Position numbers and translations under genes: made by a program
Shown here: positions 1-64,000 of the stretch, in pieces
Layout: each line of letters opens with the position of its first letter
Position numbering within the stretch: position 1 is the stretch's first letter
Assembly (NCBI RefSeq): GCF_024753565.1
Contig: NZ_JANTPT010000001.1
Location: forward strand, 1 to 64,000
Direction: 5' to 3'
Length of the DNA: 64,000 nucleotides
DNA from: Mechercharimyces sp. CAU 1602
GTDB lineage: Bacteria; Bacillota; Bacilli; Thermoactinomycetales; JANTPT01
Notes under the pieces: model-generated
The model's database searches: none
Told to the model about the DNA's origin: nothing
The model's input: the letters and a program-made list of their open reading frames with translations, nothing else

Positions 1-99
1 TCAGGTAAGACCCCTTATAGATGATGAGGTAGATCGGTCCGAGGTGTAAGTGTAGCAATACACTCAGCTGACGGATACGAATCGGTCGAGGGCTTACCC
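1..99 (+). rRNA. 23S rRNA, 3' end (partial)
   Basis: The window opens inside the 3' end of a large-subunit rRNA. The segment with CAGCTGACGGATACGAATCG followed by GTCGAGGGCTTA matches the conserved Bacillales 23S 3' terminus. The exact mature end near position 99 is an estimate. A small hairpin at about 143-159 lies in the spacer before the 5S gene. Confidence 0.85.
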
Positions 100-163
100 T
101 CTAGATCCTCACTCCCTTGACTCAAGCGAAGTATTTACTTTTGAAGGTGTGAACCTTCATCTG

Positions 164-280
164 TCTGGTGGCTATAGCGGAGGGGAACCACTCGTTCCCA
201 TACCGAACACGATCGTTAAGCCCTCCCGCGCCGATGGTACTTGGGACGCAGGTCCCTGGAAGAGTAGGTCGTCGCCAGGC
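164..280 (+). rRNA. rrf: 5S rRNA
   Basis: The segment has the canonical 5S features: a CTGGTGGC start pairing with GTCGCCAGG at the end, the conserved CCATACCGAACAC block near 198-210, and GCGCCGATGGTA near 229-240. Its length of about 117 nt is typical. It lies about 65 nt behind the 23S end and directly ahead of tRNA-Tyr, so the tRNA cluster is probably transcribed with the rRNA operon. End positions may be off by a base or two. Confidence 0.95.
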
Positions 281-287
281 ATTTTAT

Positions 288-372
288 GGAGGGATACCAA
301 AGTGGCCAAATGGGGCGGACTGTAAATCCGCTGGCTTCGCCTTCGCAGGTTCGAATCCTGCTCCCTCCACCA
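288..372 (+). tRNA. tRNA-Tyr (GTA)
   Basis: The 85-nt gene has a long variable arm, anticodon GTA in the loop CTGTAAA, the T-loop GGTTCGAATCC and an encoded CCA end. It begins 7 nt after the 5S gene. Confidence 0.97.
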
Positions 373-449
373 TTTTTTAAGAAAAGATATTGACAAGCGG
401 CCTGTTATAAGGTAAAATAAATATTGTCGCTTCAAAAGGATTTTATTAT

Positions 450-544
<95 letters not shown>

Positions 545-582
545 ACAATATATACTTATCTTGACTTATCTTATTTAGATAA

Positions 583-658
<76 letters not shown>

Positions 659-664
659 TTTTAT

Positions 665-740
<76 letters not shown>

Positions 741-743
741 TAT

Positions 744-817
744 AGGGGCGTAGTTTAATGGCAAAACTGAGGTCTCCAAAACCTCCGATGCGGGTTCGAT
801 TCCTGCCGCCCCTGCCA
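744..817 (+). tRNA. tRNA-Trp (CCA)
   Basis: A 74-nt cloverleaf beginning AGGGGCG, anticodon CCA (loop CTCCAAA), ending CGCCCCT plus discriminator and CCA. Confidence 0.97.
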
Positions 818-848
818 ATGCTAACTCATAACACATGAGTTGCATTTT

Positions 849-1262
849 TTATTTTAAGACGTGTTCTTCTAATTCTCTAAGCTCTTTTTGACCTCGGTCG
901 ATCCATTTCTTTTCGACTTCGGCATCTTTGATAGCCGGTTCGGTAAATTGATTGACCAGACCACTCCACATCCCTATATCTGCGTTATCGTCATTGTCAG
1001 TTTGGAATAGATGTCGGAGTATCAAAGGTTGACCAAAGCGAATGAGAGTTTTAGGTTCACCTACTCGACCCTCATCTTCAGCATAGATGGGAATTCGCAA
1101 GTATGTTTGATGAGCTTTATCTTCCCAATCGAGTTCCTTATCAAAGTAACCGTGCTCATATTGATCGCTTGGGCTAAAGCTAAAATTCTTTTCTTTACAA
1201 AGTGTATTTAACTCACCAAATAAACCGGTGTGATTTTCTAGACGAGAGTTTAATTTCTTCAT
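849..1262 (-). CDS. YugN-like family protein
   Basis: A 137-residue cytoplasmic protein with no signal peptide. The pattern of an N-terminal 'LENHTGLFGEL' segment, then 'YEHGYFD' and 'YLRIPIYAEDEG', matches the YugN-like family of Bacillales, whose function is unknown. The ATG at 1262 is preceded by GGGAGG at a usable distance. The gene runs antiparallel to the surrounding tRNAs and sits between tRNA-Trp and tRNA-Cys, so it is a separate transcription unit inserted in the tRNA cluster. Family assignment is from memory of the conserved segments; no function is implied. Confidence 0.75.
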   Translation of the reverse strand: MKKLNSRLENHTGLFGELNTLCKEKNFSFSPSDQYEHGYFDKELDWEDKAHQTYLRIPIYAEDEGRVGEPKTLIRFGQPLILRHLFQTDNDDNADIGMWSGLVNQFTEPAIKDAEVEKKWIDRGQKELRELEEHVLK

Positions 1263-1327
1263 CAGAGTCTTGCCTCCCTTTAAAGATAATGTTATTATGA
1301 AGTAGTCAGTGTTTATTCATACACCAT

Positions 1328-1401
<74 letters not shown>

Positions 1402-1407
1402 ACGCAA

Positions 1408-1437
1408 AACCCTCTAACTAGAAGTTAGAGGGTTTTT
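1408..1437 (+). terminator. Intrinsic terminator after tRNA-Cys
   Basis: AACCCTCTAACT and AGTTAGAGGGTT form a perfect 12-bp stem with a short loop, followed by a T run. It closes the rRNA/tRNA cluster. Confidence 0.9.
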
Positions 1438-1565
1438 TATGTTTTATTAATCGCTTTTTATTCTACATAATTTTACTAATCTTATAATACTAACGATATC
1501 GTCGGCTTTTGAGATTTTTTAAGTTACAATAAAGAGGATACTGTGTAGTGGAAGGGGATTTGAAG

Positions 1566-2534
1566 GTGAAGAAAGTAATAATATTTTTATCTTTCTTGAT
1601 AATGTGGAGTATGGTTTTACCACTTCAATCTGCTGGGGCAGCAGGTGGGGAATATACAGATGCGGAGAAGCGGCAATTGATTCAATCATACTCGCCTTTA
1701 ATATGGTTTGATAAAGGTGAAGACTATTACCCCTCTTCGGTGGAATGGTCATTTAAACATATGGAACGGTATATTCCACAAGGAAAAGAAGTTTATTCGA
1801 TTAAAACGAAAGAAAATTTTTGTGATGATTGCACGATCCCATTTTTTAGAGGAGATTTGGAATCAGCTAAGATCTATGCATTTTGGAGTAATGTTAGCGA
1901 AAATGTGAACGATATTTCTTATTATGTTTGGTACCCCTATAATCGGGGGAAGACACTGGATCAGCTAAGCGGGATTAAACGGATTCCCTTGCTAGGAAAA
2001 CTAGTTCCTGATTATGGGCACCATGTGGGTGATTGGGAAAAAGTGATCGTCCGGTTGGAAGATGGTAAGATGACGCGCATGCAGTACAATTATCACTCAT
2101 GGAATAAAATATATAAAAAAGATCAGATTCAGTTTTATGAGGGTCATCCGGTTGTTTATGTGGCAAAAGGTTCGCATGGATCATGGCCGAGCGCAGGAAA
2201 ACATGTGTATTACAAAGTTAAAAAATGGGGGATTACTTGGGCAACTCTTTCTGACTATACAAGTAAGGGTGTACAGTGGGAAACATGGAAGTCAATAGAA
2301 GCTTATGATAAAGATCAACAGCGAGCACTGCTGGGGAGCAATTCGTGGCCTGCGTGGATGAGTTCAGATACGGCGAGCACACTTCCTGGTATGGATGCTT
2401 CTGATCCACACAGCGGTGGAATTGATCGCTGGGGCAATCAAAGTGGAGATAAGGATATTACGGGACAGTCCAAGTTAAGTGGGGGTCCAAGTGGACCAGA
2501 TGAGAATACCAAAATGCATATGAGTGGGGAGTAG
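1566..2534 (+). CDS. Secreted Vps62-like protein
   Basis: About 322 residues with an N-terminal signal peptide ending near AGAA. The body carries a run of motifs I recognise from the Vps62 (TDP/DUF946) family: 'SPLIWFDKGEDYYPSS', 'HHVGDWEKVIVRL', 'VVYVAKGSHGSWPS', and a C-terminal 'GGPSGP' element. The biochemical function of this family is not established in bacteria. I chose GTG 1566 because GGAAGGGG lies 8 nt upstream and the signal peptide then begins at Val-Lys-Lys. An in-frame GTG at 1548 has a weaker site. The gene stands alone, flanked by a terminator on each side. Confidence 0.75.
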   Translation: MKKVIIFLSFLIMWSMVLPLQSAGAAGGEYTDAEKRQLIQSYSPLIWFDKGEDYYPSSVEWSFKHMERYIPQGKEVYSIKTKENFCDDCTIPFFRGDLESAKIYAFWSNVSENVNDISYYVWYPYNRGKTLDQLSGIKRIPLLGKLVPDYGHHVGDWEKVIVRLEDGKMTRMQYNYHSWNKIYKKDQIQFYEGHPVVYVAKGSHGSWPSAGKHVYYKVKKWGITWATLSDYTSKGVQWETWKSIEAYDKDQQRALLGSNSWPAWMSSDTASTLPGMDASDPHSGGIDRWGNQSGDKDITGQSKLSGGPSGPDENTKMHMSGE

Positions 2535-2539
2535 AAGTG

Positions 2540-2575
2540 AGGAAAGAGCCTCGATAGTTGGGGCTCTTTCCTATT
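2540..2575 (+). terminator. Terminator of the Vps62-like gene
   Basis: AGGAAAGAGCC pairs with GGCTCTTTCCT over 11 bp, followed by a short T-rich stretch. It lies between two convergent genes and may act in both directions. Confidence 0.8.
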
Positions 2576-2584
2576 TTCAAAAAA

Positions 2585-3556
2585 TTAAAGGGGGCGGACG
2601 GGAATACAAGCGTCAATCACGATGTGCGCAGGAGAAGAAAGAGGGCAGTAGATTTCTATACTAGGCTTGTCATCTAGTTCGTAGGCGCTTTCCGGTAACC
2701 ATTCCTTATAAAGATAATCAAAAGCTTTTTCCATCTTTGCGATCGCTTCCGCCATTTGGTCGGGTTGCTCTGGAGTGCCGTTGACACTAATGCGACAGAT
2801 AGCATAACGGCCTCCCCCAACTGTTTGGAAGCTGATTTTTTCATGTTTGATCTCTAATTCTGTTTCTTCAGGGAGAGTGAAAGCGGCATCATAACGCCTC
2901 TTTTCTGGGGATGTCACATTACCGTACTCATGGAAAATACCGAGACTAAGGGTTTTGTCAGACATGAGTTGATGCGCGATCATCCATTCTGCTACCTCTT
3001 GGAAAGCTTGATTGAGGGCGTGGTTGTATACCCCATCTTCGTACCCTTGCAAGTGACGAATATAAGCGACATGATATAGAGGGAGTTTTTTTACTTCTAC
3101 TTTCATAAATGGATTCCTCCTGTTAGCAGTCTGTGTAGTCGTTACCACATCTTTATCATAAGAGATACCAGGAGAAGAAACTTTGCTTATCTTGCCTTCA
3201 GCATTGCTTATCTTGCTATATTGGTATTGCTTTCGATATTGACTAGGATTACATCCATAATGGTTTTTAAATGCACGTGAGTAAGTAGAGGGGGAAGAAA
3301 AACCGCTAGATAATGATAATTCTGTTACTGTGAGATTGGGTTGATGGATGAGACGATAGGCAGAACGTTCAAGTCTTGTTCGTTGGACGTATTGATGAAC
3401 GGTTTCTCCCACAAAGGCATAAAAAAGGCGATGAAAATGAAAAGGAGAAAAGGTGGCGACTTGAGCTAACTGTTGTAAGGATAAGTCTTCCTCTAGATGG
3501 GAGTGGATATAATTGATCACATCATTAATGCGAACGGTATATTGATGTTGACTCAT
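2585..3556 (-). CDS. AraC-family regulator with GyrI-like effector domain
   Basis: A 323-residue transcription factor. Residues about 8-110 form the paired helix-turn-helix AraC domain ('LSLQQLAQVATFSPFHFHRLF' region, then 'VTELSLSSGFSSPSTYSRAFK'). Residues about 150-323 look like the GyrI-like/SOUL small-molecule binding domain ('VEVKKLPLYHVAYIRHLQGY', 'EIYCPL'). This architecture resembles Rob/BmrR-type ligand-responsive activators. AAAGGAGGATC precedes ATG 3556. No obvious target gene lies beside it; the next items are tRNAs. Confidence 0.88.
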   Translation of the reverse strand: MSQHQYTVRINDVINYIHSHLEEDLSLQQLAQVATFSPFHFHRLFYAFVGETVHQYVQRTRLERSAYRLIHQPNLTVTELSLSSGFSSPSTYSRAFKNHYGCNPSQYRKQYQYSKISNAEGKISKVSSPGISYDKDVVTTTQTANRRNPFMKVEVKKLPLYHVAYIRHLQGYEDGVYNHALNQAFQEVAEWMIAHQLMSDKTLSLGIFHEYGNVTSPEKRRYDAAFTLPEETELEIKHEKISFQTVGGGRYAICRISVNGTPEQPDQMAEAIAKMEKAFDYLYKEWLPESAYELDDKPSIEIYCPLSSPAHIVIDACIPVRPL

Positions 3557-3656
3557 AAGATCCTCCTTTTGAAAGGAAAGTGCTTTCTTGAGTAATGATG
3601 AACAGCCTTAACTATAGCATAGTAAAGGTATAAATATTATGTCTATAAAATACCCC

Positions 3657-3686
3657 TTGACCACACCATTAGATCCATGATACTAT
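3657..3686 (+). promoter_or_regulatory. SigA-type promoter for tRNA-Leu/tRNA-Arg
   Basis: TTGACC at 3657-3662 and TACTAT at 3681-3686 are 18 nt apart and lie about 60 nt before tRNA-Leu. Found by eye. Confidence 0.5.
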
Positions 3687-3743
3687 ATATCTTGTCGACA
3701 GAAACAGTAATCAAGATTTAACGATGATAACTGCCGCTAATCT

Positions 3744-3832
3744 GCGGATGTGGCGGAATTGGCAGACGCGCAAGATTCAGGTTCTTGTGGTCTTGATAGA
3801 CCGTGGGGGTTCAAGTCCCTTCATCCGCACCA
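3744..3832 (+). tRNA. tRNA-Leu (CAG)
   Basis: An 89-nt class II tRNA with acceptor GCGGATG/CATCCGC, anticodon stem CAAGA/TCTTG, anticodon CAG and an encoded CCA. Confidence 0.96.
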
Positions 3833-3842
3833 TCTAAAATAT

Positions 3843-3919
3843 GCGCCCTTAGCTCAGCTGGATAGAGTGTCTGACTACGAATCAGAAGGTCGGGAGTTCG
3901 AATCTCTCAGGGCGCACCA
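3843..3919 (+). tRNA. tRNA-Arg (ACG)
   Basis: A 77-nt cloverleaf with acceptor GCGCCCT/AGGGCGC, anticodon ACG (loop CTACGAA; A34 probably deaminated to inosine) and an encoded CCA. Confidence 0.96.
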
Positions 3920-3924
3920 ACTAG

Positions 3925-3951
3925 AACCGCACGTATAACTGTGCGGTTTTT
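3925..3951 (+). terminator. Terminator after tRNA-Arg
   Basis: AACCGCAC pairs with GTGCGGTT across an 8-nt loop and is followed by TTTT. Confidence 0.85.
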
Positions 3952-4100
3952 CATTTATGTATGAGTAAGTCCCCTCTTGCGGTAAAAACCTTTGTGGTGA
4001 TCACAGTAGGAAGGATTTTGTAACATGGATCATTAAGATATATAGAGGTGATAGATGTATGTCATAGCGAAAAGTTGAAATGAAGAAAGGGGTTGTAACC

Positions 4101-5270
4101 ATGATCGAGCAAAAACAGCAAGTAGGCATTTGTTTTAAATTATCTGAAGAGCAGGAACAATTGCGTCGCTGGGCACATGGATTTGCAGAGAAAGAGATTC
4201 GACCAATTGCAGCAGAGTGCGATGAGAAAGAATTTTTTCCACTTGAATTGTTTCACAAAGCGACGAAACTGGGTTTTACCCAATACGCATTTCCAGAAGA
4301 AGTGGGGGGTGGAGGGCTGAAAAGTGTATTATCTACCTGTTTAATCGGAGAGGAACTATATTGGGGGTGTGCGGGGATAGCCACCTCGCTTTCTGCATTA
4401 GGGTTAGCAGGGCTTCCGATTCTTTACATGGGGAACGAGGAACAGAAGAAAAAATGGCTTACTCATCTTTGTGATAATAAAAGTCCAAAGCTGGGGGCAA
4501 TGGCTTTAACTGAGCCGGAGGCAGGTTCAGACGTAAACGGAATGAAGACACGTGCGATCAGAGACGGAGATGAATGGGTGCTAAATGGTCGTAAACGATT
4601 TATTACTAATGGTGGGATAGCAGATCTTTATGTGGTATTTGCCCGCACAGATCCGGAAGGAAGTTATCAAGGGGTATCTGCTTTTATTATTGAGGCGAAC
4701 ACACCTGGATTGTCTGGGGGGAAGAAAGAGAAGAAGATGGGGATTCGTGCTTCCCATACAGCAGATGTGATTTTAGAAGATGTACGTGTACCGGCGGATC
4801 AACTCCTAGGACAAGAAAATATGGCCTTTTTCGGTGCGATGAAAATGCTGGAGTACTCTCGCCCTGCTGTTGCAGCAGCTGCTGTAGGGGTAGCCAGAGC
4901 AGCTTATGAGTATGCTTTGGATTATGCGCATACTCGCAAACAATTTGGTCGACCAATTTTTAAAAATCAGGCAATCGCTTTTATGCTCGCAGAAATGAGG
5001 ATGAAAATTGATGCAGCAAGGCTTCTTGCTTGGCGTGCAGCCGACCAGGCAGATCGTGGGGAGTCTTGTGCGGTAGAAGGGAGTATTGCTAAAGCGTATG
5101 CAGCGGAAGTGGCAATGGAAGTGACGACAAATGCAGTACAGATTTTGGGGGGGAATGGTTACATGCGTGACTATCCCACAGAGAAGTGGATGCGTGACGC
5201 CAAGATATTATCCATCTATGAAGGAACGACTCAGATTCAGAAGAAAGTAATTTCTGCTGGTTTGCAATAA
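4101..5270 (+). CDS. Acyl-CoA dehydrogenase
   Basis: A 389-residue FAD-dependent acyl-CoA dehydrogenase of usual length, introducing the alpha-beta double bond in acyl-CoA (fatty acid or branched-chain catabolism). Signatures include 'LTEPEAGSDVNGM' (FAD/substrate loop), 'RKQFGRPI', 'AVQILGGNGYMRDYPTEKWMRDAK' region and the C-terminal 'YEGTTQIQ', whose Glu (about residue 374) is the usual catalytic base position. ATG 4101 was chosen because AAAGGGG lies 9 nt upstream; an upstream in-frame ATG at 4080 has no site. The acyl-CoA ligase 121 nt downstream suggests a shared pathway. Substrate chain length cannot be read from the sequence. Confidence 0.93.
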   Translation: MIEQKQQVGICFKLSEEQEQLRRWAHGFAEKEIRPIAAECDEKEFFPLELFHKATKLGFTQYAFPEEVGGGGLKSVLSTCLIGEELYWGCAGIATSLSALGLAGLPILYMGNEEQKKKWLTHLCDNKSPKLGAMALTEPEAGSDVNGMKTRAIRDGDEWVLNGRKRFITNGGIADLYVVFARTDPEGSYQGVSAFIIEANTPGLSGGKKEKKMGIRASHTADVILEDVRVPADQLLGQENMAFFGAMKMLEYSRPAVAAAAVGVARAAYEYALDYAHTRKQFGRPIFKNQAIAFMLAEMRMKIDAARLLAWRAADQADRGESCAVEGSIAKAYAAEVAMEVTTNAVQILGGNGYMRDYPTEKWMRDAKILSIYEGTTQIQKKVISAGLQ

Positions 5271-5323
5271 GAAAGTACTGTAGGGCCTGCTGGGTTCATA
5301 TAGTTGAACAAATAAGAAAAGGT

Positions 5324-5367
5324 CGTAGAGTACGTTAACTATAAAGAGATAAGGTACTCTACGGTTT
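5324..5367 (+). terminator. Possible attenuating hairpin between dehydrogenase and ligase
   Basis: CGTAGAGTAC (5324-5333) pairs perfectly with GTACTCTACG (5354-5363) over 10 bp with a 20-nt loop and is followed only by GTTTTG. It may be a partial terminator or processing site that sets different expression of the two genes. Confidence 0.5.
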
Positions 5368-5391
5368 TGCCAAGGAGGTGCTACTACAGCA

Positions 5392-7254
5392 GTGCGAGCC
5401 AATAATTTATTAGAAGCGCTATATCGTTCAAAGGAACGCTTTCCTGATAAAGCAGCTTTGATGTGGAAAGAAGAGGGAGAACAAGAGTACCAACAGCTTT
5501 CTTATCTCCAGTTATGGGAACGAATTCGCCATGTAGCAAACGCCTTGACCCACATGGGAGTATCGACGGGCTCTAATGTAGCCATATTGTCCACCAGTCA
5601 TCCTACATGGACGATTGCAGACTATGCCATTATGAGTTTGGGATGTGCGAGTGTCCCGATATATCCCACTCTCCCAGCGGAGCAAGTAGGGTATATTTTA
5701 AAAAATGCTGATTGTCGAATGGTTTTTGTGGAAGATGAGGTGCAGCTGGAAAAGGTACTTTCTAGTGATGAGGAAATGGACCATATTATTGTGATGAAAA
5801 ACAAGCTTGTAACTGCAAAAAGTAACCGGATAGAAAGTTTCGCTGACTGCTTGCAACGTGGACGCGCCCATCCTCAATTTTCATGGGAAGAAAAAGCCTT
5901 ATCCTTGCCGGAAAATCAGCTAGCTACGATTATACACACATCTGGAACAACAGGTGTTCCTAAAGGGGTGATGCTTTCTCACCGCAATTTCCTAGCCAAT
6001 ATCGAAGGTACTTTGTGGCACATGACGATTTTGCCAGAAGATGTACAATTGTCTTACCTCCCTCTTTCACATGTATTAGAGCGAATGGGAGGACAGTTTA
6101 CGAGCCTTACAGTGGGTGCGACTCTTGCCTTTGCTCAGAGCATCGATACCATCCCGCAAAATATGAAAGAGGTTTGTCCCACTACGATGGTTACGGTACC
6201 GCGATTATTGGAAAAGGTGTATGCTCGTATTCATGAACAAATATCTACCTCATCATCGTTTAAACAACGAATTTTTAATTGGGCGCTGAAAGTGGGTAAT
6301 GAGCGCTTCTCTTATATCATGGAGAGGCCTGTACACGAACGGTTATGGTGTTATCCAATTCCGTTAAGTTTATTGTGGAAATGGTTTTGGGCAGAGCGAT
6401 TAGTATTTCGTAAGATCAAAGATCGTCTTGGAGGACGAATGAGAGGAATCGTGTCAGGGGGGGCACCTCTTCACCCTGATGTTCTACGATTTTTTTGGGC
6501 GATGGGAGTCCCTGTGCTAGAAGGATATGGGTTGACAGAAACTTCACCTGTATTGGCTGTAACACCTATGCATTCGATTCGTCCAGGGACAGTGGGGAAT
6601 CCTCTGCACAATGTGGAAGTTAAGTTGGGTACTGATGGTGAAATTATCGCGCGTGGACCTAGTATTATGATGGGATATTATAAAAATAAAGAGGCAACCT
6701 GGCGGGTGCTTCAGGATGGATGGTTTCATACAGGGGATATAGGTGTTTGGGATGAGAGAGGGCATATCAAAGTGGTGGATCGAAAAAAGCGTCTTCTCAT
6801 CTTATCGACGGGTAAAAATGTTGCACCTCGACCTATTGAAAATGAAATAACGAAAAGCCCGTATATCGCTCAGTCGCATCTCATTGGGCAAGGGCGGAAG
6901 TATGTGTTGGCAATTATTGTTCCGGATCGAGAAAATCTTCATTCTTGGGCGAAACAGCATCATATTGACAGCCAGGATAGAGAGAACTTTTTCCGTCATG
7001 CAACATTGCGGGCGATGTTGGAGCGGGAAGTGTATGGCCTGACGGAACGATTTGCTGACTTTGAAAAGCCGAAGAAGGTCATAGTGGCGTCGAGGGAGTG
7101 GACGGTCGAAGGAGGAGAACTTACGCCTACACTAAAGGTGCGTGGCAAAGTAGTTGAAGAAAAGTACCGGGATCAGATCGAACGTGCGTACAGAGAGGAT
7201 GATCTCAATGCCTTAGATGCTGTTGCCACTGCAGCTGAAGAAGTAAGTGAATAG
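5392..7254 (+). CDS. Long-chain acyl-CoA synthetase (AMP-forming)
   Basis: A 620-residue ANL-superfamily ligase of the FadD15/FAA type. It activates a fatty acid with ATP and CoA. The P-loop 'HTSGTTGVPKG' lies near residue 183, the 'GYGLTETSP' A5 motif near 378 and 'GWFHTGDIG' near 442, followed by 'DRKKRLLILSTGKNVAP', which replaces the usual Lys hinge region. GTG 5392 follows AAGGAGG by 13 nt, slightly long, but no better in-frame start exists. With the dehydrogenase upstream it probably feeds beta-oxidation or lipid turnover. A terminator shared with the convergent protease gene follows. Confidence 0.92.
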   Translation: MRANNLLEALYRSKERFPDKAALMWKEEGEQEYQQLSYLQLWERIRHVANALTHMGVSTGSNVAILSTSHPTWTIADYAIMSLGCASVPIYPTLPAEQVGYILKNADCRMVFVEDEVQLEKVLSSDEEMDHIIVMKNKLVTAKSNRIESFADCLQRGRAHPQFSWEEKALSLPENQLATIIHTSGTTGVPKGVMLSHRNFLANIEGTLWHMTILPEDVQLSYLPLSHVLERMGGQFTSLTVGATLAFAQSIDTIPQNMKEVCPTTMVTVPRLLEKVYARIHEQISTSSSFKQRIFNWALKVGNERFSYIMERPVHERLWCYPIPLSLLWKWFWAERLVFRKIKDRLGGRMRGIVSGGAPLHPDVLRFFWAMGVPVLEGYGLTETSPVLAVTPMHSIRPGTVGNPLHNVEVKLGTDGEIIARGPSIMMGYYKNKEATWRVLQDGWFHTGDIGVWDERGHIKVVDRKKRLLILSTGKNVAPRPIENEITKSPYIAQSHLIGQGRKYVLAIIVPDRENLHSWAKQHHIDSQDRENFFRHATLRAMLEREVYGLTERFADFEKPKKVIVASREWTVEGGELTPTLKVRGKVVEEKYRDQIERAYREDDLNALDAVATAAEEVSE

Positions 7255-7261
7255 AGAGAAA

Positions 7262-7294
7262 AAACCGCCCTCCAGTGTGGAGAGGCGGTTTTTT
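7262..7294. terminator. Bidirectional terminator between ligase and subtilase
   Basis: AAAACCGCC with CTCCA pairs with TGGAG and GGCGGTTTT, with A-rich and T-rich flanks on the two sides, so it can serve both convergent genes. Confidence 0.85.
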
Positions 7295-7303
7295 GTTGTT
7301 CTA

Positions 7304-9430
7304 CTATTCTCCGGCGTGGAAGTAGTAGGGGATTCGAATCGTACGTCCATACTTGGATACGAGGGTAATGTATCCTTGATAATCCTTCCCTAATTCTTTC
7401 CCTTCTCCAGATACCTTGACAGTGAAAGAGGCTGTTTTGTTTCTTTTTACCTTGATCTTCTGTTTGCTCAGCTCCAGGTCCGCTGAGTCCGTCTTAATAC
7501 GGTATTGCTGATGAAACCCACTTGTATTGGTGATGTTTACTTTAATTTTATTTCTGTCTGCAGCGGTAACCTTGCCGAAACTAAGGCTTGCTGGCTCCGC
7601 TAGAGCAGCAGGGAGAAGTGCACGCCCGACGTGAATGATTCCTCCTCCTACTTCGAGTGGTAGTGCGTCGCTTTTCGGATTATAGGCAGTCCCGATTAAG
7701 GCGGACTTAATCTGCTGTGGAGTCCAATTAGGATGTGCTTGTTGTAGTAGTGCAGCAGCTCCAGCTACATGTGGGGCAGACATGGAGGTTCCATTATAGG
7801 AGGAGAGTCCGCCGCCAACGACACTTGAATATACATTAACCCCTACAGCTGCTACATCTGGCTTCAGTGTGTAATTAACTGTGGGACCGCGGGAGGAGAA
7901 GCGGGCAATCTGACGATCATTGTCCGTTAAGAATTCACGGACATCCATGGGTTCAAAGAGGGCTGAGCCTGCACCTGAGGTAATCCACTCTCCATCTTCA
8001 ATGGTTACCATGACCATTGGAATGGTAGCTTCCTCTTCAACAAACATCCCAGAGGGATCACCTTCAGCATTGGTGATCAGAATAACCCCGATTGCTCCTT
8101 GTTCTTGAGCGGCGAGAGCCTTGGTGGTGAAGGTACAAGCACCGCGCTTTATAACTGCAATCTTTCCACTCAAATCTTCACTGATGCCTTCACATGCCAT
8201 GCCTTCCCCATCGGTCACAATGTGCAAGGGGCCGTCGACAGCTTCGGTAACTGCTCCTCCAGGGTTGGAACTACCCACAGGGAGAGTACGAGTTTCACCG
8301 TCGATGGTTACATTGATAGATGTACCGAAGAAGTGTTTGTTACTGACAGCGGCTACCGTAATCGCGTTGTCCGCTGTGCCGGGTGAACCGATGGTCATCT
8401 GTCCGGGACCGTTGTTGCCAGCAGAGATAACCATGGTCATTCCTGCATCGGAGGCAGCATTTACCACTTCTGCTAACATATCAAACCCTGGTTCAGCAGG
8501 ACCTCCCAAGCTCATGTTGGCGACATCCATGCCATCACGTACGGCTTGTTCAATCGCAGAAGCTATGTAGATGCTTTCTGCAGAACAGTCATCACAAGGG
8601 AATACATTATAGTTTCCCAGATATGCTTTGGGTGCAACACCACTTAGTTTGCTTTTTGCTGCTCCCGATGGATCTACGTAATTTTGAATTCCAGCGATGG
8701 TACCTGCTACGTGGGTTCCATGACTCCCTATCGCTTCAGGTGTGACATCCTCTTCAGGGCTAAATACCTTAGCTACAATCACTTTGTTACTTGTAAATTG
8801 GGTATCTCCCTTCGGGAAGCCTTCCGGCATGGAAAGGGACTCATCTGTTAGATAGGGATGGTTTTGATCAATCCCACTATCGATCACAGCTATTTTCATG
8901 CCTTCTCCAAGATAACCAGCGCGCCATGCCACTGTATCTTTAATAATAGAGTGGCTCTTATTCATTTGCGGGCGATACTGAATACTTTTGGCTACTTGAA
9001 CAACTCCAGGGGCAGATTTTATCTTTTGTATCTCTTTGCTGCTTGCCTTAACGGCGAAGCCGTTTAGTGTGAGTGAGTATTCTTCTACAATGTCTGTGCT
9101 TGGAGTTTTTTCTTTAGCCCATTTTTTAAAAGAACCGCGCCTTTGAGCTAAGTATTTTTCGTATGCTGCAACTTCTGTTTTAGAAGTATCTATCTTTTCG
9201 TCTGCCGCTACGGCTGTAGGGGCATATCCTTTGACGCCACCATCGTACATGGCAACAGGTTCGTCTGACAACTCAACATAGTAGTAGTCACTTCCAGTGG
9301 AATCAGCCGAGGAAGCGGGTACTTCTTTTCCTCCATCAATTGCGTTGGCAGGTAGAGAAAAACCAGCTAATGCAATGAAGAGGGCGAGCAAAAAAGCCGC
9401 CGTTTTTTGTGCAGGACGGGATCGGATCAT
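7304..9430 (-). CDS. Secreted subtilisin-family (S8) serine protease with PA insert
   Basis: A 708-residue preproprotease. Residues 1-30 are a signal peptide (cleavage near ANA), followed by an I9-type propeptide to about 150 that includes 'YSLTLNGFAVKAS'. The catalytic triad is visible: Asp184 in 'AVIDSGID', His237 in 'GSHGTHVAG' and Ser549 in 'GTSMSAPHVAG', with oxyanion Asn340 in 'SAGNNGPG'. A protease-associated (PA) domain is inserted at about 375-500. A C-terminal beta domain (about 600-708) replaces any S-layer anchor. The architecture resembles Vpr of Bacillus. AGGAGG precedes ATG 9430. Confidence 0.94.
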   Translation of the reverse strand: MIRSRPAQKTAAFLLALFIALAGFSLPANAIDGGKEVPASSADSTGSDYYYVELSDEPVAMYDGGVKGYAPTAVAADEKIDTSKTEVAAYEKYLAQRRGSFKKWAKEKTPSTDIVEEYSLTLNGFAVKASSKEIQKIKSAPGVVQVAKSIQYRPQMNKSHSIIKDTVAWRAGYLGEGMKIAVIDSGIDQNHPYLTDESLSMPEGFPKGDTQFTSNKVIVAKVFSPEEDVTPEAIGSHGTHVAGTIAGIQNYVDPSGAAKSKLSGVAPKAYLGNYNVFPCDDCSAESIYIASAIEQAVRDGMDVANMSLGGPAEPGFDMLAEVVNAASDAGMTMVISAGNNGPGQMTIGSPGTADNAITVAAVSNKHFFGTSINVTIDGETRTLPVGSSNPGGAVTEAVDGPLHIVTDGEGMACEGISEDLSGKIAVIKRGACTFTTKALAAQEQGAIGVILITNAEGDPSGMFVEEEATIPMVMVTIEDGEWITSGAGSALFEPMDVREFLTDNDRQIARFSSRGPTVNYTLKPDVAAVGVNVYSSVVGGGLSSYNGTSMSAPHVAGAAALLQQAHPNWTPQQIKSALIGTAYNPKSDALPLEVGGGIIHVGRALLPAALAEPASLSFGKVTAADRNKIKVNITNTSGFHQQYRIKTDSADLELSKQKIKVKRNKTASFTVKVSGEGKELGKDYQGYITLVSKYGRTIRIPYYFHAGE

Positions 9431-9640
9431 AGATGTGAGTCCTCCTAAGGAATCATTTTTTTAGTTGATACACTATATGAATACGAGCAAATAATTAAAA
9501 TTCCTGCTATATTTATAATTTTAATATAATTATTAAATATACGCATGGAAAGAGGTGTTTAAAAAAGAGTAGAATTGAGAAGAGGAGTCCCATTCTCCAA
9601 AAATAAGACCCACTACATGTGAGTCTTATTTTGGACGATC

Positions 9641-10285
9641 TTATTTGGAGGACAGAAGATCATTGTTAACGGCGTAGAGAGCTGCCTGTGTTCGATCCTC
9701 TAGATTAAGTTTTGCTAAGATGTTGCTAACATGTGTCTTTACAGTTTTGATACCAATATAAAGTTCTTCTGCTATCTGCTGATTGGTGCGGGCTTTTCCC
9801 AGCAGAGCAAGCACCTCTAGCTCTCGGGGGGTTAATGTCGAGATTTGCTGTGTGGGCTTTTGTGCGGATCGCTTCATGCGATTCATCAACTTGTGAGCCA
9901 CTTGCGGATCGATACGAGCATCACCTTTAGTGGCGGCATGAATGGCATCTATAATCTCTTCTGCACTCGATGTTTTCAACAAGTAACTGAAAGCACCTGC
10001 CTCAATGACGGGGAAAAGTTTATCATCATGCAAATAACTTGTCAGGATTATAATCTTACTTTCAGGAGAACGAGCCAGGATGGCTTTTGTTGTTTCCACT
10101 CCATCCATTTTCGGCATGACAAGATCAAGCAGGATGATGTCAGGCTGTTTGCTCTCTACAAGTGGGAGGGCTTCCTTACCATTAGACGCTTCACCGATCA
10201 CTTCAATCTCTTCTTCTGTTGCAAGATAAGTAACGAGACCGAAACGTACCATTTCGTGATCGTCTACTACGAGCACCTTTATCAT
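9641..10285 (-). CDS. liaR: LiaR-like response regulator (NarL family)
   Basis: A 214-residue two-component regulator: receiver domain with 'VLVVDDHE' and phospho-acceptor Asp54 in 'IILLDLVMPKMDG', then a LuxR-type HTH at about 145-210 ('LTPRELEVLALL', 'IGIKTVKTHVSNI'). The start at 10285 was chosen because GGGAGGA lies 8-9 nt upstream; an ATG at 10294 overlaps the kinase stop but abuts the site. It is the last gene of a liaF-liaS-liaR order and is translationally linked to the kinase. In Bacillus LiaR answers lipid II cycle antibiotics. No liaIH target operon is inside this window. Confidence 0.9.
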   Translation of the reverse strand: MIKVLVVDDHEMVRFGLVTYLATEEEIEVIGEASNGKEALPLVESKQPDIILLDLVMPKMDGVETTKAILARSPESKIIILTSYLHDDKLFPVIEAGAFSYLLKTSSAEEIIDAIHAATKGDARIDPQVAHKLMNRMKRSAQKPTQQISTLTPRELEVLALLGKARTNQQIAEELYIGIKTVKTHVSNILAKLNLEDRTQAALYAVNNDLLSSK

Positions 10286-10290
10286 TTGAA

Positions 10291-11310
10291 TCATTCCTCC
10301 CAGCTTATTGGTATGCGTACTTCCATTTTGGTTCCTTTGCCTGGGAGAGAAATGATGGAGAAGGCTCCCCCCAGTTCCTGGGCACGCTCTTTCATGGACG
10401 TAAGACCATAAGAGGCACTCTTGTTTTCTCCTGTAACAAAGCCATTTCCATTATCTTGTACAGACAGGAGAATCATATTTTCTGTCTGTGTTCCTTTAAC
10501 AGTGACGGTAGTTGCTTCACTATGGCGAAAAACATTGGACATTGCTTCTTGGAAAATGTAAAACAATTGCTTTTCTATTCCAGGTGGAATGTGAGTGTAT
10601 CCTTCAATATGATTTAAGATCTCTATTTCAGTTTTATGGATCCATTCCGTGATGAAGCGAGTGATTCCATCGGCTAATCCTTCTCCCTCCAATTGGACAG
10701 GCCTTAGATGTAGGAGAAGAGCTCTCATTTCAGATTGTGCTAATCGGGAGAGACGGTGTAGCTTTTCTAACAAAATATGTTTTCTCTCAGGATGATTGCT
10801 ACGCTCTTGCTTTAGGATGGCAGAAGCCGTCATCGAAATGGCGAATAGTTGTTGACTGACAGAGTCGTGAAGATCGCGAGCCAATCGATTTCGCTCTTCC
10901 GAAATGACGTATTGCTTCGCTTCATCAAACAGCTTTTTATTCTCATCGGTTAGTTTTTGCAATGTAGAGACTTGGCTTTCCAATCGTTCCGCCATCTTAT
11001 TCCATTTAAGTGCAATTTCAGCAATCTCATCATTGCCTTCGACAGGAATACGATGAAAAAGGTGCCCATGAAAAAGATAGAGTGCTCCCTCCTGTAGTGG
11101 ACGCAATTTTTGTTTGAAGCGGTGGGCTGTATAGAGTCCAAAAAGGGTGCCAACAAAAAGGAGTAGACTTAATAAACCTAGGACGGTCTTATTGGAAATG
11201 GAGGCATAAGTTATAATGCCAATGGAGAGAGTGGCTGAGATAAGGCTAATCAACCAGAAGGTGAGGATCCATTTCCACTGTAAACTGTGAAAAATTTTGA
11301 TATTCATCAT
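10291..11310 (-). CDS. liaS: LiaS-like sensor histidine kinase
   Basis: A 339-residue membrane kinase with two N-terminal helices (about 12-36 and 42-62) separated by a very short external loop, typical of intramembrane-sensing kinases. A HAMP-like linker (about 65-120) and a HisKA_3 dimerisation box with His148 in 'RLARDLHDSVSQQ' follow. The ATPase domain shows 'EAMSNVFRHS' (N box) and 'DNGNGF' (G1). RBS AGGAG overlaps the liaF stop codon, so translation is probably coupled. The LiaF-type neighbour is the strongest argument for this name over other NarL-type kinases. Confidence 0.9.
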   Translation of the reverse strand: MMNIKIFHSLQWKWILTFWLISLISATLSIGIITYASISNKTVLGLLSLLLFVGTLFGLYTAHRFKQKLRPLQEGALYLFHGHLFHRIPVEGNDEIAEIALKWNKMAERLESQVSTLQKLTDENKKLFDEAKQYVISEERNRLARDLHDSVSQQLFAISMTASAILKQERSNHPERKHILLEKLHRLSRLAQSEMRALLLHLRPVQLEGEGLADGITRFITEWIHKTEIEILNHIEGYTHIPPGIEKQLFYIFQEAMSNVFRHSEATTVTVKGTQTENMILLSVQDNGNGFVTGENKSASYGLTSMKERAQELGGAFSIISLPGKGTKMEVRIPISWEE

Positions 11311-11318
11311 CGTCGCTC

Positions 11319-12122
11319 CTAAACCTTTAGCACTCTAATTTCTCCGACACTGAGGTTTACATTGAGTATAATTCGCTTTTTCGCCTCATGAAAGCCTTCT
11401 GTTTGAATCGTCAATTCTTTCGAGATTCCTTCTTGGATAGAACCGACAACAGTCATACTACCCAGTGAGATGGAGCTATGGATCTGTGCGGGGAGATTGG
11501 AAGGGATATAAACATTAATAGATCCAACCCAACCACGTATATCGAGCTGGATCTCTTTTTCATCCATTATCGCTTGTGTCAGGTTAACAGATAGCTCTCC
11601 AATGCCTAATTCGTAGCTTGCATCATCTAGTTCAAAGGGATTGTCACCAATCCTTGACTCCCCAATCCAGATTGTGTGTTTAGAAGCATTCTCTATTGTG
11701 AGAGGGGGGGTACGTTCTGCATTTCTCCCTTTTCCTTTCCGCTTCCGCAAGGAAAATGCTTTCTCATGGGTTAACACTTGTAGTCCGATGAAAATAATGA
11801 TGAGAGGCCAAAACCAGTCCCAAAAGCTACGTACTTGTAGATAGGGAAGCCCCAAATTACTTAGTTGAACGTTTGTGGCAAATAGAAGAAAGAGAAGTCC
11901 GATCAAAAAGGAAGGGGACTGAAAAGGGTGTGTCTTATGGCGTTGTTTCCATGATTTGACCATAGTATTAAGTCCCAACAGGATGATGGGGATGGGCCAG
12001 AAGATGATAAAAATATCGGCAAAGTCATAGGGAATGATCTTTGAGTTGTTGAGTAGCGTGATGGATCCAAACAAAATGAGAGCGATGGCGAATAGGGTAC
12101 GTCCATTTATGTTTTTTATCAT
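11319..12122 (-). CDS. liaF: LiaF-like membrane inhibitor protein
   Basis: A 267-residue protein with four predicted N-terminal membrane segments (about 10-125) and a soluble C-terminal domain (about 150-267) with 'IWIGESRIGDNPFELDDASYELGIGELSVNLTQA' spread over residues that define the LiaF C-terminal (DUF2154) fold. In Bacillus LiaF keeps LiaS inactive until envelope stress occurs. It heads the liaFSR transcription unit here. The region just upstream (12123-12250) must carry the promoter; I could not assign boxes with confidence. Confidence 0.88.
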   Translation of the reverse strand: MIKNINGRTLFAIALILFGSITLLNNSKIIPYDFADIFIIFWPIPIILLGLNTMVKSWKQRHKTHPFQSPSFLIGLLFLLFATNVQLSNLGLPYLQVRSFWDWFWPLIIIFIGLQVLTHEKAFSLRKRKGKGRNAERTPPLTIENASKHTIWIGESRIGDNPFELDDASYELGIGELSVNLTQAIMDEKEIQLDIRGWVGSINVYIPSNLPAQIHSSISLGSMTVVGSIQEGISKELTIQTEGFHEAKKRIILNVNLSVGEIRVLKV

Positions 12123-12250
12123 TCATCTCATCCTTACCTAATAGAGTGTATACTCTTATCGTACGCTAAACCATGTGATCTCGCTATGGGAGCGTAGGAG
12201 GTTTTTTTCTCCGTCTGGGGACGGAGAGGAGGAGAGAGTAGAGCAAAATA

Positions 12251-12302
12251 AAAAGAAACAGGGTTCACTCTTTAGATGAAAGAGTGAACCCTGTTTCTTT
12301 TC
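12251..12302 (-). terminator. Terminator of mnmA
   Basis: A very strong hairpin: AAAAGAAACAGGG with TTCACTCTTT pairs perfectly with its complement across a 5-nt loop (about 23 bp), with a T-rich flank on the minus strand. Confidence 0.92.
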
Positions 12303-12312
12303 AAGCTATAGC

Positions 12313-13413
<1,101 letters not shown>

Positions 13414-13564
13414 TCATGTAGGCTGGATATATGGAAAAGGAGTAAACCGGTTACGAGGTAATAGCTCCTATTCTTTCGTTTATAAACAAAAGTATAACAC
13501 GGGCGTCAAGAATGAATATGATATGCTCGATTGTAAAGGAAAACGTATAGAAAGGGGTGTAGAG

Positions 13565-14221
13565 ATGAAAAAGATATGGAAATGGTTCGTAGTTGTCCTC
13601 CTGATTGCCCTTGTATGGTATGGACGATCCTACTTGGAAGTAAATCCGAGTGAGATCAGACAATTTTTGTTGCAATTTGGTCCTTGGGCTGTACTTATTT
13701 ATATTGGATTATACACGCTTCGTCCAATAATATTATTTCCTGCTTCTGTATTATCGTTAGCAGGTGGGCTAGCATTTGGAGCTGTATGGGGAACGGTGTT
13801 TACAGTTGTAGGGGCAACGTTTGGGGCTATATTAGCTTTTGTTCTCGCTAGAGGCTTAGGGCGAAAGGCGATTGCGAAGAGGTTATCGACCCGGATGATG
13901 AGCATTGATAAACAATTAGAAGAACGAGGGTTTATCGTTATATTGGTATTAAGGTTCATTCCCCTTTTTCCTTTTGATGGGATTAGTTATATGGCAGGAT
14001 TATCACGCGTACGGCTTACTACCTTTACACTTGCTACCTTTATTGGAATTATACCAGGTACTTTTGCTTACGCTTTTGTGGGGAGTAGCCTTGTTGGAGG
14101 TTGGAAGCAGATTGCACTTGCTTCTGTTTTACTCGTAGCTATTACCATCTTCTCCTTTCTTTTTCGGAAGCGGGTAAAAGAATGGATAGGTGTGAAAGGG
14201 GAGTCAGTTGACGATGCTTGA
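13565..14221 (+). CDS. TVP38/TMEM64 family membrane protein
   Basis: A 218-residue integral membrane protein of the DedA/VTT superfamily. It has an N-terminal helix (about 4-22) and the characteristic SNARE-associated block: 'RPIILFPASVLSLAGGLAFG', 'GATFGAILAFVLARGLGR' and 'LRFIPLFPFDGISYMAGLSR' with its re-entrant loop. These proteins are linked to lipid scrambling or transport. ATG 13565 follows GAAAGGGG at good spacing; an open frame extends upstream only as antisense of mnmA. It overlaps the next gene by 8 nt, implying coupling with a phospholipid head-group transferase. Confidence 0.9.
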   Translation: MKKIWKWFVVVLLIALVWYGRSYLEVNPSEIRQFLLQFGPWAVLIYIGLYTLRPIILFPASVLSLAGGLAFGAVWGTVFTVVGATFGAILAFVLARGLGRKAIAKRLSTRMMSIDKQLEERGFIVILVLRFIPLFPFDGISYMAGLSRVRLTTFTLATFIGIIPGTFAYAFVGSSLVGGWKQIALASVLLVAITIFSFLFRKRVKEWIGVKGESVDDA

Positions 14222-14801
14222 CACACATGCACGCAAACATATAGAGCCACTCTTTGTGGGGAGTGCTCAACTATTATTGAAATGGGGCTTAAGTGCAAAT
14301 CAAGTAACATGGCTTGCTTTTGTTATAGGGATAACGACGGGTGCATGGTTGGTGATCGATCAAGTATGGCTTGCTGTCGCCGCTCTCTGGCTCTCTGGTT
14401 TCTTAGACGCAGTGGATGGAAGTATGGCTCGGCAAACGAAAACATCTGCATGGGGAACGGTTCTTGACATTACATTTGATCGCCTGGTAGAAATTTCGGT
14501 TATTATCGGTTTAGCTATTCGGTTTCCAGTAGCGCAATTGCCCCTCTTGTTATTATCAGTATCCATTATTGTATCGATGACGATATTTCTTACGGTGGGA
14601 GCATTATCAGAGAAACAGGGAGTGAAATCATTTTACTATCAAGCAGGACTGGCAGAGAGAACGGAGGGATTTCTATTTTTTACGGCAATGATGGTATGGA
14701 GTAAATACCTGGCCCTTATCACGATGCTATTTTTTATAGTAGAGATTTTTACAGCAACACAACGTTTGTTGGAGGCACGAAGGTTGCTAAAACCTAAGTG
14801 A
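14214..14801 (+). CDS. CDP-alcohol phosphatidyltransferase family protein
   Basis: A 195-residue multi-spanning enzyme. The family motif D-x2-D-G-x2-A-R-x8-G-x3-D-x3-D is fully present as 'DAVDGSMARQ' then 'GTVLDITFD' (about residues 65-90), so it should transfer a phosphatidyl group from a CDP-linked donor to an alcohol. The acceptor cannot be read. ATG 14214 overlaps the upstream stop by 8 nt; a TTG at 14208 is an alternative start. Pairing with a VTT-family protein suggests a two-gene phospholipid synthesis and transport unit. Confidence 0.88.
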   Translation: MLDTHARKHIEPLFVGSAQLLLKWGLSANQVTWLAFVIGITTGAWLVIDQVWLAVAALWLSGFLDAVDGSMARQTKTSAWGTVLDITFDRLVEISVIIGLAIRFPVAQLPLLLLSVSIIVSMTIFLTVGALSEKQGVKSFYYQAGLAERTEGFLFFTAMMVWSKYLALITMLFFIVEIFTATQRLLEARRLLKPK

Positions 14802-14824
14802 GATTTGAAAAGTTGAGAAAGGAG

Positions 14825-15382
14825 CTAGTACGTTTCTCTTTCCTTTCTCTTCTCTTTTTTCGGAAAGAGAAAGTAGCTGGTTGAGATAACAAAATCAATA
14901 GTAAGGATGATTCCCCATATCATCAGCATCCCACTCATAACTTCCGTACGGGTGGGATCTTTTACGAAAGCGATAGTGAGGAGGAGTAAGCTGGCGCCGA
15001 TCATGTAGGCGAGTAAGTGCCGCAGCCATCCGCTAAACTCATATTTAGCGTGTTCCCATCCGAAACGATGCTGAGGGGGTTGATCACCCCGCAAGATATA
15101 ATAGTGTAATCGTTCATCAATCCAAGTGATCATCCGTTTACCAAATGCGAGTGATACTCCAATATAGACAGCGGCTAAGGCATGGGCAATGGTGGCAGTC
15201 GCTCCGTTATATAGATCTACTGCAGTGATGATGAGCAACATGAGGTCGATGAAAGGGCTTGCGGCCAATAGAAGAAAACTAAGCTTTTTTTTCTTCCATA
15301 TGTACCGTACTAACAATCCACTCACGATGAAAACCCAAAAAAGAATTTCGCATGCTACAATTGTCCATGCAATGAGGTTCAT
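14825..15382 (-). CDS. Integral membrane protein, YmcC-like
   Basis: A 185-residue protein with about five hydrophobic segments (5-24, 33-52, 63-82, 124-142, 152-171) and a basic tail. The N-terminal 'CEILFWVFIVSGLLVRY' and 'FGKRMITWIDERLHYY' resemble the uncharacterised YmcC family of Bacillus, from memory. It is convergent with the CDP-alcohol transferase. Function unknown. Confidence 0.6.
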   Translation of the reverse strand: MNLIAWTIVACEILFWVFIVSGLLVRYIWKKKKLSFLLLAASPFIDLMLLIITAVDLYNGATATIAHALAAVYIGVSLAFGKRMITWIDERLHYYILRGDQPPQHRFGWEHAKYEFSGWLRHLLAYMIGASLLLLTIAFVKDPTRTEVMSGMLMIWGIILTIDFVISTSYFLFPKKEKRKERETY

Positions 15383-15575
15383 GTGTTCCCCTCGCTTTAT
15401 CCTTTATCAATGTATGAGCGTATCGTATCACCTCTCTTTAAATAATACAAGTGTATTATTTAGTTCCCGAAACCGGATTTATTTAGTTTTGTGGAGTTAC
15501 ATCCTAATAACCATCCAATCTTTTTCTTTCATATTTTCATAGAATAGTTAGTATAATGAGAGAGGAAGTGTAGGT

Positions 15576-16055
15576 ATGGGTAAAAAATATATACGAAATC
15601 ACCAAAAAAAAGTAACCAGTAAAGGGAGCAAGAGTGTAAATAAAAGTACAGCACTTGCGCTCAACCTTACCAATATTCATAAACAGCATCCACGAAATAT
15701 ATCTGCCATTACAATGAATGATACGGTAAGAGGGTATAATTTTACGCTGACAGAGGAGGTTCCTTCATTTGAAATATACAAAAATGTAACCTCGTACCCT
15801 ATTGTTTTCGGGACAATCTCAGTTGAACGGCTTGCCACCTCTTCTTCAGATCCTCTAACAGTCGAAGTAACACTAATTAATGGTGCAACCAGGAGTTTTG
15901 ATGTTCCTGCTGTGAATTCACAAAATACAAGTATTGTAAGGTCGTATCGAAATATTAAAAGTATTATACTCATCGGGGATTTATCAGGGGCAATTCTACC
16001 CATTATCGGCCTTTATTCACTTTCATTTAGTATTAGAGTACCAGTGCAAGCATGA
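15576..16055 (+). CDS. Hypothetical protein, beta-rich, possible spore-surface type
   Basis: A 159-residue protein with no signal peptide or membrane segment. Residues 1-40 are basic and Ser/Lys-rich. The C-terminal 100 residues are Ser/Thr/Val-rich beta-forming sequence ('FGTISVERLATSSSDPLTVEV', 'SFDVPAVNSQNTSIVRSYRNIKSI' region). That pattern recalls small beta-sandwich proteins on endospore surfaces (DUF3992-like), but the match is weak. GAGAGGAAG precedes ATG 15576. A sequence fitting CATA-N3-TA (15538-15546) could be a SigK-type -10, but I see no matching -35. Confidence 0.5.
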   Translation: MGKKYIRNHQKKVTSKGSKSVNKSTALALNLTNIHKQHPRNISAITMNDTVRGYNFTLTEEVPSFEIYKNVTSYPIVFGTISVERLATSSSDPLTVEVTLINGATRSFDVPAVNSQNTSIVRSYRNIKSIILIGDLSGAILPIIGLYSLSFSIRVPVQA

Positions 16056-16160
16056 GATAAAACAAGTTATATTAAATGGCCAACAATCGAAGCGAGTATC
16101 GAAGTAAGGGGAGATAGATCTTCATGCGTACATTGCTCTCCTTTTTGATACAATACGGAT

Positions 16161-16763
16161 ATGCCAAAACAAGTGGATCACGAGCAGCGGAAAAAGAAAA
16201 TTGCTGAAGCGACATGGCGCATCATTTATGAACGAGGGGTAGAGGGGGCGAGCGTCAGAAATATTGCCGCGGAGGCGAATATATCGTTAGGATCTTTGCG
16301 TCACTATTTTCCAACACAGGAAGAGTTGCTGCGCTACGCGATGGAAGTGGTAAAAGAACGAGTAAAAGCTCGTATGATGAATATTGTAAGTGGCTCCCTC
16401 TCACTTCAGGAACAAGTTTTACAACTGGTTCTTCAGATGATTCCTACGGATGAAGAGTCGATGGCAGAAATGAAGGTATGGTATTCTTTTATCTCTCATT
16501 TCAGCCAAAAGGAAAAGGAATTTCAAATTGAAGAAGATGGGATATACCAGGGATTGCACCTTATTTTAAAACAGCTAGAGCATAGGGACATGTTATGTGA
16601 ATCTGTAGATGTTGAGGTAGAAGCAGAACGATTGTATGCGCTTGTAGATGGTTTAGCAATACATGTAATGTTAAATCCGCAGCGTCTTTCTTACGAGCGC
16701 ATTGTTCTCGTTGTGAAGACCCATCTTCACTCTCTCTATCGTGAAGGGATATGTAAAGAGTAG
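16161..16763 (+). CDS. TetR-family transcriptional regulator
   Basis: A 200-residue regulator. The HTH lies at residues about 10-55 ('ATWRIIYERGVEGASVRNIA' then 'ISLGSLRHYFPTQEELL'). The C-terminal domain resembles the BetI/PksA-type ligand domain. No SD is clear upstream of ATG 16161. Its target is not evident; the gene is followed by a 57-residue membrane peptide gene and may regulate its own unit. Confidence 0.88.
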   Translation: MPKQVDHEQRKKKIAEATWRIIYERGVEGASVRNIAAEANISLGSLRHYFPTQEELLRYAMEVVKERVKARMMNIVSGSLSLQEQVLQLVLQMIPTDEESMAEMKVWYSFISHFSQKEKEFQIEEDGIYQGLHLILKQLEHRDMLCESVDVEVEAERLYALVDGLAIHVMLNPQRLSYERIVLVVKTHLHSLYREGICKE

Positions 16764-16873
16764 AGGGAAGAATCTGAGATCATCCATTGATTGATGGGCA
16801 GGTTGTGACTGATGCGTACTAATGCATCATTAAGGGTAAACAAAAGTGGAGAGAGGTAAAAAGGGGCGGTGTG

Positions 16874-17047
16874 ATGGATCATAAACAGGAAAATAAGAAG
16901 AAAAGGCGTAAAAATCTAGGTGCGAGTATAGCGATTGGGGTAGGGGTTGGGACTGCTTTAGGAGTAGCGTTTGAACAACTTCCTCTCTTTCTTGCCTTAG
17001 GAGTTGCTCTTGGGGCGACGGGGATGTTTGGACTCCTCAATAAATGA
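16874..17047 (+). CDS. Small glycine-zipper-like membrane protein (57 aa)
   Basis: The ATG at 16874 follows AAAGGGGCGG at good spacing and opens a 57-codon frame. The product has a very basic N-terminus (residues 5-14: ENKKKRRKNL) and one long hydrophobic glycine-rich stretch (about 15-54) with GxxxG-type spacing ('GVGVGTALG', 'GVALGATGMFG'). It is likely a membrane-inserted peptide. The strong terminator directly behind it supports it as a real gene. Family unknown. Confidence 0.65.
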   Translation: MDHKQENKKKRRKNLGASIAIGVGVGTALGVAFEQLPLFLALGVALGATGMFGLLNK

Positions 17048-17051
17048 AGGG

Positions 17052-17110
17052 AGAGATAATAAAAGAATGAAGCTCCTCTATTTGAGGAGCTTCATTCTTT
17101 TATTATCTCT
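17052..17110. terminator. Perfect 27-bp inverted repeat, bidirectional terminator
   Basis: Arms 17052-17078 and 17084-17110 are exact reverse complements around a 5-nt loop (TATTT). The core GAAGCTCCTC/GAGGAGCTTC is flanked by A/T-rich segments, so each strand ends in a T-rich tract. The right arm includes the last codons and stop of the peroxiredoxin-like gene on the minus strand. Confidence 0.93.
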
Positions 17111-17765
17111 TTAACCTTTGTGCTCGTTCTAGTGCTTTTTGTGGCTCCATGCGAGAAGTGTAGTCGGGATCAGCTTCAACGTAGTCGATGGTCCCATCAG
17201 GAGCGATGATATAAGTAGCGGGAACGGGCAGGTGCCAGGCATCATCTTTCATATTATACTCTTTCAGGTCGATTCCTGCTTTCTGGTATGTTTCAACGAG
17301 GTAATCCGGCAGTTGAAATAAGAGTTTATAATTGTTGATAACTTGTCGTGTAGGATCACTTAACACTTCAAACGAAAGGGTGTGTTTTTCCTTTACAGAA
17401 AGTGAGTGATCAGGAGTTTCGGGACTGATTGCTAATATTTGGATTCCACTCTCTCTAAATTGGGGAGTCATTTGCTGATAAGCTTGAAGCTCCAGATTGC
17501 AGTATGGACACCATTCTCCACGATAAAAGAGAAGGACGACAGGGCCAGATTGCAACTGCTCGTATAAGGTGATCTCTTCTCTAATGGCATTTTTCAAGGT
17601 GAAGTTGGGTGCTTTTTCTCCAGCTTGAAGTCCTTTAGCGATAGCTGATTCTGTTAACTCTTTAGTAGCTCGTGCCATATTCTCTTTTATTTCAGCAGGA
17701 AGTTTTTTTGCACCCGCTTTCTTTACACGCTCTAATGACTCTTTAAGAGACGTCATGGTATTCAT
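17103..17765 (-). CDS. Peroxiredoxin-like AhpC/TSA family protein
   Basis: A 220-residue thiol-peroxidase-like protein. The thioredoxin fold begins near residue 48 ('GEKAPNFTLKNA'), and the redox site is 'YRGEWCPYC', a CxxC in place of the single peroxidatic Cys of classical Prx. 'PVPATYIIAPDGTI' supplies the cis-Pro strand. It probably reduces peroxides in the cytoplasm. The start at 17765 follows AGGAGGG at good spacing; the upstream open frame to 17807 lacks a site. It stands alone. Confidence 0.88.
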   Translation of the reverse strand: MNTMTSLKESLERVKKAGAKKLPAEIKENMARATKELTESAIAKGLQAGEKAPNFTLKNAIREEITLYEQLQSGPVVLLFYRGEWCPYCNLELQAYQQMTPQFRESGIQILAISPETPDHSLSVKEKHTLSFEVLSDPTRQVINNYKLLFQLPDYLVETYQKAGIDLKEYNMKDDAWHLPVPATYIIAPDGTIDYVEADPDYTSRMEPQKALERAQRLKR

Positions 17766-18029
17766 CCGTTTCCCTCCTATAAAGTGGGTAGTTACGAGAA
17801 ACATCACGGTGATTTTTTGAGTAGCTACAGGAATTTTTTGTGCTCCCCTTTAACAGATCATACCCTTAACAAAAATCATTAAACAAAAAACTTAGCGCAT
17901 CTTAAACATTACTTTAAAGCATTGCTTTGGTGATCATCATACAAGTATCAGCACTACTGTCATTATTTGAGGAGAGGAGGAAAGAAAGTATTTGTCCATA
18001 TTAAGTAAGGAGAGAGGGGAGAAGAAGTG

Positions 18030-18785
18030 ATGATGTACCAACAAACAGAGATCGCTCGATTTGCCGTTGATGATTGGCGAAAAGATGCGTTCTTATCCTT
18101 TCGTGAAGGAGTGTTATCGCCATCACCCAAATTCCCTTGCATCTTTGCGACGCAAGGTTTAAAAGAGGATGAAATGAGGTTCTCTTTTTATGAATCAGAT
18201 GATGATGAAGCGGTTAAATCATGGGCACAACATTTGCGCCTCTATTTATCGTCTGCGCGTCAGCTGGGCAAGTACACCTCATACGTTTCTTTTTTTAATT
18301 TACCGCGCGATCAATCCTTATGTGAGTATGAGAGCATTTTTTGGAGTATCGTGAATCGACTGCATCGCTTGGATGAAGTGATGTGGCCACAAGAAAGAAC
18401 ACGTAATACTGATAGTCCATACTGGGAGTTTATCTATCATGGGGAACCGATTTTTGTGGTGTGTAATACCCCTGCTTATAAAGGACGAAAAAGCAGGAAG
18501 TCTAGCACTTTTTTAATCGCGGTTCAGCCTGCCTGGGTGTTTGAGCACATGGGCCTGTTACAGGAGCGAGGGAAAAAAGCGATCAGGGTTATTCGTCAAT
18601 TGTTACAGCAATACGATGACCATCCTGTCTTTCCGTACTTGGGCCTTCCTGGAGAAGAAAACAATCGTGAGTGGATGCAATACTTCATTCCTGAAACCAA
18701 TGAGCTCGATAGTAAAAAAATTGCTTGTCCATTTGCCTACCGCAATGATAAGGAACAGGAGGGAGCTCCTAACCCTTCATTGTGA
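18030..18785 (+). CDS. YqcI/YcgG family protein
   Basis: A 251-residue cytoplasmic protein. The pattern 'SFREGVLSPSPKFPCIFATQG', 'WSIVNRLHRLDEVMWP' and 'NTPAYKGRKSRKSSTFLIAVQPAWVF' fits the YqcI/YcgG family found in Bacilli and some actinobacteria. Enzymatic role unknown. GAGAGGGGAG precedes three tandem start codons (GTG 18027, ATG 18030, ATG 18033); 18030 has the best spacing. The 260 nt upstream presumably contain its promoter but I cannot assign boxes. Confidence 0.78.
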   Translation: MMYQQTEIARFAVDDWRKDAFLSFREGVLSPSPKFPCIFATQGLKEDEMRFSFYESDDDEAVKSWAQHLRLYLSSARQLGKYTSYVSFFNLPRDQSLCEYESIFWSIVNRLHRLDEVMWPQERTRNTDSPYWEFIYHGEPIFVVCNTPAYKGRKSRKSSTFLIAVQPAWVFEHMGLLQERGKKAIRVIRQLLQQYDDHPVFPYLGLPGEENNREWMQYFIPETNELDSKKIACPFAYRNDKEQEGAPNPSL

Positions 18786-18876
18786 TTATAGTGTGCCACC
18801 TATGACTCTGCTTGACTTCTTTTATATTATCAGGTACTCTAATTCGGACTGTTTTTGATCGGATGGGGACGAGTAG

Positions 18877-19728
18877 ATGGGAAATAAAGAGAAGGGGATC
18901 TTACTCCTCTTAGTATCAGCTTTAGGTTTTTCAATGATGGCAGTGTTTGTGAAGTTATCAGGGGATTTACCTACAATCCAGAAAACAATGTTCCGTAATT
19001 TGGTGACGGCGGTGATCGCCTTCAGCATGGTGATGGTGTATAAGGAACGATTATGGGGGAGATGGGAAAATCAGAAGTATCTTCTGTTACGCTCCACTCT
19101 CGGCACGCTAGGCATTGTTTTTTATTTTTATGCAATTGATCATCTTGTTTTATCGGATGCCGATATGTTAAATAAACTGAGTCCATTTTTATTAGTCATT
19201 TTTTCAGCTCTTTTTTTAAAAGAAAAAGCACACACATTTCAACTGCTTGCTGTTCTCATCGCCTTTGTAGGCGCGCTGTTTATTATTAAGCCTTCTTTTC
19301 ATGTGGACTTGGTACCATACGGAGCAGGACTGTTATCGGCTGTGTTTGCTGCAGGTGCTTATACGGTGTTACGATTTTTGGGCGGAAAAGAAAGCTTTGC
19401 TACAGTCGTATTTTATTTCTCTTTTTTTTCTACGGTGGTATTGCTTCCCTTTGTGATCTTCTTTTACGAGCCGATGACTGTAAAGCAGACGGTCTATTTA
19501 CTGCTAGCCGGCTCTTTTGCTACCTTAGGGCAACTCGGCATTACCGCAGCCTATAAATTTGCTGCCGCAAGAGAGATCTCCATTTTCTTTTATTCTACAG
19601 TGGTTTATACTTCCATTTTTAGTTTCCTTTTCTTCGACCAGCTACCAGATCTTTATAGTATAGTAGGTTATCTGATTATCTTTGCAGCTTCGCTCTATAT
19701 GTATTGGCATAATAAAAGGGTAGAATAA
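18877..19728 (+). CDS. DMT-superfamily (EamA) transporter
   Basis: A 283-residue protein with ten predicted membrane helices built from two EamA repeats (about 5-140 and 150-280), as in the drug/metabolite transporter superfamily. Recognisable segments are 'LGFSMMAVFVKLSGDLP' in repeat one and 'AGSFATLGQLGITAAYKFA' in repeat two. Substrate unknown. ATG 18877 follows GGATGGGG. It is preceded by only a short gap after the YqcI-like gene but no overlap or shared function is apparent. Confidence 0.9.
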   Translation: MGNKEKGILLLLVSALGFSMMAVFVKLSGDLPTIQKTMFRNLVTAVIAFSMVMVYKERLWGRWENQKYLLLRSTLGTLGIVFYFYAIDHLVLSDADMLNKLSPFLLVIFSALFLKEKAHTFQLLAVLIAFVGALFIIKPSFHVDLVPYGAGLLSAVFAAGAYTVLRFLGGKESFATVVFYFSFFSTVVLLPFVIFFYEPMTVKQTVYLLLAGSFATLGQLGITAAYKFAAAREISIFFYSTVVYTSIFSFLFFDQLPDLYSIVGYLIIFAASLYMYWHNKRVE

Positions 19729-20035
19729 CTAGAGGAAGATGGTCCTATTTAATTAGAAACGGGGATCCATCTCCTTCATTTTTACCCCTTTTCTCCCATT
19801 GTAATGAAAAGAAGAATATTTTGTGTCGGGTATGTAAAGAAAGGATCTTTATTCAAAAAAAAGAGAAAGAATAAGGGCGGAATACGGATATATCAAGAGA
19901 GGAAGAAAGCCAGAACGATAATTATACATATCTACTTATTCTGAAGATTTAATCTTTATCTGGCAGACAAAATTAGACGGAATTCGACGTGGGCAATGTG
20001 TTATGGTTTCTATGTATTATAACAAGGAGGGATTT
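19729..20035. other. Intergenic region, no gene seen
   Basis: About 300 nt, A/T-rich. AGATGG and CCATCT can pair just after the transporter gene, without a T tract. A 46-codon frame (19805-19945) has no ribosome binding site and a highly basic, low-complexity product, so I do not call it. The promoter of the small secreted protein should lie in the last 80 nt. Confidence 0.6.
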
Positions 20036-20347
20036 ATGATGATGAAAGCAAAAGCAATTGCAGGTTTGGCATTAGGTGTAGCATTGTTTGGTTCTGTCTC
20101 TACTGTTGATGCAGCAGCAACCACGAAGGCTCCTACAAAGGTAGAAAGTGAAGCACAACAAGTTATTCAAACTCAAGACTATGTTTACTACCTATATTCC
20201 AAATCCGAATACGAAACCGCTGACGCTATCCCAACCAAAATCGACAACCGTCAACCAGGAGAAATAGGTATTCCTTATGTACTCCATTTGGTGGATGTAG
20301 AGGATTGGGGTTTTGTTTGGGTAGGCAAGTACATGGAAACATTTTAA
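20036..20347 (+). CDS. Small secreted protein of unknown function
   Basis: About 103 residues with a clear signal peptide (basic MMMKAKA, hydrophobic core, cleavage near VDA-A), leaving a mature chain of roughly 75 residues. The mature part is acidic and aromatic ('DYVYYLYSKSEYETADAIP', then 'DVEDWGFVWVG'), with no cysteine. AAGGAGG sits 5, 8 or 11 nt before three consecutive ATG codons (20036, 20039, 20042). I do not recognise a family. It is a single-gene unit closed by a strong terminator. Confidence 0.7.
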   Translation: MMMKAKAIAGLALGVALFGSVSTVDAAATTKAPTKVESEAQQVIQTQDYVYYLYSKSEYETADAIPTKIDNRQPGEIGIPYVLHLVDVEDWGFVWVGKYMETF

Positions 20348-20391
20348 GCATTAGGTAACAGCAATATATCTTTGTTCCCAGATTTTAATGA

Positions 20392-20437
20392 AGTCTTTCG
20401 CAATTGGTTTGGCCGCCTTTGCGAAAGGCTTTTTTTT
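20392..20437 (+). terminator. Terminator of small secreted protein gene
   Basis: AGTCTTTCGCAA (20392-20403) pairs with TTGCGAAAGGCT (20419-20430) over 12 bp with one G-U pair, followed by seven T. Confidence 0.9.
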
Positions 20438-20589
20438 GTCAGCGGTTTCGATACGGTGGCATAAAACACCTACAGATAAGGAGAAAACAACACTCTCTAA
20501 AGGGGTAAAGCAGTCTGTCTATTTAGATAATGGCATAGGAATGTTCTTTTGTCAACTGTTTAGATAGATTTTATCGGTTTAAGTCATTA

Positions 20590-20611
20590 AAAAGGGGGTG
20601 ATCCCCCTTTT
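20590..20611 (-). terminator. Terminator of zinc phospholipase-like gene
   Basis: AAAAGGGGG and CCCCCTTTT around a TGAT loop, with a T tract when read on the minus strand, about 45 nt past the stop at 20657. The stretch 20438-20589 shows no gene. Confidence 0.75.
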
Positions 20612-20656
20612 GTGCACATATAGGTGTTTATCGTTCGTACAAGGAGTACCGTATTT

Positions 20657-21562
20657 TTATACGATCGGATCGGCTAAATAATTAGTTAGGTTTGCAGAAC
20701 ATGGCTTACCATTATCGTATGATAGATTGCCTAATCTAGATCTGATGGGAGCCATTTCTCCATCTTTTTCCCAAAAAGTGTATATGAGAGGGAGAATTTC
20801 TTTGGCCTCCGTTAATGCATTCTCCCAGAGATCCCAGAAAGAAGAGGCATGCTGTTCGTCAGGTAGAGCTGGGTGAACCCAGGATTGCTTGCTTTCATTT
20901 AAATAATCTTTTGCAGGGAGATTCTTTGTATAGCGGAAGGGAGCGATCTTGCCAGCGGTGAGCACCGTTTTTACACCCCACGGATCATAAAAGAGATGTA
21001 GCGCTTTGAGCATATCTTGATACGCATCGTTCCAAATGGTTTGGGGTACATTGCGCATCTGATCTGGATAAAAGGTTTCACCTAAGTGATTGAGCACGTG
21101 AACTAATGTTGCAGGTAAATCATCACCTACATCCAGTTCCTTGTATACAGGAGTTCGCCATGTTTCAATCCCCTTTAGTTGCTTAGCGATCAATGTGTCA
21201 AGAATAATTTCCAGTCGTTGGTGGTTATATCCTTGATAACCAGCTTTGTAATGGATATAGGGGTGAGTATGCCGATCGAGAAGGTGATGTGTCACAAAGC
21301 CACTTACATAACTGCGGATATCTTTCTCTTCCTTGGCCGCTGTGAGCAGGTTGACGAGAAAAGGACCACATGCTTGTGTATGCATCACATTTCCTAGCTC
21401 ATCAGCTCCTTTCTTTTTTTTCCATGGTAAAAAATGATGATAAAAGAGTGGATCAGGTCCCTGACAGCCGAGTTGAAAAAGGGTACGCTCTTGTGGCAAG
21501 GGTAAGTGAGTCAACTCATAACATTGCTGGGCAAAGACGATATGTGACCAGATATTTGGCAT
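20657..21562 (-). CDS. Zinc-dependent phospholipase C family protein
   Basis: A 301-residue protein without a signal peptide. The N-terminal 'MPNIWSHIVFAQQ' with Trp and His near the start, 'QGPDPLFYHH', and 'VSGFVTHHLLDRHTHPYIHY' supply the His/Asp ligands of the S1-P1/zinc phospholipase C fold. Members in Bacilli are uncharacterised cytoplasmic hydrolases. The gene is monocistronic, transcribed toward the small secreted protein gene. Function beyond metal hydrolase is inference. Confidence 0.8.
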   Translation of the reverse strand: MPNIWSHIVFAQQCYELTHLPLPQERTLFQLGCQGPDPLFYHHFLPWKKKKGADELGNVMHTQACGPFLVNLLTAAKEEKDIRSYVSGFVTHHLLDRHTHPYIHYKAGYQGYNHQRLEIILDTLIAKQLKGIETWRTPVYKELDVGDDLPATLVHVLNHLGETFYPDQMRNVPQTIWNDAYQDMLKALHLFYDPWGVKTVLTAGKIAPFRYTKNLPAKDYLNESKQSWVHPALPDEQHASSFWDLWENALTEAKEILPLIYTFWEKDGEMAPIRSRLGNLSYDNGKPCSANLTNYLADPIV

Positions 21563-21902
21563 GATAGCCGCTCCTTTAGCTTCTTAGTAGGTTTATTATA
21601 TCGTTTTTTTTTGTCTCCGACTAAGGGTTGATGTAAAATCACACACAGAAAAACGGTATGAGGCAACCTATATTTTCATGATTAATAAGCCCTAGATAAA
21701 AAGATCCAGGGGATCTTAGTCGAGTGCAGCAGGGATCATCGGGTTACTATTGTTAGTAAATCATCACTGATTTCTGGATTGACTCCGCTTTTTTATTGAA
21801 TTTTATGAAGGTTTCAGGAGTAGTAATCCGGAAGTTATTCTTCAGGGAAAGTTTGAGGCGTAACGAGAAAACTAAAATTCAACATACCATGGAGGTGCAG
21901 AA
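21563..21902. other. Intergenic region between divergent genes
   Basis: About 340 nt between a divergent pair. TTGACT (21779-21784) followed after 17 nt by TTTATG (21802-21807) is a weak SigA-like promoter for the glyoxalase-family gene. A 33-codon frame (21804-21905) without a ribosome binding site overlaps its TTG start; I treat it as chance. Nothing else seen. Confidence 0.45.
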
Positions 21903-22253
21903 TTGAAAGTCAAGCGAATTGTTGCGAATATTGAAACGCAGGACACTTCCAAAGCAAAACACTTTTACGAGGAAATACTAGGACTTGATCAATTAATGGA
22001 CCGTGAATTTATTGCAACCTATGGATCTAATGAGAGAATGTCCGCTCAAATTAGTTTTTTATCTGAGGGAGGATCTGGCACACCAGTACCTGATTTGTCA
22101 ATTGAAGTTGATAACTTAGACGAAGTTCTTACTCGTATAAAAGATTCTGGAGTTCCAATTGTATATGGGCCAACTACAGAACCGTGGGGGGTTCGGCGTT
22201 TTTATGTTAGAGATCCTTTCGGAAAGCTAGTCAATATTTTAATTCATTTATAA
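21903..22253 (+). CDS. Glyoxalase/VOC family protein
   Basis: A 116-residue single-domain vicinal-oxygen-chelate protein with beta-alpha-beta-beta-beta repeats: 'VKRIVANIETQDTSKAKHFYEEILGLD' in the first and 'PWGVRRFYVRDPFGKLVNIL' in the second. Such small members act as dimers in glyoxalase, antibiotic-resistance or dioxygenase roles; the metal ligand set is incomplete by eye, so the reaction is unknown. TTG 21903 follows GGAGGTG at 5-6 nt. Confidence 0.85.
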   Translation: MKVKRIVANIETQDTSKAKHFYEEILGLDQLMDREFIATYGSNERMSAQISFLSEGGSGTPVPDLSIEVDNLDEVLTRIKDSGVPIVYGPTTEPWGVRRFYVRDPFGKLVNILIHL

Positions 22254-22288
22254 ATTTATACAAGTATATACAAGATAAAAAAGAGACG

Positions 22289-22330
22289 ACAGAGCCGAGT
22301 GGGATTATTCCTCCCTTAGCTCTGTTTTTA
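22289..22330 (+). terminator. Terminator of VOC gene
   Basis: ACAGAGC (22289-22295) pairs with GCTCTGT (22319-22325), followed by TTTTTA. The remaining 22331-22566 holds no gene that I can see. Confidence 0.75.
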
Positions 22331-22566
22331 TCATTTACTATATTGTGAAGGTCATATGGTGAAATAAGCCTGTATTCAAAAGAAATAAATTCACTTCCCG
22401 TTCTGCCCTGTTTATTCAATTTAAAATTGGGAAAAACAGAAATATTTAATTAGTGGGTGTGTTAGTTATTTATGTGGACGAATGATGCAGAATCGATTCA
22501 GGACATGATACTATTAGGGAGATTATTTAATTAAAGTGTTGCTGGAAGTAAGGAGGAAGAAGAAAG

Positions 22567-23397
22567 GTGTCGAAACTTAACGTGGCCATCTCTGCGGCGA
22601 AAGCGGCTGGATCATTGATTGCAGAGCGTATTCAAACTGGAAAAGAGGTTTCATATAAATCGTCGCACAGTGATTTGGTGACTGAGGTGGATAAGCAGGC
22701 AGAGGAAATTATATGTGCCAAGATTAGAGAAGCATACCCTAGTCATGCGATATTGGGAGAAGAAGGAGTAGCTCCTGGCGTAAAAGCGTCATCCGAGGCA
22801 ACGGAGACGCATGAAAAGATGGATCATTTATGGGTAGTAGATCCGATTGATGGAACGACAAACTTCGTTCATGGCTTTCCGTTTTGTTGTGTCTCTATCG
22901 CTTATGCGTACCAAGGAATGGTTACATGTGCAGTCATTTATGATCCCCTTACGGATGAATGCTTTACTGCTGAAAAGGAGCAGGGGGCATTTTTGAATGG
23001 CCAAGCGCTACGTGTATCCGAAGAAAAAAAGTTAGCAGAAAGTTTGATTGCAACCGGATTCCCAGCAGCAGATCGTATTGCGGCGGGGATAAACTTGTCT
23101 GGAATCAATTATCTGGCGCCGCGGTGCCGCAATTTGCGGGCAGCTGGCTCAGCTGCCCTCCATCTCGCGTACGTGGCAGCGGGGCGAATTAGTGGATTTT
23201 GGGAACTTCAACTAAATGCTTGGGATTTAGCGGCTGGATCCCTTTTGGTTGAAGAAGCAGGCGGAAAAGTGACTGATACTTGTGGTAACCCCTATGCGCT
23301 TCATGTTCGTCACATTTTAGCTACGAATGATCATATTCACAGCGAGATGGTAGAGGCACTGGCCACCTCGGCTTCTCAGAAACCAGAAATGAAGTGA
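22567..23397 (+). CDS. Inositol monophosphatase family protein
   Basis: A 276-residue Mg-dependent, Li-sensitive-type phosphatase. All three metal-binding motifs are seen: 'LGEEG' (about residue 62), 'DPIDGTTNFVHGFP' (about 93-106) and 'WDLAAGSLLVEEAGG' (about 219-233). Substrates of bacterial members include inositol-1-phosphate, fructose-1,6-bisphosphate and NADP-related compounds. The GTG start at 22567 follows AAGGAGGAAG. PepV starts 45 nt downstream and may be co-transcribed, though no functional link is obvious. Confidence 0.93.
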   Translation: MSKLNVAISAAKAAGSLIAERIQTGKEVSYKSSHSDLVTEVDKQAEEIICAKIREAYPSHAILGEEGVAPGVKASSEATETHEKMDHLWVVDPIDGTTNFVHGFPFCCVSIAYAYQGMVTCAVIYDPLTDECFTAEKEQGAFLNGQALRVSEEKKLAESLIATGFPAADRIAAGINLSGINYLAPRCRNLRAAGSAALHLAYVAAGRISGFWELQLNAWDLAAGSLLVEEAGGKVTDTCGNPYALHVRHILATNDHIHSEMVEALATSASQKPEMK

Positions 23398-23442
23398 TAG
23401 CGGTACATAGTACCTGTAGGAAGAGAAAAAGGAGGTTGTAAG

Positions 23443-24867
23443 TTGGAGATTCAATGGTTACAGGAAGTAGAAAAGAGAAAAGATGAGTTATTAGCGAAGA
23501 CAAAAGAGCTGTTGGCGATTGAAAGTGTGTTGGATGAAGAGACAGTGGCCGAAGGAGCTCCTTTCGGGGAGAAAATTGCCGAGGCCCTCTCCTATATGTT
23601 AGAGCTTGCCGAAGAAAATGAGTTTAAAATCAAAAATGTGGACGGATATGCGGGTCATGCCGAGATCGGATCAGGGGAGGAACTGGTTGGAATTTTGGCG
23701 CATCTAGATGTAGTACCAGCAGGGGAGGGATGGACAAGTCCCCCCTTTTCTCCTGAAATTCGTGACGGTGATTTATATGCGCGTGGAGCGATTGATGATA
23801 AAGGACCGGCGATGGCTGCTTTTTTTGCTACCAAGTTATTAAAAGAGTTGAATCTGCCGCTCTCTAAACGAATTCGATTAATTTGGGGCACAGATGAAGA
23901 GTCTTTGTGGCGTGATATGGAGTATTACTTTGAACGAGAAGAGATGCCGACAATGGGCTTTACTCCTGATGCCTATTTTCCTATCATCACAGCGGAAAAA
24001 GGGTTGATTGATTTATCGCTTGCAGGTGAGCTTACTCCAATAGAAGAGGAAGAGCTTAGTGCAGGCTGGACATTAGGCTCCTTTATCTCGGGTCAACGCC
24101 CCAATATGGTGCCTGATTATGCCGAAGCGCGCCTTCTGGGTGATGATGATGTATTCATCTTGAAAGAGGCATTTCAAACATTTCTATTAGAAAATCGGAT
24201 TAGAGGATATGCAGAAGAGGCGAACGCAGATCTGACGCTGGTTGTTGAAGGGAAATCTCATCATGGTTCAGAGCCAGAAAGAGGGCAGAATGCGGCATTG
24301 GAACTGGCGCGTTTCTTACACACGGTGGATCTTGATCAAAAAGGAGCGCAATATATCAACCTAATTAACGATTGTTTGCTGGATAGTTTTTATGGTGAAA
24401 AATTAGGCGTAGATCAAATGGATGATCGTGTAGGAAAATTAACCATTAATGCAGGTGTCTTTCGTTATAAACGAGGGGAGAATCAACAAGTAGTTCTTAA
24501 TATCCGTTATCCGCTCACAGGTGACGGAGAATGGATCATGCGTGAGCTTGAGCAACAAATGGCACCATATGGTGTGCAGATTGAACAAGATTTGATCGAT
24601 CATAAAATGCCTCATTCAGTTGATCATCAACACCCACTTGTACAAACTTTGGCACGTGTATATGAAGAACAGACTGGGGAAAAAGCAGAACTGATGGCCA
24701 TCGGAGGCGGAACCTATGCACGTGCTCTAGATACTGGTGTTGCGTTTGGACCTCTTTTTCCAGGTAGGCCTGATTCAGCACATCAAAAGGATGAACGTAT
24801 ATCGGTGGAGGATTTAATACGGACAACTGCGATCTATGCACAGGCCATTTATGAACTCGCAAGATAA
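23443..24867 (+). CDS. pepV: Dipeptidase PepV (M20 family)
   Basis: A 474-residue zinc aminopeptidase that cleaves dipeptides. The M20 signature is clear: 'GILAHLDVVPAGEGW' (His and catalytic Asp), 'RGAIDDKGP' (bridging Asp), 'IWGTDEESLWRDM' (Glu base and ligand), and a C-terminal 'PGRPDSAHQKDERI' (last His). The lid domain insertion 'KSHHGSEPERGQNAALELARF' is typical. TTG 23443 follows AAAAAGGAGG. Length matches the family. Confidence 0.95.
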   Translation: MEIQWLQEVEKRKDELLAKTKELLAIESVLDEETVAEGAPFGEKIAEALSYMLELAEENEFKIKNVDGYAGHAEIGSGEELVGILAHLDVVPAGEGWTSPPFSPEIRDGDLYARGAIDDKGPAMAAFFATKLLKELNLPLSKRIRLIWGTDEESLWRDMEYYFEREEMPTMGFTPDAYFPIITAEKGLIDLSLAGELTPIEEEELSAGWTLGSFISGQRPNMVPDYAEARLLGDDDVFILKEAFQTFLLENRIRGYAEEANADLTLVVEGKSHHGSEPERGQNAALELARFLHTVDLDQKGAQYINLINDCLLDSFYGEKLGVDQMDDRVGKLTINAGVFRYKRGENQQVVLNIRYPLTGDGEWIMRELEQQMAPYGVQIEQDLIDHKMPHSVDHQHPLVQTLARVYEEQTGEKAELMAIGGGTYARALDTGVAFGPLFPGRPDSAHQKDERISVEDLIRTTAIYAQAIYELAR

Positions 24868-24879
24868 GTGAAGTGAATG

Positions 24880-24912
24880 AAAGCTGATTTCCGATCATTG
24901 GGGATCAGCTTT
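24880..24912 (+). terminator. Terminator of pepV
   Basis: AAAGCTGAT pairs with ATCAGCTTT across a 15-nt loop, followed by TCTTTC. Confidence 0.75.
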
Positions 24913-25038
24913 TCTTTCAAGACTTAAGTTATCTTTTTCCCATCTCCCCTCGATTTTGGTTAAGATAGAAGTAGATAATAGGGTGGGATTAAAGCTTTTT
25001 AATGTAGGGAGGGAATCGAAATTTACTATATTCGCAAG

Positions 25039-26058
25039 ATGGTTGCTGCTGCAGTGCAGTTAAATAATTGGTTTTTGTTACTGTTTACCGGGTTGTTGTT
25101 GGTATCTAGTTCGTACGCTATCCACTACATTGAACCAGAAACATTTGAGAGTTCGTGGAAGGGGTTTTGGTGGGTGATGACCACTGTGACTACAGTGGGT
25201 TACGGCGACTATTCACCTGTTACGAAGGCAGGGCAAGGAGTAGCTATATTTCTTTACATTGTGGGAATTGGGCTGATTGGGGTTGTGATTGGGAAGGTAG
25301 TGGATGCATTTGGATCATATAAAAGGAAGAAGGAGGAAGGGAGATTGAAATTTCGTGGAAGTGATCACTATGTTGTCATCGGTTGGTCGGAAAAGGCAAA
25401 AGATGCGATGAAGGAATTGATGTCAAGTAATCATGATGCAGAGATTGTTTTAATCGATATGTTGGAAAAGTCGCCGATGTCAGGTGTTCGTTATCACTAC
25501 ATACAAGGGGAACCCACAGATGAGGAGGTATTGACACAAGCGAATATTGCGGACTCGAAAGCGATTATGGTTTTTTCCCCTCCTCAAGTCGAAGACCCGG
25601 TATTGGCGGATGGTCGCACACTATTAATCGCTACTGCTATAGAGCATTACGGGGTTCAACATGGAGTAGATGTGTATACCGTGGTTGAAGTGATGAAAGA
25701 AAACCATGTAAATAACTTTCGACATGCAAAGGTAGATGACTTTATCCTCTCTAATCAGATGACTTCCAATTTAATGGCGAAAGCGTCACAGTTTCAAGGT
25801 TCGAGCCGTCTATTTCAGCAGTTATTGCGCACTCAACATGGAGATGATTTATACCTTTTTCCAAAGCATCCGAAATGGGAGACGTATCAACATGCGCATG
25901 ATTTTTTCCTTAGTCAAGGGGCTAATCTCGTAGCTGATCGCGAAGATTTTGGCGTGATTCGGCGTATGCACGAGCCTCTTCCGGCTGAGGCTCAACTTTT
26001 TATCATTTGTGATTATAAAACGTATAAACAAACAGAAGAAAACTATCAATCACTTTAA
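25039..26058 (+). CDS. Two-TM potassium channel with RCK (TrkA-N) domain
   Basis: A 339-residue K+ channel of the YugO/MthK type. TM1 spans residues about 10-32, the pore loop carries the selectivity filter TVGYGD (52-57), TM2 about 66-90, and from about 107 an RCK domain ('HYVVIGWSEKAKDAM', 'VLIDM') binds a regulatory ligand. The ATG at 25039 is the first standard start, but the only good SD (GGAGGG, 25008-25013) sits 25 nt upstream and is ideally spaced for an in-frame ATT at 25021, so the true protein may be six residues longer (see findings). Confidence 0.9.
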   Translation: MVAAAVQLNNWFLLLFTGLLLVSSSYAIHYIEPETFESSWKGFWWVMTTVTTVGYGDYSPVTKAGQGVAIFLYIVGIGLIGVVIGKVVDAFGSYKRKKEEGRLKFRGSDHYVVIGWSEKAKDAMKELMSSNHDAEIVLIDMLEKSPMSGVRYHYIQGEPTDEEVLTQANIADSKAIMVFSPPQVEDPVLADGRTLLIATAIEHYGVQHGVDVYTVVEVMKENHVNNFRHAKVDDFILSNQMTSNLMAKASQFQGSSRLFQQLLRTQHGDDLYLFPKHPKWETYQHAHDFFLSQGANLVADREDFGVIRRMHEPLPAEAQLFIICDYKTYKQTEENYQSL

Positions 26059-26073
26059 TTATGTCAGTTAAAA

Positions 26074-26103
26074 AGGGCCTCATCTAAGGTTGAGGTCTTT
26101 TTA
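26074..26103 (+). terminator. Terminator of K+ channel gene
   Basis: GGCCTCA pairs with TGAGGTC (one G-U) and is followed by TTTTTATTTT. Confidence 0.75.
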
Positions 26104-26214
26104 TTTTGAGAAAAAAATTCGAATTTTTATTTTCAAACAATAGAGTGTATGATATACTTTTGTTCATATAAAAAGATTGTGAAGATTACACGAGAAATCT
26201 GAAGGAGGATCTAC

Positions 26215-28311
26215 ATGACTAGTTTGCGATCAAAAGGAAAAGGAGTTGTAATTGCGCTTGTCTTTATTCTAATTCTTTCTTTTCCATTCGATGTAAGCGC
26301 TTTCAATTCAGATGATTACGAATATCTTGTTGGAGCGGGGAGCTATGATATTACCGGTCCTGCTGCCGAAGTGGTTATGATGGGCTATGCAGATTCTGGT
26401 CAAACGACTGCGGGGATTCATCAGCGTTTGCGCTCACGTGCTTTTATAGCAGAAGAGCGAGCATCGGATCAGCGGGTTGTATTGGTAAGTGCTGATTTGG
26501 GACAACTCTTTCATTCTGTTAAACAAGGTGTTATTAATAAGCTAAATAATAATGGCTATGGGAAATGGTACAACGAAGAAAATGTCATGTTAAGTGCTAC
26601 CCATACACATGGAGGACCAGGTGGCTATGCTCACCGTGGGCTGTACAACCTCTCAAGTTATGGCTTTCATGAAAAAAATTATGAGACGATTGTAAATGGG
26701 ATCTATGAATCTATCGTACGGGCGCATCGAAACTTACAGCCGGGTTCTATTGAGGTAAATCAAACGCAAGTGGACGGTATCAGTGCCAATCGCTCAAAAG
26801 AGGCATATAAAAATAATCCAGCTGCAGAACGGTCAAAATATGATCAAGATGTCGATACGACAATGACACAGCTTCACTTTCGAGATGCATCAGATCGCCT
26901 TCTTGGCGTCTATAATTGGTTTCCTGTACACGGGGTATCGATGAGTGGAGAGAATCATCTAATTACCGGAGATAATAAAGGTTATGCTTCCTATTTGCTT
27001 GAAGAAGAAATGGGCGGAGAAGTAACAGCTGAAGGTTCTTTTGTCGCAGCTTTTGCTCAAGCTCACGCGGGCGATGTGACCCCCAATATTTATGGAGATG
27101 GCAAAGGACATGGAGACAGTGATCAAGAGAGTACCCAGTATGCTGGGAGAGTGCAATATGAAGCGGCTAAACGGATGGCAGAGTCGACGGGCACAGAAGT
27201 GAGTGGGGGTATTTCTACTAAGCATAAGTATATTGATATGCAAAATGTTACTGTTGCGAGTGAGTACGCTGATGGAACGGAGCGTCGAACATATCCCGGA
27301 GCTTTAGGCTATTCTTTTGGGGCTGGTACGGAAGATGGTCGTGGACCTTCATTTTTTCAAGAGGGAATGACGCAACCGGAGTATCAGATTGATGATTATG
27401 ATAACATCGTTCCCTATTTGCAGAATTTAATGGTGATTGTTCCCCAGATCGGAGAGATGAGTGGAGCGAAGTATCCAAAGCTATGGGAGCAACATGCCCC
27501 TAAACCAGTACTATTGGCACCTTCAAAAGTAACTCCTGATTCGTGGACGCCTGACATTGTACCTGTTCAGATGGTACAAATCGGTCAAGTTTCTATTGTG
27601 GCTGTGCCAGCCGAGGTGACTACAATGGCAGGGCGGCGGATGATGGAGCAGGTACAGGAAAAGATGGATGCGCATCTACAGCAAAAGAGTATTACGGTCA
27701 TTTCTGGATTGTCCAACGCGTATAGTAGCTATGTGTCCACGCCGGAAGAATATGATAAACAGCATTATGAAGGGGCATCTACGCTGTATGGAAAATGGAC
27801 GCTCGGAGCCTATTTGCAGGAATTTGATCGTTTGACCGATGCAATTATCACAGGCAATGAAGTGGAGAAAGGAAAAGCACCGAAAGATTTAAGCGACGAA
27901 CAGGTTTATTTTCCCCCGGGGGTGTTGTATGACTTACCTCCATGGGGCAAATCATTCGGAGATGTAAAAAAGAATGTAGAAAGCAGCTATGCGGCGGGTG
28001 ACAAAGTATCTGTTCAATTTTGGGCGGGTCATCCCAACAACAACTTCCGTACACAATCGACCTATTTGGAAGTACAAAGATTAAAAGGTGACAACTGGGT
28101 TACTGTTGCTGATGATCATGATTGGGAGACAACATTTCAATGGGAGAGAAAATCGACAGTGATGGCAACCTCTTTTGTCAAGATCACTTGGCAGGTTCCA
28201 TCTAATGTGGAGAAAGGGACGTATCGCATCGTTCATTATGGTTCCTCTAAATCAATGAGCGGCAAAGTGAGTGATTATAAGGGCAAGTCGTCTACGTTTA
28301 CAGTGAAGTAG
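26215..28311 (+). CDS. Secreted neutral ceramidase
   Basis: A 698-residue exported amidohydrolase that splits ceramide to sphingosine and fatty acid. Signal peptide residues 1-29. The neutral/alkaline ceramidase core is clear: 'VGAGSYDITGPAAEVVMMGYA' region (about 39-60), zinc-site 'SATHTHGGPGGY' (127-138), 'NWFPVHGVSMSGENHLITGDN' region (about 235-256) holding the family's catalytic Ser, and 'FAQAHAGDVTPNIYG'. A C-terminal Ig-like domain (about 590-698) ends 'STFTVK'. GGAGGATCTAC precedes ATG 26215. A sphingomyelinase-like gene follows 42 nt downstream, presumably in the same operon. Confidence 0.93.
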   Translation: MTSLRSKGKGVVIALVFILILSFPFDVSAFNSDDYEYLVGAGSYDITGPAAEVVMMGYADSGQTTAGIHQRLRSRAFIAEERASDQRVVLVSADLGQLFHSVKQGVINKLNNNGYGKWYNEENVMLSATHTHGGPGGYAHRGLYNLSSYGFHEKNYETIVNGIYESIVRAHRNLQPGSIEVNQTQVDGISANRSKEAYKNNPAAERSKYDQDVDTTMTQLHFRDASDRLLGVYNWFPVHGVSMSGENHLITGDNKGYASYLLEEEMGGEVTAEGSFVAAFAQAHAGDVTPNIYGDGKGHGDSDQESTQYAGRVQYEAAKRMAESTGTEVSGGISTKHKYIDMQNVTVASEYADGTERRTYPGALGYSFGAGTEDGRGPSFFQEGMTQPEYQIDDYDNIVPYLQNLMVIVPQIGEMSGAKYPKLWEQHAPKPVLLAPSKVTPDSWTPDIVPVQMVQIGQVSIVAVPAEVTTMAGRRMMEQVQEKMDAHLQQKSITVISGLSNAYSSYVSTPEEYDKQHYEGASTLYGKWTLGAYLQEFDRLTDAIITGNEVEKGKAPKDLSDEQVYFPPGVLYDLPPWGKSFGDVKKNVESSYAAGDKVSVQFWAGHPNNNFRTQSTYLEVQRLKGDNWVTVADDHDWETTFQWERKSTVMATSFVKITWQVPSNVEKGTYRIVHYGSSKSMSGKVSDYKGKSSTFTVK

Positions 28312-28353
28312 AAGAGAAGGGAAGTGCACAAACTAGAACGAGGAGGGGCATGA

Positions 28354-29214
28354 ATGAAAAGATGGCTCGTACTATTTATCGCTGTGTTGATAGGGATGAC
28401 TGGAAGTGGTGGACAGGGAGTATTTGCGGCAGAATCTGAGGTGGATCAGGGTAGCTTCAATCTTTTAACCTACAATGTGGCAGGCTTGTGGGATCCGATT
28501 TCGCAATCGAATCCAGCAAAAAACACAAAAAAAATAAGTCCGCGCTTAAACGAGTACGATATTGTGCTTGTACAGGAGGATTGGAATTACCATGATGATT
28601 TGACCTCAGAAGCAAATCACCCCTTTAAGTCAAAGCATAGTGGAAGCATGGGCTTTGGCGATGGATTGAATCGTTTTTCCATATTCCCATTCACAGATTT
28701 CAAGCGCAAAGAGTGGGAAGATTGCGGTGGTTATTTTGGAAATGGGAGCGATTGTCTAGCTCCAAAGGGATTTTCGTATGCACGGCATCGTATTAGTGAA
28801 AATGTTTATGTAGATATCTACAATCTTCATGCAGATGCAGGTGGGAATGATGAGGATGTGCGAGAGAAAAATTTTAGGCAAATCTTAAAGAAAATCGAAC
28901 AGTGGTCAACTGGTTACCCTGTAATTGTGGCAGGGGACTTTAATAGCAAATTCCGTGATGAGGAAGGAGTGCGTCAATTTATTGATGCTGGCTTCTCCGA
29001 TGCGTGGGTGGTGCGGGATAACGAAGGTCGTTTTCCTGATGTAGGCGAAACAGTAGCAGATGAGAGTATTGATAAAATCTTATTCCGTAGTTCGGATGAT
29101 GTTACCTTAACAGTAACGGATTACTACAATGCGGAGAACGAATTTAAAGATGGTCAAGGACGTGACCTGTCTGATCACGATCCACGGGCGGCAGTTTTCA
29201 CGTATGAACGGTGA
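28354..29214 (+). CDS. Secreted sphingomyelinase-like phosphodiesterase (EEP family)
   Basis: A 286-residue secreted enzyme of the endonuclease/exonuclease/phosphatase fold. Signal peptide 1-26 (cleavage near FAA). Catalytic elements: Asn41 in '[10 protein letters not shown]', metal-binding Glu75 in 'VLVQED', '[11 protein letters not shown]' (about 150), 'IVAGDFNSK' (about 191-199), and the terminal Asp-His pair 'LSDHDPRA' (about 272-279). '[15 protein letters not shown]' resembles the membrane-facing region of bacterial neutral sphingomyelinases. The adjacent ceramidase makes sphingomyelin or a related sphingolipid the likely substrate; a nuclease role is not excluded. AGGAGGGGC precedes ATG 28354. 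Confidence 0.82.
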
Positions 29215-29281
29215 GGTATACACTTTGGTGTAGGGTAGAGTGATTGAAGAAGAGCATAGAAAAGAAGTAAAGAAGAATTTT

Positions 29282-29313
29282 AGGAGTCGTTTTAAACGGC
29301 TCCTTTTTATTTG
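29282..29313 (+). terminator. Terminator of ceramidase/sphingomyelinase unit
   Basis: AGGAGTCGTTT pairs with AAACGGCTCCT (one G-U) and is followed by TTTTTATTT. Confidence 0.85.
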
Positions 29314-29361
29314 AAGGACGATAGGAAGTGAGAAAGAAGAAGAGGAACGTCTATGAGTGGG

Positions 29362-29676
29362 CTATATAAAAAAGGTAGATATAATGAGGAGGATCGCAAT
29401 AATACCCAAAGTGTTTTCAATAAGAATGATGAGTGTACCCAATTTAGTCATTCGTATTTGCTTCAAGCGAGACTTTTCATCGATAATGAATCCAATTACT
29501 TTTAGTACTATGGCACAGATTAAGAATATCCCTACTATACTTAATGAAATTTCACTGACATGATAATTCCAAGCGTAACTAACTAAAAAAATGGTCGCAA
29601 ATAGTATCTGAATAGCCTTAAAAAAGATGGGATTAATCGCCCTACTACCAGTAATTTTTCGTAATCTATCAAACAT
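29362..29676 (-). CDS. Small three-TM membrane protein (104 aa)
   Basis: The likely start is ATG 29676 (GGTGAC just upstream); a longer open frame to 29829 has no site and a low-complexity N-terminus. The product has three hydrophobic segments (about 19-35, 38-60, 80-102) separated by a basic loop 'DEKSRLKQIRMTK'. A/T-rich coding sequence compared with its neighbours hints at acquisition or relaxed constraint. No family recognised. Confidence 0.55.
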   Translation of the reverse strand: MFDRLRKITGSRAINPIFFKAIQILFATIFLVSYAWNYHVSEISLSIVGIFLICAIVLKVIGFIIDEKSRLKQIRMTKLGTLIILIENTLGIIAILLIISTFFI

Positions 29677-29943
29677 AAAGTCACCCACTATAGTTAATAA
29701 GGTATGGCTATTATATGCTAGGATTTCTTTTGTTTCAATTAAGAAATATTGGTATTTAAAATTATGTTGTACAAAGAAACCCCCCACAAAAAAATGACCC
29801 GCACTCCCTATACCAGAAGGTCGAGCCATCTTTGTGGATGGTGGTTAGTTTATGATAGTACTGTGAGTAGAGAGCAATAGAACCTTTTTTTAAGCTCTCT
29901 GGTGAGTCCAGTCAATGCAGTGTAATAATACCCTTTTGTGGGG

Positions 29944-30780
29944 TCATCGTGAAGGCGCTTTCTTCCTTTCTGCTGCACAACGCTCTTTGTAGGGAGCGAC
30001 GCCAGCTAGTTGCGAAGGGCGATAGATATGGTAGGCGGGGTAGTGGGTATCAACATAGAGGGAGAATCCCATCGCTACAGCGCGTACGCAGAAATGGCGA
30101 TCTTCTCCTCGTAATGAGATATTGGAAATTTGTTCAAAACGAACTCCTCGCGCGAGGGCGTGGCGGCTAATTAAGGTACATGCCCCTAAACCGCCTACCT
30201 CATATAGCCCGGGTTGACGCAACTGCTGGAAGAAATGGAGTGTTAATTGCTCCTGTTGCGCTTTTGTCAATTGGAGATCGCGTTCCACTTTGTACTGCGT
30301 GTAGAAATCGCGTTGCCATACTTGTGGCATTTCGATCTGTTGTGGATCCCACTTTGTCCAAAAGATATTGGCGACGATATCTTTTTCAGTTGAGAGTAGT
30401 TGCTCTATAGTGGCAGGATGTAATACGAGATCGGAATCAACGAGAAAAAGATAATCATATTCGTTTGTGAGTGCATGGCTGATTATGGTATCTTTCATAG
30501 TGGCTACTTTCCAAATGATATCTTCTTTCCATCCTTTAAAGTGGCTTTGTTCACTAGTAGCAAACGTATGCTTGTAACCGGAGGGCTGTATCGTAGTTTG
30601 GGGGTGTTTTTCACAGAACTGACGAAGGAGTTGTGTAGAGGCGGGATCGCGGTTGTCGTCAGCGAAATAGTAATCGGCGGTATAGGAGTGAGCCTCTAGC
30701 TCAGTTAGAGAAAGTAAGAATTGCTGTAATATTTCTGGCTTTTGTTGGATGGGGGCACCAATCAAAATTCTTTTGCCCAA
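29944..30780 (-). CDS. Glycosyltransferase, GT2/Anp1-like
   Basis: A 278-residue GT-A-type glycosyltransferase with no membrane segment. The N-terminal 'RILIGAPIQQKPEILQQFL', the DxD motif in 'YLFLVDSDLVLHP' (about residue 118) and 'LRGEDRHFCVRAVAMGF' (acceptor base and ED pair) are seen. 'GGLGACTLISRHAL' is a conserved middle block. The start is TTG 30780, 6 nt after GGGAGGG (a second TTG at 30783 is only 3 nt away). A divergent UDP-GlcNAc 2-epimerase gene lies 229 nt upstream, suggesting cell-surface polysaccharide work. Confidence 0.82.
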   Translation of the reverse strand: MGKRILIGAPIQQKPEILQQFLLSLTELEAHSYTADYYFADDNRDPASTQLLRQFCEKHPQTTIQPSGYKHTFATSEQSHFKGWKEDIIWKVATMKDTIISHALTNEYDYLFLVDSDLVLHPATIEQLLSTEKDIVANIFWTKWDPQQIEMPQVWQRDFYTQYKVERDLQLTKAQQEQLTLHFFQQLRQPGLYEVGGLGACTLISRHALARGVRFEQISNISLRGEDRHFCVRAVAMGFSLYVDTHYPAYHIYRPSQLAGVAPYKERCAAERKKAPSR

Positions 30781-31009
30781 CAAAAACCCTCCCTTCTTTT
30801 CTTAATCCAGCAAAGTTGTACTGTACATTACATTCATCGTAGAGGGGAAATATTACGGACGTCTGAGGTATGGATCTTTTTTCTTACGCATATCTTTACT
30901 TGTAAAGTGGAGTAGGAAGTGTGCGCGACATTTTTATGAAAATGGCGTAGTAGAGGGGGTGAATGTTGCGAAGAAGTTCTGGCGATAGGACATTCCTCGT
31001 GACAATAAG

Positions 31010-32161
31010 ATGACACCTTTTCGTATTCTTATCGTATTTGGAACAAGGCCGGAAGCGATGAAGATGGCACCGCTAGTAAAAGCATTGCGTTTAAGAGAGG
31101 AATGGACGAGTTATATATGTGTGACTTCCCAACATCAAGTAATGTTAAATCAAGTAATGAATGCCTTTTCTTTAAAAGCTGATTTCGATTTGGATGTAAT
31201 GGAGGAGGAGCAATCTCTTACATCGTTAACCATGCGTCTTTTACAAAGGTTGGAGCCAGTGATGCAAGAGGTGAAACCGGATTTGGTATTGGTGCATGGA
31301 GATACAACAACCTCGTTTGTTGCTAGTATAGTGGCATCGTATTTTCAGATCCCAGTGGGGCATGTAGAAGCGGGATTGAGAACGACTGATCTGCGTTCCC
31401 CTTTCCCGGAAGAGATGAACCGTAGATTGACAGGGGTGATTGCACAACTTCACTTTGCTCCCACTCAACGGGCTGCAGCTAACTTATATCGTGAAGGGAA
31501 AAGTCGTAATCAGGTCTATATTACAGGTAATACCATTATTGATGCATTTGCTACTACGGTAAGAAAGGAGTATTCTCACCCGTTGTTACAAAATATTAAG
31601 GATAAACAACTTGTGTTGGTAACCGCACATCGGCGAGAGAGTTGGGGTGAAGCGATGAGGAAGATGTTCGAAAGCTTACGTCGTCTGATCGATGAGGTTT
31701 CATCTGCTGTAATTCTCTTTCCAGTTCATTTAAACCCACAAGTCAAATTACTGGCTGAGAAAGTGCTGGGGGGACATGAACGTATTCATCTAATCCCACC
31801 CTTATGTCCTTTACACTTTCATAATCTCCTTCAGCATGCTCATCTAGTTTGTACAGATTCTGGGGGAATACAAGAAGAGGCTCCCTCCTTTAAGGTGCCT
31901 GTACTGGTGATGAGAGAGCGCACAGAAAGACCTGAGGCGGTTGAAGCAGGGGTAGCGAAGTTAGTGGGAACAGACGGAGAGTGTCTCTATACAGAGGCGA
32001 AACAGTTACTAATCGATCGAAAGTCGCATGAAAACATGATTACGGATCATAATCCTTTTGGTGATGGGGAAGCGGCACAGAGAATTTGTGACGCGATTGC
32101 CTATCATTTTGGTTTTTCTGATGTTCGACCTCCTTGCTTTGTGTCAAGTTTATGTAAATAA
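31010..32161 (+). CDS. mnaA: UDP-N-acetylglucosamine 2-epimerase (non-hydrolysing)
   Basis: A 383-residue enzyme interconverting UDP-GlcNAc and UDP-ManNAc for teichoic acid linkage units or capsule. Seen: 'FGTRPEAMKMAPLV' at the N-terminus, 'VHGDTTTSF', 'GHVEAGLRT', 'FPEEMNRRLTG', and 'CTDSGGIQEEAPSFKVPVLVMRERTERPEAVEAG' across about 280-315. ATG 31010 lacks a strong SD (only weak GATAGGA 12-20 nt upstream), but alignment to the family fixes the N-terminus. The name mnaA follows Bacillus; WecB is the enterobacterial equivalent. Confidence 0.93.
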   Translation: MTPFRILIVFGTRPEAMKMAPLVKALRLREEWTSYICVTSQHQVMLNQVMNAFSLKADFDLDVMEEEQSLTSLTMRLLQRLEPVMQEVKPDLVLVHGDTTTSFVASIVASYFQIPVGHVEAGLRTTDLRSPFPEEMNRRLTGVIAQLHFAPTQRAAANLYREGKSRNQVYITGNTIIDAFATTVRKEYSHPLLQNIKDKQLVLVTAHRRESWGEAMRKMFESLRRLIDEVSSAVILFPVHLNPQVKLLAEKVLGGHERIHLIPPLCPLHFHNLLQHAHLVCTDSGGIQEEAPSFKVPVLVMRERTERPEAVEAGVAKLVGTDGECLYTEAKQLLIDRKSHENMITDHNPFGDGEAAQRICDAIAYHFGFSDVRPPCFVSSLCK

Positions 32162-32227
32162 AATTAACATTAACTTGATGAGAGGCAATGAAAATGATCC
32201 AATGTCATTTTTAGTTACACTTAATTG

Positions 32228-32255
32228 TTGAAGTATTTTGTTTTTATGATATAAT
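32228..32255 (+). promoter_or_regulatory. SigA promoter of the Crh-like gene
   Basis: TTGAAG (32228-32233), 16-nt spacer, TATAAT (32250-32255), about 65 nt ahead of the start codon. Confidence 0.65.
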
Positions 32256-32320
32256 GGAAAATATCGCAAGCAAGATAAAGGCAAACATGGGTTATGGATC
32301 ATTCGAGGAGGAGGGATTGA

Positions 32321-32704
32321 GTGGAAAAACGTATGGATTTAACACTACGTTCACCGATGCAGATGACTCACTTACTGTATTTGTCACAAAAGTTGGTACA
32401 GGTGGAAAGTGATATTCAGTTTGTGAAAGAAGGGGTGACATGCAACGGGAAAAGTATTCTTGGGGTCATTTCATTCTTTCTCTCCATGAAAAAGGGGGAG
32501 CTGTTCACTCTGCTCGTGGAAGGGTCGGATGCAGGGGCAGTATGCAATCAATTAGAAGAGTGGTTTGCTCAGAGGCAGGAGGCAGAGCCGGATCAGTGGG
32601 AGCAAGAGGGAACAGAACAAGTATTGGAGGCTTGGCGAGAGGCGGGTTCTAAATGGACCCCATCGGTACGGATGGTCGCAAAGTCATACTTTCGTTCTGG
32701 ATAG
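32321..32704 (+). CDS. HPr/Crh-like domain protein with C-terminal extension
   Basis: A 127-residue protein. Residues 5-88 align with the HPr fold. The position of the phospho-transfer His15 of HPr is Gln14 here ('SPMQMTHLL'), while the regulatory serine is retained as Ser45 in 'GKSILGVIS'; the 31-residue spacing between the two equals that in HPr and Crh. This pattern (Gln for His, Ser46 kept) is that of Crh, the catabolite-repression paralogue that cannot pass phosphate in the PTS. A 40-residue acidic/Trp-containing tail not found in Crh follows. GTG 32321 follows GGAGGAGGGA. Single-gene unit. Confidence 0.75.
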   Translation: MEKRMDLTLRSPMQMTHLLYLSQKLVQVESDIQFVKEGVTCNGKSILGVISFFLSMKKGELFTLLVEGSDAGAVCNQLEEWFAQRQEAEPDQWEQEGTEQVLEAWREAGSKWTPSVRMVAKSYFRSG

Positions 32705-32718
32705 CGATCTTCTTTTTT

Positions 32719-32743
32719 AACCCCTGTATGGGGGCTTTTTTTT
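32719..32743 (+). terminator. Terminator of the Crh-like gene
   Basis: CCCC and GGGG around TGTAT with an A-rich left flank and eight T following. Confidence 0.7.
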
Positions 32744-32825
32744 GCTTTTTGATGGGGATGTTCAAGTGGGTATGATATTGATAAGATAGGAACAAGTCGT
32801 TTATGTAGAAAGAGAGTGGGTCCAA

Positions 32826-33752
32826 ATGAGAGCAGATTCCTTTATTTTTACAGCGTCAGATGGAGAAGAAATTTTTGTGTATCGCTGGAGCCCAGCGGGC
32901 ACATGTAGAGGGATTGTTCAGATTGCACATGGAATGGCTGAGCATGCCGGACGTTATGATGATTTTGCTAAAGCATTGACGGACGCAGGATATCGGGTTT
33001 ATGCTAATGACCATCGTGGTCATGGTCGCACAGCGGGCACTCAGGAGCGACTGGGTCACTTTGCTGACCGAAGTGGTTGGGATCGTACCATGGAAGATAT
33101 GCATGAGTTAACGGTGCGCATCAGACAGGAAAATACAAGCCAACAAACTTTGTTTCTACTTGGGCACAGTATGGGTTCCTTCCTCGCTCGTTACTATGCT
33201 CAATCGTATGGTGATGAGCTAGCAGGCTTAATTTTATCTGGTACGGGAATAAGCAAAGGTCCAGTGAGCTCTGTTGGACTCTCCATAGCGAAACTGCAGG
33301 GGTGGGTTCGGGGGAAAAAAACGCGAAGCAAATTGCTTGATCGACTTTCATTCGGTAAATTTAATCACTCATTTATGCCTATTCGTACCTCGTTTGATTG
33401 GCTTTCACGCGATGAGGAGGAAGTGGATAAATATATTCGGGATCCGCTTTGTGGACAGATTGCCACTTCTCAATTTTTTAGAGATCTCATAACGGGCGTT
33501 AAAGTATTAGATCGACCACAGCATCTTCAGCGTATACCATCTACTCTTCCGATCTATCTATTCTCTGGAGCGAAAGATCCAGTCGGGGAAGAAGGAAAGG
33601 GAGTACATAAGGTTGCTAAATTACTTAAAGATGCAGGTGTGAAAGAGGTAGAGATCCGCTTGTATGAAGATGGCCGCCACGAAATGTTGAATGAATTGAA
33701 TAAGGAAGAAGTTTATCACGATGTGTTGACATGGTTAGAGCGCCATCAATAG
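32826..33752 (+). CDS. Alpha/beta hydrolase, monoacylglycerol lipase-like
   Basis: A 308-residue cytoplasmic serine hydrolase. The oxyanion 'QIAHGMAEHAGRYDDFA' (about 36-52), nucleophile elbow 'LLGHSMGSFLARYYA' (Ser near 117), 'FSGAKDPVGEEGKGV' (Asp near 254) and 'DGRHEMLNELN' (His near 285) give a complete triad typical of the lysophospholipase/monoacylglycerol lipase group. The GTG-rich upstream region has AGAGAGTGGG before ATG 32826. Monocistronic. Confidence 0.9.
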   Translation: MRADSFIFTASDGEEIFVYRWSPAGTCRGIVQIAHGMAEHAGRYDDFAKALTDAGYRVYANDHRGHGRTAGTQERLGHFADRSGWDRTMEDMHELTVRIRQENTSQQTLFLLGHSMGSFLARYYAQSYGDELAGLILSGTGISKGPVSSVGLSIAKLQGWVRGKKTRSKLLDRLSFGKFNHSFMPIRTSFDWLSRDEEEVDKYIRDPLCGQIATSQFFRDLITGVKVLDRPQHLQRIPSTLPIYLFSGAKDPVGEEGKGVHKVAKLLKDAGVKEVEIRLYEDGRHEMLNELNKEEVYHDVLTWLERHQ

Positions 33753-33763
33753 AGAGGAGACAG

Positions 33764-33801
33764 GCACACCAGGGAGGCAGTTGCTTCTCTGGTGTGCTTT
33801 T
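33764..33801 (+). terminator. Terminator of lipase-like gene
   Basis: GCACACCAG pairs with CTGGTGTGC, followed by TTTTCTT. Confidence 0.85.
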
Positions 33802-33877
33802 CTTACCTTTTTAGTATGTGTTAAGCCTAGACCTACCTGATGTGAATGCTTCAATTTAATCTGAAACGAGCTTGGTT

Positions 33878-35023
33878 TTAAATTAGAGAACGCATATACG
33901 TAATCACTTCGTGTAAGCGTCCTACCAAAAGGTCTAGATCCTCTCGTGTTGTTTCCCTACCTAGAGTGATACGCAAACTTTGATGCGCATCTTCTGCTTT
34001 ATGCCCCATCGCTATGAGTACATGAGAGGGAGCATGCTTACCAGCACTACAAGCGGATCCGCTGGAGATAAAGATATTGTGACGATTTAATTCCAACATT
34101 ACAGCTTGCCCCTCTACGCGATCAAAGCTTACATTAATATTGTTAGGTAGTCGGTCTGTGGGATGACCATTTAGACAGACATCTTTTATTTCCGAGGAAA
34201 TACGTTTCCATAAAGTATCTCGCAGTTGGGTTAATCGGGCTGCCTCTGTTGTTACCTCCTGTGAGATCAACTCAGCGGCTAATCCGAAACCTACGATTCC
34301 AGGCACATTCTGCGTACTAGGACGCAATCCACGCTCTTGACCGCCTCCATACATGATAGGCTCAATTCGCACACCCTTACGGATATAGAGAGCCCCTACA
34401 CCTTTAGGGCCGTAAATCTTATGCGAGGCGATGGAAAGGAGGTCGATTGAGAGAAGGGAGAGATCAAGTGGTAGTTTTCCTACCCACTGGATGGCATCTA
34501 CATGAAAAAGGATACCTTTTTCTCGTAGTAACTCTCCGATGGTAGCTATAGGATTGAGGGATCCCACCTCATTGTTGGCGGCCATCACACTGACGAGGAT
34601 CGTATTCGGTGTGATGGCTTCTTTTACTTTCTCCGTTTCGACCTGTCCATATCTATTGACAGGCAAATAGGTAATGTCAAAGCCTTCTTTTTCTAGTGCT
34701 CGACAACATTCTAAGATAGCTGGGTGCTCCACTTGTGAAGTGATAATATGATTTCCTCGATGGCGGTGTTTACGGGCAGCGCCTAATACAGCTAAGTTAT
34801 TCGCTTCTGTACCTCCACTAGTAAAGATGATTTCACGTGCGTCTGCCCCGATGGATGTTGCAACTTGAGAGCGTGCCCACTCAATCCGATCTCTTGCCGC
34901 TTGTCCGGGATCGTGCAAACTACCCCCATTTGCAAACTCGTGTTGTAAACAGTGCATAACGATCTCCTGTACTTCTTTACGTACTGGAGCGGTTGCTCCA
35001 TAATCCAGATAGATTGATTTCAT
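33878..35023 (-). CDS. nifS: Cysteine desulfurase, NifS/NadS type
   Basis: A 381-residue PLP enzyme releasing sulfur from cysteine. 'SIYLDYGATAPV' opens the fold, 'TSGGTEANNLAVLGA' binds PLP, the Schiff-base Lys lies in 'SIASHKIYGPKGVG', and the catalytic Cys loop is 'SSGSACSAGKHAPSHVL'. The N-terminus is placed at ATG 35023 by family alignment; neither it nor the open-frame start at 35071 has a clear ribosome binding site. Position next to nadBCA matches Bacillus, where this desulfurase matures the Fe-S cluster of NadA. A GNAT gene intervenes here. Confidence 0.9.
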   Translation of the reverse strand: MKSIYLDYGATAPVRKEVQEIVMHCLQHEFANGGSLHDPGQAARDRIEWARSQVATSIGADAREIIFTSGGTEANNLAVLGAARKHRHRGNHIITSQVEHPAILECCRALEKEGFDITYLPVNRYGQVETEKVKEAITPNTILVSVMAANNEVGSLNPIATIGELLREKGILFHVDAIQWVGKLPLDLSLLSIDLLSIASHKIYGPKGVGALYIRKGVRIEPIMYGGGQERGLRPSTQNVPGIVGFGLAAELISQEVTTEAARLTQLRDTLWKRISSEIKDVCLNGHPTDRLPNNINVSFDRVEGQAVMLELNRHNIFISSGSACSAGKHAPSHVLIAMGHKAEDAHQSLRITLGRETTREDLDLLVGRLHEVITYMRSLI

Positions 35024-35104
35024 AGGCGTGTAACGGAAAAATGGATTTTCCGAAAATATCCCTCCCTGCATGATGTGAATGAATGAAAATCATGAACATG
35101 ATCA

Positions 35105-35620
35105 TTATGAGGTGAGAAGCTTATAATAAATCATTGTACTGTCTAACTTGCCCCCATCGGAACGAGCGTATTGTGGAATCTGCCCCACAAACGTATAATT
35201 TAGGGATTGATATAATTGATTTGAAGGATCTCCGTCTCGTGTATCTAGGACGAGAAGGTGAATGTTTTTTTCTATGGCTGCCTTTTCTACAACCCTCATT
35301 AAGGTTCGTGCAATTCCTTGTCGACGTACTTGAGGGGAAACCATCAATTTTGCAACTTCTCCACGGTGCGTTCCATTCGGTTTGTTGCAAGGAATTAATT
35401 GAACACTACCAATAATATGTTCATCCAATGTGGCAATCCATAACTGTTTTTCTGCTAAGTTGAGGGATGACCAGTATGAAGTTGCTTCTTCATAGGTGAA
35501 AGGAGAAATAAAGCCGATCGAAGCTCCGGAGTGGATAACCTCGATAAGAAGGTTGGATAATGAATGAATATCAGTGGAAGATAGCTGCTGGATATGCCGG
35601 AATTTGAAACGATTCACCAT
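35105..35620 (-). CDS. GNAT-family N-acetyltransferase
   Basis: A 171-residue acetyltransferase. The acetyl-CoA loop is visible as 'VSPQVRRQGIARTLM' (motif A, about residues 105-120) followed by 'VLDTRDGDPSNQLYQSLNY' (motif B). 'FISPFTYEEATSYW' resembles toxin-tolerance GNATs such as TabA-type proteins, without a clear substrate. ATG 35620 follows GAGGAGGATCC; a 12-codon upstream extension lacks a site. It ends 81 nt before the desulfurase start and may be co-transcribed with it. Confidence 0.85.
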   Translation of the reverse strand: MVNRFKFRHIQQLSSTDIHSLSNLLIEVIHSGASIGFISPFTYEEATSYWSSLNLAEKQLWIATLDEHIIGSVQLIPCNKPNGTHRGEVAKLMVSPQVRRQGIARTLMRVVEKAAIEKNIHLLVLDTRDGDPSNQLYQSLNYTFVGQIPQYARSDGGKLDSTMIYYKLLTS

Positions 35621-35996
35621 GGATCCTCCTCTATGGTTACAGTTTGTTTCCTTCACGATGGAATCTTTTTAGTCTACACCAATATACCACAGCTAAAGGA
35701 GTAGGCGAGAGTATTTGAAAAGAAGGCAGACGGGCTAAGTATCTATTGGGAATAATATAGGATAAGGAAGTATCACATCCAAAAATGGAAACAACATGTA
35801 TGGGTCGGTCTAACTTTGTGAAAAAAATCACGTAATATTTACAACCCAGGTTGTTTGGTCAGCGCCTCTGGCGCAGGGAATACGCGGTTTTTCACAAGTG
35901 TAACGATGGACAAGGGTATTTGCTGGTTGACTTTATATAAAATCATGAGAAAATGTCTACACGGAATATGAATAATATGTGAAAGGAATCACAATC
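35621..35996. other. Divergent regulatory region of the NAD locus
   Basis: About 375 nt between the minus-strand GNAT/desulfurase unit and plus-strand nadB. TTGACT at 35927-35932 is a candidate -35 for nadBCA, but the matching -10 is poor. A small GCGCC-TCT-GGCGC palindrome lies at about 35862-35874. An operator for an NAD-responsive repressor is expected here; I cannot point to it. Confidence 0.45.
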
Positions 35997-37523
35997 ATGA
36001 ACCAGATCAAGACGGACTTCCTTGTTATCGGAAGTGGGATTGCGGGACTGGTAACAGCACTCTTGCTTGCGGATAAAGGCGAGGTAACCATCTTAACGAA
36101 GGAAAGAGAAGAAGCTAGTAATTCTTTTCGTGCACAAGGCGGAATTGCTGCAGCTGTAGGGATGGAAGATTCGCCGGCGCTTCATCGTGAAGATACATTG
36201 CGAACAGGCGTAGACTTATGTGATCCGGATTCGGTTGATGTCTTGGTGCAGATGGGTCCGCAAACCATTGAATTGTTGACGAAGATGGGAGCCGATTTTG
36301 ATCGTAAAGGGAAAGATTGGGCGCTTGGACGAGAAGGTGCCCACAGTGTGGCCCGCATCTTGCACGCAGCAGGCGATGCAACGGGAGCGGCGATTGCGGG
36401 CGCTTTGCTTGTGAAAGCAGTTCAACATCCACATATTTATATTCATAGTCACACCTTGGTTGCAGATTTGTTAGTGGATCAAGGAGAGTGCAGAGGGGCT
36501 CTGGCTTTTCGGACAAATCGTACTCCGATGCAGTATCTGGCCAATAAAGGAGTCGTGATGGCTGCGGGTGGATGTGGCCAACTCTTTAAATATACGACCA
36601 ATGATCGCGTAGCAACTGGAGACGGATTGGCAATGGCTCATCGGGCAGGAGCTGTGCTGACGGATATGGAGTTTATGCAGTTTCATCCTACTGCTCTCGC
36701 AGTGAAGCAAAATCCGATGTTTTTGATCTCAGAAGCGGTAAGAGGTGAGGGCGCGATCTTGGTTAATGATCGTGGTGAAGCGTTTATGAGTCGTTACGAT
36801 GAATGGAAAGACCTCGCCCCTCGTGACGTGGTGTCACGAGCGATCTACCAGGAGATGCAAGAGGGACGTAAAGTATATTTGGACGCTCGTATGTTGGGGA
36901 AACACTTTGCCGCTCGCTTTCCTACAATTTATCAAGAGTGTAGGAGACAAGGGCTTCACCCTGCTAAGGATTTATTGCCGGTAACGCCAGCGGCTCACTT
37001 CATTATGGGAGGAATCCGAACTGATTCCCACGGACAGACCAATATCCCTCGTTTGTATGCGTGTGGCGAAGTGGCATGTACGGGTGTACATGGGGCAAAT
37101 CGCTTGGCGAGCAATTCATTGCTGGAAGGATCGGTATTTGCACAAAGAGTAGCCGCTTCGATGGATCAATTACCAGAGTGGATCGGGGAAGTAGATACTT
37201 CTCCTATCGCTGCTCTTCCTTTAAAATTAGAACGGGATGAGAAGATGCGTCTGCGTATTCAGGAGATCATGTGGGAGCGCTGTGGCATCGTTCGCTATGT
37301 GGAGAATTTAGAAGCAGGTTTAGCTGAACTAAACGCCTTGGAGGAAGAGGTATCCCCATGCAACTGGGAAGCGCGCAACTTGATTACGACGGGAAAGGTT
37401 ATTATTCAGTCCGCATTGTGGCGAGAAGAGAGCCGCGGAGGTCATTACCGTAGAGACTTTCCAGCTTCGCTAGATGAATGGAAGAAAAAACATTACTTTG
37501 TCACGTTGGGAGAAGCGAAATGA
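35997..37523 (+). CDS. nadB: L-aspartate oxidase
   Basis: A 508-residue FAD enzyme that oxidises aspartate to iminoaspartate, the first step of de novo NAD synthesis. The Rossmann 'VIGSGIAGLVTALLLA' is at residues 11-26, with 'SFRAQGGIAAA', 'MEFMQFHPTAL', the active-site Arg block 'VRGEGAILVNDRGEAFMSRYD' and 'ACGEVACTGVHGANRLASNSLLEG' region. ATG 35997 follows AAAGGA by 9 nt; an in-frame GTG at 35979 is upstream of that site. nadC overlaps its stop by 4 nt. Confidence 0.96.
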   Translation: MNQIKTDFLVIGSGIAGLVTALLLADKGEVTILTKEREEASNSFRAQGGIAAAVGMEDSPALHREDTLRTGVDLCDPDSVDVLVQMGPQTIELLTKMGADFDRKGKDWALGREGAHSVARILHAAGDATGAAIAGALLVKAVQHPHIYIHSHTLVADLLVDQGECRGALAFRTNRTPMQYLANKGVVMAAGGCGQLFKYTTNDRVATGDGLAMAHRAGAVLTDMEFMQFHPTALAVKQNPMFLISEAVRGEGAILVNDRGEAFMSRYDEWKDLAPRDVVSRAIYQEMQEGRKVYLDARMLGKHFAARFPTIYQECRRQGLHPAKDLLPVTPAAHFIMGGIRTDSHGQTNIPRLYACGEVACTGVHGANRLASNSLLEGSVFAQRVAASMDQLPEWIGEVDTSPIAALPLKLERDEKMRLRIQEIMWERCGIVRYVENLEAGLAELNALEEEVSPCNWEARNLITTGKVIIQSALWREESRGGHYRRDFPASLDEWKKKHYFVTLGEAK

Positions 37524-38356
37524 ATCGATTACAGATGGACCCCATCATCCACACAGCCCTCATAGAAGATCTAGGCGCAGGAGATGTTACAACCGATGCA
37601 CTCGCATCAGAAACAGAGCAAAGCAAGGTGACGCTATTGGTTAAACAAAGCGGTGTAGTTGCCGGTATGCCTGTTGCTAAGCGTACTTTTCAACTTTTGG
37701 ATGATAATGTGATCTTTACCCCACTTTGTACGGATGGCGATCAAGTAGAGGCAGGCACCCCTATTGCTCACATCAGCGGAACAACGCGAGCGCTGTTAAG
37801 TGGAGAGCGCGTGGCGCTCAATTTCATGCAACGGATGAGTGGCATTGCCTCTGAAACAAGAAAGATTGTTGATCTGGTAGAGGGATTAGGGTGTGCTGTT
37901 TTGGATACACGTAAAACAACTCCTGGTTTACGTCCCTTTGAGAAATATGCAGTCCGTATGGGCGGTGGTGTGAATCATCGCTATGGACTAAGCCATGGAG
38001 CGATGCTAAAAGATAATCATATCGCAATGGCGGGTAGTATTGCTGAAGCGGTACATCGTGTGCGCGCTAGAAATGGTCATATGGTGAATATCGAAGTAGA
38101 GGCAGACACATTGGAACAAGTAAAGGAGATCGTCAACTTAGAAGTGGATGCGATCTTGCTTGATAATATGGATATTGCCACTTTGAAGGAAGCTGTTACT
38201 TGGATTGATGGACGCGTATGGACAGAAGCATCGGGAGGATTAACACCTGAGACGGTACGGGCGGTTGCCCAGACCGGTGTCGATGCAATCTCGCTCGGAT
38301 GGTTGACTCATTCAGCGCCGGCGTTAGATATTAGTTTGGATTGGGGTACATCATAG
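37520..38356 (+). CDS. nadC: Quinolinate phosphoribosyltransferase (carboxylating)
   Basis: A 278-residue enzyme converting quinolinate and PRPP to nicotinate mononucleotide. 'LIEDLGAGDVTTDAL' at the N-terminus, 'LNFMQRMSGIAS', 'LDTRKTTPGLRPFEKYAVRMGGGVNHRYGLSHG' region and 'EVEADTLEQV' with 'LLDNM' are diagnostic. ATG 37520 overlaps the nadB stop (ATGA). GGAGAAG upstream supplies the site. Middle-gene position breaks the biochemical order but matches Bacillus. Confidence 0.96.
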   Translation: MNRLQMDPIIHTALIEDLGAGDVTTDALASETEQSKVTLLVKQSGVVAGMPVAKRTFQLLDDNVIFTPLCTDGDQVEAGTPIAHISGTTRALLSGERVALNFMQRMSGIASETRKIVDLVEGLGCAVLDTRKTTPGLRPFEKYAVRMGGGVNHRYGLSHGAMLKDNHIAMAGSIAEAVHRVRARNGHMVNIEVEADTLEQVKEIVNLEVDAILLDNMDIATLKEAVTWIDGRVWTEASGGLTPETVRAVAQTGVDAISLGWLTHSAPALDISLDWGTS

Positions 38357-38370
38357 AAGGAGGAGTAAAT

Positions 38371-39477
38371 ATGCAGACCAGTATACTAAACCCGGTTAAC
38401 GCGAGCTTGCCCGAAGAGCTGCGCTCGCTCACATATAAGGAGTATGATGAACGGATTCGCAAAGCGATAGCTCAACTAGGAGACGACTTGGTTATTCTGG
38501 GCCATCATTATCAGCGTGATGATGTGATTCAATATGCGGATTATCGGGGTGATTCACTTCAGTTGGCCAAAGTAGCGGAGAAGCTTGGCGATAAAAAGTA
38601 TATTGTCTTTTGTGGTGTTCACTTTATGGCAGAGACGACAGATACGCTTACATCAGAAGAACAGAAAGTCATTCTTCCTGATATGCGCGCCGGTTGCTCG
38701 ATGGCGGATATGGCAGATATTGATGAAGTAGAAGAAGCATGGGAAGCGATTCAAGCGCAGTTGGGCGATACCGTGATTCCTGTTACTTATGTAAACTCGA
38801 CAGCAGCGATCAAATCGTTTGTCGGGCGTCATGGGGGGACAACATGTACTTCGTCCAATGCGCATCAAGTGTTGGAATGGGCATTTGCACAGAAAAAGCG
38901 GATACTGTTTTTGCCAGACCAGCATCTGGGTCGCAATACCGCTTTTGATATGGGGATTCCATTGGAACAAATGGTGGTATGGGATCCTAAAGCAGGTGAC
39001 TTTGAAGGTTTAGAGTGTGAGTTAGAAGAGACGCGTATGCTTCTATGGAAAGGTCATTGTTCTGTACATGAGAAGTTTACTGTCGAACAAATCGAAGGTC
39101 ATCGGGAACGTGATCCTGAAATGAAGATTATTGTACACCCGGAATGTTCACACGAAGTTGTACAGGCAGCAGATGATAATGGTTCTACAAGTTACATCAT
39201 CAATCAGATCGAAGCGGCTCCAGCCGGTAGTAAGTGGGCGATCGGTACTGAAGTCAATTTGGTACAACGCTTGGCTAACGATCATCCGGAACAGGAAATT
39301 CGTCTTCTCAGTAATACAATCTGTCCATGCTTAACGATGAACCGTATTGACCAGCCTCATCTGTTGTGGGTGTTGGAAGGCTTGGTGCGTGATGAAGTAA
39401 TTAACCAAATCACTGTTGATCCCGAGACTACAAAATGGTCTCAAGTAGCGTTAGATCGAATGTTAGGGATCAGTTAA
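38371..39477 (+). CDS. nadA: Quinolinate synthase
   Basis: A 368-residue [4Fe-4S] enzyme condensing iminoaspartate with dihydroxyacetone phosphate. 'ILGHHYQRDDVIQYAD' binds substrate; cluster cysteines fit 'CGVHFMAET', a middle Cys in 'HPECSHEV' and the C-terminal 'NTICPC'. ATG 38371 follows AAGGAGGAG by 8 nt and lies 14 nt behind nadC. The nearby cysteine desulfurase is its probable cluster-building partner. Confidence 0.96.
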   Translation: MQTSILNPVNASLPEELRSLTYKEYDERIRKAIAQLGDDLVILGHHYQRDDVIQYADYRGDSLQLAKVAEKLGDKKYIVFCGVHFMAETTDTLTSEEQKVILPDMRAGCSMADMADIDEVEEAWEAIQAQLGDTVIPVTYVNSTAAIKSFVGRHGGTTCTSSNAHQVLEWAFAQKKRILFLPDQHLGRNTAFDMGIPLEQMVVWDPKAGDFEGLECELEETRMLLWKGHCSVHEKFTVEQIEGHRERDPEMKIIVHPECSHEVVQAADDNGSTSYIINQIEAAPAGSKWAIGTEVNLVQRLANDHPEQEIRLLSNTICPCLTMNRIDQPHLLWVLEGLVRDEVINQITVDPETTKWSQVALDRMLGIS

Positions 39478-39496
39478 TCATCATTGTTGACAAGTA

Positions 39497-39537
39497 GGGA
39501 AAGCATTTACCTTGGTGGGGGGTGCTTTTCCTTTTTT
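39497..39537 (+). terminator. Terminator of nadBCA
   Basis: GGGAAAGCA pairs with TGCTTTTCC (one mismatch) across a G-rich loop, followed by TTTTTT. Confidence 0.8.
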
Positions 39538-39598
39538 ATCGTATGAATCCATGCATTTTAAAATTAATGAAATAGTGCTATCTTTCTCTATATAGTCA

Positions 39599-39607
39599 TG
39601 GTATGAT
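39599..39607 (+). promoter_or_regulatory. Extended -10 promoter of the cobalamin operon
   Basis: TGGTATGAT is a TGn-extended -10 element. No good -35 is seen 17 nt upstream. It lies just ahead of the riboswitch. Confidence 0.5.
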
Positions 39608-39611
39608 GTGG

Positions 39612-39958
39612 ATGTTCGCTCTTCTCTCTAAACGGAAAGAAGAGTTAGAAAAATATAATAATGAGCGTTGTAGGTGCAAATCATGACTGGATAGTCTGAT
39701 TTGCTTAAAAGGGAAGCCGGTGTAAAACCGGCGCGGTCCCGCCACTGTAAGTGGGAGCCTTCTATATGATCCACTGTCCGTATGGGATGGGAAGGAGTAG
39801 AAGGTGATGATCATGAGCCAGGAGACCTGCCTGTAACGTCAACACGAAATTCCTACGAGGATAGGAGGTGTTGTGGGATGAGGATACAAGCCGTCTGAGT
39901 GCGGTGTGTATTAATCATGGACCCATACCAACCGGAACCCGTAGTGACGGGTTTTTTT
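39612..39958 (+). promoter_or_regulatory. Cobalamin riboswitch with terminator platform
   Basis: The conserved core is clear: AGGTGCAAATC near 39672, AAAAGGGAAGCCGGTG near 39707, the B12 box neighbourhood GCGGTCCCGCCACTGTAA near 39732-39749, and GAGCCAGGAGACCTGCC near 39815-39831. Downstream, AACCCGT/ACGGGTT (39936-39953) with a following T tract is an intrinsic terminator, so the switch probably ends transcription when a cobalamin is bound. It controls the DUF4430/ECF operon that follows. Confidence 0.95.
39936..39958 (+). terminator. Riboswitch-controlled terminator
   Basis: AACCCGT and ACGGGTT around AGTG, followed by seven T, lying 36 nt before the first start codon of the operon. Confidence 0.85.
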
Positions 39959-39993
39959 GCGTTTATATAAGTATGAAGAAAGGGTGTGATGTA

Positions 39994-42021
39994 ATGACAC
40001 ATCATCTTTACCGCTGGATTTTGTTTTTGGCTACCTTTATGTTGTTCTTTCTCTTTCCGGGGATATCATTAGCTGAGACGAGTACAGAAGATGTTGAAAG
40101 TTCCCTTACTATATCTGTTGTGGGAGAGAAGCAGCAGAGTATGATGACTGGATCCATCTCTTTTACTCATTTGGAAGGAGATACGGCATTCGAAGCTTTG
40201 CAGGCAGTGTATCAAGGGCAGATTGGATATAGTGGTTCTGGGAGAACGCTGTATGTACATGATATCGGGGGTTTGACTGAATTTAAGCGAGGTGCACTCA
40301 GTGGATGGGTGTACCGGGTGAATGGAAAGTACCCAACGGAGAGTGCGGGCTCGTATCAAGTATCAGATGGAGATGTGATTGAGTGGCTGTATACAACCAA
40401 TAATGGTATAGATCTTGGATATCCGTTAACAGAGAGTCAGGCGCGTAACGGTAATAATATGGCTCGATCGGTGACTCAACCTTCTGCTGAAACAGACGAG
40501 CAAACAGATGTAGGCATGAGGGATGATGACAAAGAGCGAAAACAAGTAGAGGCGCACAAACCAGCTCCGGTGGTGGAGCAGGCTGGTTCAGAGCGAGCGG
40601 TAACTAAAGATAAGGCGGTTCATTCTGTGTCCGCGTTACAGAGCGAATCAAAAGAACCGCCACCTACTATAAGTGACATGGGGCGTGAGGAGCGAAAAGG
40701 GAAAGACAAGAAGAAAAAAGAGGATGCTTCTGAAAAACTGCTCCAATGGACATTAGATCATTACATTAATTCGGAGTGGCAAATTATTGGTCTGTATCAA
40801 GCGGCGGGAATTGTTCCAGAAGGTTATCTTCAAAAAGTTGAAGCACAAGTGCAAGCTAATCAGGGAGAATTCCGCAGAGTAACAGATTATGAGCGTCTTA
40901 TTCTCGGTATTTTAGCAGGCGGTGGAGATCCACGAAATATAGGTGGATACGACCTTGTCGAAAAATTGTATAACAACGAGAGGATGACGTACCAAGGATC
41001 GAATGGAGTGATTTTTGCGCTAGTAGCGTTGGATGCTTATGATTATGCAATTCCTGAGGATGCGTTGTGGAATAGGGGCAAATTAGTTGACTGGCTATTG
41101 GAACATCAGAACGATGATGGGAGCTGGGCGCTTTCTCAGGGGGCAGGAGATGTCGATATTACCGCAATGGTATTAACTTCGCTTGCTCCTTACGAAGATG
41201 CGAAGGTGGAAGAGGCAAAGCAAAAAGGATTTATATGGTTGTCGGCGCGTCAAAAAGAATCCGGAGGGTTTGAATCTTGGGGGAGTGAAACGAGTGAAAG
41301 TGCGTCACAAGTAATGATTGCACTATGTTCGAATGGGATTTCCCCCACCTCGCTCGCTTTTACCAAGCCAGGGGGTAATCTGCTGGAAAATTTGTTATCG
41401 TACCAAGAAAAAGATGGTGGATTTGCTCATGTGAAAGGGGGAGGCAGTAACCATATGGCAGGGGAGCAGGCGTTGATTGCTCTAACTTCATATCGAAATC
41501 TGCTTGAAGGAAAATCACGTGTATATGATTTTACTCCACTAGTGGAACCGGAGCCAGAACCAGACCCCGAGCCGGAGCCAGATCCGGGTCCCGAGCCCCA
41601 ACCGGATCAAGAGGAATCGCAAGGAACTCCTCCTATGCAAGCGCCCACTCCTACACCTGTAGTGTTGGTAGATGAGCAGCCACTTATGGAATACCCCGTT
41701 ATTTATCATTCATGGTATCAGGCAGCCACACCTCGACAGACAGTTGTAAGACCAGCTGTAGTGAATAACAACATTGCAACAAGAGCAGAGGATTCTGAAT
41801 CAGCAGCCCCCGGTGTTGTGACAGATAATGAACCGGAAGAGAATCAGCTCACTTTCGTAAGCGAGGATGAACAGAAAAATAAGTACGCGGCAGCCACACC
41901 CGCTTCTCCACAGGTAAAGAACAGAGAGATGAGAGAGTGGATGATCGTATTAGTCGGTGTTGTGATGGTGCTGATGGGACTGGCTTTATATCTTTATGAT
42001 AAAAGGAGAGGGTGGCAATGA
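39994..42021 (+). CDS. Membrane-anchored transcobalamin-like protein (DUF4430 + alpha/alpha barrel)
   Basis: A 675-residue surface protein. Residues 1-27 are a signal peptide. Residues 36-142 form a DUF4430 domain, the fold of the C-terminal cobalamin-binding domain of animal transcobalamin ('GDTAFEALQAVYQ', 'LSGWVYRVNGKYP', 'DGDVIEWLYT'). After a charged linker, residues about 245-508 carry terpene-cyclase-like repeats ('NDDGSWALSQGAGDVDITAMVL', 'QKESGGFESWG', 'KDGGFAHV'), the alpha/alpha barrel also used by transcobalamin. A Pro/Glu repeat (about 515-545), a linker and a C-terminal TM (about 648-668) with KRRGWQ follow. ATG 39994 was chosen for its signal peptide and GAAAGGG; a longer frame runs back through the riboswitch. 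B12-riboswitch control implies cobalamin capture. Confidence 0.85.
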   Translation: MTHHLYRWILFLATFMLFFLFPGISLAETSTEDVESSLTISVVGEKQQSMMTGSISFTHLEGDTAFEALQAVYQGQIGYSGSGRTLYVHDIGGLTEFKRGALSGWVYRVNGKYPTESAGSYQVSDGDVIEWLYTTNNGIDLGYPLTESQARNGNNMARSVTQPSAETDEQTDVGMRDDDKERKQVEAHKPAPVVEQAGSERAVTKDKAVHSVSALQSESKEPPPTISDMGREERKGKDKKKKEDASEKLLQWTLDHYINSEWQIIGLYQAAGIVPEGYLQKVEAQVQANQGEFRRVTDYERLILGILAGGGDPRNIGGYDLVEKLYNNERMTYQGSNGVIFALVALDAYDYAIPEDALWNRGKLVDWLLEHQNDDGSWALSQGAGDVDITAMVLTSLAPYEDAKVEEAKQKGFIWLSARQKESGGFESWGSETSESASQVMIALCSNGISPTSLAFTKPGGNLLENLLSYQEKDGGFAHVKGGGSNHMAGEQALIALTSYRNLLEGKSRVYDFTPLVEPEPEPDPEPEPDPGPEPQPDQEESQGTPPMQAPTPTPVVLVDEQPLMEYPVIYHSWYQAATPRQTVVRPAVVNNNIATRAEDSESAAPGVVTDNEPEENQLTFVSEDEQKNKYAAATPASPQVKNREMREWMIVLVGVVMVLMGLALYLYDKRRGWQ

Positions 42022-42731
42022 CGAGAAGAATATCCATCTTTTTAATTGCAATTGGTTTGCTGTTTGTAGGGGCTGGATCTTGGGAAGCGTTGGCTAGTTC
42101 TCCTTTGGTGGAAGAAACTTTAGCTGGTGACGAAAAAGATGTGAAACGATCGGGTCAAAGCGAACTCTCATCGAATCAGATTGAAAACCAAAGTGAAAAA
42201 GAGAATGTAAGCGCAGATGATAATAATACCGAAACTTCCTATTCATCAGAAATGAAGGTTAAGGCCACATCTACAGAAGTTCAAACAGAAAACGCTATTA
42301 CAAAAAAAGACGAGAGACGCACGATAACGAGAACAGCTCCTTCGAACTCCTCTTCACAGCAAGCTGAGCGTGCAAAAAAAGAGAATGCACAACCAACAGC
42401 TACTTTTTCGATTCACGGCAGTGGGGGTCAGACTGTACTATCAGCACGCGCGGTGACATTAGTAGAGGGAGATACGGTGTTTGATGTACTTCAACGTGCC
42501 ACGCAAGCGACAGGGGTTCAAATGGAATATCGTGGATGGGCTCATACCTTGTATGTAGAAGGCATAGACAACTTGTACGAATTTGATGAAGGGCCGGAAA
42601 GTGGCTGGATGTATCGAGTAAATGGAGTTTTTCCCAATAAAAGTGCGGGGATTTATGATGTGGATGAAGGAGATGTGATCGAATGGCTCTATACACGCGA
42701 CCTCGGACGTGATATTGGAGCGGAATTTTGA
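42018..42731 (+). CDS. Exported DUF4430 protein, second cobalamin-capture candidate
   Basis: A 237-residue exported protein: N-terminal signal/anchor helix (about 6-28), a long Ser/Glu/Lys-rich linker (30-125) and a single C-terminal DUF4430 domain (about 127-235) with 'EGDTVFDVLQRAT', 'GPESGWMYRVNGVFP' and 'EGDVIEWLYTRDLG'. It matches the domain of the upstream protein but lacks the barrel. No lipobox Cys is seen, so the N-terminal helix may be the only anchor. ATG 42018 overlaps the upstream stop by 4 nt; GGAG lies 9 nt before it. Confidence 0.85.
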   Translation: MTRRISIFLIAIGLLFVGAGSWEALASSPLVEETLAGDEKDVKRSGQSELSSNQIENQSEKENVSADDNNTETSYSSEMKVKATSTEVQTENAITKKDERRTITRTAPSNSSSQQAERAKKENAQPTATFSIHGSGGQTVLSARAVTLVEGDTVFDVLQRATQATGVQMEYRGWAHTLYVEGIDNLYEFDEGPESGWMYRVNGVFPNKSAGIYDVDEGDVIEWLYTRDLGRDIGAEF

Positions 42732-43588
42732 TGAGGATCGGTTTTCAAGCTTTGCACCCTGCTATTACCGTTTTTTATTATGTTGGCGCCCTTTCTCTCC
42801 TCTTCCTTCTCTTTCATCCTCTGTTCATTGTGACAGGGGTGACTCTCTTGCTAGCAATGAACTTTCTCTATGATGGTGGGAAGGGCGTTTGGAAATGGAA
42901 AGGAATGATGTTGATTACAACCATTCTTTTGATTGTAGTAAATGTAATCACATCACAGCGTGGTTCCGTTATTCTCTGGCAGGGTGAACGGTACCGAATT
43001 ACAGGTGAATCTTTACTATATGGCACCATGATGGCAGGAATGATCGTTGCTGTCATTATGCTCTTTATTTCTTATCAACAGGTGGTTACTGCGGATAAAT
43101 TTCTATATCTATTTGCGCGTCTTCTACCCCAATGGGCAATGCTGACGATGTTAGCGGTTCGTTTTATGCCGCTGTTGCGGGAGCGCTTAAGCGAGATTGA
43201 AAAGGTCCAACGAGTGCGACTGGGGGAAGGGACACCTGGATGGAAAAAGCGAATGCAGCGTAAGATGAAACAATTAGAAGTATTACTTACTTGGTCGTTA
43301 GAAGAGGGACTGCAGTCAGCCGATTCGATGAGAGCACGTGGATATGGTGTGGGTAGACGAACCGCTTATGTGTATTGGCGTTGGCGAATGAGGGATAGCT
43401 GGTCTTTGTTCATCTTGGGGGCGCTTATGCTCTTCTGTTATTGGGGAAGGTGGCAGGGATGGGGGGTGCTGGATATTTACCCGGATTTGGAGCGATTCTC
43501 TTTGATAGAAGCTGAGTGGCTTTTATTGATGGGATATCTACTATTTATTAGCTTCCCTATCTTGATTGAAGCAAAGGAGACCTTATGA
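42731..43588 (+). CDS. ECF transporter T component (EcfT/CbiQ family)
   Basis: A 285-residue membrane protein with N-terminal helices at about 14-42, 55-75 and 95-118, an amphipathic cytoplasmic region and a C-terminal pair. The coupling-helix motif 'EGLQSADSMRARGYG' (about 195-210), an A-R-G signature that docks onto the ATPases, is diagnostic of EcfT. 'VRFMPLLRERLSEIEKVQRVR' precedes it. The ATG shares a base with the upstream stop (TGATG). With its neighbours it forms a dedicated group I-like ECF importer. Confidence 0.9.
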   Translation: MRIGFQALHPAITVFYYVGALSLLFLLFHPLFIVTGVTLLLAMNFLYDGGKGVWKWKGMMLITTILLIVVNVITSQRGSVILWQGERYRITGESLLYGTMMAGMIVAVIMLFISYQQVVTADKFLYLFARLLPQWAMLTMLAVRFMPLLRERLSEIEKVQRVRLGEGTPGWKKRMQRKMKQLEVLLTWSLEEGLQSADSMRARGYGVGRRTAYVYWRWRMRDSWSLFILGALMLFCYWGRWQGWGVLDIYPDLERFSLIEAEWLLLMGYLLFISFPILIEAKETL

Positions 43589-45252
43589 TGAATGTACTTA
43601 CATGTAAAGAGCTCAGCTTTACCTTTGCAGGAGAGAAAAGCCCCACTTTGAAAGAGATCTCGATGGGAATAACTCCGGGAGAATTTGTACTTTTATGTGG
43701 TCCAACGGGTTCTGGGAAAAGTACGCTTTTGCGAATGCTCAAACAGGAAATTCAACCGGCAGGGGAACAATCAGGGGAAATATGGTATAAAGAGAGTGAA
43801 TTGGGGCGTGTAGAAGCGAGCCGAGCCGCAGCGGAGATTGGTTTTCTGTTTCAAAATCCTGAGCATCAGATTGTGATGGAAAAGGGTTTGGAAGAGCTAG
43901 TGTTTGGTATGGAGAATTTAGGATATCCGCCAGCGCTCATGCGGAGGAGAGCGGCAGAAGCGAGTGCTTATTTGGGTTTGGAAAAAGAGTTATCCCAACA
44001 GACGTCTACGTTGTCAGGGGGAGAAAAGCAATTATTAAATTTGGCATCACTCTTGGCGATGAAACCTCGAGTATTACTCTTGGATGAACCAACAGCACTT
44101 TTGGATCCTGTGCACGCTCTTCAATTTCTACAGACATTAAAGCGTTTTAATCAGGAAACGGGTATGACCGTGATTTTGTCCGAACATCGGTTGGAAGACG
44201 TGTATCCACTGTGTGATCGTGTGCTCATGTTGGAGAATGGACGGCTTGTTTATAATGGTTCTCCGAGAGAAGGGATACGATGGTTGGCAGCAAAGGGGGG
44301 GAGTCTTCGAAAATGGATGCCTACGGTTCCAGCGACACTATCGGCTTTACAGCAAAATAATAAAACGGAGGATGATGTGCCACTAACGATTGCAGAAGGA
44401 AGAAGGTGGCTATTAAAAATAGCCCCTTCTACTAGAGCAGGTGCACAGCGCGCTGCCGCTTCCCTTGAGGCAAAGACGACACCGCCTCGGCGCCCGCTCT
44501 GTTCATTAGAAAAAATTCAGTTTACCTATAGGAATGGGCAACAAGTGTTAACTGAGCTTAATCTCAAAGTGTTACCTGGGGAGTGCGTAGCAGTATTGGG
44601 AGGCAATGGTTCCGGTAAGTCAACGCTGTTACAAGTGGTTGCAGGTCTACTTCGACCTCGGAAGGGCTTGGTCCGTTTGCCGAGGAAAGAGCATCGAATC
44701 GGGTACCTTCCGCAAAATATAGAATCTTTTTTCTTGGGGGATACATTATCGCAGGAAATAGAATTTGTCACAGAAGGTGTAGGAAGTGAAGAAGGGGGTA
44801 ACAAGCATCAAGATATCGTACAGTTATTTTCGCTGAACCCTCTGCTGGAGCAACATCCTCTTGATCTAAGTGGGGGGGAGAGACAAAAAGCGGCACTTGC
44901 TTGTTTACTCTTACAAAAACCAAATATGTATTTGTTGGATGAACCCACACAAGGAATGGATCCAGTTACCAAGGAAATATGTAAGCATTCTTTGTTACAA
45001 CGAGCATCAGAAGGTGCGGGCATTCTTTTTACCACCCACGATGTGGAGTTTGCTGCTGAGGTAGCAACACGTTGTGTCATGTTGTTTGAAGGTGAAATCA
45101 TTGTTTCAGAGCCGACGGCTGCTTTTTTTCGTGGCAATGATTTTTATACAACAGCGGCGTATCGGTTAACGCGCGAAACGGGATGGCCTGAGGGGATTAC
45201 GATGAAGGAGGTGCATACCCTGTGGGACGGATTGGTTGGCGCGCGTTTGTAG
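43585..45252 (+). CDS. ECF transporter ATPase, fused A and A' domains
   Basis: A 555-residue protein containing two complete ABC ATPase domains. Domain 1: Walker A 'GPTGSGKST' (about 40), signature 'LSGGEKQ', Walker B 'LLLDEPTALLDP'. Domain 2: Walker A 'GGNGSGKST' (about 338), signature 'LSGGERQ', Walker B 'YLLDEPTQGMDP'. The linker lies at about 250-300. Both sites look catalytically intact. A single-chain A-A' replaces separate EcfA1 and EcfA2. It overlaps ecfT by 4 nt with AAAGGAG before the ATG pair. Confidence 0.93.
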   Translation: MMNVLTCKELSFTFAGEKSPTLKEISMGITPGEFVLLCGPTGSGKSTLLRMLKQEIQPAGEQSGEIWYKESELGRVEASRAAAEIGFLFQNPEHQIVMEKGLEELVFGMENLGYPPALMRRRAAEASAYLGLEKELSQQTSTLSGGEKQLLNLASLLAMKPRVLLLDEPTALLDPVHALQFLQTLKRFNQETGMTVILSEHRLEDVYPLCDRVLMLENGRLVYNGSPREGIRWLAAKGGSLRKWMPTVPATLSALQQNNKTEDDVPLTIAEGRRWLLKIAPSTRAGAQRAAASLEAKTTPPRRPLCSLEKIQFTYRNGQQVLTELNLKVLPGECVAVLGGNGSGKSTLLQVVAGLLRPRKGLVRLPRKEHRIGYLPQNIESFFLGDTLSQEIEFVTEGVGSEEGGNKHQDIVQLFSLNPLLEQHPLDLSGGERQKAALACLLLQKPNMYLLDEPTQGMDPVTKEICKHSLLQRASEGAGILFTTHDVEFAAEVATRCVMLFEGEIIVSEPTAAFFRGNDFYTTAAYRLTRETGWPEGITMKEVHTLWDGLVGARL

Positions 45253-45911
45253 TCATTACTCTTTTTTGTTCGTGGCAGGTTACGCGCTGGCTCGCGTTAG
45301 GCCCTTTTTGGACTAGTCTGGTATTACTCGCATGTTTTATTTTTCTGATGATTATTCGATTTGAACGATCAGACGTCAATAGTAAGGAGTTGGTGCTTAT
45401 TGCGCTTTTGATTGCAATAGCGGCGGTTAGCAGAGTTCCTTTTGCTGGAATTCCAAGTGTGCAGCCAACTACCTTCGTTATTATTGTAGCGGCAATCGTA
45501 TTGGGTGCAGAACGGGGGTTTGTCATTGGCGCGGGAGCGGCGTTAGTGTCAAATATGTTTTTGGGTCAGGGACCCTGGACTCCTTGGCAAATGGTAAGTT
45601 GGGGGTTGGTAGGTTGGACAGCAGGGGTATTGAAAGATACTTTTATCATGAAAAATATGAGCACTCGGTTGCTTTTCGGGTTTGTATGGGGGTTTCTATT
45701 TGGTTGGATCATGAATGTGTGGGTGGTGATCGGGATGGAGAATCATAGTTGGTCTACATTTGTTTCCGTCTACGTTGCCAGCTTCTATTTTGATTTGGCT
45801 CATGCATTATCTAATCTATTTTTTCTGGCTGCATTCTCTTCACGTTGGGTGAGGGTTTTAGCAAGGTTTAAGAGAAAGTACGGTTTAGTGATCGCATCTT
45901 CTTCCAATTGA
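45222..45911 (+). CDS. ECF transporter S component, probable cobalamin-binding
   Basis: A 229-residue protein with about six to seven membrane helices. 'LLIAIAAVSRVPFAGIPSVQPTTFVIIVAAIVLG' (two helices, about 67-100), 'GAGAALVSNMFLGQGPWTPWQM' and 'WGLVGWTAGVL' fit the CbrT-like S-component family of ECF importers. Specificity for cobalamin is inferred from the riboswitch and DUF4430 partners. GTG 45222 follows AAGGAGGTG by about 10 nt and lies 31 nt inside the ATPase gene, so translation is coupled. It ends the operon. Confidence 0.85.
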   Translation: MGRIGWRAFVVITLFCSWQVTRWLALGPFWTSLVLLACFIFLMIIRFERSDVNSKELVLIALLIAIAAVSRVPFAGIPSVQPTTFVIIVAAIVLGAERGFVIGAGAALVSNMFLGQGPWTPWQMVSWGLVGWTAGVLKDTFIMKNMSTRLLFGFVWGFLFGWIMNVWVVIGMENHSWSTFVSVYVASFYFDLAHALSNLFFLAAFSSRWVRVLARFKRKYGLVIASSSN

Positions 45912-45932
45912 GAAATTAGACGCTATGTAGAA

Positions 45933-45959
45933 GAAGTCTCCTTCACATGAAGGAGCTTC
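45933..45959. terminator. Terminator between ECF operon and small-peptide gene
   Basis: GAAGTCTCCTTC pairs with GAAGGAGCTTC (one bulge) around ACAT. T-rich flanks are modest on either side; it probably serves both convergent units. Confidence 0.65.
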
Positions 45960-45970
45960 CATTATATCTT

Positions 45971-46078
45971 TTAGTAAACACCGCATCCGCATACAAAAAC
46001 GAAGATGGTTGCGATTACCAATAAGAAGATTAGTAAGCTTTTGTATCCGAAACAACCATAATTATACCCACAACTCAC
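45971..46078 (-). CDS. Tiny Cys/Gly/Tyr membrane peptide A (YjcZ-like, 35 aa)
   Basis: The GTG at 46078 lies 9 nt after AAAGGAGG and opens a 35-codon frame. The peptide begins 'MSCGYNYGCFGYKS', continues with one hydrophobic helix 'LLIFLLVIATIFVFV' and ends 'CGCGVY'. The Gly/Tyr-rich head, single helix and family length recall the YjcZ-type sporulation membrane peptides. A near-identical copy follows at 46257-46373. The frame was too short for standard ORF cut-offs. Confidence 0.8.
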   Translation of the reverse strand: MSCGYNYGCFGYKSLLIFLLVIATIFVFVCGCGVY

Positions 46079-46204
46079 ACTGCATTCCTCCTTTACCGTT
46101 TTCACTATATAAGATATGTAGAGAGGGGGAAAACGCGCGGGTGTATGCCTTTCTCGATCAGAAACAGGCAGATATCATTAATTGGAGTTGTTTTACTTAT
46201 AGGG

Positions 46205-46236
46205 AAGAGCCGCTCACCCTATGGATAAGCGGCTTC
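46205..46236 (-). terminator. Hairpin behind small-peptide gene B
   Basis: AGCCGCT pairs with AGCGGCT across a 13-nt loop about 20 nt past the stop of peptide B. The T tract on the minus strand is weak. Confidence 0.55.
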
Positions 46237-46256
46237 ATCCTAGTTATCACTATCTT

Positions 46257-46373
46257 CTAGTAGTAACCGCATCCGCATACGAAGACGAAGATGGTCGCGA
46301 TCACGAGCAAAAAGATAAGCAGGCTTTTGTAGCCGAAGCATCCGTAATTGTAACCACAGCTGTAGCCACTCAT
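46257..46373 (-). CDS. Tiny Cys/Gly/Tyr membrane peptide B (YjcZ-like, 38 aa)
   Basis: The ATG at 46373 follows GGAGG by 10 nt. The 38-residue product starts 'MSGYSCGYNYGCFGYKS', has the identical helix 'LLIFLLVIATIFVFV' and ends 'CGCGYY'. It differs from peptide A by a three-residue insertion at the N-terminus and one residue near the end. The two genes are tandem, same strand, each with its own SD and terminator-like hairpin, so they are a recent duplication. Probable spore-related membrane peptide, by analogy only. Confidence 0.82.
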   Translation of the reverse strand: MSGYSCGYNYGCFGYKSLLIFLLVIATIFVFVCGCGYY

Positions 46374-46520
46374 AAACGGCATTCCTCCTCTGTTGGGATC
46401 TATATATACATATGTTTTTCCTCTGTAATGGAGCGGGTAGATGCCTTGGTTTTACGGAAAAGAGGCGACTACCCCTCATCAACTTTCTTTGCTAAAAACC
46501 TGTGCTTTTCATTCTTCCTA

Positions 46521-46550
46521 TTGATTAAGGTAAACGGCTTGGTATATACT
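46521..46550 (+). promoter_or_regulatory. SigA-type promoter of thiC
   Basis: TTGATT (46521-46526) and TATACT (46545-46550), 18 nt apart, with a GGTGATG/CATCACC hairpin (46558-46588) at the expected 5' end of the transcript, just before the TPP riboswitch. The stretch 46374-46520 shows no gene. Confidence 0.6.
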
Positions 46551-46600
46551 CGACGTAGGTGATGGTGTGCGAAAATAGGATCATCACCGATAAGTGTATA

Positions 46601-46692
46601 GCAACGGGAGCTTGGAGAAGCCAGGCTGAGAGGGCGGGAACTCTACGCCGACCGATAAACCTGATCTGGGTAATGCCAGCGTAGGAATGGTG
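46601..46692 (+). promoter_or_regulatory. TPP (THI) riboswitch
   Basis: The THI-box is complete: ACGGGAGCTTGG and CCAGGCTGAGAGGG near 46604-46634, then CGACCGATAAACCTGATCTG near 46649-46668 and GGTAATGCCAGCGTAGG to 46685. It controls thiC downstream in response to thiamine pyrophosphate. Confidence 0.97.
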
Positions 46693-46737
46693 GGATAAGG
46701 GACTGGTTTGCGATTGTGCAGACGTCCTTCCTCGACA

Positions 46738-46769
46738 AAGTCGCTACGCTGTGTGCGGCTTCTTTTGTT
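46738..46769 (+). terminator. Expression-platform terminator of the TPP riboswitch
   Basis: AAGTCGC (46738-46744) pairs with GCGGCTT (46755-46761), one G-U, followed by CTTTTGTTTG. Its place between aptamer and start codon fits transcription attenuation. Confidence 0.65.
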
Positions 46770-46818
46770 TGTCAAAAAATGAAAAGCCCGGTTTATGAAC
46801 AAGAGAAATTCAAAATAA

Positions 46819-48597
<1,779 letters not shown>

Positions 48598-48617
48598 ACG
48601 AAACAAATGAATATCGG

Positions 48618-48647
48618 TAAAAAAGGGAGGAGTTATCCTTTTTTTAT
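48618..48647 (+). terminator. Terminator of thiC
   Basis: AAAAAAGG and CCTTTTTTT flank GAGGAGTTAT about 20 nt past the stop codon. Confidence 0.75.
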
Positions 48648-48657
48648 CGAGAAATGA

Positions 48658-48686
48658 TTGACATGATGGCTAACAGAGTATAGAAT
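48658..48686 (+). promoter_or_regulatory. Strong SigA promoter of a candidate small RNA
   Basis: TTGACA (48658-48663), 17-nt spacer, TAGAAT (48681-48686). The -35 is perfect and the -10 has one mismatch. No coding gene follows within 370 nt. Confidence 0.75.
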
Positions 48687-48689
48687 GAA

Positions 48690-48723
48690 GCTAATAATTT
48701 TTCCTTAAGGAAAAATTATTAGC
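48690..48723. repeat. Perfect 34-bp palindrome at the start site
   Basis: GCTAATAATTTTTCCTT is followed directly by its exact reverse complement (17 + 17 bp, no loop). It begins 3 nt after the -10 box, the position of a repressor operator. The core TTTTCCTTAAGGAAAA recalls operators of manganese/iron DtxR-family repressors such as MntR, by memory. Confidence 0.85.
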
Positions 48724-48838
48724 CAAGACTAATCAGTAGGCTCCCTCTATGGAAAGTGTTGCATAAGTGTTGGCATGGAAGTGATGTGGCAAACCTCAAA
48801 TGATTGGCATGGCGACCTCGAAGAGAGGTCGCTTTTTT
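48693..48838 (+). ncRNA. Candidate regulated small RNA (about 145 nt)
   Basis: A near-consensus promoter, an operator-like palindrome across the expected start and an intrinsic terminator (48812-48838) delimit a transcript of about 145 nt. I find no frame with a ribosome binding site inside it. The unpaired segment GGCTCCCTCTA (about 48741-48751) is complementary to Shine-Dalgarno sequences, like the C-rich seeds of FsrA-type sRNAs. The RNA itself is inference. Confidence 0.5.
48812..48838 (+). terminator. Intrinsic terminator of the candidate small RNA
   Basis: GCGACCTC and GAGGTCGC form an 8-bp perfect stem followed by TTTTTT. It is 215 nt past thiC, which has its own terminator. Confidence 0.9.
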
Positions 48839-49057
48839 ATGATGACATGAGAACGCGAGATATGCTAAGTTTAGAAATAAGATAGAAACGAACTAAGATT
48901 CTTTGTGTAATGTTAGCTATTGTCGTATATAAGAAAGAGATACGTTTAGGATGATGTGGGAATGATGAAAGATAGAAAGGGGTTCACAACTATATAAGAC
49001 AGGTGAAGGTATGGGTGTGCAATATTAAACAGATTTGAATCGAGGAGAGAGGAGCGT
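48839..49057. other. Leader region before SGNH hydrolase gene
   Basis: About 220 nt of A-rich sequence with no gene seen. GAGGAGAGAGGAG at the end is the SD for the next gene. Confidence 0.5.
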
Positions 49058-49876
49058 ATGATGAATATCAAAGGTCGGTTAAGCTGGATTATATTAATGC
49101 TCTTTTCACTAGGAGTTTGCCTACTATGGCTTCTGGGTTTTGTGTGGGCTATTTACGATAATAATGGCTCGACAGGTCAAACTGTTATGGGAAATTCATC
49201 GCAGGAGGAAACTGCCTTAACGGATGAAGGTGGATTATTGTTAGGGTTGGGGGACTCGATCACGAGAGGGACAGGAGATAATAGTGGTCAGGGCTATTTT
49301 GGCTATGTGCGTCAATCACTGCGGGAGCAGACTTCAGACCAAGTAAAGGCCGTTAACTTGGGAATCAAGGGGCAAACTTCAAGTGAACTAGTTACCAGAT
49401 TAGAGGAAGAAAGCATGCAAGCCCAACTGCAACAGGCGAAATGGATAACGATATCTATTGGTGGAAATGATCTATTTCGTGGGAGTGGGGAACTAGATAA
49501 GATTGATTTAGAAGCTTCTGCTCAGACAAAAGATACATATGAGGAAAATGTAAGCAAGATATTTGCAAACATTCGTAAGCAGAATAAGGATGCTACGATC
49601 TTTATCTATGGATTGTACAACCCTTTTGGAAAATTAGAGGATGCCGAAACGACTTCATCTCTTGTGCAAGAGTGGAATGAATTGATGCATGAGTTAGCGG
49701 CACAAGAAGAAAAAATCGTGGTTGTGCCTACGTATGATCTCTTTCAACTGAATCCAAAGGGTTATTTATACTCCGATCAATTTCATCCGAATCATGCTGG
49801 GCATCAGGCAATGGCAGAGCGTTTATTGCAAGCGATGGGGATTTCATCGAGAAGTGATGGGGGCGAGGCACAATGA
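49058..49876 (+). CDS. Membrane-anchored SGNH/GDSL hydrolase
   Basis: A 272-residue extracellular esterase-type protein held by an N-terminal helix (about 8-30). The SGNH blocks are all present: 'GLGDSITRGTGDN' (Ser, block I), 'LGIKGQTSSEL' (block II Gly), 'SIGGNDLF' (block III Asn) and 'DQFHPNHAGHQAM' (Asp/His, block V). It resembles YpmR-like lipases of Bacillus. RBS GAGGAGAGAGGAG precedes ATG 49058/49061. The stop overlaps the start of an ABC ATPase gene by 4 nt, so a three-gene operon is likely. Confidence 0.9.
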   Translation: MMNIKGRLSWIILMLFSLGVCLLWLLGFVWAIYDNNGSTGQTVMGNSSQEETALTDEGGLLLGLGDSITRGTGDNSGQGYFGYVRQSLREQTSDQVKAVNLGIKGQTSSELVTRLEEESMQAQLQQAKWITISIGGNDLFRGSGELDKIDLEASAQTKDTYEENVSKIFANIRKQNKDATIFIYGLYNPFGKLEDAETTSSLVQEWNELMHELAAQEEKIVVVPTYDLFQLNPKGYLYSDQFHPNHAGHQAMAERLLQAMGISSRSDGGEAQ

Positions 49877-50799
49877 AGCGAGAGGAACCTATATTAAAAG
49901 TAGAAGGACTAAGCAAATGTATTGGGAAGCAGGAGATCGTAAGTGATCTCTCTTTTGAGGTGGGAGCAGGGGAGATATTTGGCTTTCTAGGTCCCAATGG
50001 GGCTGGGAAAACAACGACGATACGGATGCTAGTGGGACTAATCAGTCCCACTAAAGGAAATATACATATTGGTGGTTACCATCTACGTCGGCAATTTCTA
50101 CAGGCGATTGGGCATGTTGGTAGTATTGTAGAAAACCCGGAGATGTATCCGTACCTGACCGGACGAGAAAACTTAGAGGTTTTTGCACGTATGCAGCAGG
50201 GAGTTACTCCTGCTCGGATTATGGAAGTAGCTCAGTTGGTTGAGTTAGAGAAGCGGATTGACGACAAAGTGGGTACATACTCGCTAGGGATGAGGCAGCG
50301 ATTAGGAATTGCGCAAGCATTATTAGGAAATCCGAAGCTGCTTATTTTAGACGAACCTACAAATGGCTTAGACCCAGCAGGAATTAAAGAGATGCGCCAT
50401 TTTATACGTGCCCTCTCTCGGGATCACGGGATGAGCGTTTTTGTTTCCAGCCATATCCTCCATGAAGTTCAATTACTGTGTGATCGCGTCTCTATCATTC
50501 ATGAAGGAAAGATTGTGAAGACAGGACGAGTGGAGCAATTGCTAGAAGGGGAAGTGAGGGTGGATTGGTCTTTGCACCCGTATCAGCAAGCACAATCTGT
50601 TCTTTCTACTTTGCCATATGTATCCCAAGTAGATGTGTTGGATAGCTCTCGTATCTCTACCTTACTGCCTGTGGAGAATATTGCACAAGTAAATCAAACT
50701 TTGGTGGAAGCTGGAATCGAAGTGATGGAAGTTCGGCAACGTGGAAATACGCTAGAGGATATCTTCCTCGATTTGACTGGGGGGAGCGCTAGTGCGTAG
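49873..50799 (+). CDS. ABC transporter ATP-binding protein
   Basis: A 308-residue ATPase of the CcmA/BcrA type with Walker A 'GPNGAGKTTT' (about 41-50), signature 'YSLGMRQRLGIAQALLG', Walker B 'LLILDEPTNGLDPAG' and His-loop 'FVSSHILHEV'. A C-terminal extension after about 225 is typical of bacitracin/lantibiotic export or immunity ATPases. It is coupled by ATGA to the SGNH gene and overlaps the permease. Substrate unknown. Confidence 0.93.
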   Translation: MKREEPILKVEGLSKCIGKQEIVSDLSFEVGAGEIFGFLGPNGAGKTTTIRMLVGLISPTKGNIHIGGYHLRRQFLQAIGHVGSIVENPEMYPYLTGRENLEVFARMQQGVTPARIMEVAQLVELEKRIDDKVGTYSLGMRQRLGIAQALLGNPKLLILDEPTNGLDPAGIKEMRHFIRALSRDHGMSVFVSSHILHEVQLLCDRVSIIHEGKIVKTGRVEQLLEGEVRVDWSLHPYQQAQSVLSTLPYVSQVDVLDSSRISTLLPVENIAQVNQTLVEAGIEVMEVRQRGNTLEDIFLDLTGGSASA

Positions 50800-51784
50800 T
50801 ATGACAGGGCTTGTATACAATGAAATGTTGAAGATGGTACGTAAGAAGCGAATGATGGTCATTATCCTCATCCTGGCACTGGTTATTCCTATTTTTACGT
50901 ATGCACAGTACCATGCCATTCAATCGGCTGTAGAACAGCTGGGTACCAGTGATTGGCGCACGATGCTCCAACAGCAGATTGCAGATGATCAGAACAGACT
51001 CTCTTCTAGCCGCTTACCAGAAGAGTGGAGAGCGTGGATAGAGATGAGAATTCAGCAACAACAGTATTACTTGGATCACGATATTAATCCAACCGCTCCA
51101 GGGGCTCCTACCTTTGTCCGAGGATTTATCGAAGAAGGAGTAGCCTTATTTCTCCCCTTGTTGATGGTGGTAGTTGCTTCTGATCTTGTCTCTTCTGAAT
51201 ATGCAGGTGGGACGATTAAGCTGCTGCTTACTCGCTCAATTCGGCGCTGGCAGGTGCTGGCCAGCAAGTATATTGCCTTGGTCTTGACTGTCTCAATGAT
51301 TTTGGCAGTTACGTTACTTTTCTCTTATCTGGTTTCAGGGCTTATTTTTGGGTACTCGGGTTGGACGATGCCTGTATTAACCGGCTTTCAAGAGGTAAAT
51401 GGTGAAATTCTCTTCGAACAGGTTCATGTTGTGCCACAGTGGCAATATATCATTATGGCATTCGGTCTGGGTTGGTTTGCTTGTATAGCTGTGGCGACCA
51501 TTTCCTTTATGGTCTCTGTGTTGATGCGGAGTACAGCAGCAGGGATGGGTGTGATGATGGCAGCTTTGGTTACGGGAGGATTGTTGGCCCAGCTAGCACC
51601 CACTTGGAGTGTAGTAAAGTACATTCCTTTCACTAATTTACAATTAATTGATTATCTATCGGGAGAGCCGCTATTAATTGATGGGATGAGTTTACCCTTT
51701 TCGATAACGGTGCTGGCGCTAACCGCAATAATTAGTTTAATTGTTGCTTTTACAGTCTTTATTCGGCGTGATGTATTAGCATAG
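50792..51784 (+). CDS. ABC-2 family permease
   Basis: A 330-residue permease with an N-terminal helix (about 18-36), a large extracellular domain (about 40-105) and five further helices (about 115-330): 'VALFLPLLMVVVASDLVSSEYAGGTIKLLLTRSIRRW' region is the ABC-2 hallmark. GTG 50792 is 6 nt after GGGGAG and 8 nt inside the ATPase gene. Together with the ATPase it forms a half-size exporter. Confidence 0.9.
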   Translation: MRSMTGLVYNEMLKMVRKKRMMVIILILALVIPIFTYAQYHAIQSAVEQLGTSDWRTMLQQQIADDQNRLSSSRLPEEWRAWIEMRIQQQQYYLDHDINPTAPGAPTFVRGFIEEGVALFLPLLMVVVASDLVSSEYAGGTIKLLLTRSIRRWQVLASKYIALVLTVSMILAVTLLFSYLVSGLIFGYSGWTMPVLTGFQEVNGEILFEQVHVVPQWQYIIMAFGLGWFACIAVATISFMVSVLMRSTAAGMGVMMAALVTGGLLAQLAPTWSVVKYIPFTNLQLIDYLSGEPLLIDGMSLPFSITVLALTAIISLIVAFTVFIRRDVLA

Positions 51785-51793
51785 CAAGATAAA

Positions 51794-51843
51794 AAGCCCC
51801 CGCTTCGTAGTCACTCATAGGAAACGGGGGCTTACTTTGTAAA
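51794..51843 (-). terminator. Terminator of sspH (minus strand)
   Basis: AAGCCCCCG (51794-51802) pairs with CGGGGGCTT (51835-51843); on the minus strand TTTTTATC follows. It also closes the ABC operon on the plus strand, with a poorer T tract. Confidence 0.85.
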
Positions 51844-51854
51844 GAGAGCAAGTG

Positions 51855-52040
51855 TTACTGCATGCGCTCACTCAACTCTGATACAGGAACGCTCTGCTGA
51901 CTTCCCTCCTCTTTTAGGGGATGAATGTGTGCTTTTTTTTCTTCCTGGTCTACCCGTTGAATCCAAATTTGTTTGTTTTGGTAGTAGACAGGTATTTGAT
52001 CTGGGGAATCGACAATTTGTTGCGCTCGTATGACATCCAT
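51855..52040 (-). CDS. sspH: H-type small acid-soluble spore protein
   Basis: A 61-residue protein starting 'MDVIRAQQIVDSPDQIPVYYQNKQIWI', of which the opening MD-x-x-RAQ-I, the central 'VWI/IWI' strand and the C-terminal 'VPVSEL' are the SspH family pattern. It is a minor core-spore protein made in the forespore. GGAGGATAAAAA precedes ATG 52040. A SigG-type promoter lies upstream. This gene marks the organism as a spore former. Confidence 0.9.
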   Translation of the reverse strand: MDVIRAQQIVDSPDQIPVYYQNKQIWIQRVDQEEKKAHIHPLKEEGSQQSVPVSELSERMQ

Positions 52041-52084
52041 TTTTTATCCTCCTCTTGATAAGGATGCGTGCTCTTAGCTACTTG

Positions 52085-52115
52085 TAGTATGCACATATAA
52101 AGGCTAGACTATGAA
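52085..52115 (-). promoter_or_regulatory. SigG/SigF-type promoter of sspH
   Basis: On the minus strand CATACTA (52091-52085) is the forespore -10 consensus and TTCATA (52115-52110) lies 18 nt upstream as a partial -35 match. Confidence 0.55.
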
Positions 52116-52190
52116 AGAGAAGAGAACGAACTCTTTATATAAATCCGATAATTTATTTAATTTTGGCGGGTGAACCAGGAGGTGGAACGG

Positions 52191-53330
52191 GTGTATAAGT
52201 ACATCTTATTTGATGTGGATGGTGTGTTACTAAGTGAAGAGCGTTGTTTTGATGCTTCGGCATTGGCAGTGTGGGAAATGTTATATCACGATCGTTTTGT
52301 GGGATTACCACAAGAAGACTTTATCTTGACTCCGTCTGCGGGGGAATTGAAAAGTATTCGTGCTGAGGTGTTTTGTGAAGATGAGATTCTAGTGTGGTTA
52401 AAACAACAAGGGATGAATTCTAATTGGGATATGGTGACCGTCGTATTTGGATGGGTGTGGGGTCAATTGTTATCCTATAGGTATCCGTCTACTAGTGAAC
52501 GGAATCTCTTTTTGCAGTCCAATGAAAGATTGAGAGATCAATTTGATCAGCTACGAAAATCAGATGCTATTAACGGTTTTGTCCCTGATTTCTCCTCTTT
52601 TCTGTCCGTATTTCCAGGGTTTTATCGACAAGGGGAATCGATGTTGGTGGCGCTTGATCGATATATGCGGGAACAAGGGGGTGTGGACTCCTCGTTTTGT
52701 CTGCGAACGGGAGAATTATGGGCACTAGGAAGAGACTTGTTTCAAGAGTGGTATTTAGGGGATGATCGCTATGAAGGTGCAGAAGGGAAAAAGCCTCGTA
52801 CTAGGGGGAAGAAGGGGTTTTTAGATCAGGAAGTTCCGTTAGCAAAACCAGAAGCGATTTATCAAGTCTTAGAGATGGCGAAAAAACAAGGATCTGCGCT
52901 AGGGATTGGTACAGGTCGACCACGTGTAGAAACAGTCGTACCGTTGACTCAGCTCGGATTACTTTCTGCCTTTGATGAGCACCGGGTTGTAACGGCGACG
53001 GAGGTTTTAAGTGCAACCAAAAGAAAGCCAGACCAATCTTGGGGTAAGCCGCATCCGTATACGTATGTACAAGGGTATATTGGAACTAATGTTCATCAGG
53101 AACAGGCAATGACAGCCGTGCTTCCACTCCCACAAGCGGAAGAGATTCTGGTAGTGGGGGATTCTGTGGCGGATTTATTGGCGGCTCGTAAGATGGGTGC
53201 CCACTTTGCGGCTACACTTACGGGTCTGATGGGGGAGAAGGCACGGGATAAATTTATTGAATTGCAGGCAGACTATGTGTTGCAAGATGTGACGCAACTG
53301 CCTACAGTCTGGGGCGAGAGTCAACAATAG
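52191..53330 (+). CDS. HAD-superfamily hydrolase with large cap insert
   Basis: A 379-residue phosphatase-like protein. The HAD nucleophile motif is 'ILFDVDGVLLSEERC' at residues 4-18; the Lys/Thr region lies near 'IGTGRPRVETVVPL', and 'ILVVGDSVADLLAARKMGAHFAATLTG' supplies the acidic motif IV near residue 320. The stretch of about 220 residues between motifs I and II is a long cap domain. GTG 52191 follows AGGAGGTG by 6 nt; in-frame GTG codons at 52170 and 52182 are less well placed. Substrate unknown. Confidence 0.82.
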   Translation: MYKYILFDVDGVLLSEERCFDASALAVWEMLYHDRFVGLPQEDFILTPSAGELKSIRAEVFCEDEILVWLKQQGMNSNWDMVTVVFGWVWGQLLSYRYPSTSERNLFLQSNERLRDQFDQLRKSDAINGFVPDFSSFLSVFPGFYRQGESMLVALDRYMREQGGVDSSFCLRTGELWALGRDLFQEWYLGDDRYEGAEGKKPRTRGKKGFLDQEVPLAKPEAIYQVLEMAKKQGSALGIGTGRPRVETVVPLTQLGLLSAFDEHRVVTATEVLSATKRKPDQSWGKPHPYTYVQGYIGTNVHQEQAMTAVLPLPQAEEILVVGDSVADLLAARKMGAHFAATLTGLMGEKARDKFIELQADYVLQDVTQLPTVWGESQQ

Positions 53331-53459
53331 CAGAAAAGGTTATAAAGATTGATTTTCAGATGTGTTTTCTTCATAATGAAATGGGGTAAACGAGTAGTAG
53401 AGTCACGTCGTAAGGATTTTACCTTATTTCCCTAAAAACACTACATAGGAGGGTTCAAC

Positions 53460-54074
53460 ATGCCAAAATTTGAATTGCCATCACTTCCGTATGAATTCAA
53501 TGCGCTGGAACCACACATCGACGCTCAAACAATGGAGATTCATCACGATCGTCATCATAAGACGTACGTGGACAAATTGAACGCTGCATTGGAAGGTCAC
53601 AATGCGTTAGCGGAGCAATCGATCGATCAGTTGATGACCAACCTTAATGACGTGCCGGAAAGCATCCGGACGGCTGTCCGCAATAACGGGGGTGGACATG
53701 CAAACCACTCTTTGTTTTGGCAGATCTTAAGTCCTAATGGTGGTGGTGCTCCAACGGGTGAACTCGCTGCTGCTATCGATAACACGTTTGGTAGCCTTGA
53801 TTCTTTTAAAGAGAAGTTTGCTGCTGCGGCTACCGGTCGCTTTGGTAGTGGTTGGGCTTGGTTGATTATGGGTAAAGATGGAAAGATCGCTATTACGAGC
53901 ACACCCAATCAGGATACGCCACTGATGGATGGAGACACTCCTTTACTCGGCTTAGACGTATGGGAACATGCTTATTATCTAAAATACCAAAATAAGCGTC
54001 CAGCTTATATTGATGCATTTTGGAGCGTGGTTAACTGGGATGAAGTTGAGAAGCGTTTCCATGCAGCAAAATAA
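53460..54074 (+). CDS. sodA: Superoxide dismutase (Mn/Fe)
   Basis: A 204-residue cytoplasmic superoxide dismutase of standard length. Metal ligands: His27 in '[17 protein letters not shown]', His in 'NHSLFW', and the C-terminal '[19 protein letters not shown]' (Asp and His). 'GSGWAWLI' and 'TPNQDTPL' favour manganese use. AGGAGGGTTCAAC precedes ATG 53460. It has its own terminator and stands just upstream of the peptide operon without sharing a transcript. Confidence 0.97.
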
Positions 54075-54105
54075 TACTTTATAGATGATAATTTAAAATA
54101 ATGCG

Positions 54106-54141
54106 AGTCTCTTTCCTAACCGTGGGAAGAGGCTTTTTTTA
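54106..54141 (+). terminator. Terminator of sodA
   Basis: AGTCTCTTTCC pairs with GGGAAGAGGCT (with G-U pairs), followed by TTTTTT. Confidence 0.8.
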
Positions 54142-54176
54142 ATAATTATGTTTAGAATTTTATATTTACACTATAT

Positions 54177-54198
54177 TGATAATCGTTTACAATATACT
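54177..54198 (+). promoter_or_regulatory. Putative -10 and Fur-like box ahead of peptide operon
   Basis: TATACT (54193-54198) is a -10 candidate with no clear -35. Directly upstream TGATAATCGTTTACA (54177-54191) matches 11 of 15 positions of the 7-1-7 Fur/PerR-type box. Tentative. Confidence 0.35.
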
Positions 54199-54236
54199 TA
54201 TTGTCGGTTGAGAGAGTTATAGAGGAGCGGATTGCG

Positions 54237-54437
54237 ATGAACTATGTAAAACCTCAAGTTCAGTTTGAAAACGAAGTAAGTGCAACAGATGCTGTTGAAT
54301 GGACAGTTGTTGCCATTATCGCTATCATAGCAATGGGTGGGGCCGCCGCTTATTGTACTTATAAAGGTGGAAGCTTTGCTGGTGGGTTTGATTGGTCCAA
54401 ATTTACGATGAATATCGGTTGTGACTTGACGAAGTAA
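54237..54437 (+). CDS. Precursor-like peptide (66 aa) of a PqqD/M50 peptide system
   Basis: ATG 54237 follows GAGGAGCGG by 9 nt. The peptide has a hydrophilic leader-like N-terminus (1-18, 'MNYVKPQVQFENEVSATD'), a hydrophobic helix (about 19-39, 'AVEWTVVAIIAIIAMGG') and a polar C-terminal tail with two cysteines, Cys40 and Cys62, and several Gly/aromatic residues. It is the first gene of a unit with an exporter and a leader-binding PqqD domain, which is why I read it as a ribosomally made precursor. Cleavage within or near the helix would free a tail of about 27 residues. Family not recognised. Confidence 0.72.
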   Translation: MNYVKPQVQFENEVSATDAVEWTVVAIIAIIAMGGAAAYCTYKGGSFAGGFDWSKFTMNIGCDLTK

Positions 54438-54456
54438 GCGGTAGTTGGCTTTATTT

Positions 54457-54480
54457 CAGTCTTTAATGCAGTCTTTAATG
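54457..54480. repeat. Tandem duplicate CAGTCTTTAATG x2
   Basis: Two adjacent perfect 12-bp copies between the peptide gene stop and the right arm of the inverted repeat. Confidence 0.9.
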
Positions 54481-54550
54481 ATGTAATAATCAGAAAATAA
54501 AAGAATGGACTCTCTCAACCGACAATGTTTATATGAAGAAGGTGAAAATA

Positions 54551-55324
54551 ATGGCTTCCCATGCCATCGTAGACATTCGCCGGGTGAGCAAATCATATTT
54601 GCGGAAACGCGCGGTGGATCAATTAAATATAGAGATTGAAGCGGCTCAGATTTATGGATTGCTCGGTCCTAACGGATCAGGAAAAACGACAACGATCCGC
54701 ATGATGATGGGGTTGGTTCAGCCCGATGAAGGAATGATCACCATCTGTGGATATGATGTGGAAGCAGAGCCGCTGGAGATGAAGAAGCGGGTTGGAATTC
54801 TTCCTGATGCAGATGAATTAGTGGAAGATTTATCAGCGTGGGAATTTTTACAATTTATCGCGTCGTTGCGATCTATACCGGAAAGAATGGCACGTCATCG
54901 TGCAAAGGAATGGCTACAATTATTGCAGTTATATGAACAACGAAACCAACCGTTACATTCTTTTTCTCACGGGATGCGGAAGAAGGTACAATTAGTTTCC
55001 GCTATTTTACACTCTCCTGAGTTGCTCATTTTAGATGAACCCACCACAGGTTTAGACCCCGATATGGTGATTACACTAAAGCAGATTTTAAAGCGCCTGC
55101 GTGAGAAAGGAACCGCCATCTTTTTATCTACGCATCATCTCGATTTCGCTCAGGACTTATGTGATCAGGTATGCCTATTACAACGAGGTTGTGCGGTGGC
55201 ACAAGGAGATACGGATGAGGTTCTGCACATGTCAGGAGCGCGCACACTGGAAGAAGCGTATATTCGATTGACAAGGGCAGAAGACAAAGGGGAACAAATC
55301 GATGCACTCTTGGGTTATTGGTAA
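54551..55324 (+). CDS. ABC transporter ATPase of the peptide operon
   Basis: A 257-residue ATPase with Walker A 'GPNGSGKTTT' (about 37-46), signature 'FSHGMRKKVQL' (Gly-Met instead of SGGQ, as in many peptide exporters), Walker B 'LLILDEPTTGLDPD' and His-loop 'LSTHHLDFA'. ATG 54551 has AAGGTG about 8 nt upstream; an in-frame ATG at 54533 lies right after the inverted repeat without a site. The last 23 nt overlap the permease gene. Confidence 0.9.
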   Translation: MASHAIVDIRRVSKSYLRKRAVDQLNIEIEAAQIYGLLGPNGSGKTTTIRMMMGLVQPDEGMITICGYDVEAEPLEMKKRVGILPDADELVEDLSAWEFLQFIASLRSIPERMARHRAKEWLQLLQLYEQRNQPLHSFSHGMRKKVQLVSAILHSPELLILDEPTTGLDPDMVITLKQILKRLREKGTAIFLSTHHLDFAQDLCDQVCLLQRGCAVAQGDTDEVLHMSGARTLEEAYIRLTRAEDKGEQIDALLGYW

Positions 55325-56828
55325 AACGATTCTTCGTACGTGGAAGAATCGCTGGTGGGCAGCCACAAAAGAATCTCCTTTGATCGGATTCTTACCGCTC
55401 GCTTTACTCCTTTCACTCATCGGCATCTTTTTTTATGTCTATGATGCTTCTCAAAAAGGGCTGTTGGGATTATTAGGGGTCGTTAATACAGCAGCATTGC
55501 TACCAGTAATGGAGAACTTCTCTACACTATCTTTTATGCTGGTGGTAGGTAGCCTTGTGCTTTTATGGCAATTAGCTGTGCGCAGTGGAATACAGAATCG
55601 GCTAATGGAGACCCTGCCCGTACACAAGCGTGCTTGGACGATAGGTCAGCTTCTGCCTGTGATGGTTTTAATCATAAGTCTGTTTTTAGCCCTCCTGTTT
55701 CCTACATTATTAGTATTGATGGAGCCTTTATCACTTACTGTCTGGCAGAGGATCGCCTTGGTATGCTCTTATTTTTTCTATATTTTTTTAGCTATTACTG
55801 TAGGCTTGGTTTGGCAACAAGTTATTCATATCGTGACACGCCGCCTACTCAAAAAAGCAGGCCTTGCTTATCATCAGATGTTTCATGGGTTCTTTTTCTT
55901 AAGTTCTATGATGGTGACGATTGGGATCTTAAGTGTGATATACCGTTATCAGAAGCTTGAGCCTTATGTGGTGTGGCAACCGGATAGACGTTTTATGGCA
56001 GGGGTCACCTCGTTATTAGAGGGGGATACGATCGGTTTTCTTCTTCAAAATGGACTGCTTCTTCTCTATGTGGTCGCAGCATTGTGGGTTGTTATGTTTC
56101 TCTTCCGGCGGGAGCAAGAATGGGAGCCGGATGCAACGTCGGGGTGGTTACCACTGCGGAAGATGGCATTCTCTAAAAAGCCTTGGCGAAGTATCGCGAT
56201 TTTTGAACTTAAACGATTGGCGCGAGATAGTGAGACGCATCTATATACACTGGTGTTTTTGCTGTTTCTAATGATTACCGGCTTCATTGTGCACCTGTTT
56301 GATGAACAATTTGTCCAGATTTATCAGATGATGTTTTCACAAGGTATTTTATTTGCACTTCCCTTTTTTCTAAGCATTTACCCGCTAACCTCCCGCAGTA
56401 AAAACACTGGTGTAGAGTCCGTTTTTTACACCCTCCCTATAAAAATGTCTAGCTTTACGGGGGGGAAGATGATGATCTATGTATGTATCTTTCCAGTGTT
56501 GTCACTCCTATTGCTTCTGCTCCTCTTTGGTGTGAATCGTATTGCGTTACCTCCACAGGAGCTATGGGTACAGGCTTTCTTTTATGCTATGCTGATCTAT
56601 GCATTTGCGTTTTCAGTGGGCGTTATTTTTCCACAGCGTCAATCTTTTACAAATACTCTTATTCTCAATCTGCTCTTTTTGTTGCTTAGTATTCCAGTAT
56701 TTTTTCTGGTTAAATACCTCATTGATCGTTTTCCGCTCTATGTGTTTGTTCCGTTATCGCTTGTTTCAATCGGATTGCTTTATATGATTAATATTAAAGT
56801 GGAAGAAAGGAGAGCGCTTATATCGTGA
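55302..56828 (+). CDS. Large ABC permease of the peptide operon
   Basis: A 508-residue polytopic protein with roughly twelve helices in two halves (about 22-265 and 310-505) separated by a soluble segment with 'SIAIFELKRLARDSETH', reminiscent of ABC-2 permeases such as SkfF/YydJ-type peptide exporters. ATG 55302 follows AAGGGGA at 8 nt and starts inside the ATPase gene. The stop overlaps the next gene by 4 nt. One full-length chain could supply the whole membrane part of the exporter. Confidence 0.82.
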   Translation: MHSWVIGKTILRTWKNRWWAATKESPLIGFLPLALLLSLIGIFFYVYDASQKGLLGLLGVVNTAALLPVMENFSTLSFMLVVGSLVLLWQLAVRSGIQNRLMETLPVHKRAWTIGQLLPVMVLIISLFLALLFPTLLVLMEPLSLTVWQRIALVCSYFFYIFLAITVGLVWQQVIHIVTRRLLKKAGLAYHQMFHGFFFLSSMMVTIGILSVIYRYQKLEPYVVWQPDRRFMAGVTSLLEGDTIGFLLQNGLLLLYVVAALWVVMFLFRREQEWEPDATSGWLPLRKMAFSKKPWRSIAIFELKRLARDSETHLYTLVFLLFLMITGFIVHLFDEQFVQIYQMMFSQGILFALPFFLSIYPLTSRSKNTGVESVFYTLPIKMSSFTGGKMMIYVCIFPVLSLLLLLLLFGVNRIALPPQELWVQAFFYAMLIYAFAFSVGVIFPQRQSFTNTLILNLLFLLLSIPVFFLVKYLIDRFPLYVFVPLSLVSIGLLYMINIKVEERRALIS

Positions 56829-57739
56829 TTACCTCCCAGTCGATCCCCTATTGGCCAGAAGGAGTAGAATTACATTCCTCTGAAATCGCTGATATTTTCC
56901 TACGGCAGCATCATGATCTTAATGAAATAAGTGCTGTGATACTAAAAGAAGTGGATGGTCGCAGCAGTATTTTAGATATAGCGACGCTGTTGTGCGAGCG
57001 TTATGATTGGCCACTAGAGCAAGTGGAAGCCGATATAGTTGAGATGGTAATCAGCTTAAATCAACGCTACTTGATCAATGTGTATGAAGGGCGCACGTGG
57101 AAATCAATACTACGCTTCTCTTTTGTATCTTTGTTATTTTTCTTGCGAACCTTACAGACGGCCCGTTTCGATGTAAAAAAGAGAGTGCCACTTTCGCCTG
57201 ATAAGAAAATGGGAAGAACATTTATTATTATTTTAAGCTATATTTTCCGTTCGATGCTGATCCCGTTAGCCATTTTGTCTGTTATGTTATATGGGTTTCT
57301 TTCGATGTTGGAACTGGATGCGCTTCCGAGTGCGCTTATCTTCTTTACAGGTGTTATTGCTTCTTTTACCTTGCATGAATTTGCCCATGCGATGATGTTT
57401 ATTTGGAAGGCGCCACCGGAGGAACATGCCTTTTTCGCTTATCGAAGGGGAGCGTTCCAGATTGTGAAGAGAAGAGGTACCCCGATGGCGGAGTTTATGA
57501 TCGCATTAGCAGGACCTCTTTTCCCTACAATCATCGGGATTAGTGGAACGCTCTTTTTCTGGAGCGGAGGTTTGTTTCCCTCCTCATGGATGATTGCTCC
57601 TTGGATATTTAATGTCGTTTTTACGATTCATGCACTTACTCTTTTCCCTCCTTTTGCTGATGGGAAGCGCATGCTGGAAGCGGGAATAGCTATGAGACTA
57701 CACAAGAAACTTGCTGTTCGAAAGGATGAATCTGTATGA
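56825..57739 (+). CDS. PqqD-domain / M50-type metalloprotease fusion
   Basis: A 304-residue two-domain protein. Residues about 10-88 show the PqqD fold used as a RiPP leader-recognition element ('LKEVDGRSSILDIATLL', 'LEQVEADIVEMVISLNQRYLI'). The rest is an integral membrane site-2-type protease with the zinc motif H184-E185-F-A-H188 in 'FTLHEFAHAM' and a later 'FPPFADGKRML' that supplies the third ligand Asp in place of the usual NxxPxxDG. It is likely to bind the precursor leader and cut within or near its hydrophobic helix. GTG 56825 overlaps the permease stop. Confidence 0.85.
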   Translation: MITSQSIPYWPEGVELHSSEIADIFLRQHHDLNEISAVILKEVDGRSSILDIATLLCERYDWPLEQVEADIVEMVISLNQRYLINVYEGRTWKSILRFSFVSLLFFLRTLQTARFDVKKRVPLSPDKKMGRTFIIILSYIFRSMLIPLAILSVMLYGFLSMLELDALPSALIFFTGVIASFTLHEFAHAMMFIWKAPPEEHAFFAYRRGAFQIVKRRGTPMAEFMIALAGPLFPTIIGISGTLFFWSGGLFPSSWMIAPWIFNVVFTIHALTLFPPFADGKRMLEAGIAMRLHKKLAVRKDESV

Positions 57740-58017
57740 GTAAAAAAAATAGAAAGAAAAAATACCCATTAGTTGCCTTTATCTCAGGTTCTCTTATTCT
57801 ATTTGTTTTGATGATCACCTTCTTCTTTGTTTATGGTGCTGTGGGTGGGATCGAAGGTTGGCCTCCCCTCCAGTTGCACTTGGGCAGTATAGTCATTTTT
57901 GAGACGGTGATGCAAGCAGATGGTTCATTTCAAATGCAGTTTGGATTAGGAATTGTTCTGGTGGCGCTTCTGGGTGGGGCTCTTAATGCGCTCTTATCCT
58001 TCTTCTTAAACCGCTAA
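57736..58017 (+). CDS. Small two-TM protein at the end of the peptide operon
   Basis: A 93-residue membrane protein: basic N-terminus (SKKNRKKK), TM1 at about 11-34, an extracellular loop with 'GGIEGWPPLQLHLG', and TM2 at about 68-90. ATG overlaps the protease stop (ATGA), so it belongs to the operon. Position and size fit an immunity or accessory export protein, but no family is recognised. Confidence 0.65.
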   Translation: MSKKNRKKKYPLVAFISGSLILFVLMITFFFVYGAVGGIEGWPPLQLHLGSIVIFETVMQADGSFQMQFGLGIVLVALLGGALNALLSFFLNR

Positions 58018-58032
58018 GTATGAACAAACATT

Positions 58033-58066
58033 AAAACAGGTGAGAAGACCATACTTCTCACCTGTT
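58033..58066 (+). terminator. Terminator of the peptide operon
   Basis: AAAACAGGTGAGAAG pairs perfectly with CTTCTCACCTGTTTT around ACCATA, followed by a T-rich tail. Confidence 0.93.
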
Positions 58067-58099
58067 TTATTTCGATTTCATTACATTTTTATCCCTCAT

Positions 58100-58145
58100 A
58101 TTACATTTAATTTACATTGATATGACAAATTGTCACCTTTATAAT
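58100..58145 (+). promoter_or_regulatory. SigA promoter with WalR-type box and spacer palindrome
   Basis: TTGATA (58117-58122), 17-nt spacer and TATAAT (58140-58145) form a near-consensus promoter. Immediately upstream, ATTACA-TTTAA-TTTACA (58100-58116) is, on the minus strand, a full TGTWAH-N5-TGTWAH direct repeat, the WalR consensus. The spacer contains TGACAAATTGTCA (58123-58135), a perfect 6-1-6 palindrome that may bind a second regulator. Confidence 0.7.
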
Positions 58146-58159
58146 AAACTTGTAAGCTC

Positions 58160-58300
58160 ATGACCGTCGCAAGCGAAGTGACATCTTGTTTTTGAAACAG
58201 GCAAAGTCGAGGCTAAAAGTAAATGTGACAAATCAAATACAGCTTTATAAGCAGTAATCGATCCTGAAACCCTCGACGAATAAACCTCGAAGGTCGAAAG
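58160..58300 (+). promoter_or_regulatory. Structured 5' leader of the cell-wall hydrolase gene
   Basis: GACCGTCG (58162-58169) pairs with CGAAGGTC (58288-58295), 7 of 8; inside, GTCGAGG (58206-58212) pairs with CCTCGAC (58271-58277) and CTTGTTT pairs with AAACAGG (58185-58201). The closing stem ends just before the SD (AAAGGAG). The GCAAAG...GG-CTAA stretch recalls c-di-GMP-I aptamers, but other hallmarks are missing, so the class is open. Confidence 0.45.
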
Positions 58301-58311
58301 GAGATTATAAG

Positions 58312-58965
58312 ATGAAATTTATTTATAAATTAGGATTATTGGCAATTGGGTTTGCCATGTTAGCCACTCTACTGATACCACTTAATGCGAAGGCAAATGC
58401 ACCACAAACATTACAGATGCATAGCCAAAACGGTGATGTTTGGGATTTGCAGTATAGATTAAATCAGATGGGATATTATACAAGTGAACTTGATGGGGTT
58501 TTTGGATATCATACCAAACGTGCTGTTATGCAGTTTCAAGAGGACTTAGACTTGGCAGTAGATGGTATTGTTGGTACACAGACGTGGAAATCGATAAAAG
58601 CCAATAGCTACTCTAAAGCTGAGGTGACCCACCTGGCACGTGCCGTTTATGCGGAATCACGCGGTGAGCCTTATGAAGGGCAAGTGGCAGTTGCCGCCGT
58701 CATCTTGAATCGTATCGAATCGAAGGATTTCCCTAATTCTGTTGCAGGAATCGTATTTGAAGAGCATGCTTTTGAATCTGTATCCAACGGAACATTTTGG
58801 GATGAACCAAATGCAACTGCATATAAAGCAGTAGACGATGCACTTAATGGTTGGGATCCATCGCTGGAAGCATTGTTTTTCTATAATCCAGATACTGCTT
58901 CGTCCACGTGGATTCGCTCTCGTGAACAGACGGTGAAAATCGGAAGACATGTATTTGCAGAATAG
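58312..58965 (+). CDS. Secreted SleB-like cell-wall hydrolase
   Basis: A 217-residue exported enzyme: signal peptide 1-29 (cleavage near AKA-N), a peptidoglycan-binding domain (about 38-98, 'DVWDLQYRLNQMGYY', 'GVFGYHTKRAVMQFQ') and a Hydrolase_2 (SleB/CwlJ) catalytic domain (about 105-217) with the catalytic Glu in 'RAVYAESRGEP', 'QVAVAAVILNRI' and 'ALFFYNP'. SleB enzymes are lytic transglycosylases acting in germination, but the WalR-type box and SigA promoter here argue for a growth-phase role. AAAGGAG precedes ATG 58312. Confidence 0.92.
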   Translation: MKFIYKLGLLAIGFAMLATLLIPLNAKANAPQTLQMHSQNGDVWDLQYRLNQMGYYTSELDGVFGYHTKRAVMQFQEDLDLAVDGIVGTQTWKSIKANSYSKAEVTHLARAVYAESRGEPYEGQVAVAAVILNRIESKDFPNSVAGIVFEEHAFESVSNGTFWDEPNATAYKAVDDALNGWDPSLEALFFYNPDTASSTWIRSREQTVKIGRHVFAE

Positions 58966-58973
58966 ACTTTGCA

Positions 58974-59000
58974 TAGCCTGCCCCACTGGGGTAGGCTTTT
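58974..59000 (+). terminator. Terminator of SleB-like gene
   Basis: AGCCTGCCCC pairs with GGGGTAGGCT (one mismatch) around ACT, followed by TTTTAT. Confidence 0.75.
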
Positions 59001-59124
59001 ATGTATCGTATGACATTAGGCCAATAGGTGACTTAAACCACATTAGGTGCAAATAAACTAATGATTGTAGTGATGGGATTGCCCCTTCTATGTCATCCTA
59101 AGAATAAAGGAGGGAATAAGTACA

Positions 59125-59409
59125 GTGACTCGTAAAAGAAAACGCAGATCTCTATTAGTTCCTGCGGCGGAAGCAGGAATGGAGCAATTAAAAACAGAAA
59201 TCATGCAAAAACAGCTGGGTAGAGGACATGTAAGTCCGGAACAGATGAAATTGGAGATCGCAAAAGAATTACACGTACCTATGCAAGTAGGATATAATGG
59301 AGAGCTGAAGGCTAAACAAACAGGTAAAGTAGGCGGACAGATCGGTGGGGCGATGGTTAAAGAATTGGTTCAGCGTGGATTAAATCAATGGAGACATCAG
59401 CGTAATTAA
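59125..59409 (+). CDS. Alpha/beta-type small acid-soluble spore protein
   Basis: A 94-residue DNA-binding spore protein. The two conserved SASP segments are 'EQMKLEIAKELHVPMQ' (containing the GPR protease cleavage region around E-I-A) and 'GKVGGQIGGAMVKELVQRG' (DNA-binding helix). A basic N-terminal extension of about 25 residues ('TRKRKRRSLLVPAAEAGMEQ') is longer than in classic SspA. GTG 59125 follows AAAGGAGGG. Made in the forespore to protect DNA. Confidence 0.92.
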   Translation: MTRKRKRRSLLVPAAEAGMEQLKTEIMQKQLGRGHVSPEQMKLEIAKELHVPMQVGYNGELKAKQTGKVGGQIGGAMVKELVQRGLNQWRHQRN

Positions 59410-59578
59410 ACTCGTTACAGGATAACAATGAAATGTATGAAGCAAATGCTTTGCTGGTTTTCGGTATCGATTTGAATTTTGTATAAATGTTCTTTTAAGA
59501 TAATATAGGGCTACTCACTATTCACTGTGAAATCTGTCATAATGAGTTCAGAAGTACTTCACGAGGAGGAAGGTTGAA

Positions 59579-60712
59579 ATGGAGCGCGTCATTATACTAT
59601 CAATGGGCTTTGGCACTGGACATAACGCGGCCGCAAAGGCGCTACAAACTGAATTTGAAAGTGTGCCTGATGTCACTGCCGAAGTGGTAGACCTGTTGGA
59701 GTTTACTCCTAGCTCCTTTCATCCTTTTTTACAATCAGGGTACCATCATATGTTGAAGAAATTCCCTAATTTCTACCACACACTATATGACTGGACTCAA
59801 CAGTCGCGCGTATTTCGATATGTGTCAGCTGAATTTATTGATAAAGTGGGATGGATGTTGCGACCTAAGATGAAGCAGTTGCATCAGTCGATTCGGCCTA
59901 CTCGAATCGTGACCACACATCCCTTTGCGCTTGCGATGTTACCGAGCAAGTGGAATAAATATTATTATACAGTGGGAGTGCTTACCGATTACGATTTGCA
60001 TCCCCTATGGATGGCACAAGCTCCAGACTATTTATGTACTCCCAAGGGAATTTCGCTAGATGAGCGGTTGCGTGAAAAGATACAGTGGCACTATGGTTGT
60101 AAAATGGTGGAAACAGGGATTCCTGTCCACCGTAATTTTATCCAATCCGCTTGCCCAACCGAAGTACGCTCCCAATTACATCTATCCACCGCACAGCCGG
60201 TGGTTTTAGTCATGGGTGGAGGGATGGGGATGGGGCCAATGATGGAATTAGTAAATGAGCTTAAAGACCTACCTACTATGCAATTAGTGGTGATGACGGG
60301 ACAAAATCAAGCGTTGCATGAACGATTATCTAAAGAATATGCTCATCTCCCTATCCGAGTGGAAGCATACCGGAAAGATATGGATTTATGGATGGAGGCA
60401 GCTGATCTACTTATTACCAAACCGGGTGGTATTACTGTGTCAGAAGCGATAGCAAAACGTCTACCAATGCTGTTGTACGAACCACTTCCAGGACAAGAAG
60501 AGGCGAACCAGCGTTACCTTGTACAACAAGGAGTGGCAGAGATCACTTCACAAGCCCGTGTGCGTGAACAAGTATTACGGTATTTGCAGCAACCCGAGGC
60601 CTTGATGTCGATTCATTATCGCCTCCAACGACTACAATCTGATGATGCTGCCAAACAAATCGTCCATCTAACCTTGTCACGTGCAAAAACAAGAGCAGGA
60701 CGCATATCTTAA
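59579..60712 (+). CDS. UgtP/MGD-synthase-like glycosyltransferase (GT28)
   Basis: A 377-residue cytoplasmic-face glycosyltransferase. The N-terminal MGDG-synthase domain shows 'LSMGFGTGHNAAAKAL' (about 7-22) and 'DLLEFTPSSF'; the C-terminal donor-binding half has 'VLVMGGGMGMGP' and 'LLITKPGGITVSEAIAKRLPML' region, with Lys-Pro-Gly-Gly diagnostic of the GT28 sugar-nucleotide site. In Bacillus such enzymes make glucosyl-diacylglycerol for lipoteichoic acid anchors and membranes. GAGGAGGAAGG precedes ATG 59579. FAH-type gene follows at 26 nt. Confidence 0.88.
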   Translation: MERVIILSMGFGTGHNAAAKALQTEFESVPDVTAEVVDLLEFTPSSFHPFLQSGYHHMLKKFPNFYHTLYDWTQQSRVFRYVSAEFIDKVGWMLRPKMKQLHQSIRPTRIVTTHPFALAMLPSKWNKYYYTVGVLTDYDLHPLWMAQAPDYLCTPKGISLDERLREKIQWHYGCKMVETGIPVHRNFIQSACPTEVRSQLHLSTAQPVVLVMGGGMGMGPMMELVNELKDLPTMQLVVMTGQNQALHERLSKEYAHLPIRVEAYRKDMDLWMEAADLLITKPGGITVSEAIAKRLPMLLYEPLPGQEEANQRYLVQQGVAEITSQARVREQVLRYLQQPEALMSIHYRLQRLQSDDAAKQIVHLTLSRAKTRAGRIS

Positions 60713-60738
60713 CGATAGAGCAGATAGGAGGACGTTAT

Positions 60739-61743
60739 ATGAAGTTAGTCACCTATGAGATGAAGGAGCAGGATCTGATGATTCAAGCAGAACCTGTTTG
60801 TGGGAGAGTAGGATGGATTGAAGCAGACTATGTGGTAGATATAAGCTTTGCGCAAGAGTGGGCCACCTTTGCACAAGGGCTGCCATTAACCTTAACTTTA
60901 CCGTCGGAAATGATTCCTTTACTGCAGTTAGAAGAACGAGGTAGAGTGGAGTTAGAGCGGGTGTATGAAGCAACCCAGGGTTTTGACGTTCGTGAGTTAA
61001 CTGTGGAAGGGGAGCCGATTGCTCTCTCACTAGACGAGGTGGAGCTTAGTGCTCCTTTGCCCAACCCGGCTGGATTTCGTGATTTTTATGCCTTTGAGCA
61101 ACATGTGAAAACATCGAGGGCGAAGCGAGAGTTAGAGATGATTGCCGAATGGTACCAAATTCCTGTCTTTTATTTTTCAAATCATCGTTCTATTCTGGGT
61201 CCATATCAGCCCCTTCCCTATCCCCAGGGCACAAAAGCACTCGATTATGAGTTGGAGATTGGTTGTGTGATCGGGAAGCGCGGGAAGAATATTAAGCGTA
61301 CCGATGCGCACTCATATATAGCGGGATTTTGTATTGTAAATGATTGGAGTGCAAGGGATGTGCAACGGCAAGAGATGAAAGTAGGATTAGGGCCCGCTAA
61401 GGGAAAGGATTTTGCAACTTCCATTGGACCCTATTTAGTAACATTAGATGAAGTGGAAGAAAAACGAAGCGGTGAGCACTGGAATTTGCAGATGGAGGCA
61501 CGGATTAACGGGTCTACTTTATCCAGAGGGAATGTTAAAGACTTATACTGGTCTTTTGCTCAAATGATTGAACGCGCTTCAATCGATTGTGAATTGATAC
61601 CAGGTGATTTAATCGGTTCAGGGACAGTAGGAACAGGCTGTATTCTTGAGTTAGGAACAGAAGTTCATCCATGGATTTCCCCAGGTGATATTGTTGAACT
61701 GGAGATAGAAAAGCTAGGTGTATTAAAAACCGAAGTCGTTTAG
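60739..61743 (+). CDS. Fumarylacetoacetate hydrolase (FAH) family protein
   Basis: A 334-residue protein with an N-terminal FAH_N-like domain and a C-terminal FAH catalytic domain. Seen: 'RDFYAFEQHVKTSRAKREL', 'PVFYFSNHRSILGP', the metal-binding 'LDYELEIGCVIGK' (Asp/Glu ligands), 'GFCIVNDWSARDVQ' and 'GLGPAKGKDFATSIGP'. Members cleave carbon-carbon bonds in acylpyruvates or aromatic degradation products; the exact substrate is unknown. AGGAGGACGTT precedes ATG 60739. It may share a transcript with the glycosyltransferase without a functional link. Confidence 0.9.
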   Translation: MKLVTYEMKEQDLMIQAEPVCGRVGWIEADYVVDISFAQEWATFAQGLPLTLTLPSEMIPLLQLEERGRVELERVYEATQGFDVRELTVEGEPIALSLDEVELSAPLPNPAGFRDFYAFEQHVKTSRAKRELEMIAEWYQIPVFYFSNHRSILGPYQPLPYPQGTKALDYELEIGCVIGKRGKNIKRTDAHSYIAGFCIVNDWSARDVQRQEMKVGLGPAKGKDFATSIGPYLVTLDEVEEKRSGEHWNLQMEARINGSTLSRGNVKDLYWSFAQMIERASIDCELIPGDLIGSGTVGTGCILELGTEVHPWISPGDIVELEIEKLGVLKTEVV

Positions 61744-61758
61744 TACGTACGAATAGGT

Positions 61759-61795
61759 AAACCTCTTCTGAAAATAAGGGGAGGTTTTTTCTTTT
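61759..61795 (+). terminator. Terminator of FAH gene
   Basis: AAACCTC (61759-61765) pairs with GAGGTTT (61781-61787) with further pairing inside, followed by a T/C-rich tract. Confidence 0.8.
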
Positions 61796-61893
61796 TGCAA
61801 AGGGATTGTGTACAATGTGAACATAAGAAAGGAAAGAAAAAGGCTCACTTTCATATAGGTGGGCATATGGTAGAGAAGAAAGGATTTTATATT

Positions 61894-63276
61894 ATGGCAC
61901 ATGAGGGAACGCATATTCAGCTCAAGCCGCAACAAGTGATACGACTGCCCATTAAGAGAATGGGGATTAATGGCGAAGGCGTAGGCTTTTATCAACGACA
62001 AGTTGTTTTTGTAGAAGGAGCGATCCCGGGTGAACATGTACTTGCCCGTGTACAAGAAGTGAAGCGCCAGTTTGTACGTGCTTCGCTACTGAAGATCATC
62101 AAGCGATCTCCAGCGCGCATCAATCCCCCTTGTCCTGTCTATGACGAGTGTGGTGGTTGTCAGTTACAGCATATGAGTTATGAGAAACAACTAGTTGAGA
62201 AGCGAGAATTAGTGAAGGAAGCATTTAGTCGCTATACACGTATACGAAATCTTCCCCTTGAAGAAACAGTAGGTATGAACGCCCCCTGGGCATATCGAAA
62301 CAAAGCACAGTTGCCACTACAAAAAGTGGGAGATCGGGTAGCGATGGGAATGTACTCCGCCCAGTCTCATCGGTTGGTAGAGATTGGGGATTGCGGTGTC
62401 CAACACGAACAGGTGAACAAGGTGTTAGAGTTGGCGCGCAGAGAACTGGAGAGCTTAGGTGTACCTATCTATCACGAAAAAAAACATAAAGGTGCCATTC
62501 GTCATCTGGTGGCGCGCGTGGGATTTACGACGGGAGAATTACAAGTAGTCGTAGTGAGTCGAACCTCAGATTTTCCTCAGCAGCAAGCGTTTATCTCACG
62601 CCTGATTACACAATTTCCCGCTATCACTAGTGTAGTGCTTAATGTGAATCCGATCAAAACATCACGCATTTTTGGGACAGAAAGCCGTGTGCTCTGGGGT
62701 AAAGAGAAAATTGAAGAGAAGTTAGGGGATCTTACTTTCCGCCTATCTGCCTTATCCTTTTTTCAGCTTAATCCTCAACAGACGGTACAGCTTTACAGGC
62801 AGGTAGAGAGGGTGGCCAATCTGCAAGGCGCGGAGACGGTAATTGACGCCTATTGTGGTGCAGGAACGATTGGATTATGGTTAGCCGCTTCGGCTGAGCG
62901 TGTCATAGGGATGGATACGACGAAAGAAGCGATTGTCGATGCGAATGAAAATGCACAGCATAATGGCATCACCAACGTAGAGTACCATGTGGGAGCAGCA
63001 GAAAAATTAATTCCGAAGTGGATGAAAGCGGGGTTGCAGCCAGACGTAATCGTTGTTGATCCGCCGCGAACGGGGCTGGGTGAGCCATTACGAACAGCAC
63101 TAGTGCAGTCACCAATCCCTCGTCTTATCTATGTTTCATGTAATCCCTCAACATTGGCAAAAGACTGTGCAGAATTGGTCCGAGCTGGGTATCGAGTCAA
63201 ACAGGTAATCCCAGTTGATTTATTCCCACAGACGGCACATGTAGAGGCCGTTTGTCTGTTGGAGGCAGGAAGATGA
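61894..63276 (+). CDS. rlmCD: 23S rRNA (uracil-5-)-methyltransferase RlmCD-like
   Basis: A 460-residue SAM enzyme. Residues about 10-65 are a TRAM RNA-binding domain. A [4Fe-4S] cluster site follows ('PCPVYDECGGCQLQHM', about 75-90), then the methyltransferase fold with 'VIDAYCGAGTIGLWLA', 'VVDPPRTGL' and the nucleophile Cys in 'YVSCNPSTLAKDC'. In Bacillus one enzyme makes m5U747 and m5U1939. ATG 61894 follows AAAGGA; the open frame to 61795 begins in the upstream terminator. It overlaps the next gene by 4 nt. Confidence 0.93.
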   Translation: MAHEGTHIQLKPQQVIRLPIKRMGINGEGVGFYQRQVVFVEGAIPGEHVLARVQEVKRQFVRASLLKIIKRSPARINPPCPVYDECGGCQLQHMSYEKQLVEKRELVKEAFSRYTRIRNLPLEETVGMNAPWAYRNKAQLPLQKVGDRVAMGMYSAQSHRLVEIGDCGVQHEQVNKVLELARRELESLGVPIYHEKKHKGAIRHLVARVGFTTGELQVVVVSRTSDFPQQQAFISRLITQFPAITSVVLNVNPIKTSRIFGTESRVLWGKEKIEEKLGDLTFRLSALSFFQLNPQQTVQLYRQVERVANLQGAETVIDAYCGAGTIGLWLAASAERVIGMDTTKEAIVDANENAQHNGITNVEYHVGAAEKLIPKWMKAGLQPDVIVVDPPRTGLGEPLRTALVQSPIPRLIYVSCNPSTLAKDCAELVRAGYRVKQVIPVDLFPQTAHVEAVCLLEAGR

Positions 63277-64000
63277 AAAAGATATTTTACGATGGAGTCT
63301 TTTCGGGGGAGAAAGAAGGTCAGACACCACTAGAAGCACTTTATGTGGAAGAGGGAACAATACGTGATCGAGGATCGAGTGCTGACATGTTGCTTCAACA
63401 CGGACGTGCTGATGTAGCACGTGTAGATCTAGAGGGAGGGTTTTTTTACCCCGGTTTGATGGATAGCCATATGCATCTAGCAGCTCAAGGAAAAAAGATG
63501 TCCTTTCTTGATTTATCGGGAGCACGCACGAAGGAAGAAATGCTGTATTTGCTTAAGAGAAGGGTGGAGCAGACAGATCGTGGGGAATGGGTGATTGCCA
63601 TCCAATGGGATGAAAACCGTCTTTTGGAAGGTAAGCCTCCTTCACTGCAAGAACTGGACGAGGTTGCCCCAGCTCACCCGCTGTTTTTGCTTCGCTCATG
63701 TTACCATATCTCTTTAGCCAACACGGAAGCATTTCGACGTGCTGGCATCCGTGAAGGTACCCCTGACCCTGAGGAGGGGTCGTGGGGGCGAGACATCGCT
63801 GGGCGCTTTGATGGTTGGGTGTATGAAAATGCGTCTCTTCCTTTTTATCGAGCGCAACCTCAGTTATCTTACGAGGAGCGTAAAGAGTGTGTGCGCCGTG
63901 CCATGAAACTTGCTCTTCAATATGGTTTGACGGGTGTGCATACGGATGATTTGCGAGAGATTGGCAGTCTCTCCGATTTGATACGTATCTATCGTGAGTT
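63273..64000 (+). CDS. YtcJ-like amidohydrolase (partial, runs off the window)
   Basis: ATG 63273 overlaps the rlmCD stop and opens a frame of more than 242 codons to the window edge. The product begins with a small beta-sandwich then 'FFYPGLMDSHMHLAA', the metal-binding His-x-His of the amidohydrolase superfamily, followed by the amidohydrolase_3-type 'WVIAIQWDENRL' and 'LANTEAFRRAGI' and 'GLTGVHTDDL'. It likely hydrolyses an amide or similar bond using metal ions; substrate unknown. GGAGGCAGG supplies the site. The C-terminal metal ligands lie outside the window. Confidence 0.87.
   Translation, partial: MKKIFYDGVFSGEKEGQTPLEALYVEEGTIRDRGSSADMLLQHGRADVARVDLEGGFFYPGLMDSHMHLAAQGKKMSFLDLSGARTKEEMLYLLKRRVEQTDRGEWVIAIQWDENRLLEGKPPSLQELDEVAPAHPLFLLRSCYHISLANTEAFRRAGIREGTPDPEEGSWGRDIAGRFDGWVYENASLPFYRAQPQLSYEERKECVRRAMKLALQYGLTGVHTDDLREIGSLSDLIRIYRE

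Follow-up and report, generated by a model that had tools for sequence, protein, structure and literature searches.

Proteins that capture vitamin B12 at the cell surface for a membrane importer are known from Bacteroides, in which the B12-binding surface lipoproteins BtuG, BtuH, and BtuJ work with the TonB-dependent BtuB (PMC6143338, PMC8941943, PMC13398666). The exported proteins of the locus analyzed here presumably are functional analogues of these, with other folds and another partner. In low-GC Gram-positive bacteria, according to Burroughs et al (2007; PMC1796856), transcobalamin-like SLBB domains are exported, fused to a toroid in either order, and often paired in an operon; their genes adjoin those for CbiO and CbiQ in hosts lacking B12 synthesis, and B12 scavenging was proposed as their role. 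The present locus shares with those proteins the DUF4430–toroid fusion, a second exported DUF4430 protein, the CbiO/CbiQ genes, and a host without B12 synthesis, but the accessible text of that paper names neither an S component, CbrT then being undefined, nor a riboswitch and gives no co-occurrence counts. After a prediction in 2009 (cited in PMC5997447), experiments in 2018 proved that CbrT binds and transports both cobalamin and cobinamide (PMC5997447). The ECF-CbrT complex of Lactobacillus delbrueckii (6FNP; Santos et al, 2018; PMC5997447) needs no DUF4430 protein for cobalamin transport, whether it is expressed in E. coli or purified. The locus resembles that complex in its S component (35% identity over the membrane domain), EcfT, two ATPase domains, and B12 context, but has a dedicated module with fused ATPases and exported DUF4430/toroid proteins heading the operon, whereas L. 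delbrueckii ECF-CbrT uses a shared group II module. The locus is therefore a case of a known kind, B12 scavenging by such operons having been predicted in 2007 and CbrT having been characterized in 2018.

The locus (39612–45911) lies in a 64,000-nt stretch of contig NZ_JANTPT010000001.1 of Mechercharimyces sp. CAU 1602, which as a whole is referred to as the window. Its features, all on the + strand, are as follows.

39655–39848, +: cobalamin riboswitch aptamer (RF00174); covariance model, 121.5 bits (gathering score 31.5 bits), E 6e-30, model positions 1–189 of 189
39934–39955, +: intrinsic terminator ahead of gene 1, with a stem of 9 pairs, a 4-nt loop, and a T run
39994–42021, +: gene 1, exported protein of 675 aa with signal peptide, DUF4430, linker, alpha/alpha toroid, Pro/Glu-rich stalk, and C-terminal membrane anchor (sequence, Pfam)
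40177–40395, +: DUF4430 of gene 1, transcobalamin beta-domain-like (Pfam E 3.7e-16; model match)
40747–41514, +: alpha/alpha toroid of gene 1 (squalene-cyclase/prenyltransferase PF13243, E 6e-7, over cut-off)
41938–41997, +: transmembrane anchor at the C-terminus of the gene 1 protein, with DKRRGWQ after it (sequence)
42018–42731, +: gene 2, exported DUF4430 protein of 237 aa with N-terminal signal or anchor, low-complexity linker of ~95 aa, and C-terminal DUF4430 (sequence, Pfam)
42468–42695, +: DUF4430 of gene 2 (Pfam E 2.3e-20)
42731–43588, +: gene 3, EcfT (CbiQ family) transmembrane coupling protein (PF02361, E 2.2e-12)
43585–45252, +: gene 4, fused EcfA–EcfA' ATPase with two ABC domains (Pfam E 1.2e-56)
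45222–45911, +: gene 5, CbrT-like ECF S component, GTG start (PF07155, E 4.8e-11; PF12822, E 2.1e-9; closest solved structure ECF-CbrT 6FNP)

The original prediction of one cobalamin riboswitch followed by five overlapping genes was confirmed: Infernal matched RF00174 over its full length, and the genes overlap, in order, by 4, 1, 4, and 31 nt. Distant Bacilli have this arrangement as well, so it is not due to chance. The terminator was also present in the predicted RNA fold (z −2.3) and is likely the expression platform, which would turn transcription off when B12 is bound. Since it sits within the longer frame of gene 1 that begins at the first in-frame GTG (39868), this start was rejected in favor of ATG 39994 or the alternative ATG 39973. 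A motif scan found no LPXTG in the gene 1 protein; the product of gene 2 has a hydrophobic N-terminus and carries its DUF4430 at the extreme C-terminal end. In the window, both exported proteins appear to be membrane-held or secreted. The importer belongs to group I of the ECF systems, as one operon encodes the S component, EcfT, and both ATPase domains. The five-gene set almost certainly imports B12 into this Gram-positive bacterium, and it very probably constitutes a B12-repressed, dedicated group I CbrT-type ECF importer for cobalamin or cobinamide, whose transcobalamin-related surface pair would capture the corrinoid and hand it over.

The identity of the S component was central to this reading. 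A profile built from 41 relatives retrieved 6FNP from the PDB with 134.9 bits (E 3e-38), the next match being FolT (4hzu) with 23.8 bits, which bore out the predicted ECF-CbrT type. Gene 5 alone, used as a phmmer query against the PDB, also found 6FNP (E 3.2e-17), and L. delbrueckii CbrT as the query retrieved gene 5 from the genome (E 8.5e-17, 35% identity). Gene 5 is closer to CbrT than to the other solved S components and, as judged from these alignments, is a homologue of this proven cobalamin S component. That it carries another vitamin, riboflavin or folate, as hinted at by the names of PF07155 and of NCBIfam folT_fam (E 4e-5, under its cut-off), is extremely improbable: the match to CbrT is far better than that to FolT, the operon is headed by a cobalamin riboswitch, and the S component co-occurs with DUF4430. 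As the profile picks CbrT, and CbrT handles cobalamin and cobinamide, the “riboflavin” label is a family-level name and no evidence of substrate; riboflavin or folate specificity deduced from family names was thus rejected.

The exported proteins were compared with the animal B12 carriers. When 68 DUF4430 domains of these operons were combined into a profile and the PDB was searched with it, human haptocorrin (4kki) came first (E 1.9e-5), followed by the uncharacterized bacterial protein 3u7z and then by transcobalamin 2 and intrinsic factor (E 0.01–0.02). The transcobalamin family thereby ranked above all else in the PDB, as expected from the prediction that DUF4430 has the fold of the C-terminal domain of transcobalamin/intrinsic factor. 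The Trp of the SGWMYxVNG motif is invariant in the bacterial DUF4430 set and aligns with a Trp of the animal proteins, and in a structural model (see below), the DUF4430 of gene 1 superposed on 3u7z with a TMt of 0.79 and on the beta domain of human transcobalamin (5no0) with a TMt of 0.69. The PF14478 match together with a beta-grasp fold like that of the transcobalamin C-terminal domain places it in the transcobalamin-like clade of SLBB domains. By its profile matches, DUF4430 is homologous to the transcobalamin beta domain.

The companion prediction was that the barrel has the N-terminal fold of transcobalamin. Searched against the PDB, the toroid profile retrieved terpene cyclases, with squalene-hopene and drimenyl cyclases as the best sequence matches, and no direct link to transcobalamin at E 0.1; a toroid–DUF4430 profile yielded none at 0.01. 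Consequently, it is fold and context that connect the toroid with transcobalamin. An AlphaFold model of the DUF4430–toroid protein of the window (mean pLDDT 79 from 18 sequences, with the toroid mostly >90) matched drimenyl diphosphate synthase best (E 9.7e-6), with transcobalamin behind (1.6e-4); its two domains match transcobalamin-family folds separately, and the toroid prefers cyclases in the structure search. Both the sequence relatives and this ranking count against the capture-and-import reading. The sequence relatives would fit a toroid that is an enzyme, akin to terpene cyclases or prenyltransferases, and is found in a B12-transport neighborhood incidentally. However, the catalytic DXDD motif of the cyclases is absent (the window reads DVDI, and the fourth position is Asp in 3/47 toroids), and the toroid is part of an exported fusion with DUF4430 that recurs in many such operons, so that we give an enzymatic role next to no credence and rejected the toroid as a candidate terpene cyclase.

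A fold match over both domains comes from a homologue of gene 1 in another species. The animal carriers are single soluble chains in which the toroid precedes the beta domain; the gene 1 protein shares the homologous beta domain and a toroid of the same fold with transcobalamin, haptocorrin, and intrinsic factor, but its order is reversed (DUF4430 first), it has a membrane anchor, and its ligand contact is putative. Some homologues (L063 and L064) have the same domain order as the animal family. The AlphaFold model of the toroid-first protein L063 (mean pLDDT 90) matched transcobalamin, haptocorrin, or intrinsic factor with each of its 15 best PDB hits, over both domains (~440 columns, E 4e-11 to 2e-9), and the next class of structures followed at E 1.6e-4. 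The predicted orientation of its domains was not superposable on transcobalamin (rmsd ~17 Å), which, the model being ligand-free, is weak evidence either way.

The conservation of the system was followed by HMM and motif annotation of 45 more loci, all surrounding a relative of the S component (46 with the window included). DUF4430 was found near the S component in 44 of these 46 loci and a B12-box riboswitch, by motif, in 32; of ten related loci scanned with Infernal, RF00174 was present in eight (L018–L022, L063, L065, and L092) and not found in L072 and L094. Named relatives with the system include members of Kroppenstedtia, Polycladospora, Caldibacillus, Oceanobacillus, Neobacillus, Cohnella, and Paenibacillus. 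The toroid/DUF4430 proteins vary in length from 636 to ~1,800 aa and contain as many as three toroids; SLH domains were present in four of the five head-of-operon proteins scanned with Pfam. The second protein, with DUF4430 at its C-terminus, is usually encoded directly 5′ of ecfT. By a simple pattern, a lipobox-like motif was recognized in about half of the proteins with DUF4430 alone, many of them at the gene 2 position. SLH domains in the one and lipobox-like motifs in the other suggest a pattern for many species in which the wall or S-layer holds the first protein and the membrane holds the second. The operon in L065 has no toroid whatever, in other Bacilli the system is pared down to a lone S component with one small DUF4430 protein (L092, L093, and L094), and in L162 the order is PduO-DUF4430-CbrT. 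By this gene content, the constant partner of CbrT is DUF4430, not the toroid.

Several loci deviate in detail. In a relative of Polycladospora, the counterpart of gene 1 consists of two overlapping frames, DUF4430 and toroid (L018:5330–7230), either a true split or a frameshift. In another family group (L078, L079, L081, L087, and L088), the toroid protein follows the S component instead of heading the operon, and DUF4430 is divergent. A second B12-box lies directly downstream of the S component gene in L084 (1309–1325, −), probably marking a further B12-controlled unit after that operon. DUF4430 in three genomes (G039–G041) was discarded as further cases, the matches being weak and no CbrT-like gene being nearby.

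To put the partnership in numbers, co-occurrence was counted in 399 genomes of the class, taken in a single fixed draw. Of these, 140 had DUF4430; the S component of the window as the query matched 141 genomes, and L. delbrueckii CbrT matched 136, from 47 genera. Every one of these 136 CbrT genomes, including those with a lone S component, also had DUF4430. Six first-pass S-component genomes without DUF4430 were rejected, their matches being weak (E 8.7e-5 or worse) and vanishing with CbrT as the query, and the four genomes with DUF4430 and without CbrT showed no more than marginal matches to DUF4430 (E 3e-4 to 6e-4). Fisher's test for DUF4430 against CbrT gave 2e-103 for genomes, with relatedness ignored, and 2e-36 for genera (47 and 49 of 146), which are still non-independent. 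Because the DUF4430 gene lies elsewhere in two of the genomes (G244 and G127), the association is not merely the by-product of one inherited operon. The complete overlap suggests that DUF4430 is the standing extracellular partner of CbrT. A stronger version, put forward tentatively and with the balance of our judgment against it, is that the partner is obligate: a DUF4430 lipoprotein would cap or load cobalamin on the S component, as the transcobalamin beta domain caps it on its toroid, and toroid–DUF4430 proteins, where present, would add a relay from wall to membrane. If true, this would be an ECF class with a dedicated substrate-delivery protein, contrary to the widely shared idea that these importers work without one.

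The interpretation given in the original prediction, capture of cobalamin on the wall side and hand-over to the ECF S component, is supported by these data; corrinoid binding by the exported proteins, repression of the operon with B12 bound, and the hand-over itself are steps we infer. When B12 is scarce, the riboswitch would let transcription run through the terminator. The stalked, membrane-anchored gene 1 protein would then trap a corrinoid outside the membrane with its DUF4430 and toroid, and the tethered DUF4430 of gene 2 would pass it to, or keep it on, the CbrT-like S component, whose cargo EcfT and EcfA–A' would drive inward. As L. delbrueckii ECF-CbrT works without DUF4430, the surface proteins are not mechanistically essential and would matter for affinity or access, not for translocation. 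This competence of ECF-CbrT on its own (PMC5997447), and the wall anchoring implied by SLH domains in homologues of gene 1, would also suit exported proteins that merely store or concentrate corrinoid at the wall like a sponge while CbrT works alone. We consider such a role unlikely, if not by a wide stretch, as it is at odds with the retention of DUF4430 in every CbrT genome, even as a single small lipoprotein gene beside a lone S component and without a toroid protein.

Whether capture and import would be of use to this host was judged from its genome, which encodes a CarH-like protein and the enzymes IcmF, lysine 5,6-aminomutase, and methylmalonyl-CoA mutase, the last of these in split form and with an epimerase. 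CbiC was not found in the genome (assembly 98% complete) by a search that was positive in seven control genomes. Because CbiC is absent and B12-dependent enzymes are present, imported B12 is probably needed. The only other cobalamin riboswitch of the genome (G000:C1:2025294–2025487, −) heads btuF-btuC-btuD-pduO (L026:1573–5328), so that two differently built B12 importers stand under the same kind of switch. Judged from CbiC as the marker of the pathway, the bacterium is most probably auxotrophic for B12 and has two importers. As BtuFCD is riboswitch-controlled too, the operon is not the sole route for B12, which counts against our reading of it. A division of labor is suggested by the shared type of switch, and CbrT carries cobinamide besides cobalamin (PMC5997447); the system might accordingly prefer another corrinoid, cobinamide or a particular cobamide, with the DUF4430/toroid pair setting the selectivity, which we regard as rather improbable.

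The following points go beyond what was described before: the S component is CbrT-like; DUF4430 and CbrT are strictly paired, even in a two-gene form; the exported proteins show the anchoring pattern given above; and the predicted structure of a toroid-first homologue matches whole transcobalamin. As far as could be found, the function of the bacterial relatives of the human B12 carriers has so far solely been predicted; in the literature searched, whose coverage excludes most subscription journals, there was no experimental test of B12 binding by DUF4430. The operons name CbrT as the importer that these transcobalamin relatives would serve and offer a compact test bed, and with the full co-occurrence (136/136 genomes, 47 genera), what was a general guess becomes the sharp prediction that DUF4430 and CbrT are partners. 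Should DUF4430 bring ligand to an ECF S component, it would be an exception to the model of ECF importers without delivery protein, and an origin of transcobalamin as a transporter accessory would become testable.

The surroundings of the operon were also inspected. Downstream, on the − strand, two small Tyr/Gly/Cys-rich membrane peptides are encoded at 46260–46382 and ~45980–46085, namely MPFMSGYSCGYNYGCFGYKSLLIFLLVIATIFVFVCGCGYY and a near copy; the first had no Pfam match at E 0.001, and both look like YjcZ-family sporulation proteins. Further downstream follows a second riboswitch:

46594–46704, +: TPP riboswitch (RF00059), 60.5 bits

Downstream of it lies a gene that, from its sequence, is thiC-like (46840–48597). 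Directly upstream of the operon (35979–39477, +) are nadB-nadC-nadA-like genes with overlapping ends. An operon for NAD synthesis thus adjoins loci for B12 and thiamine.
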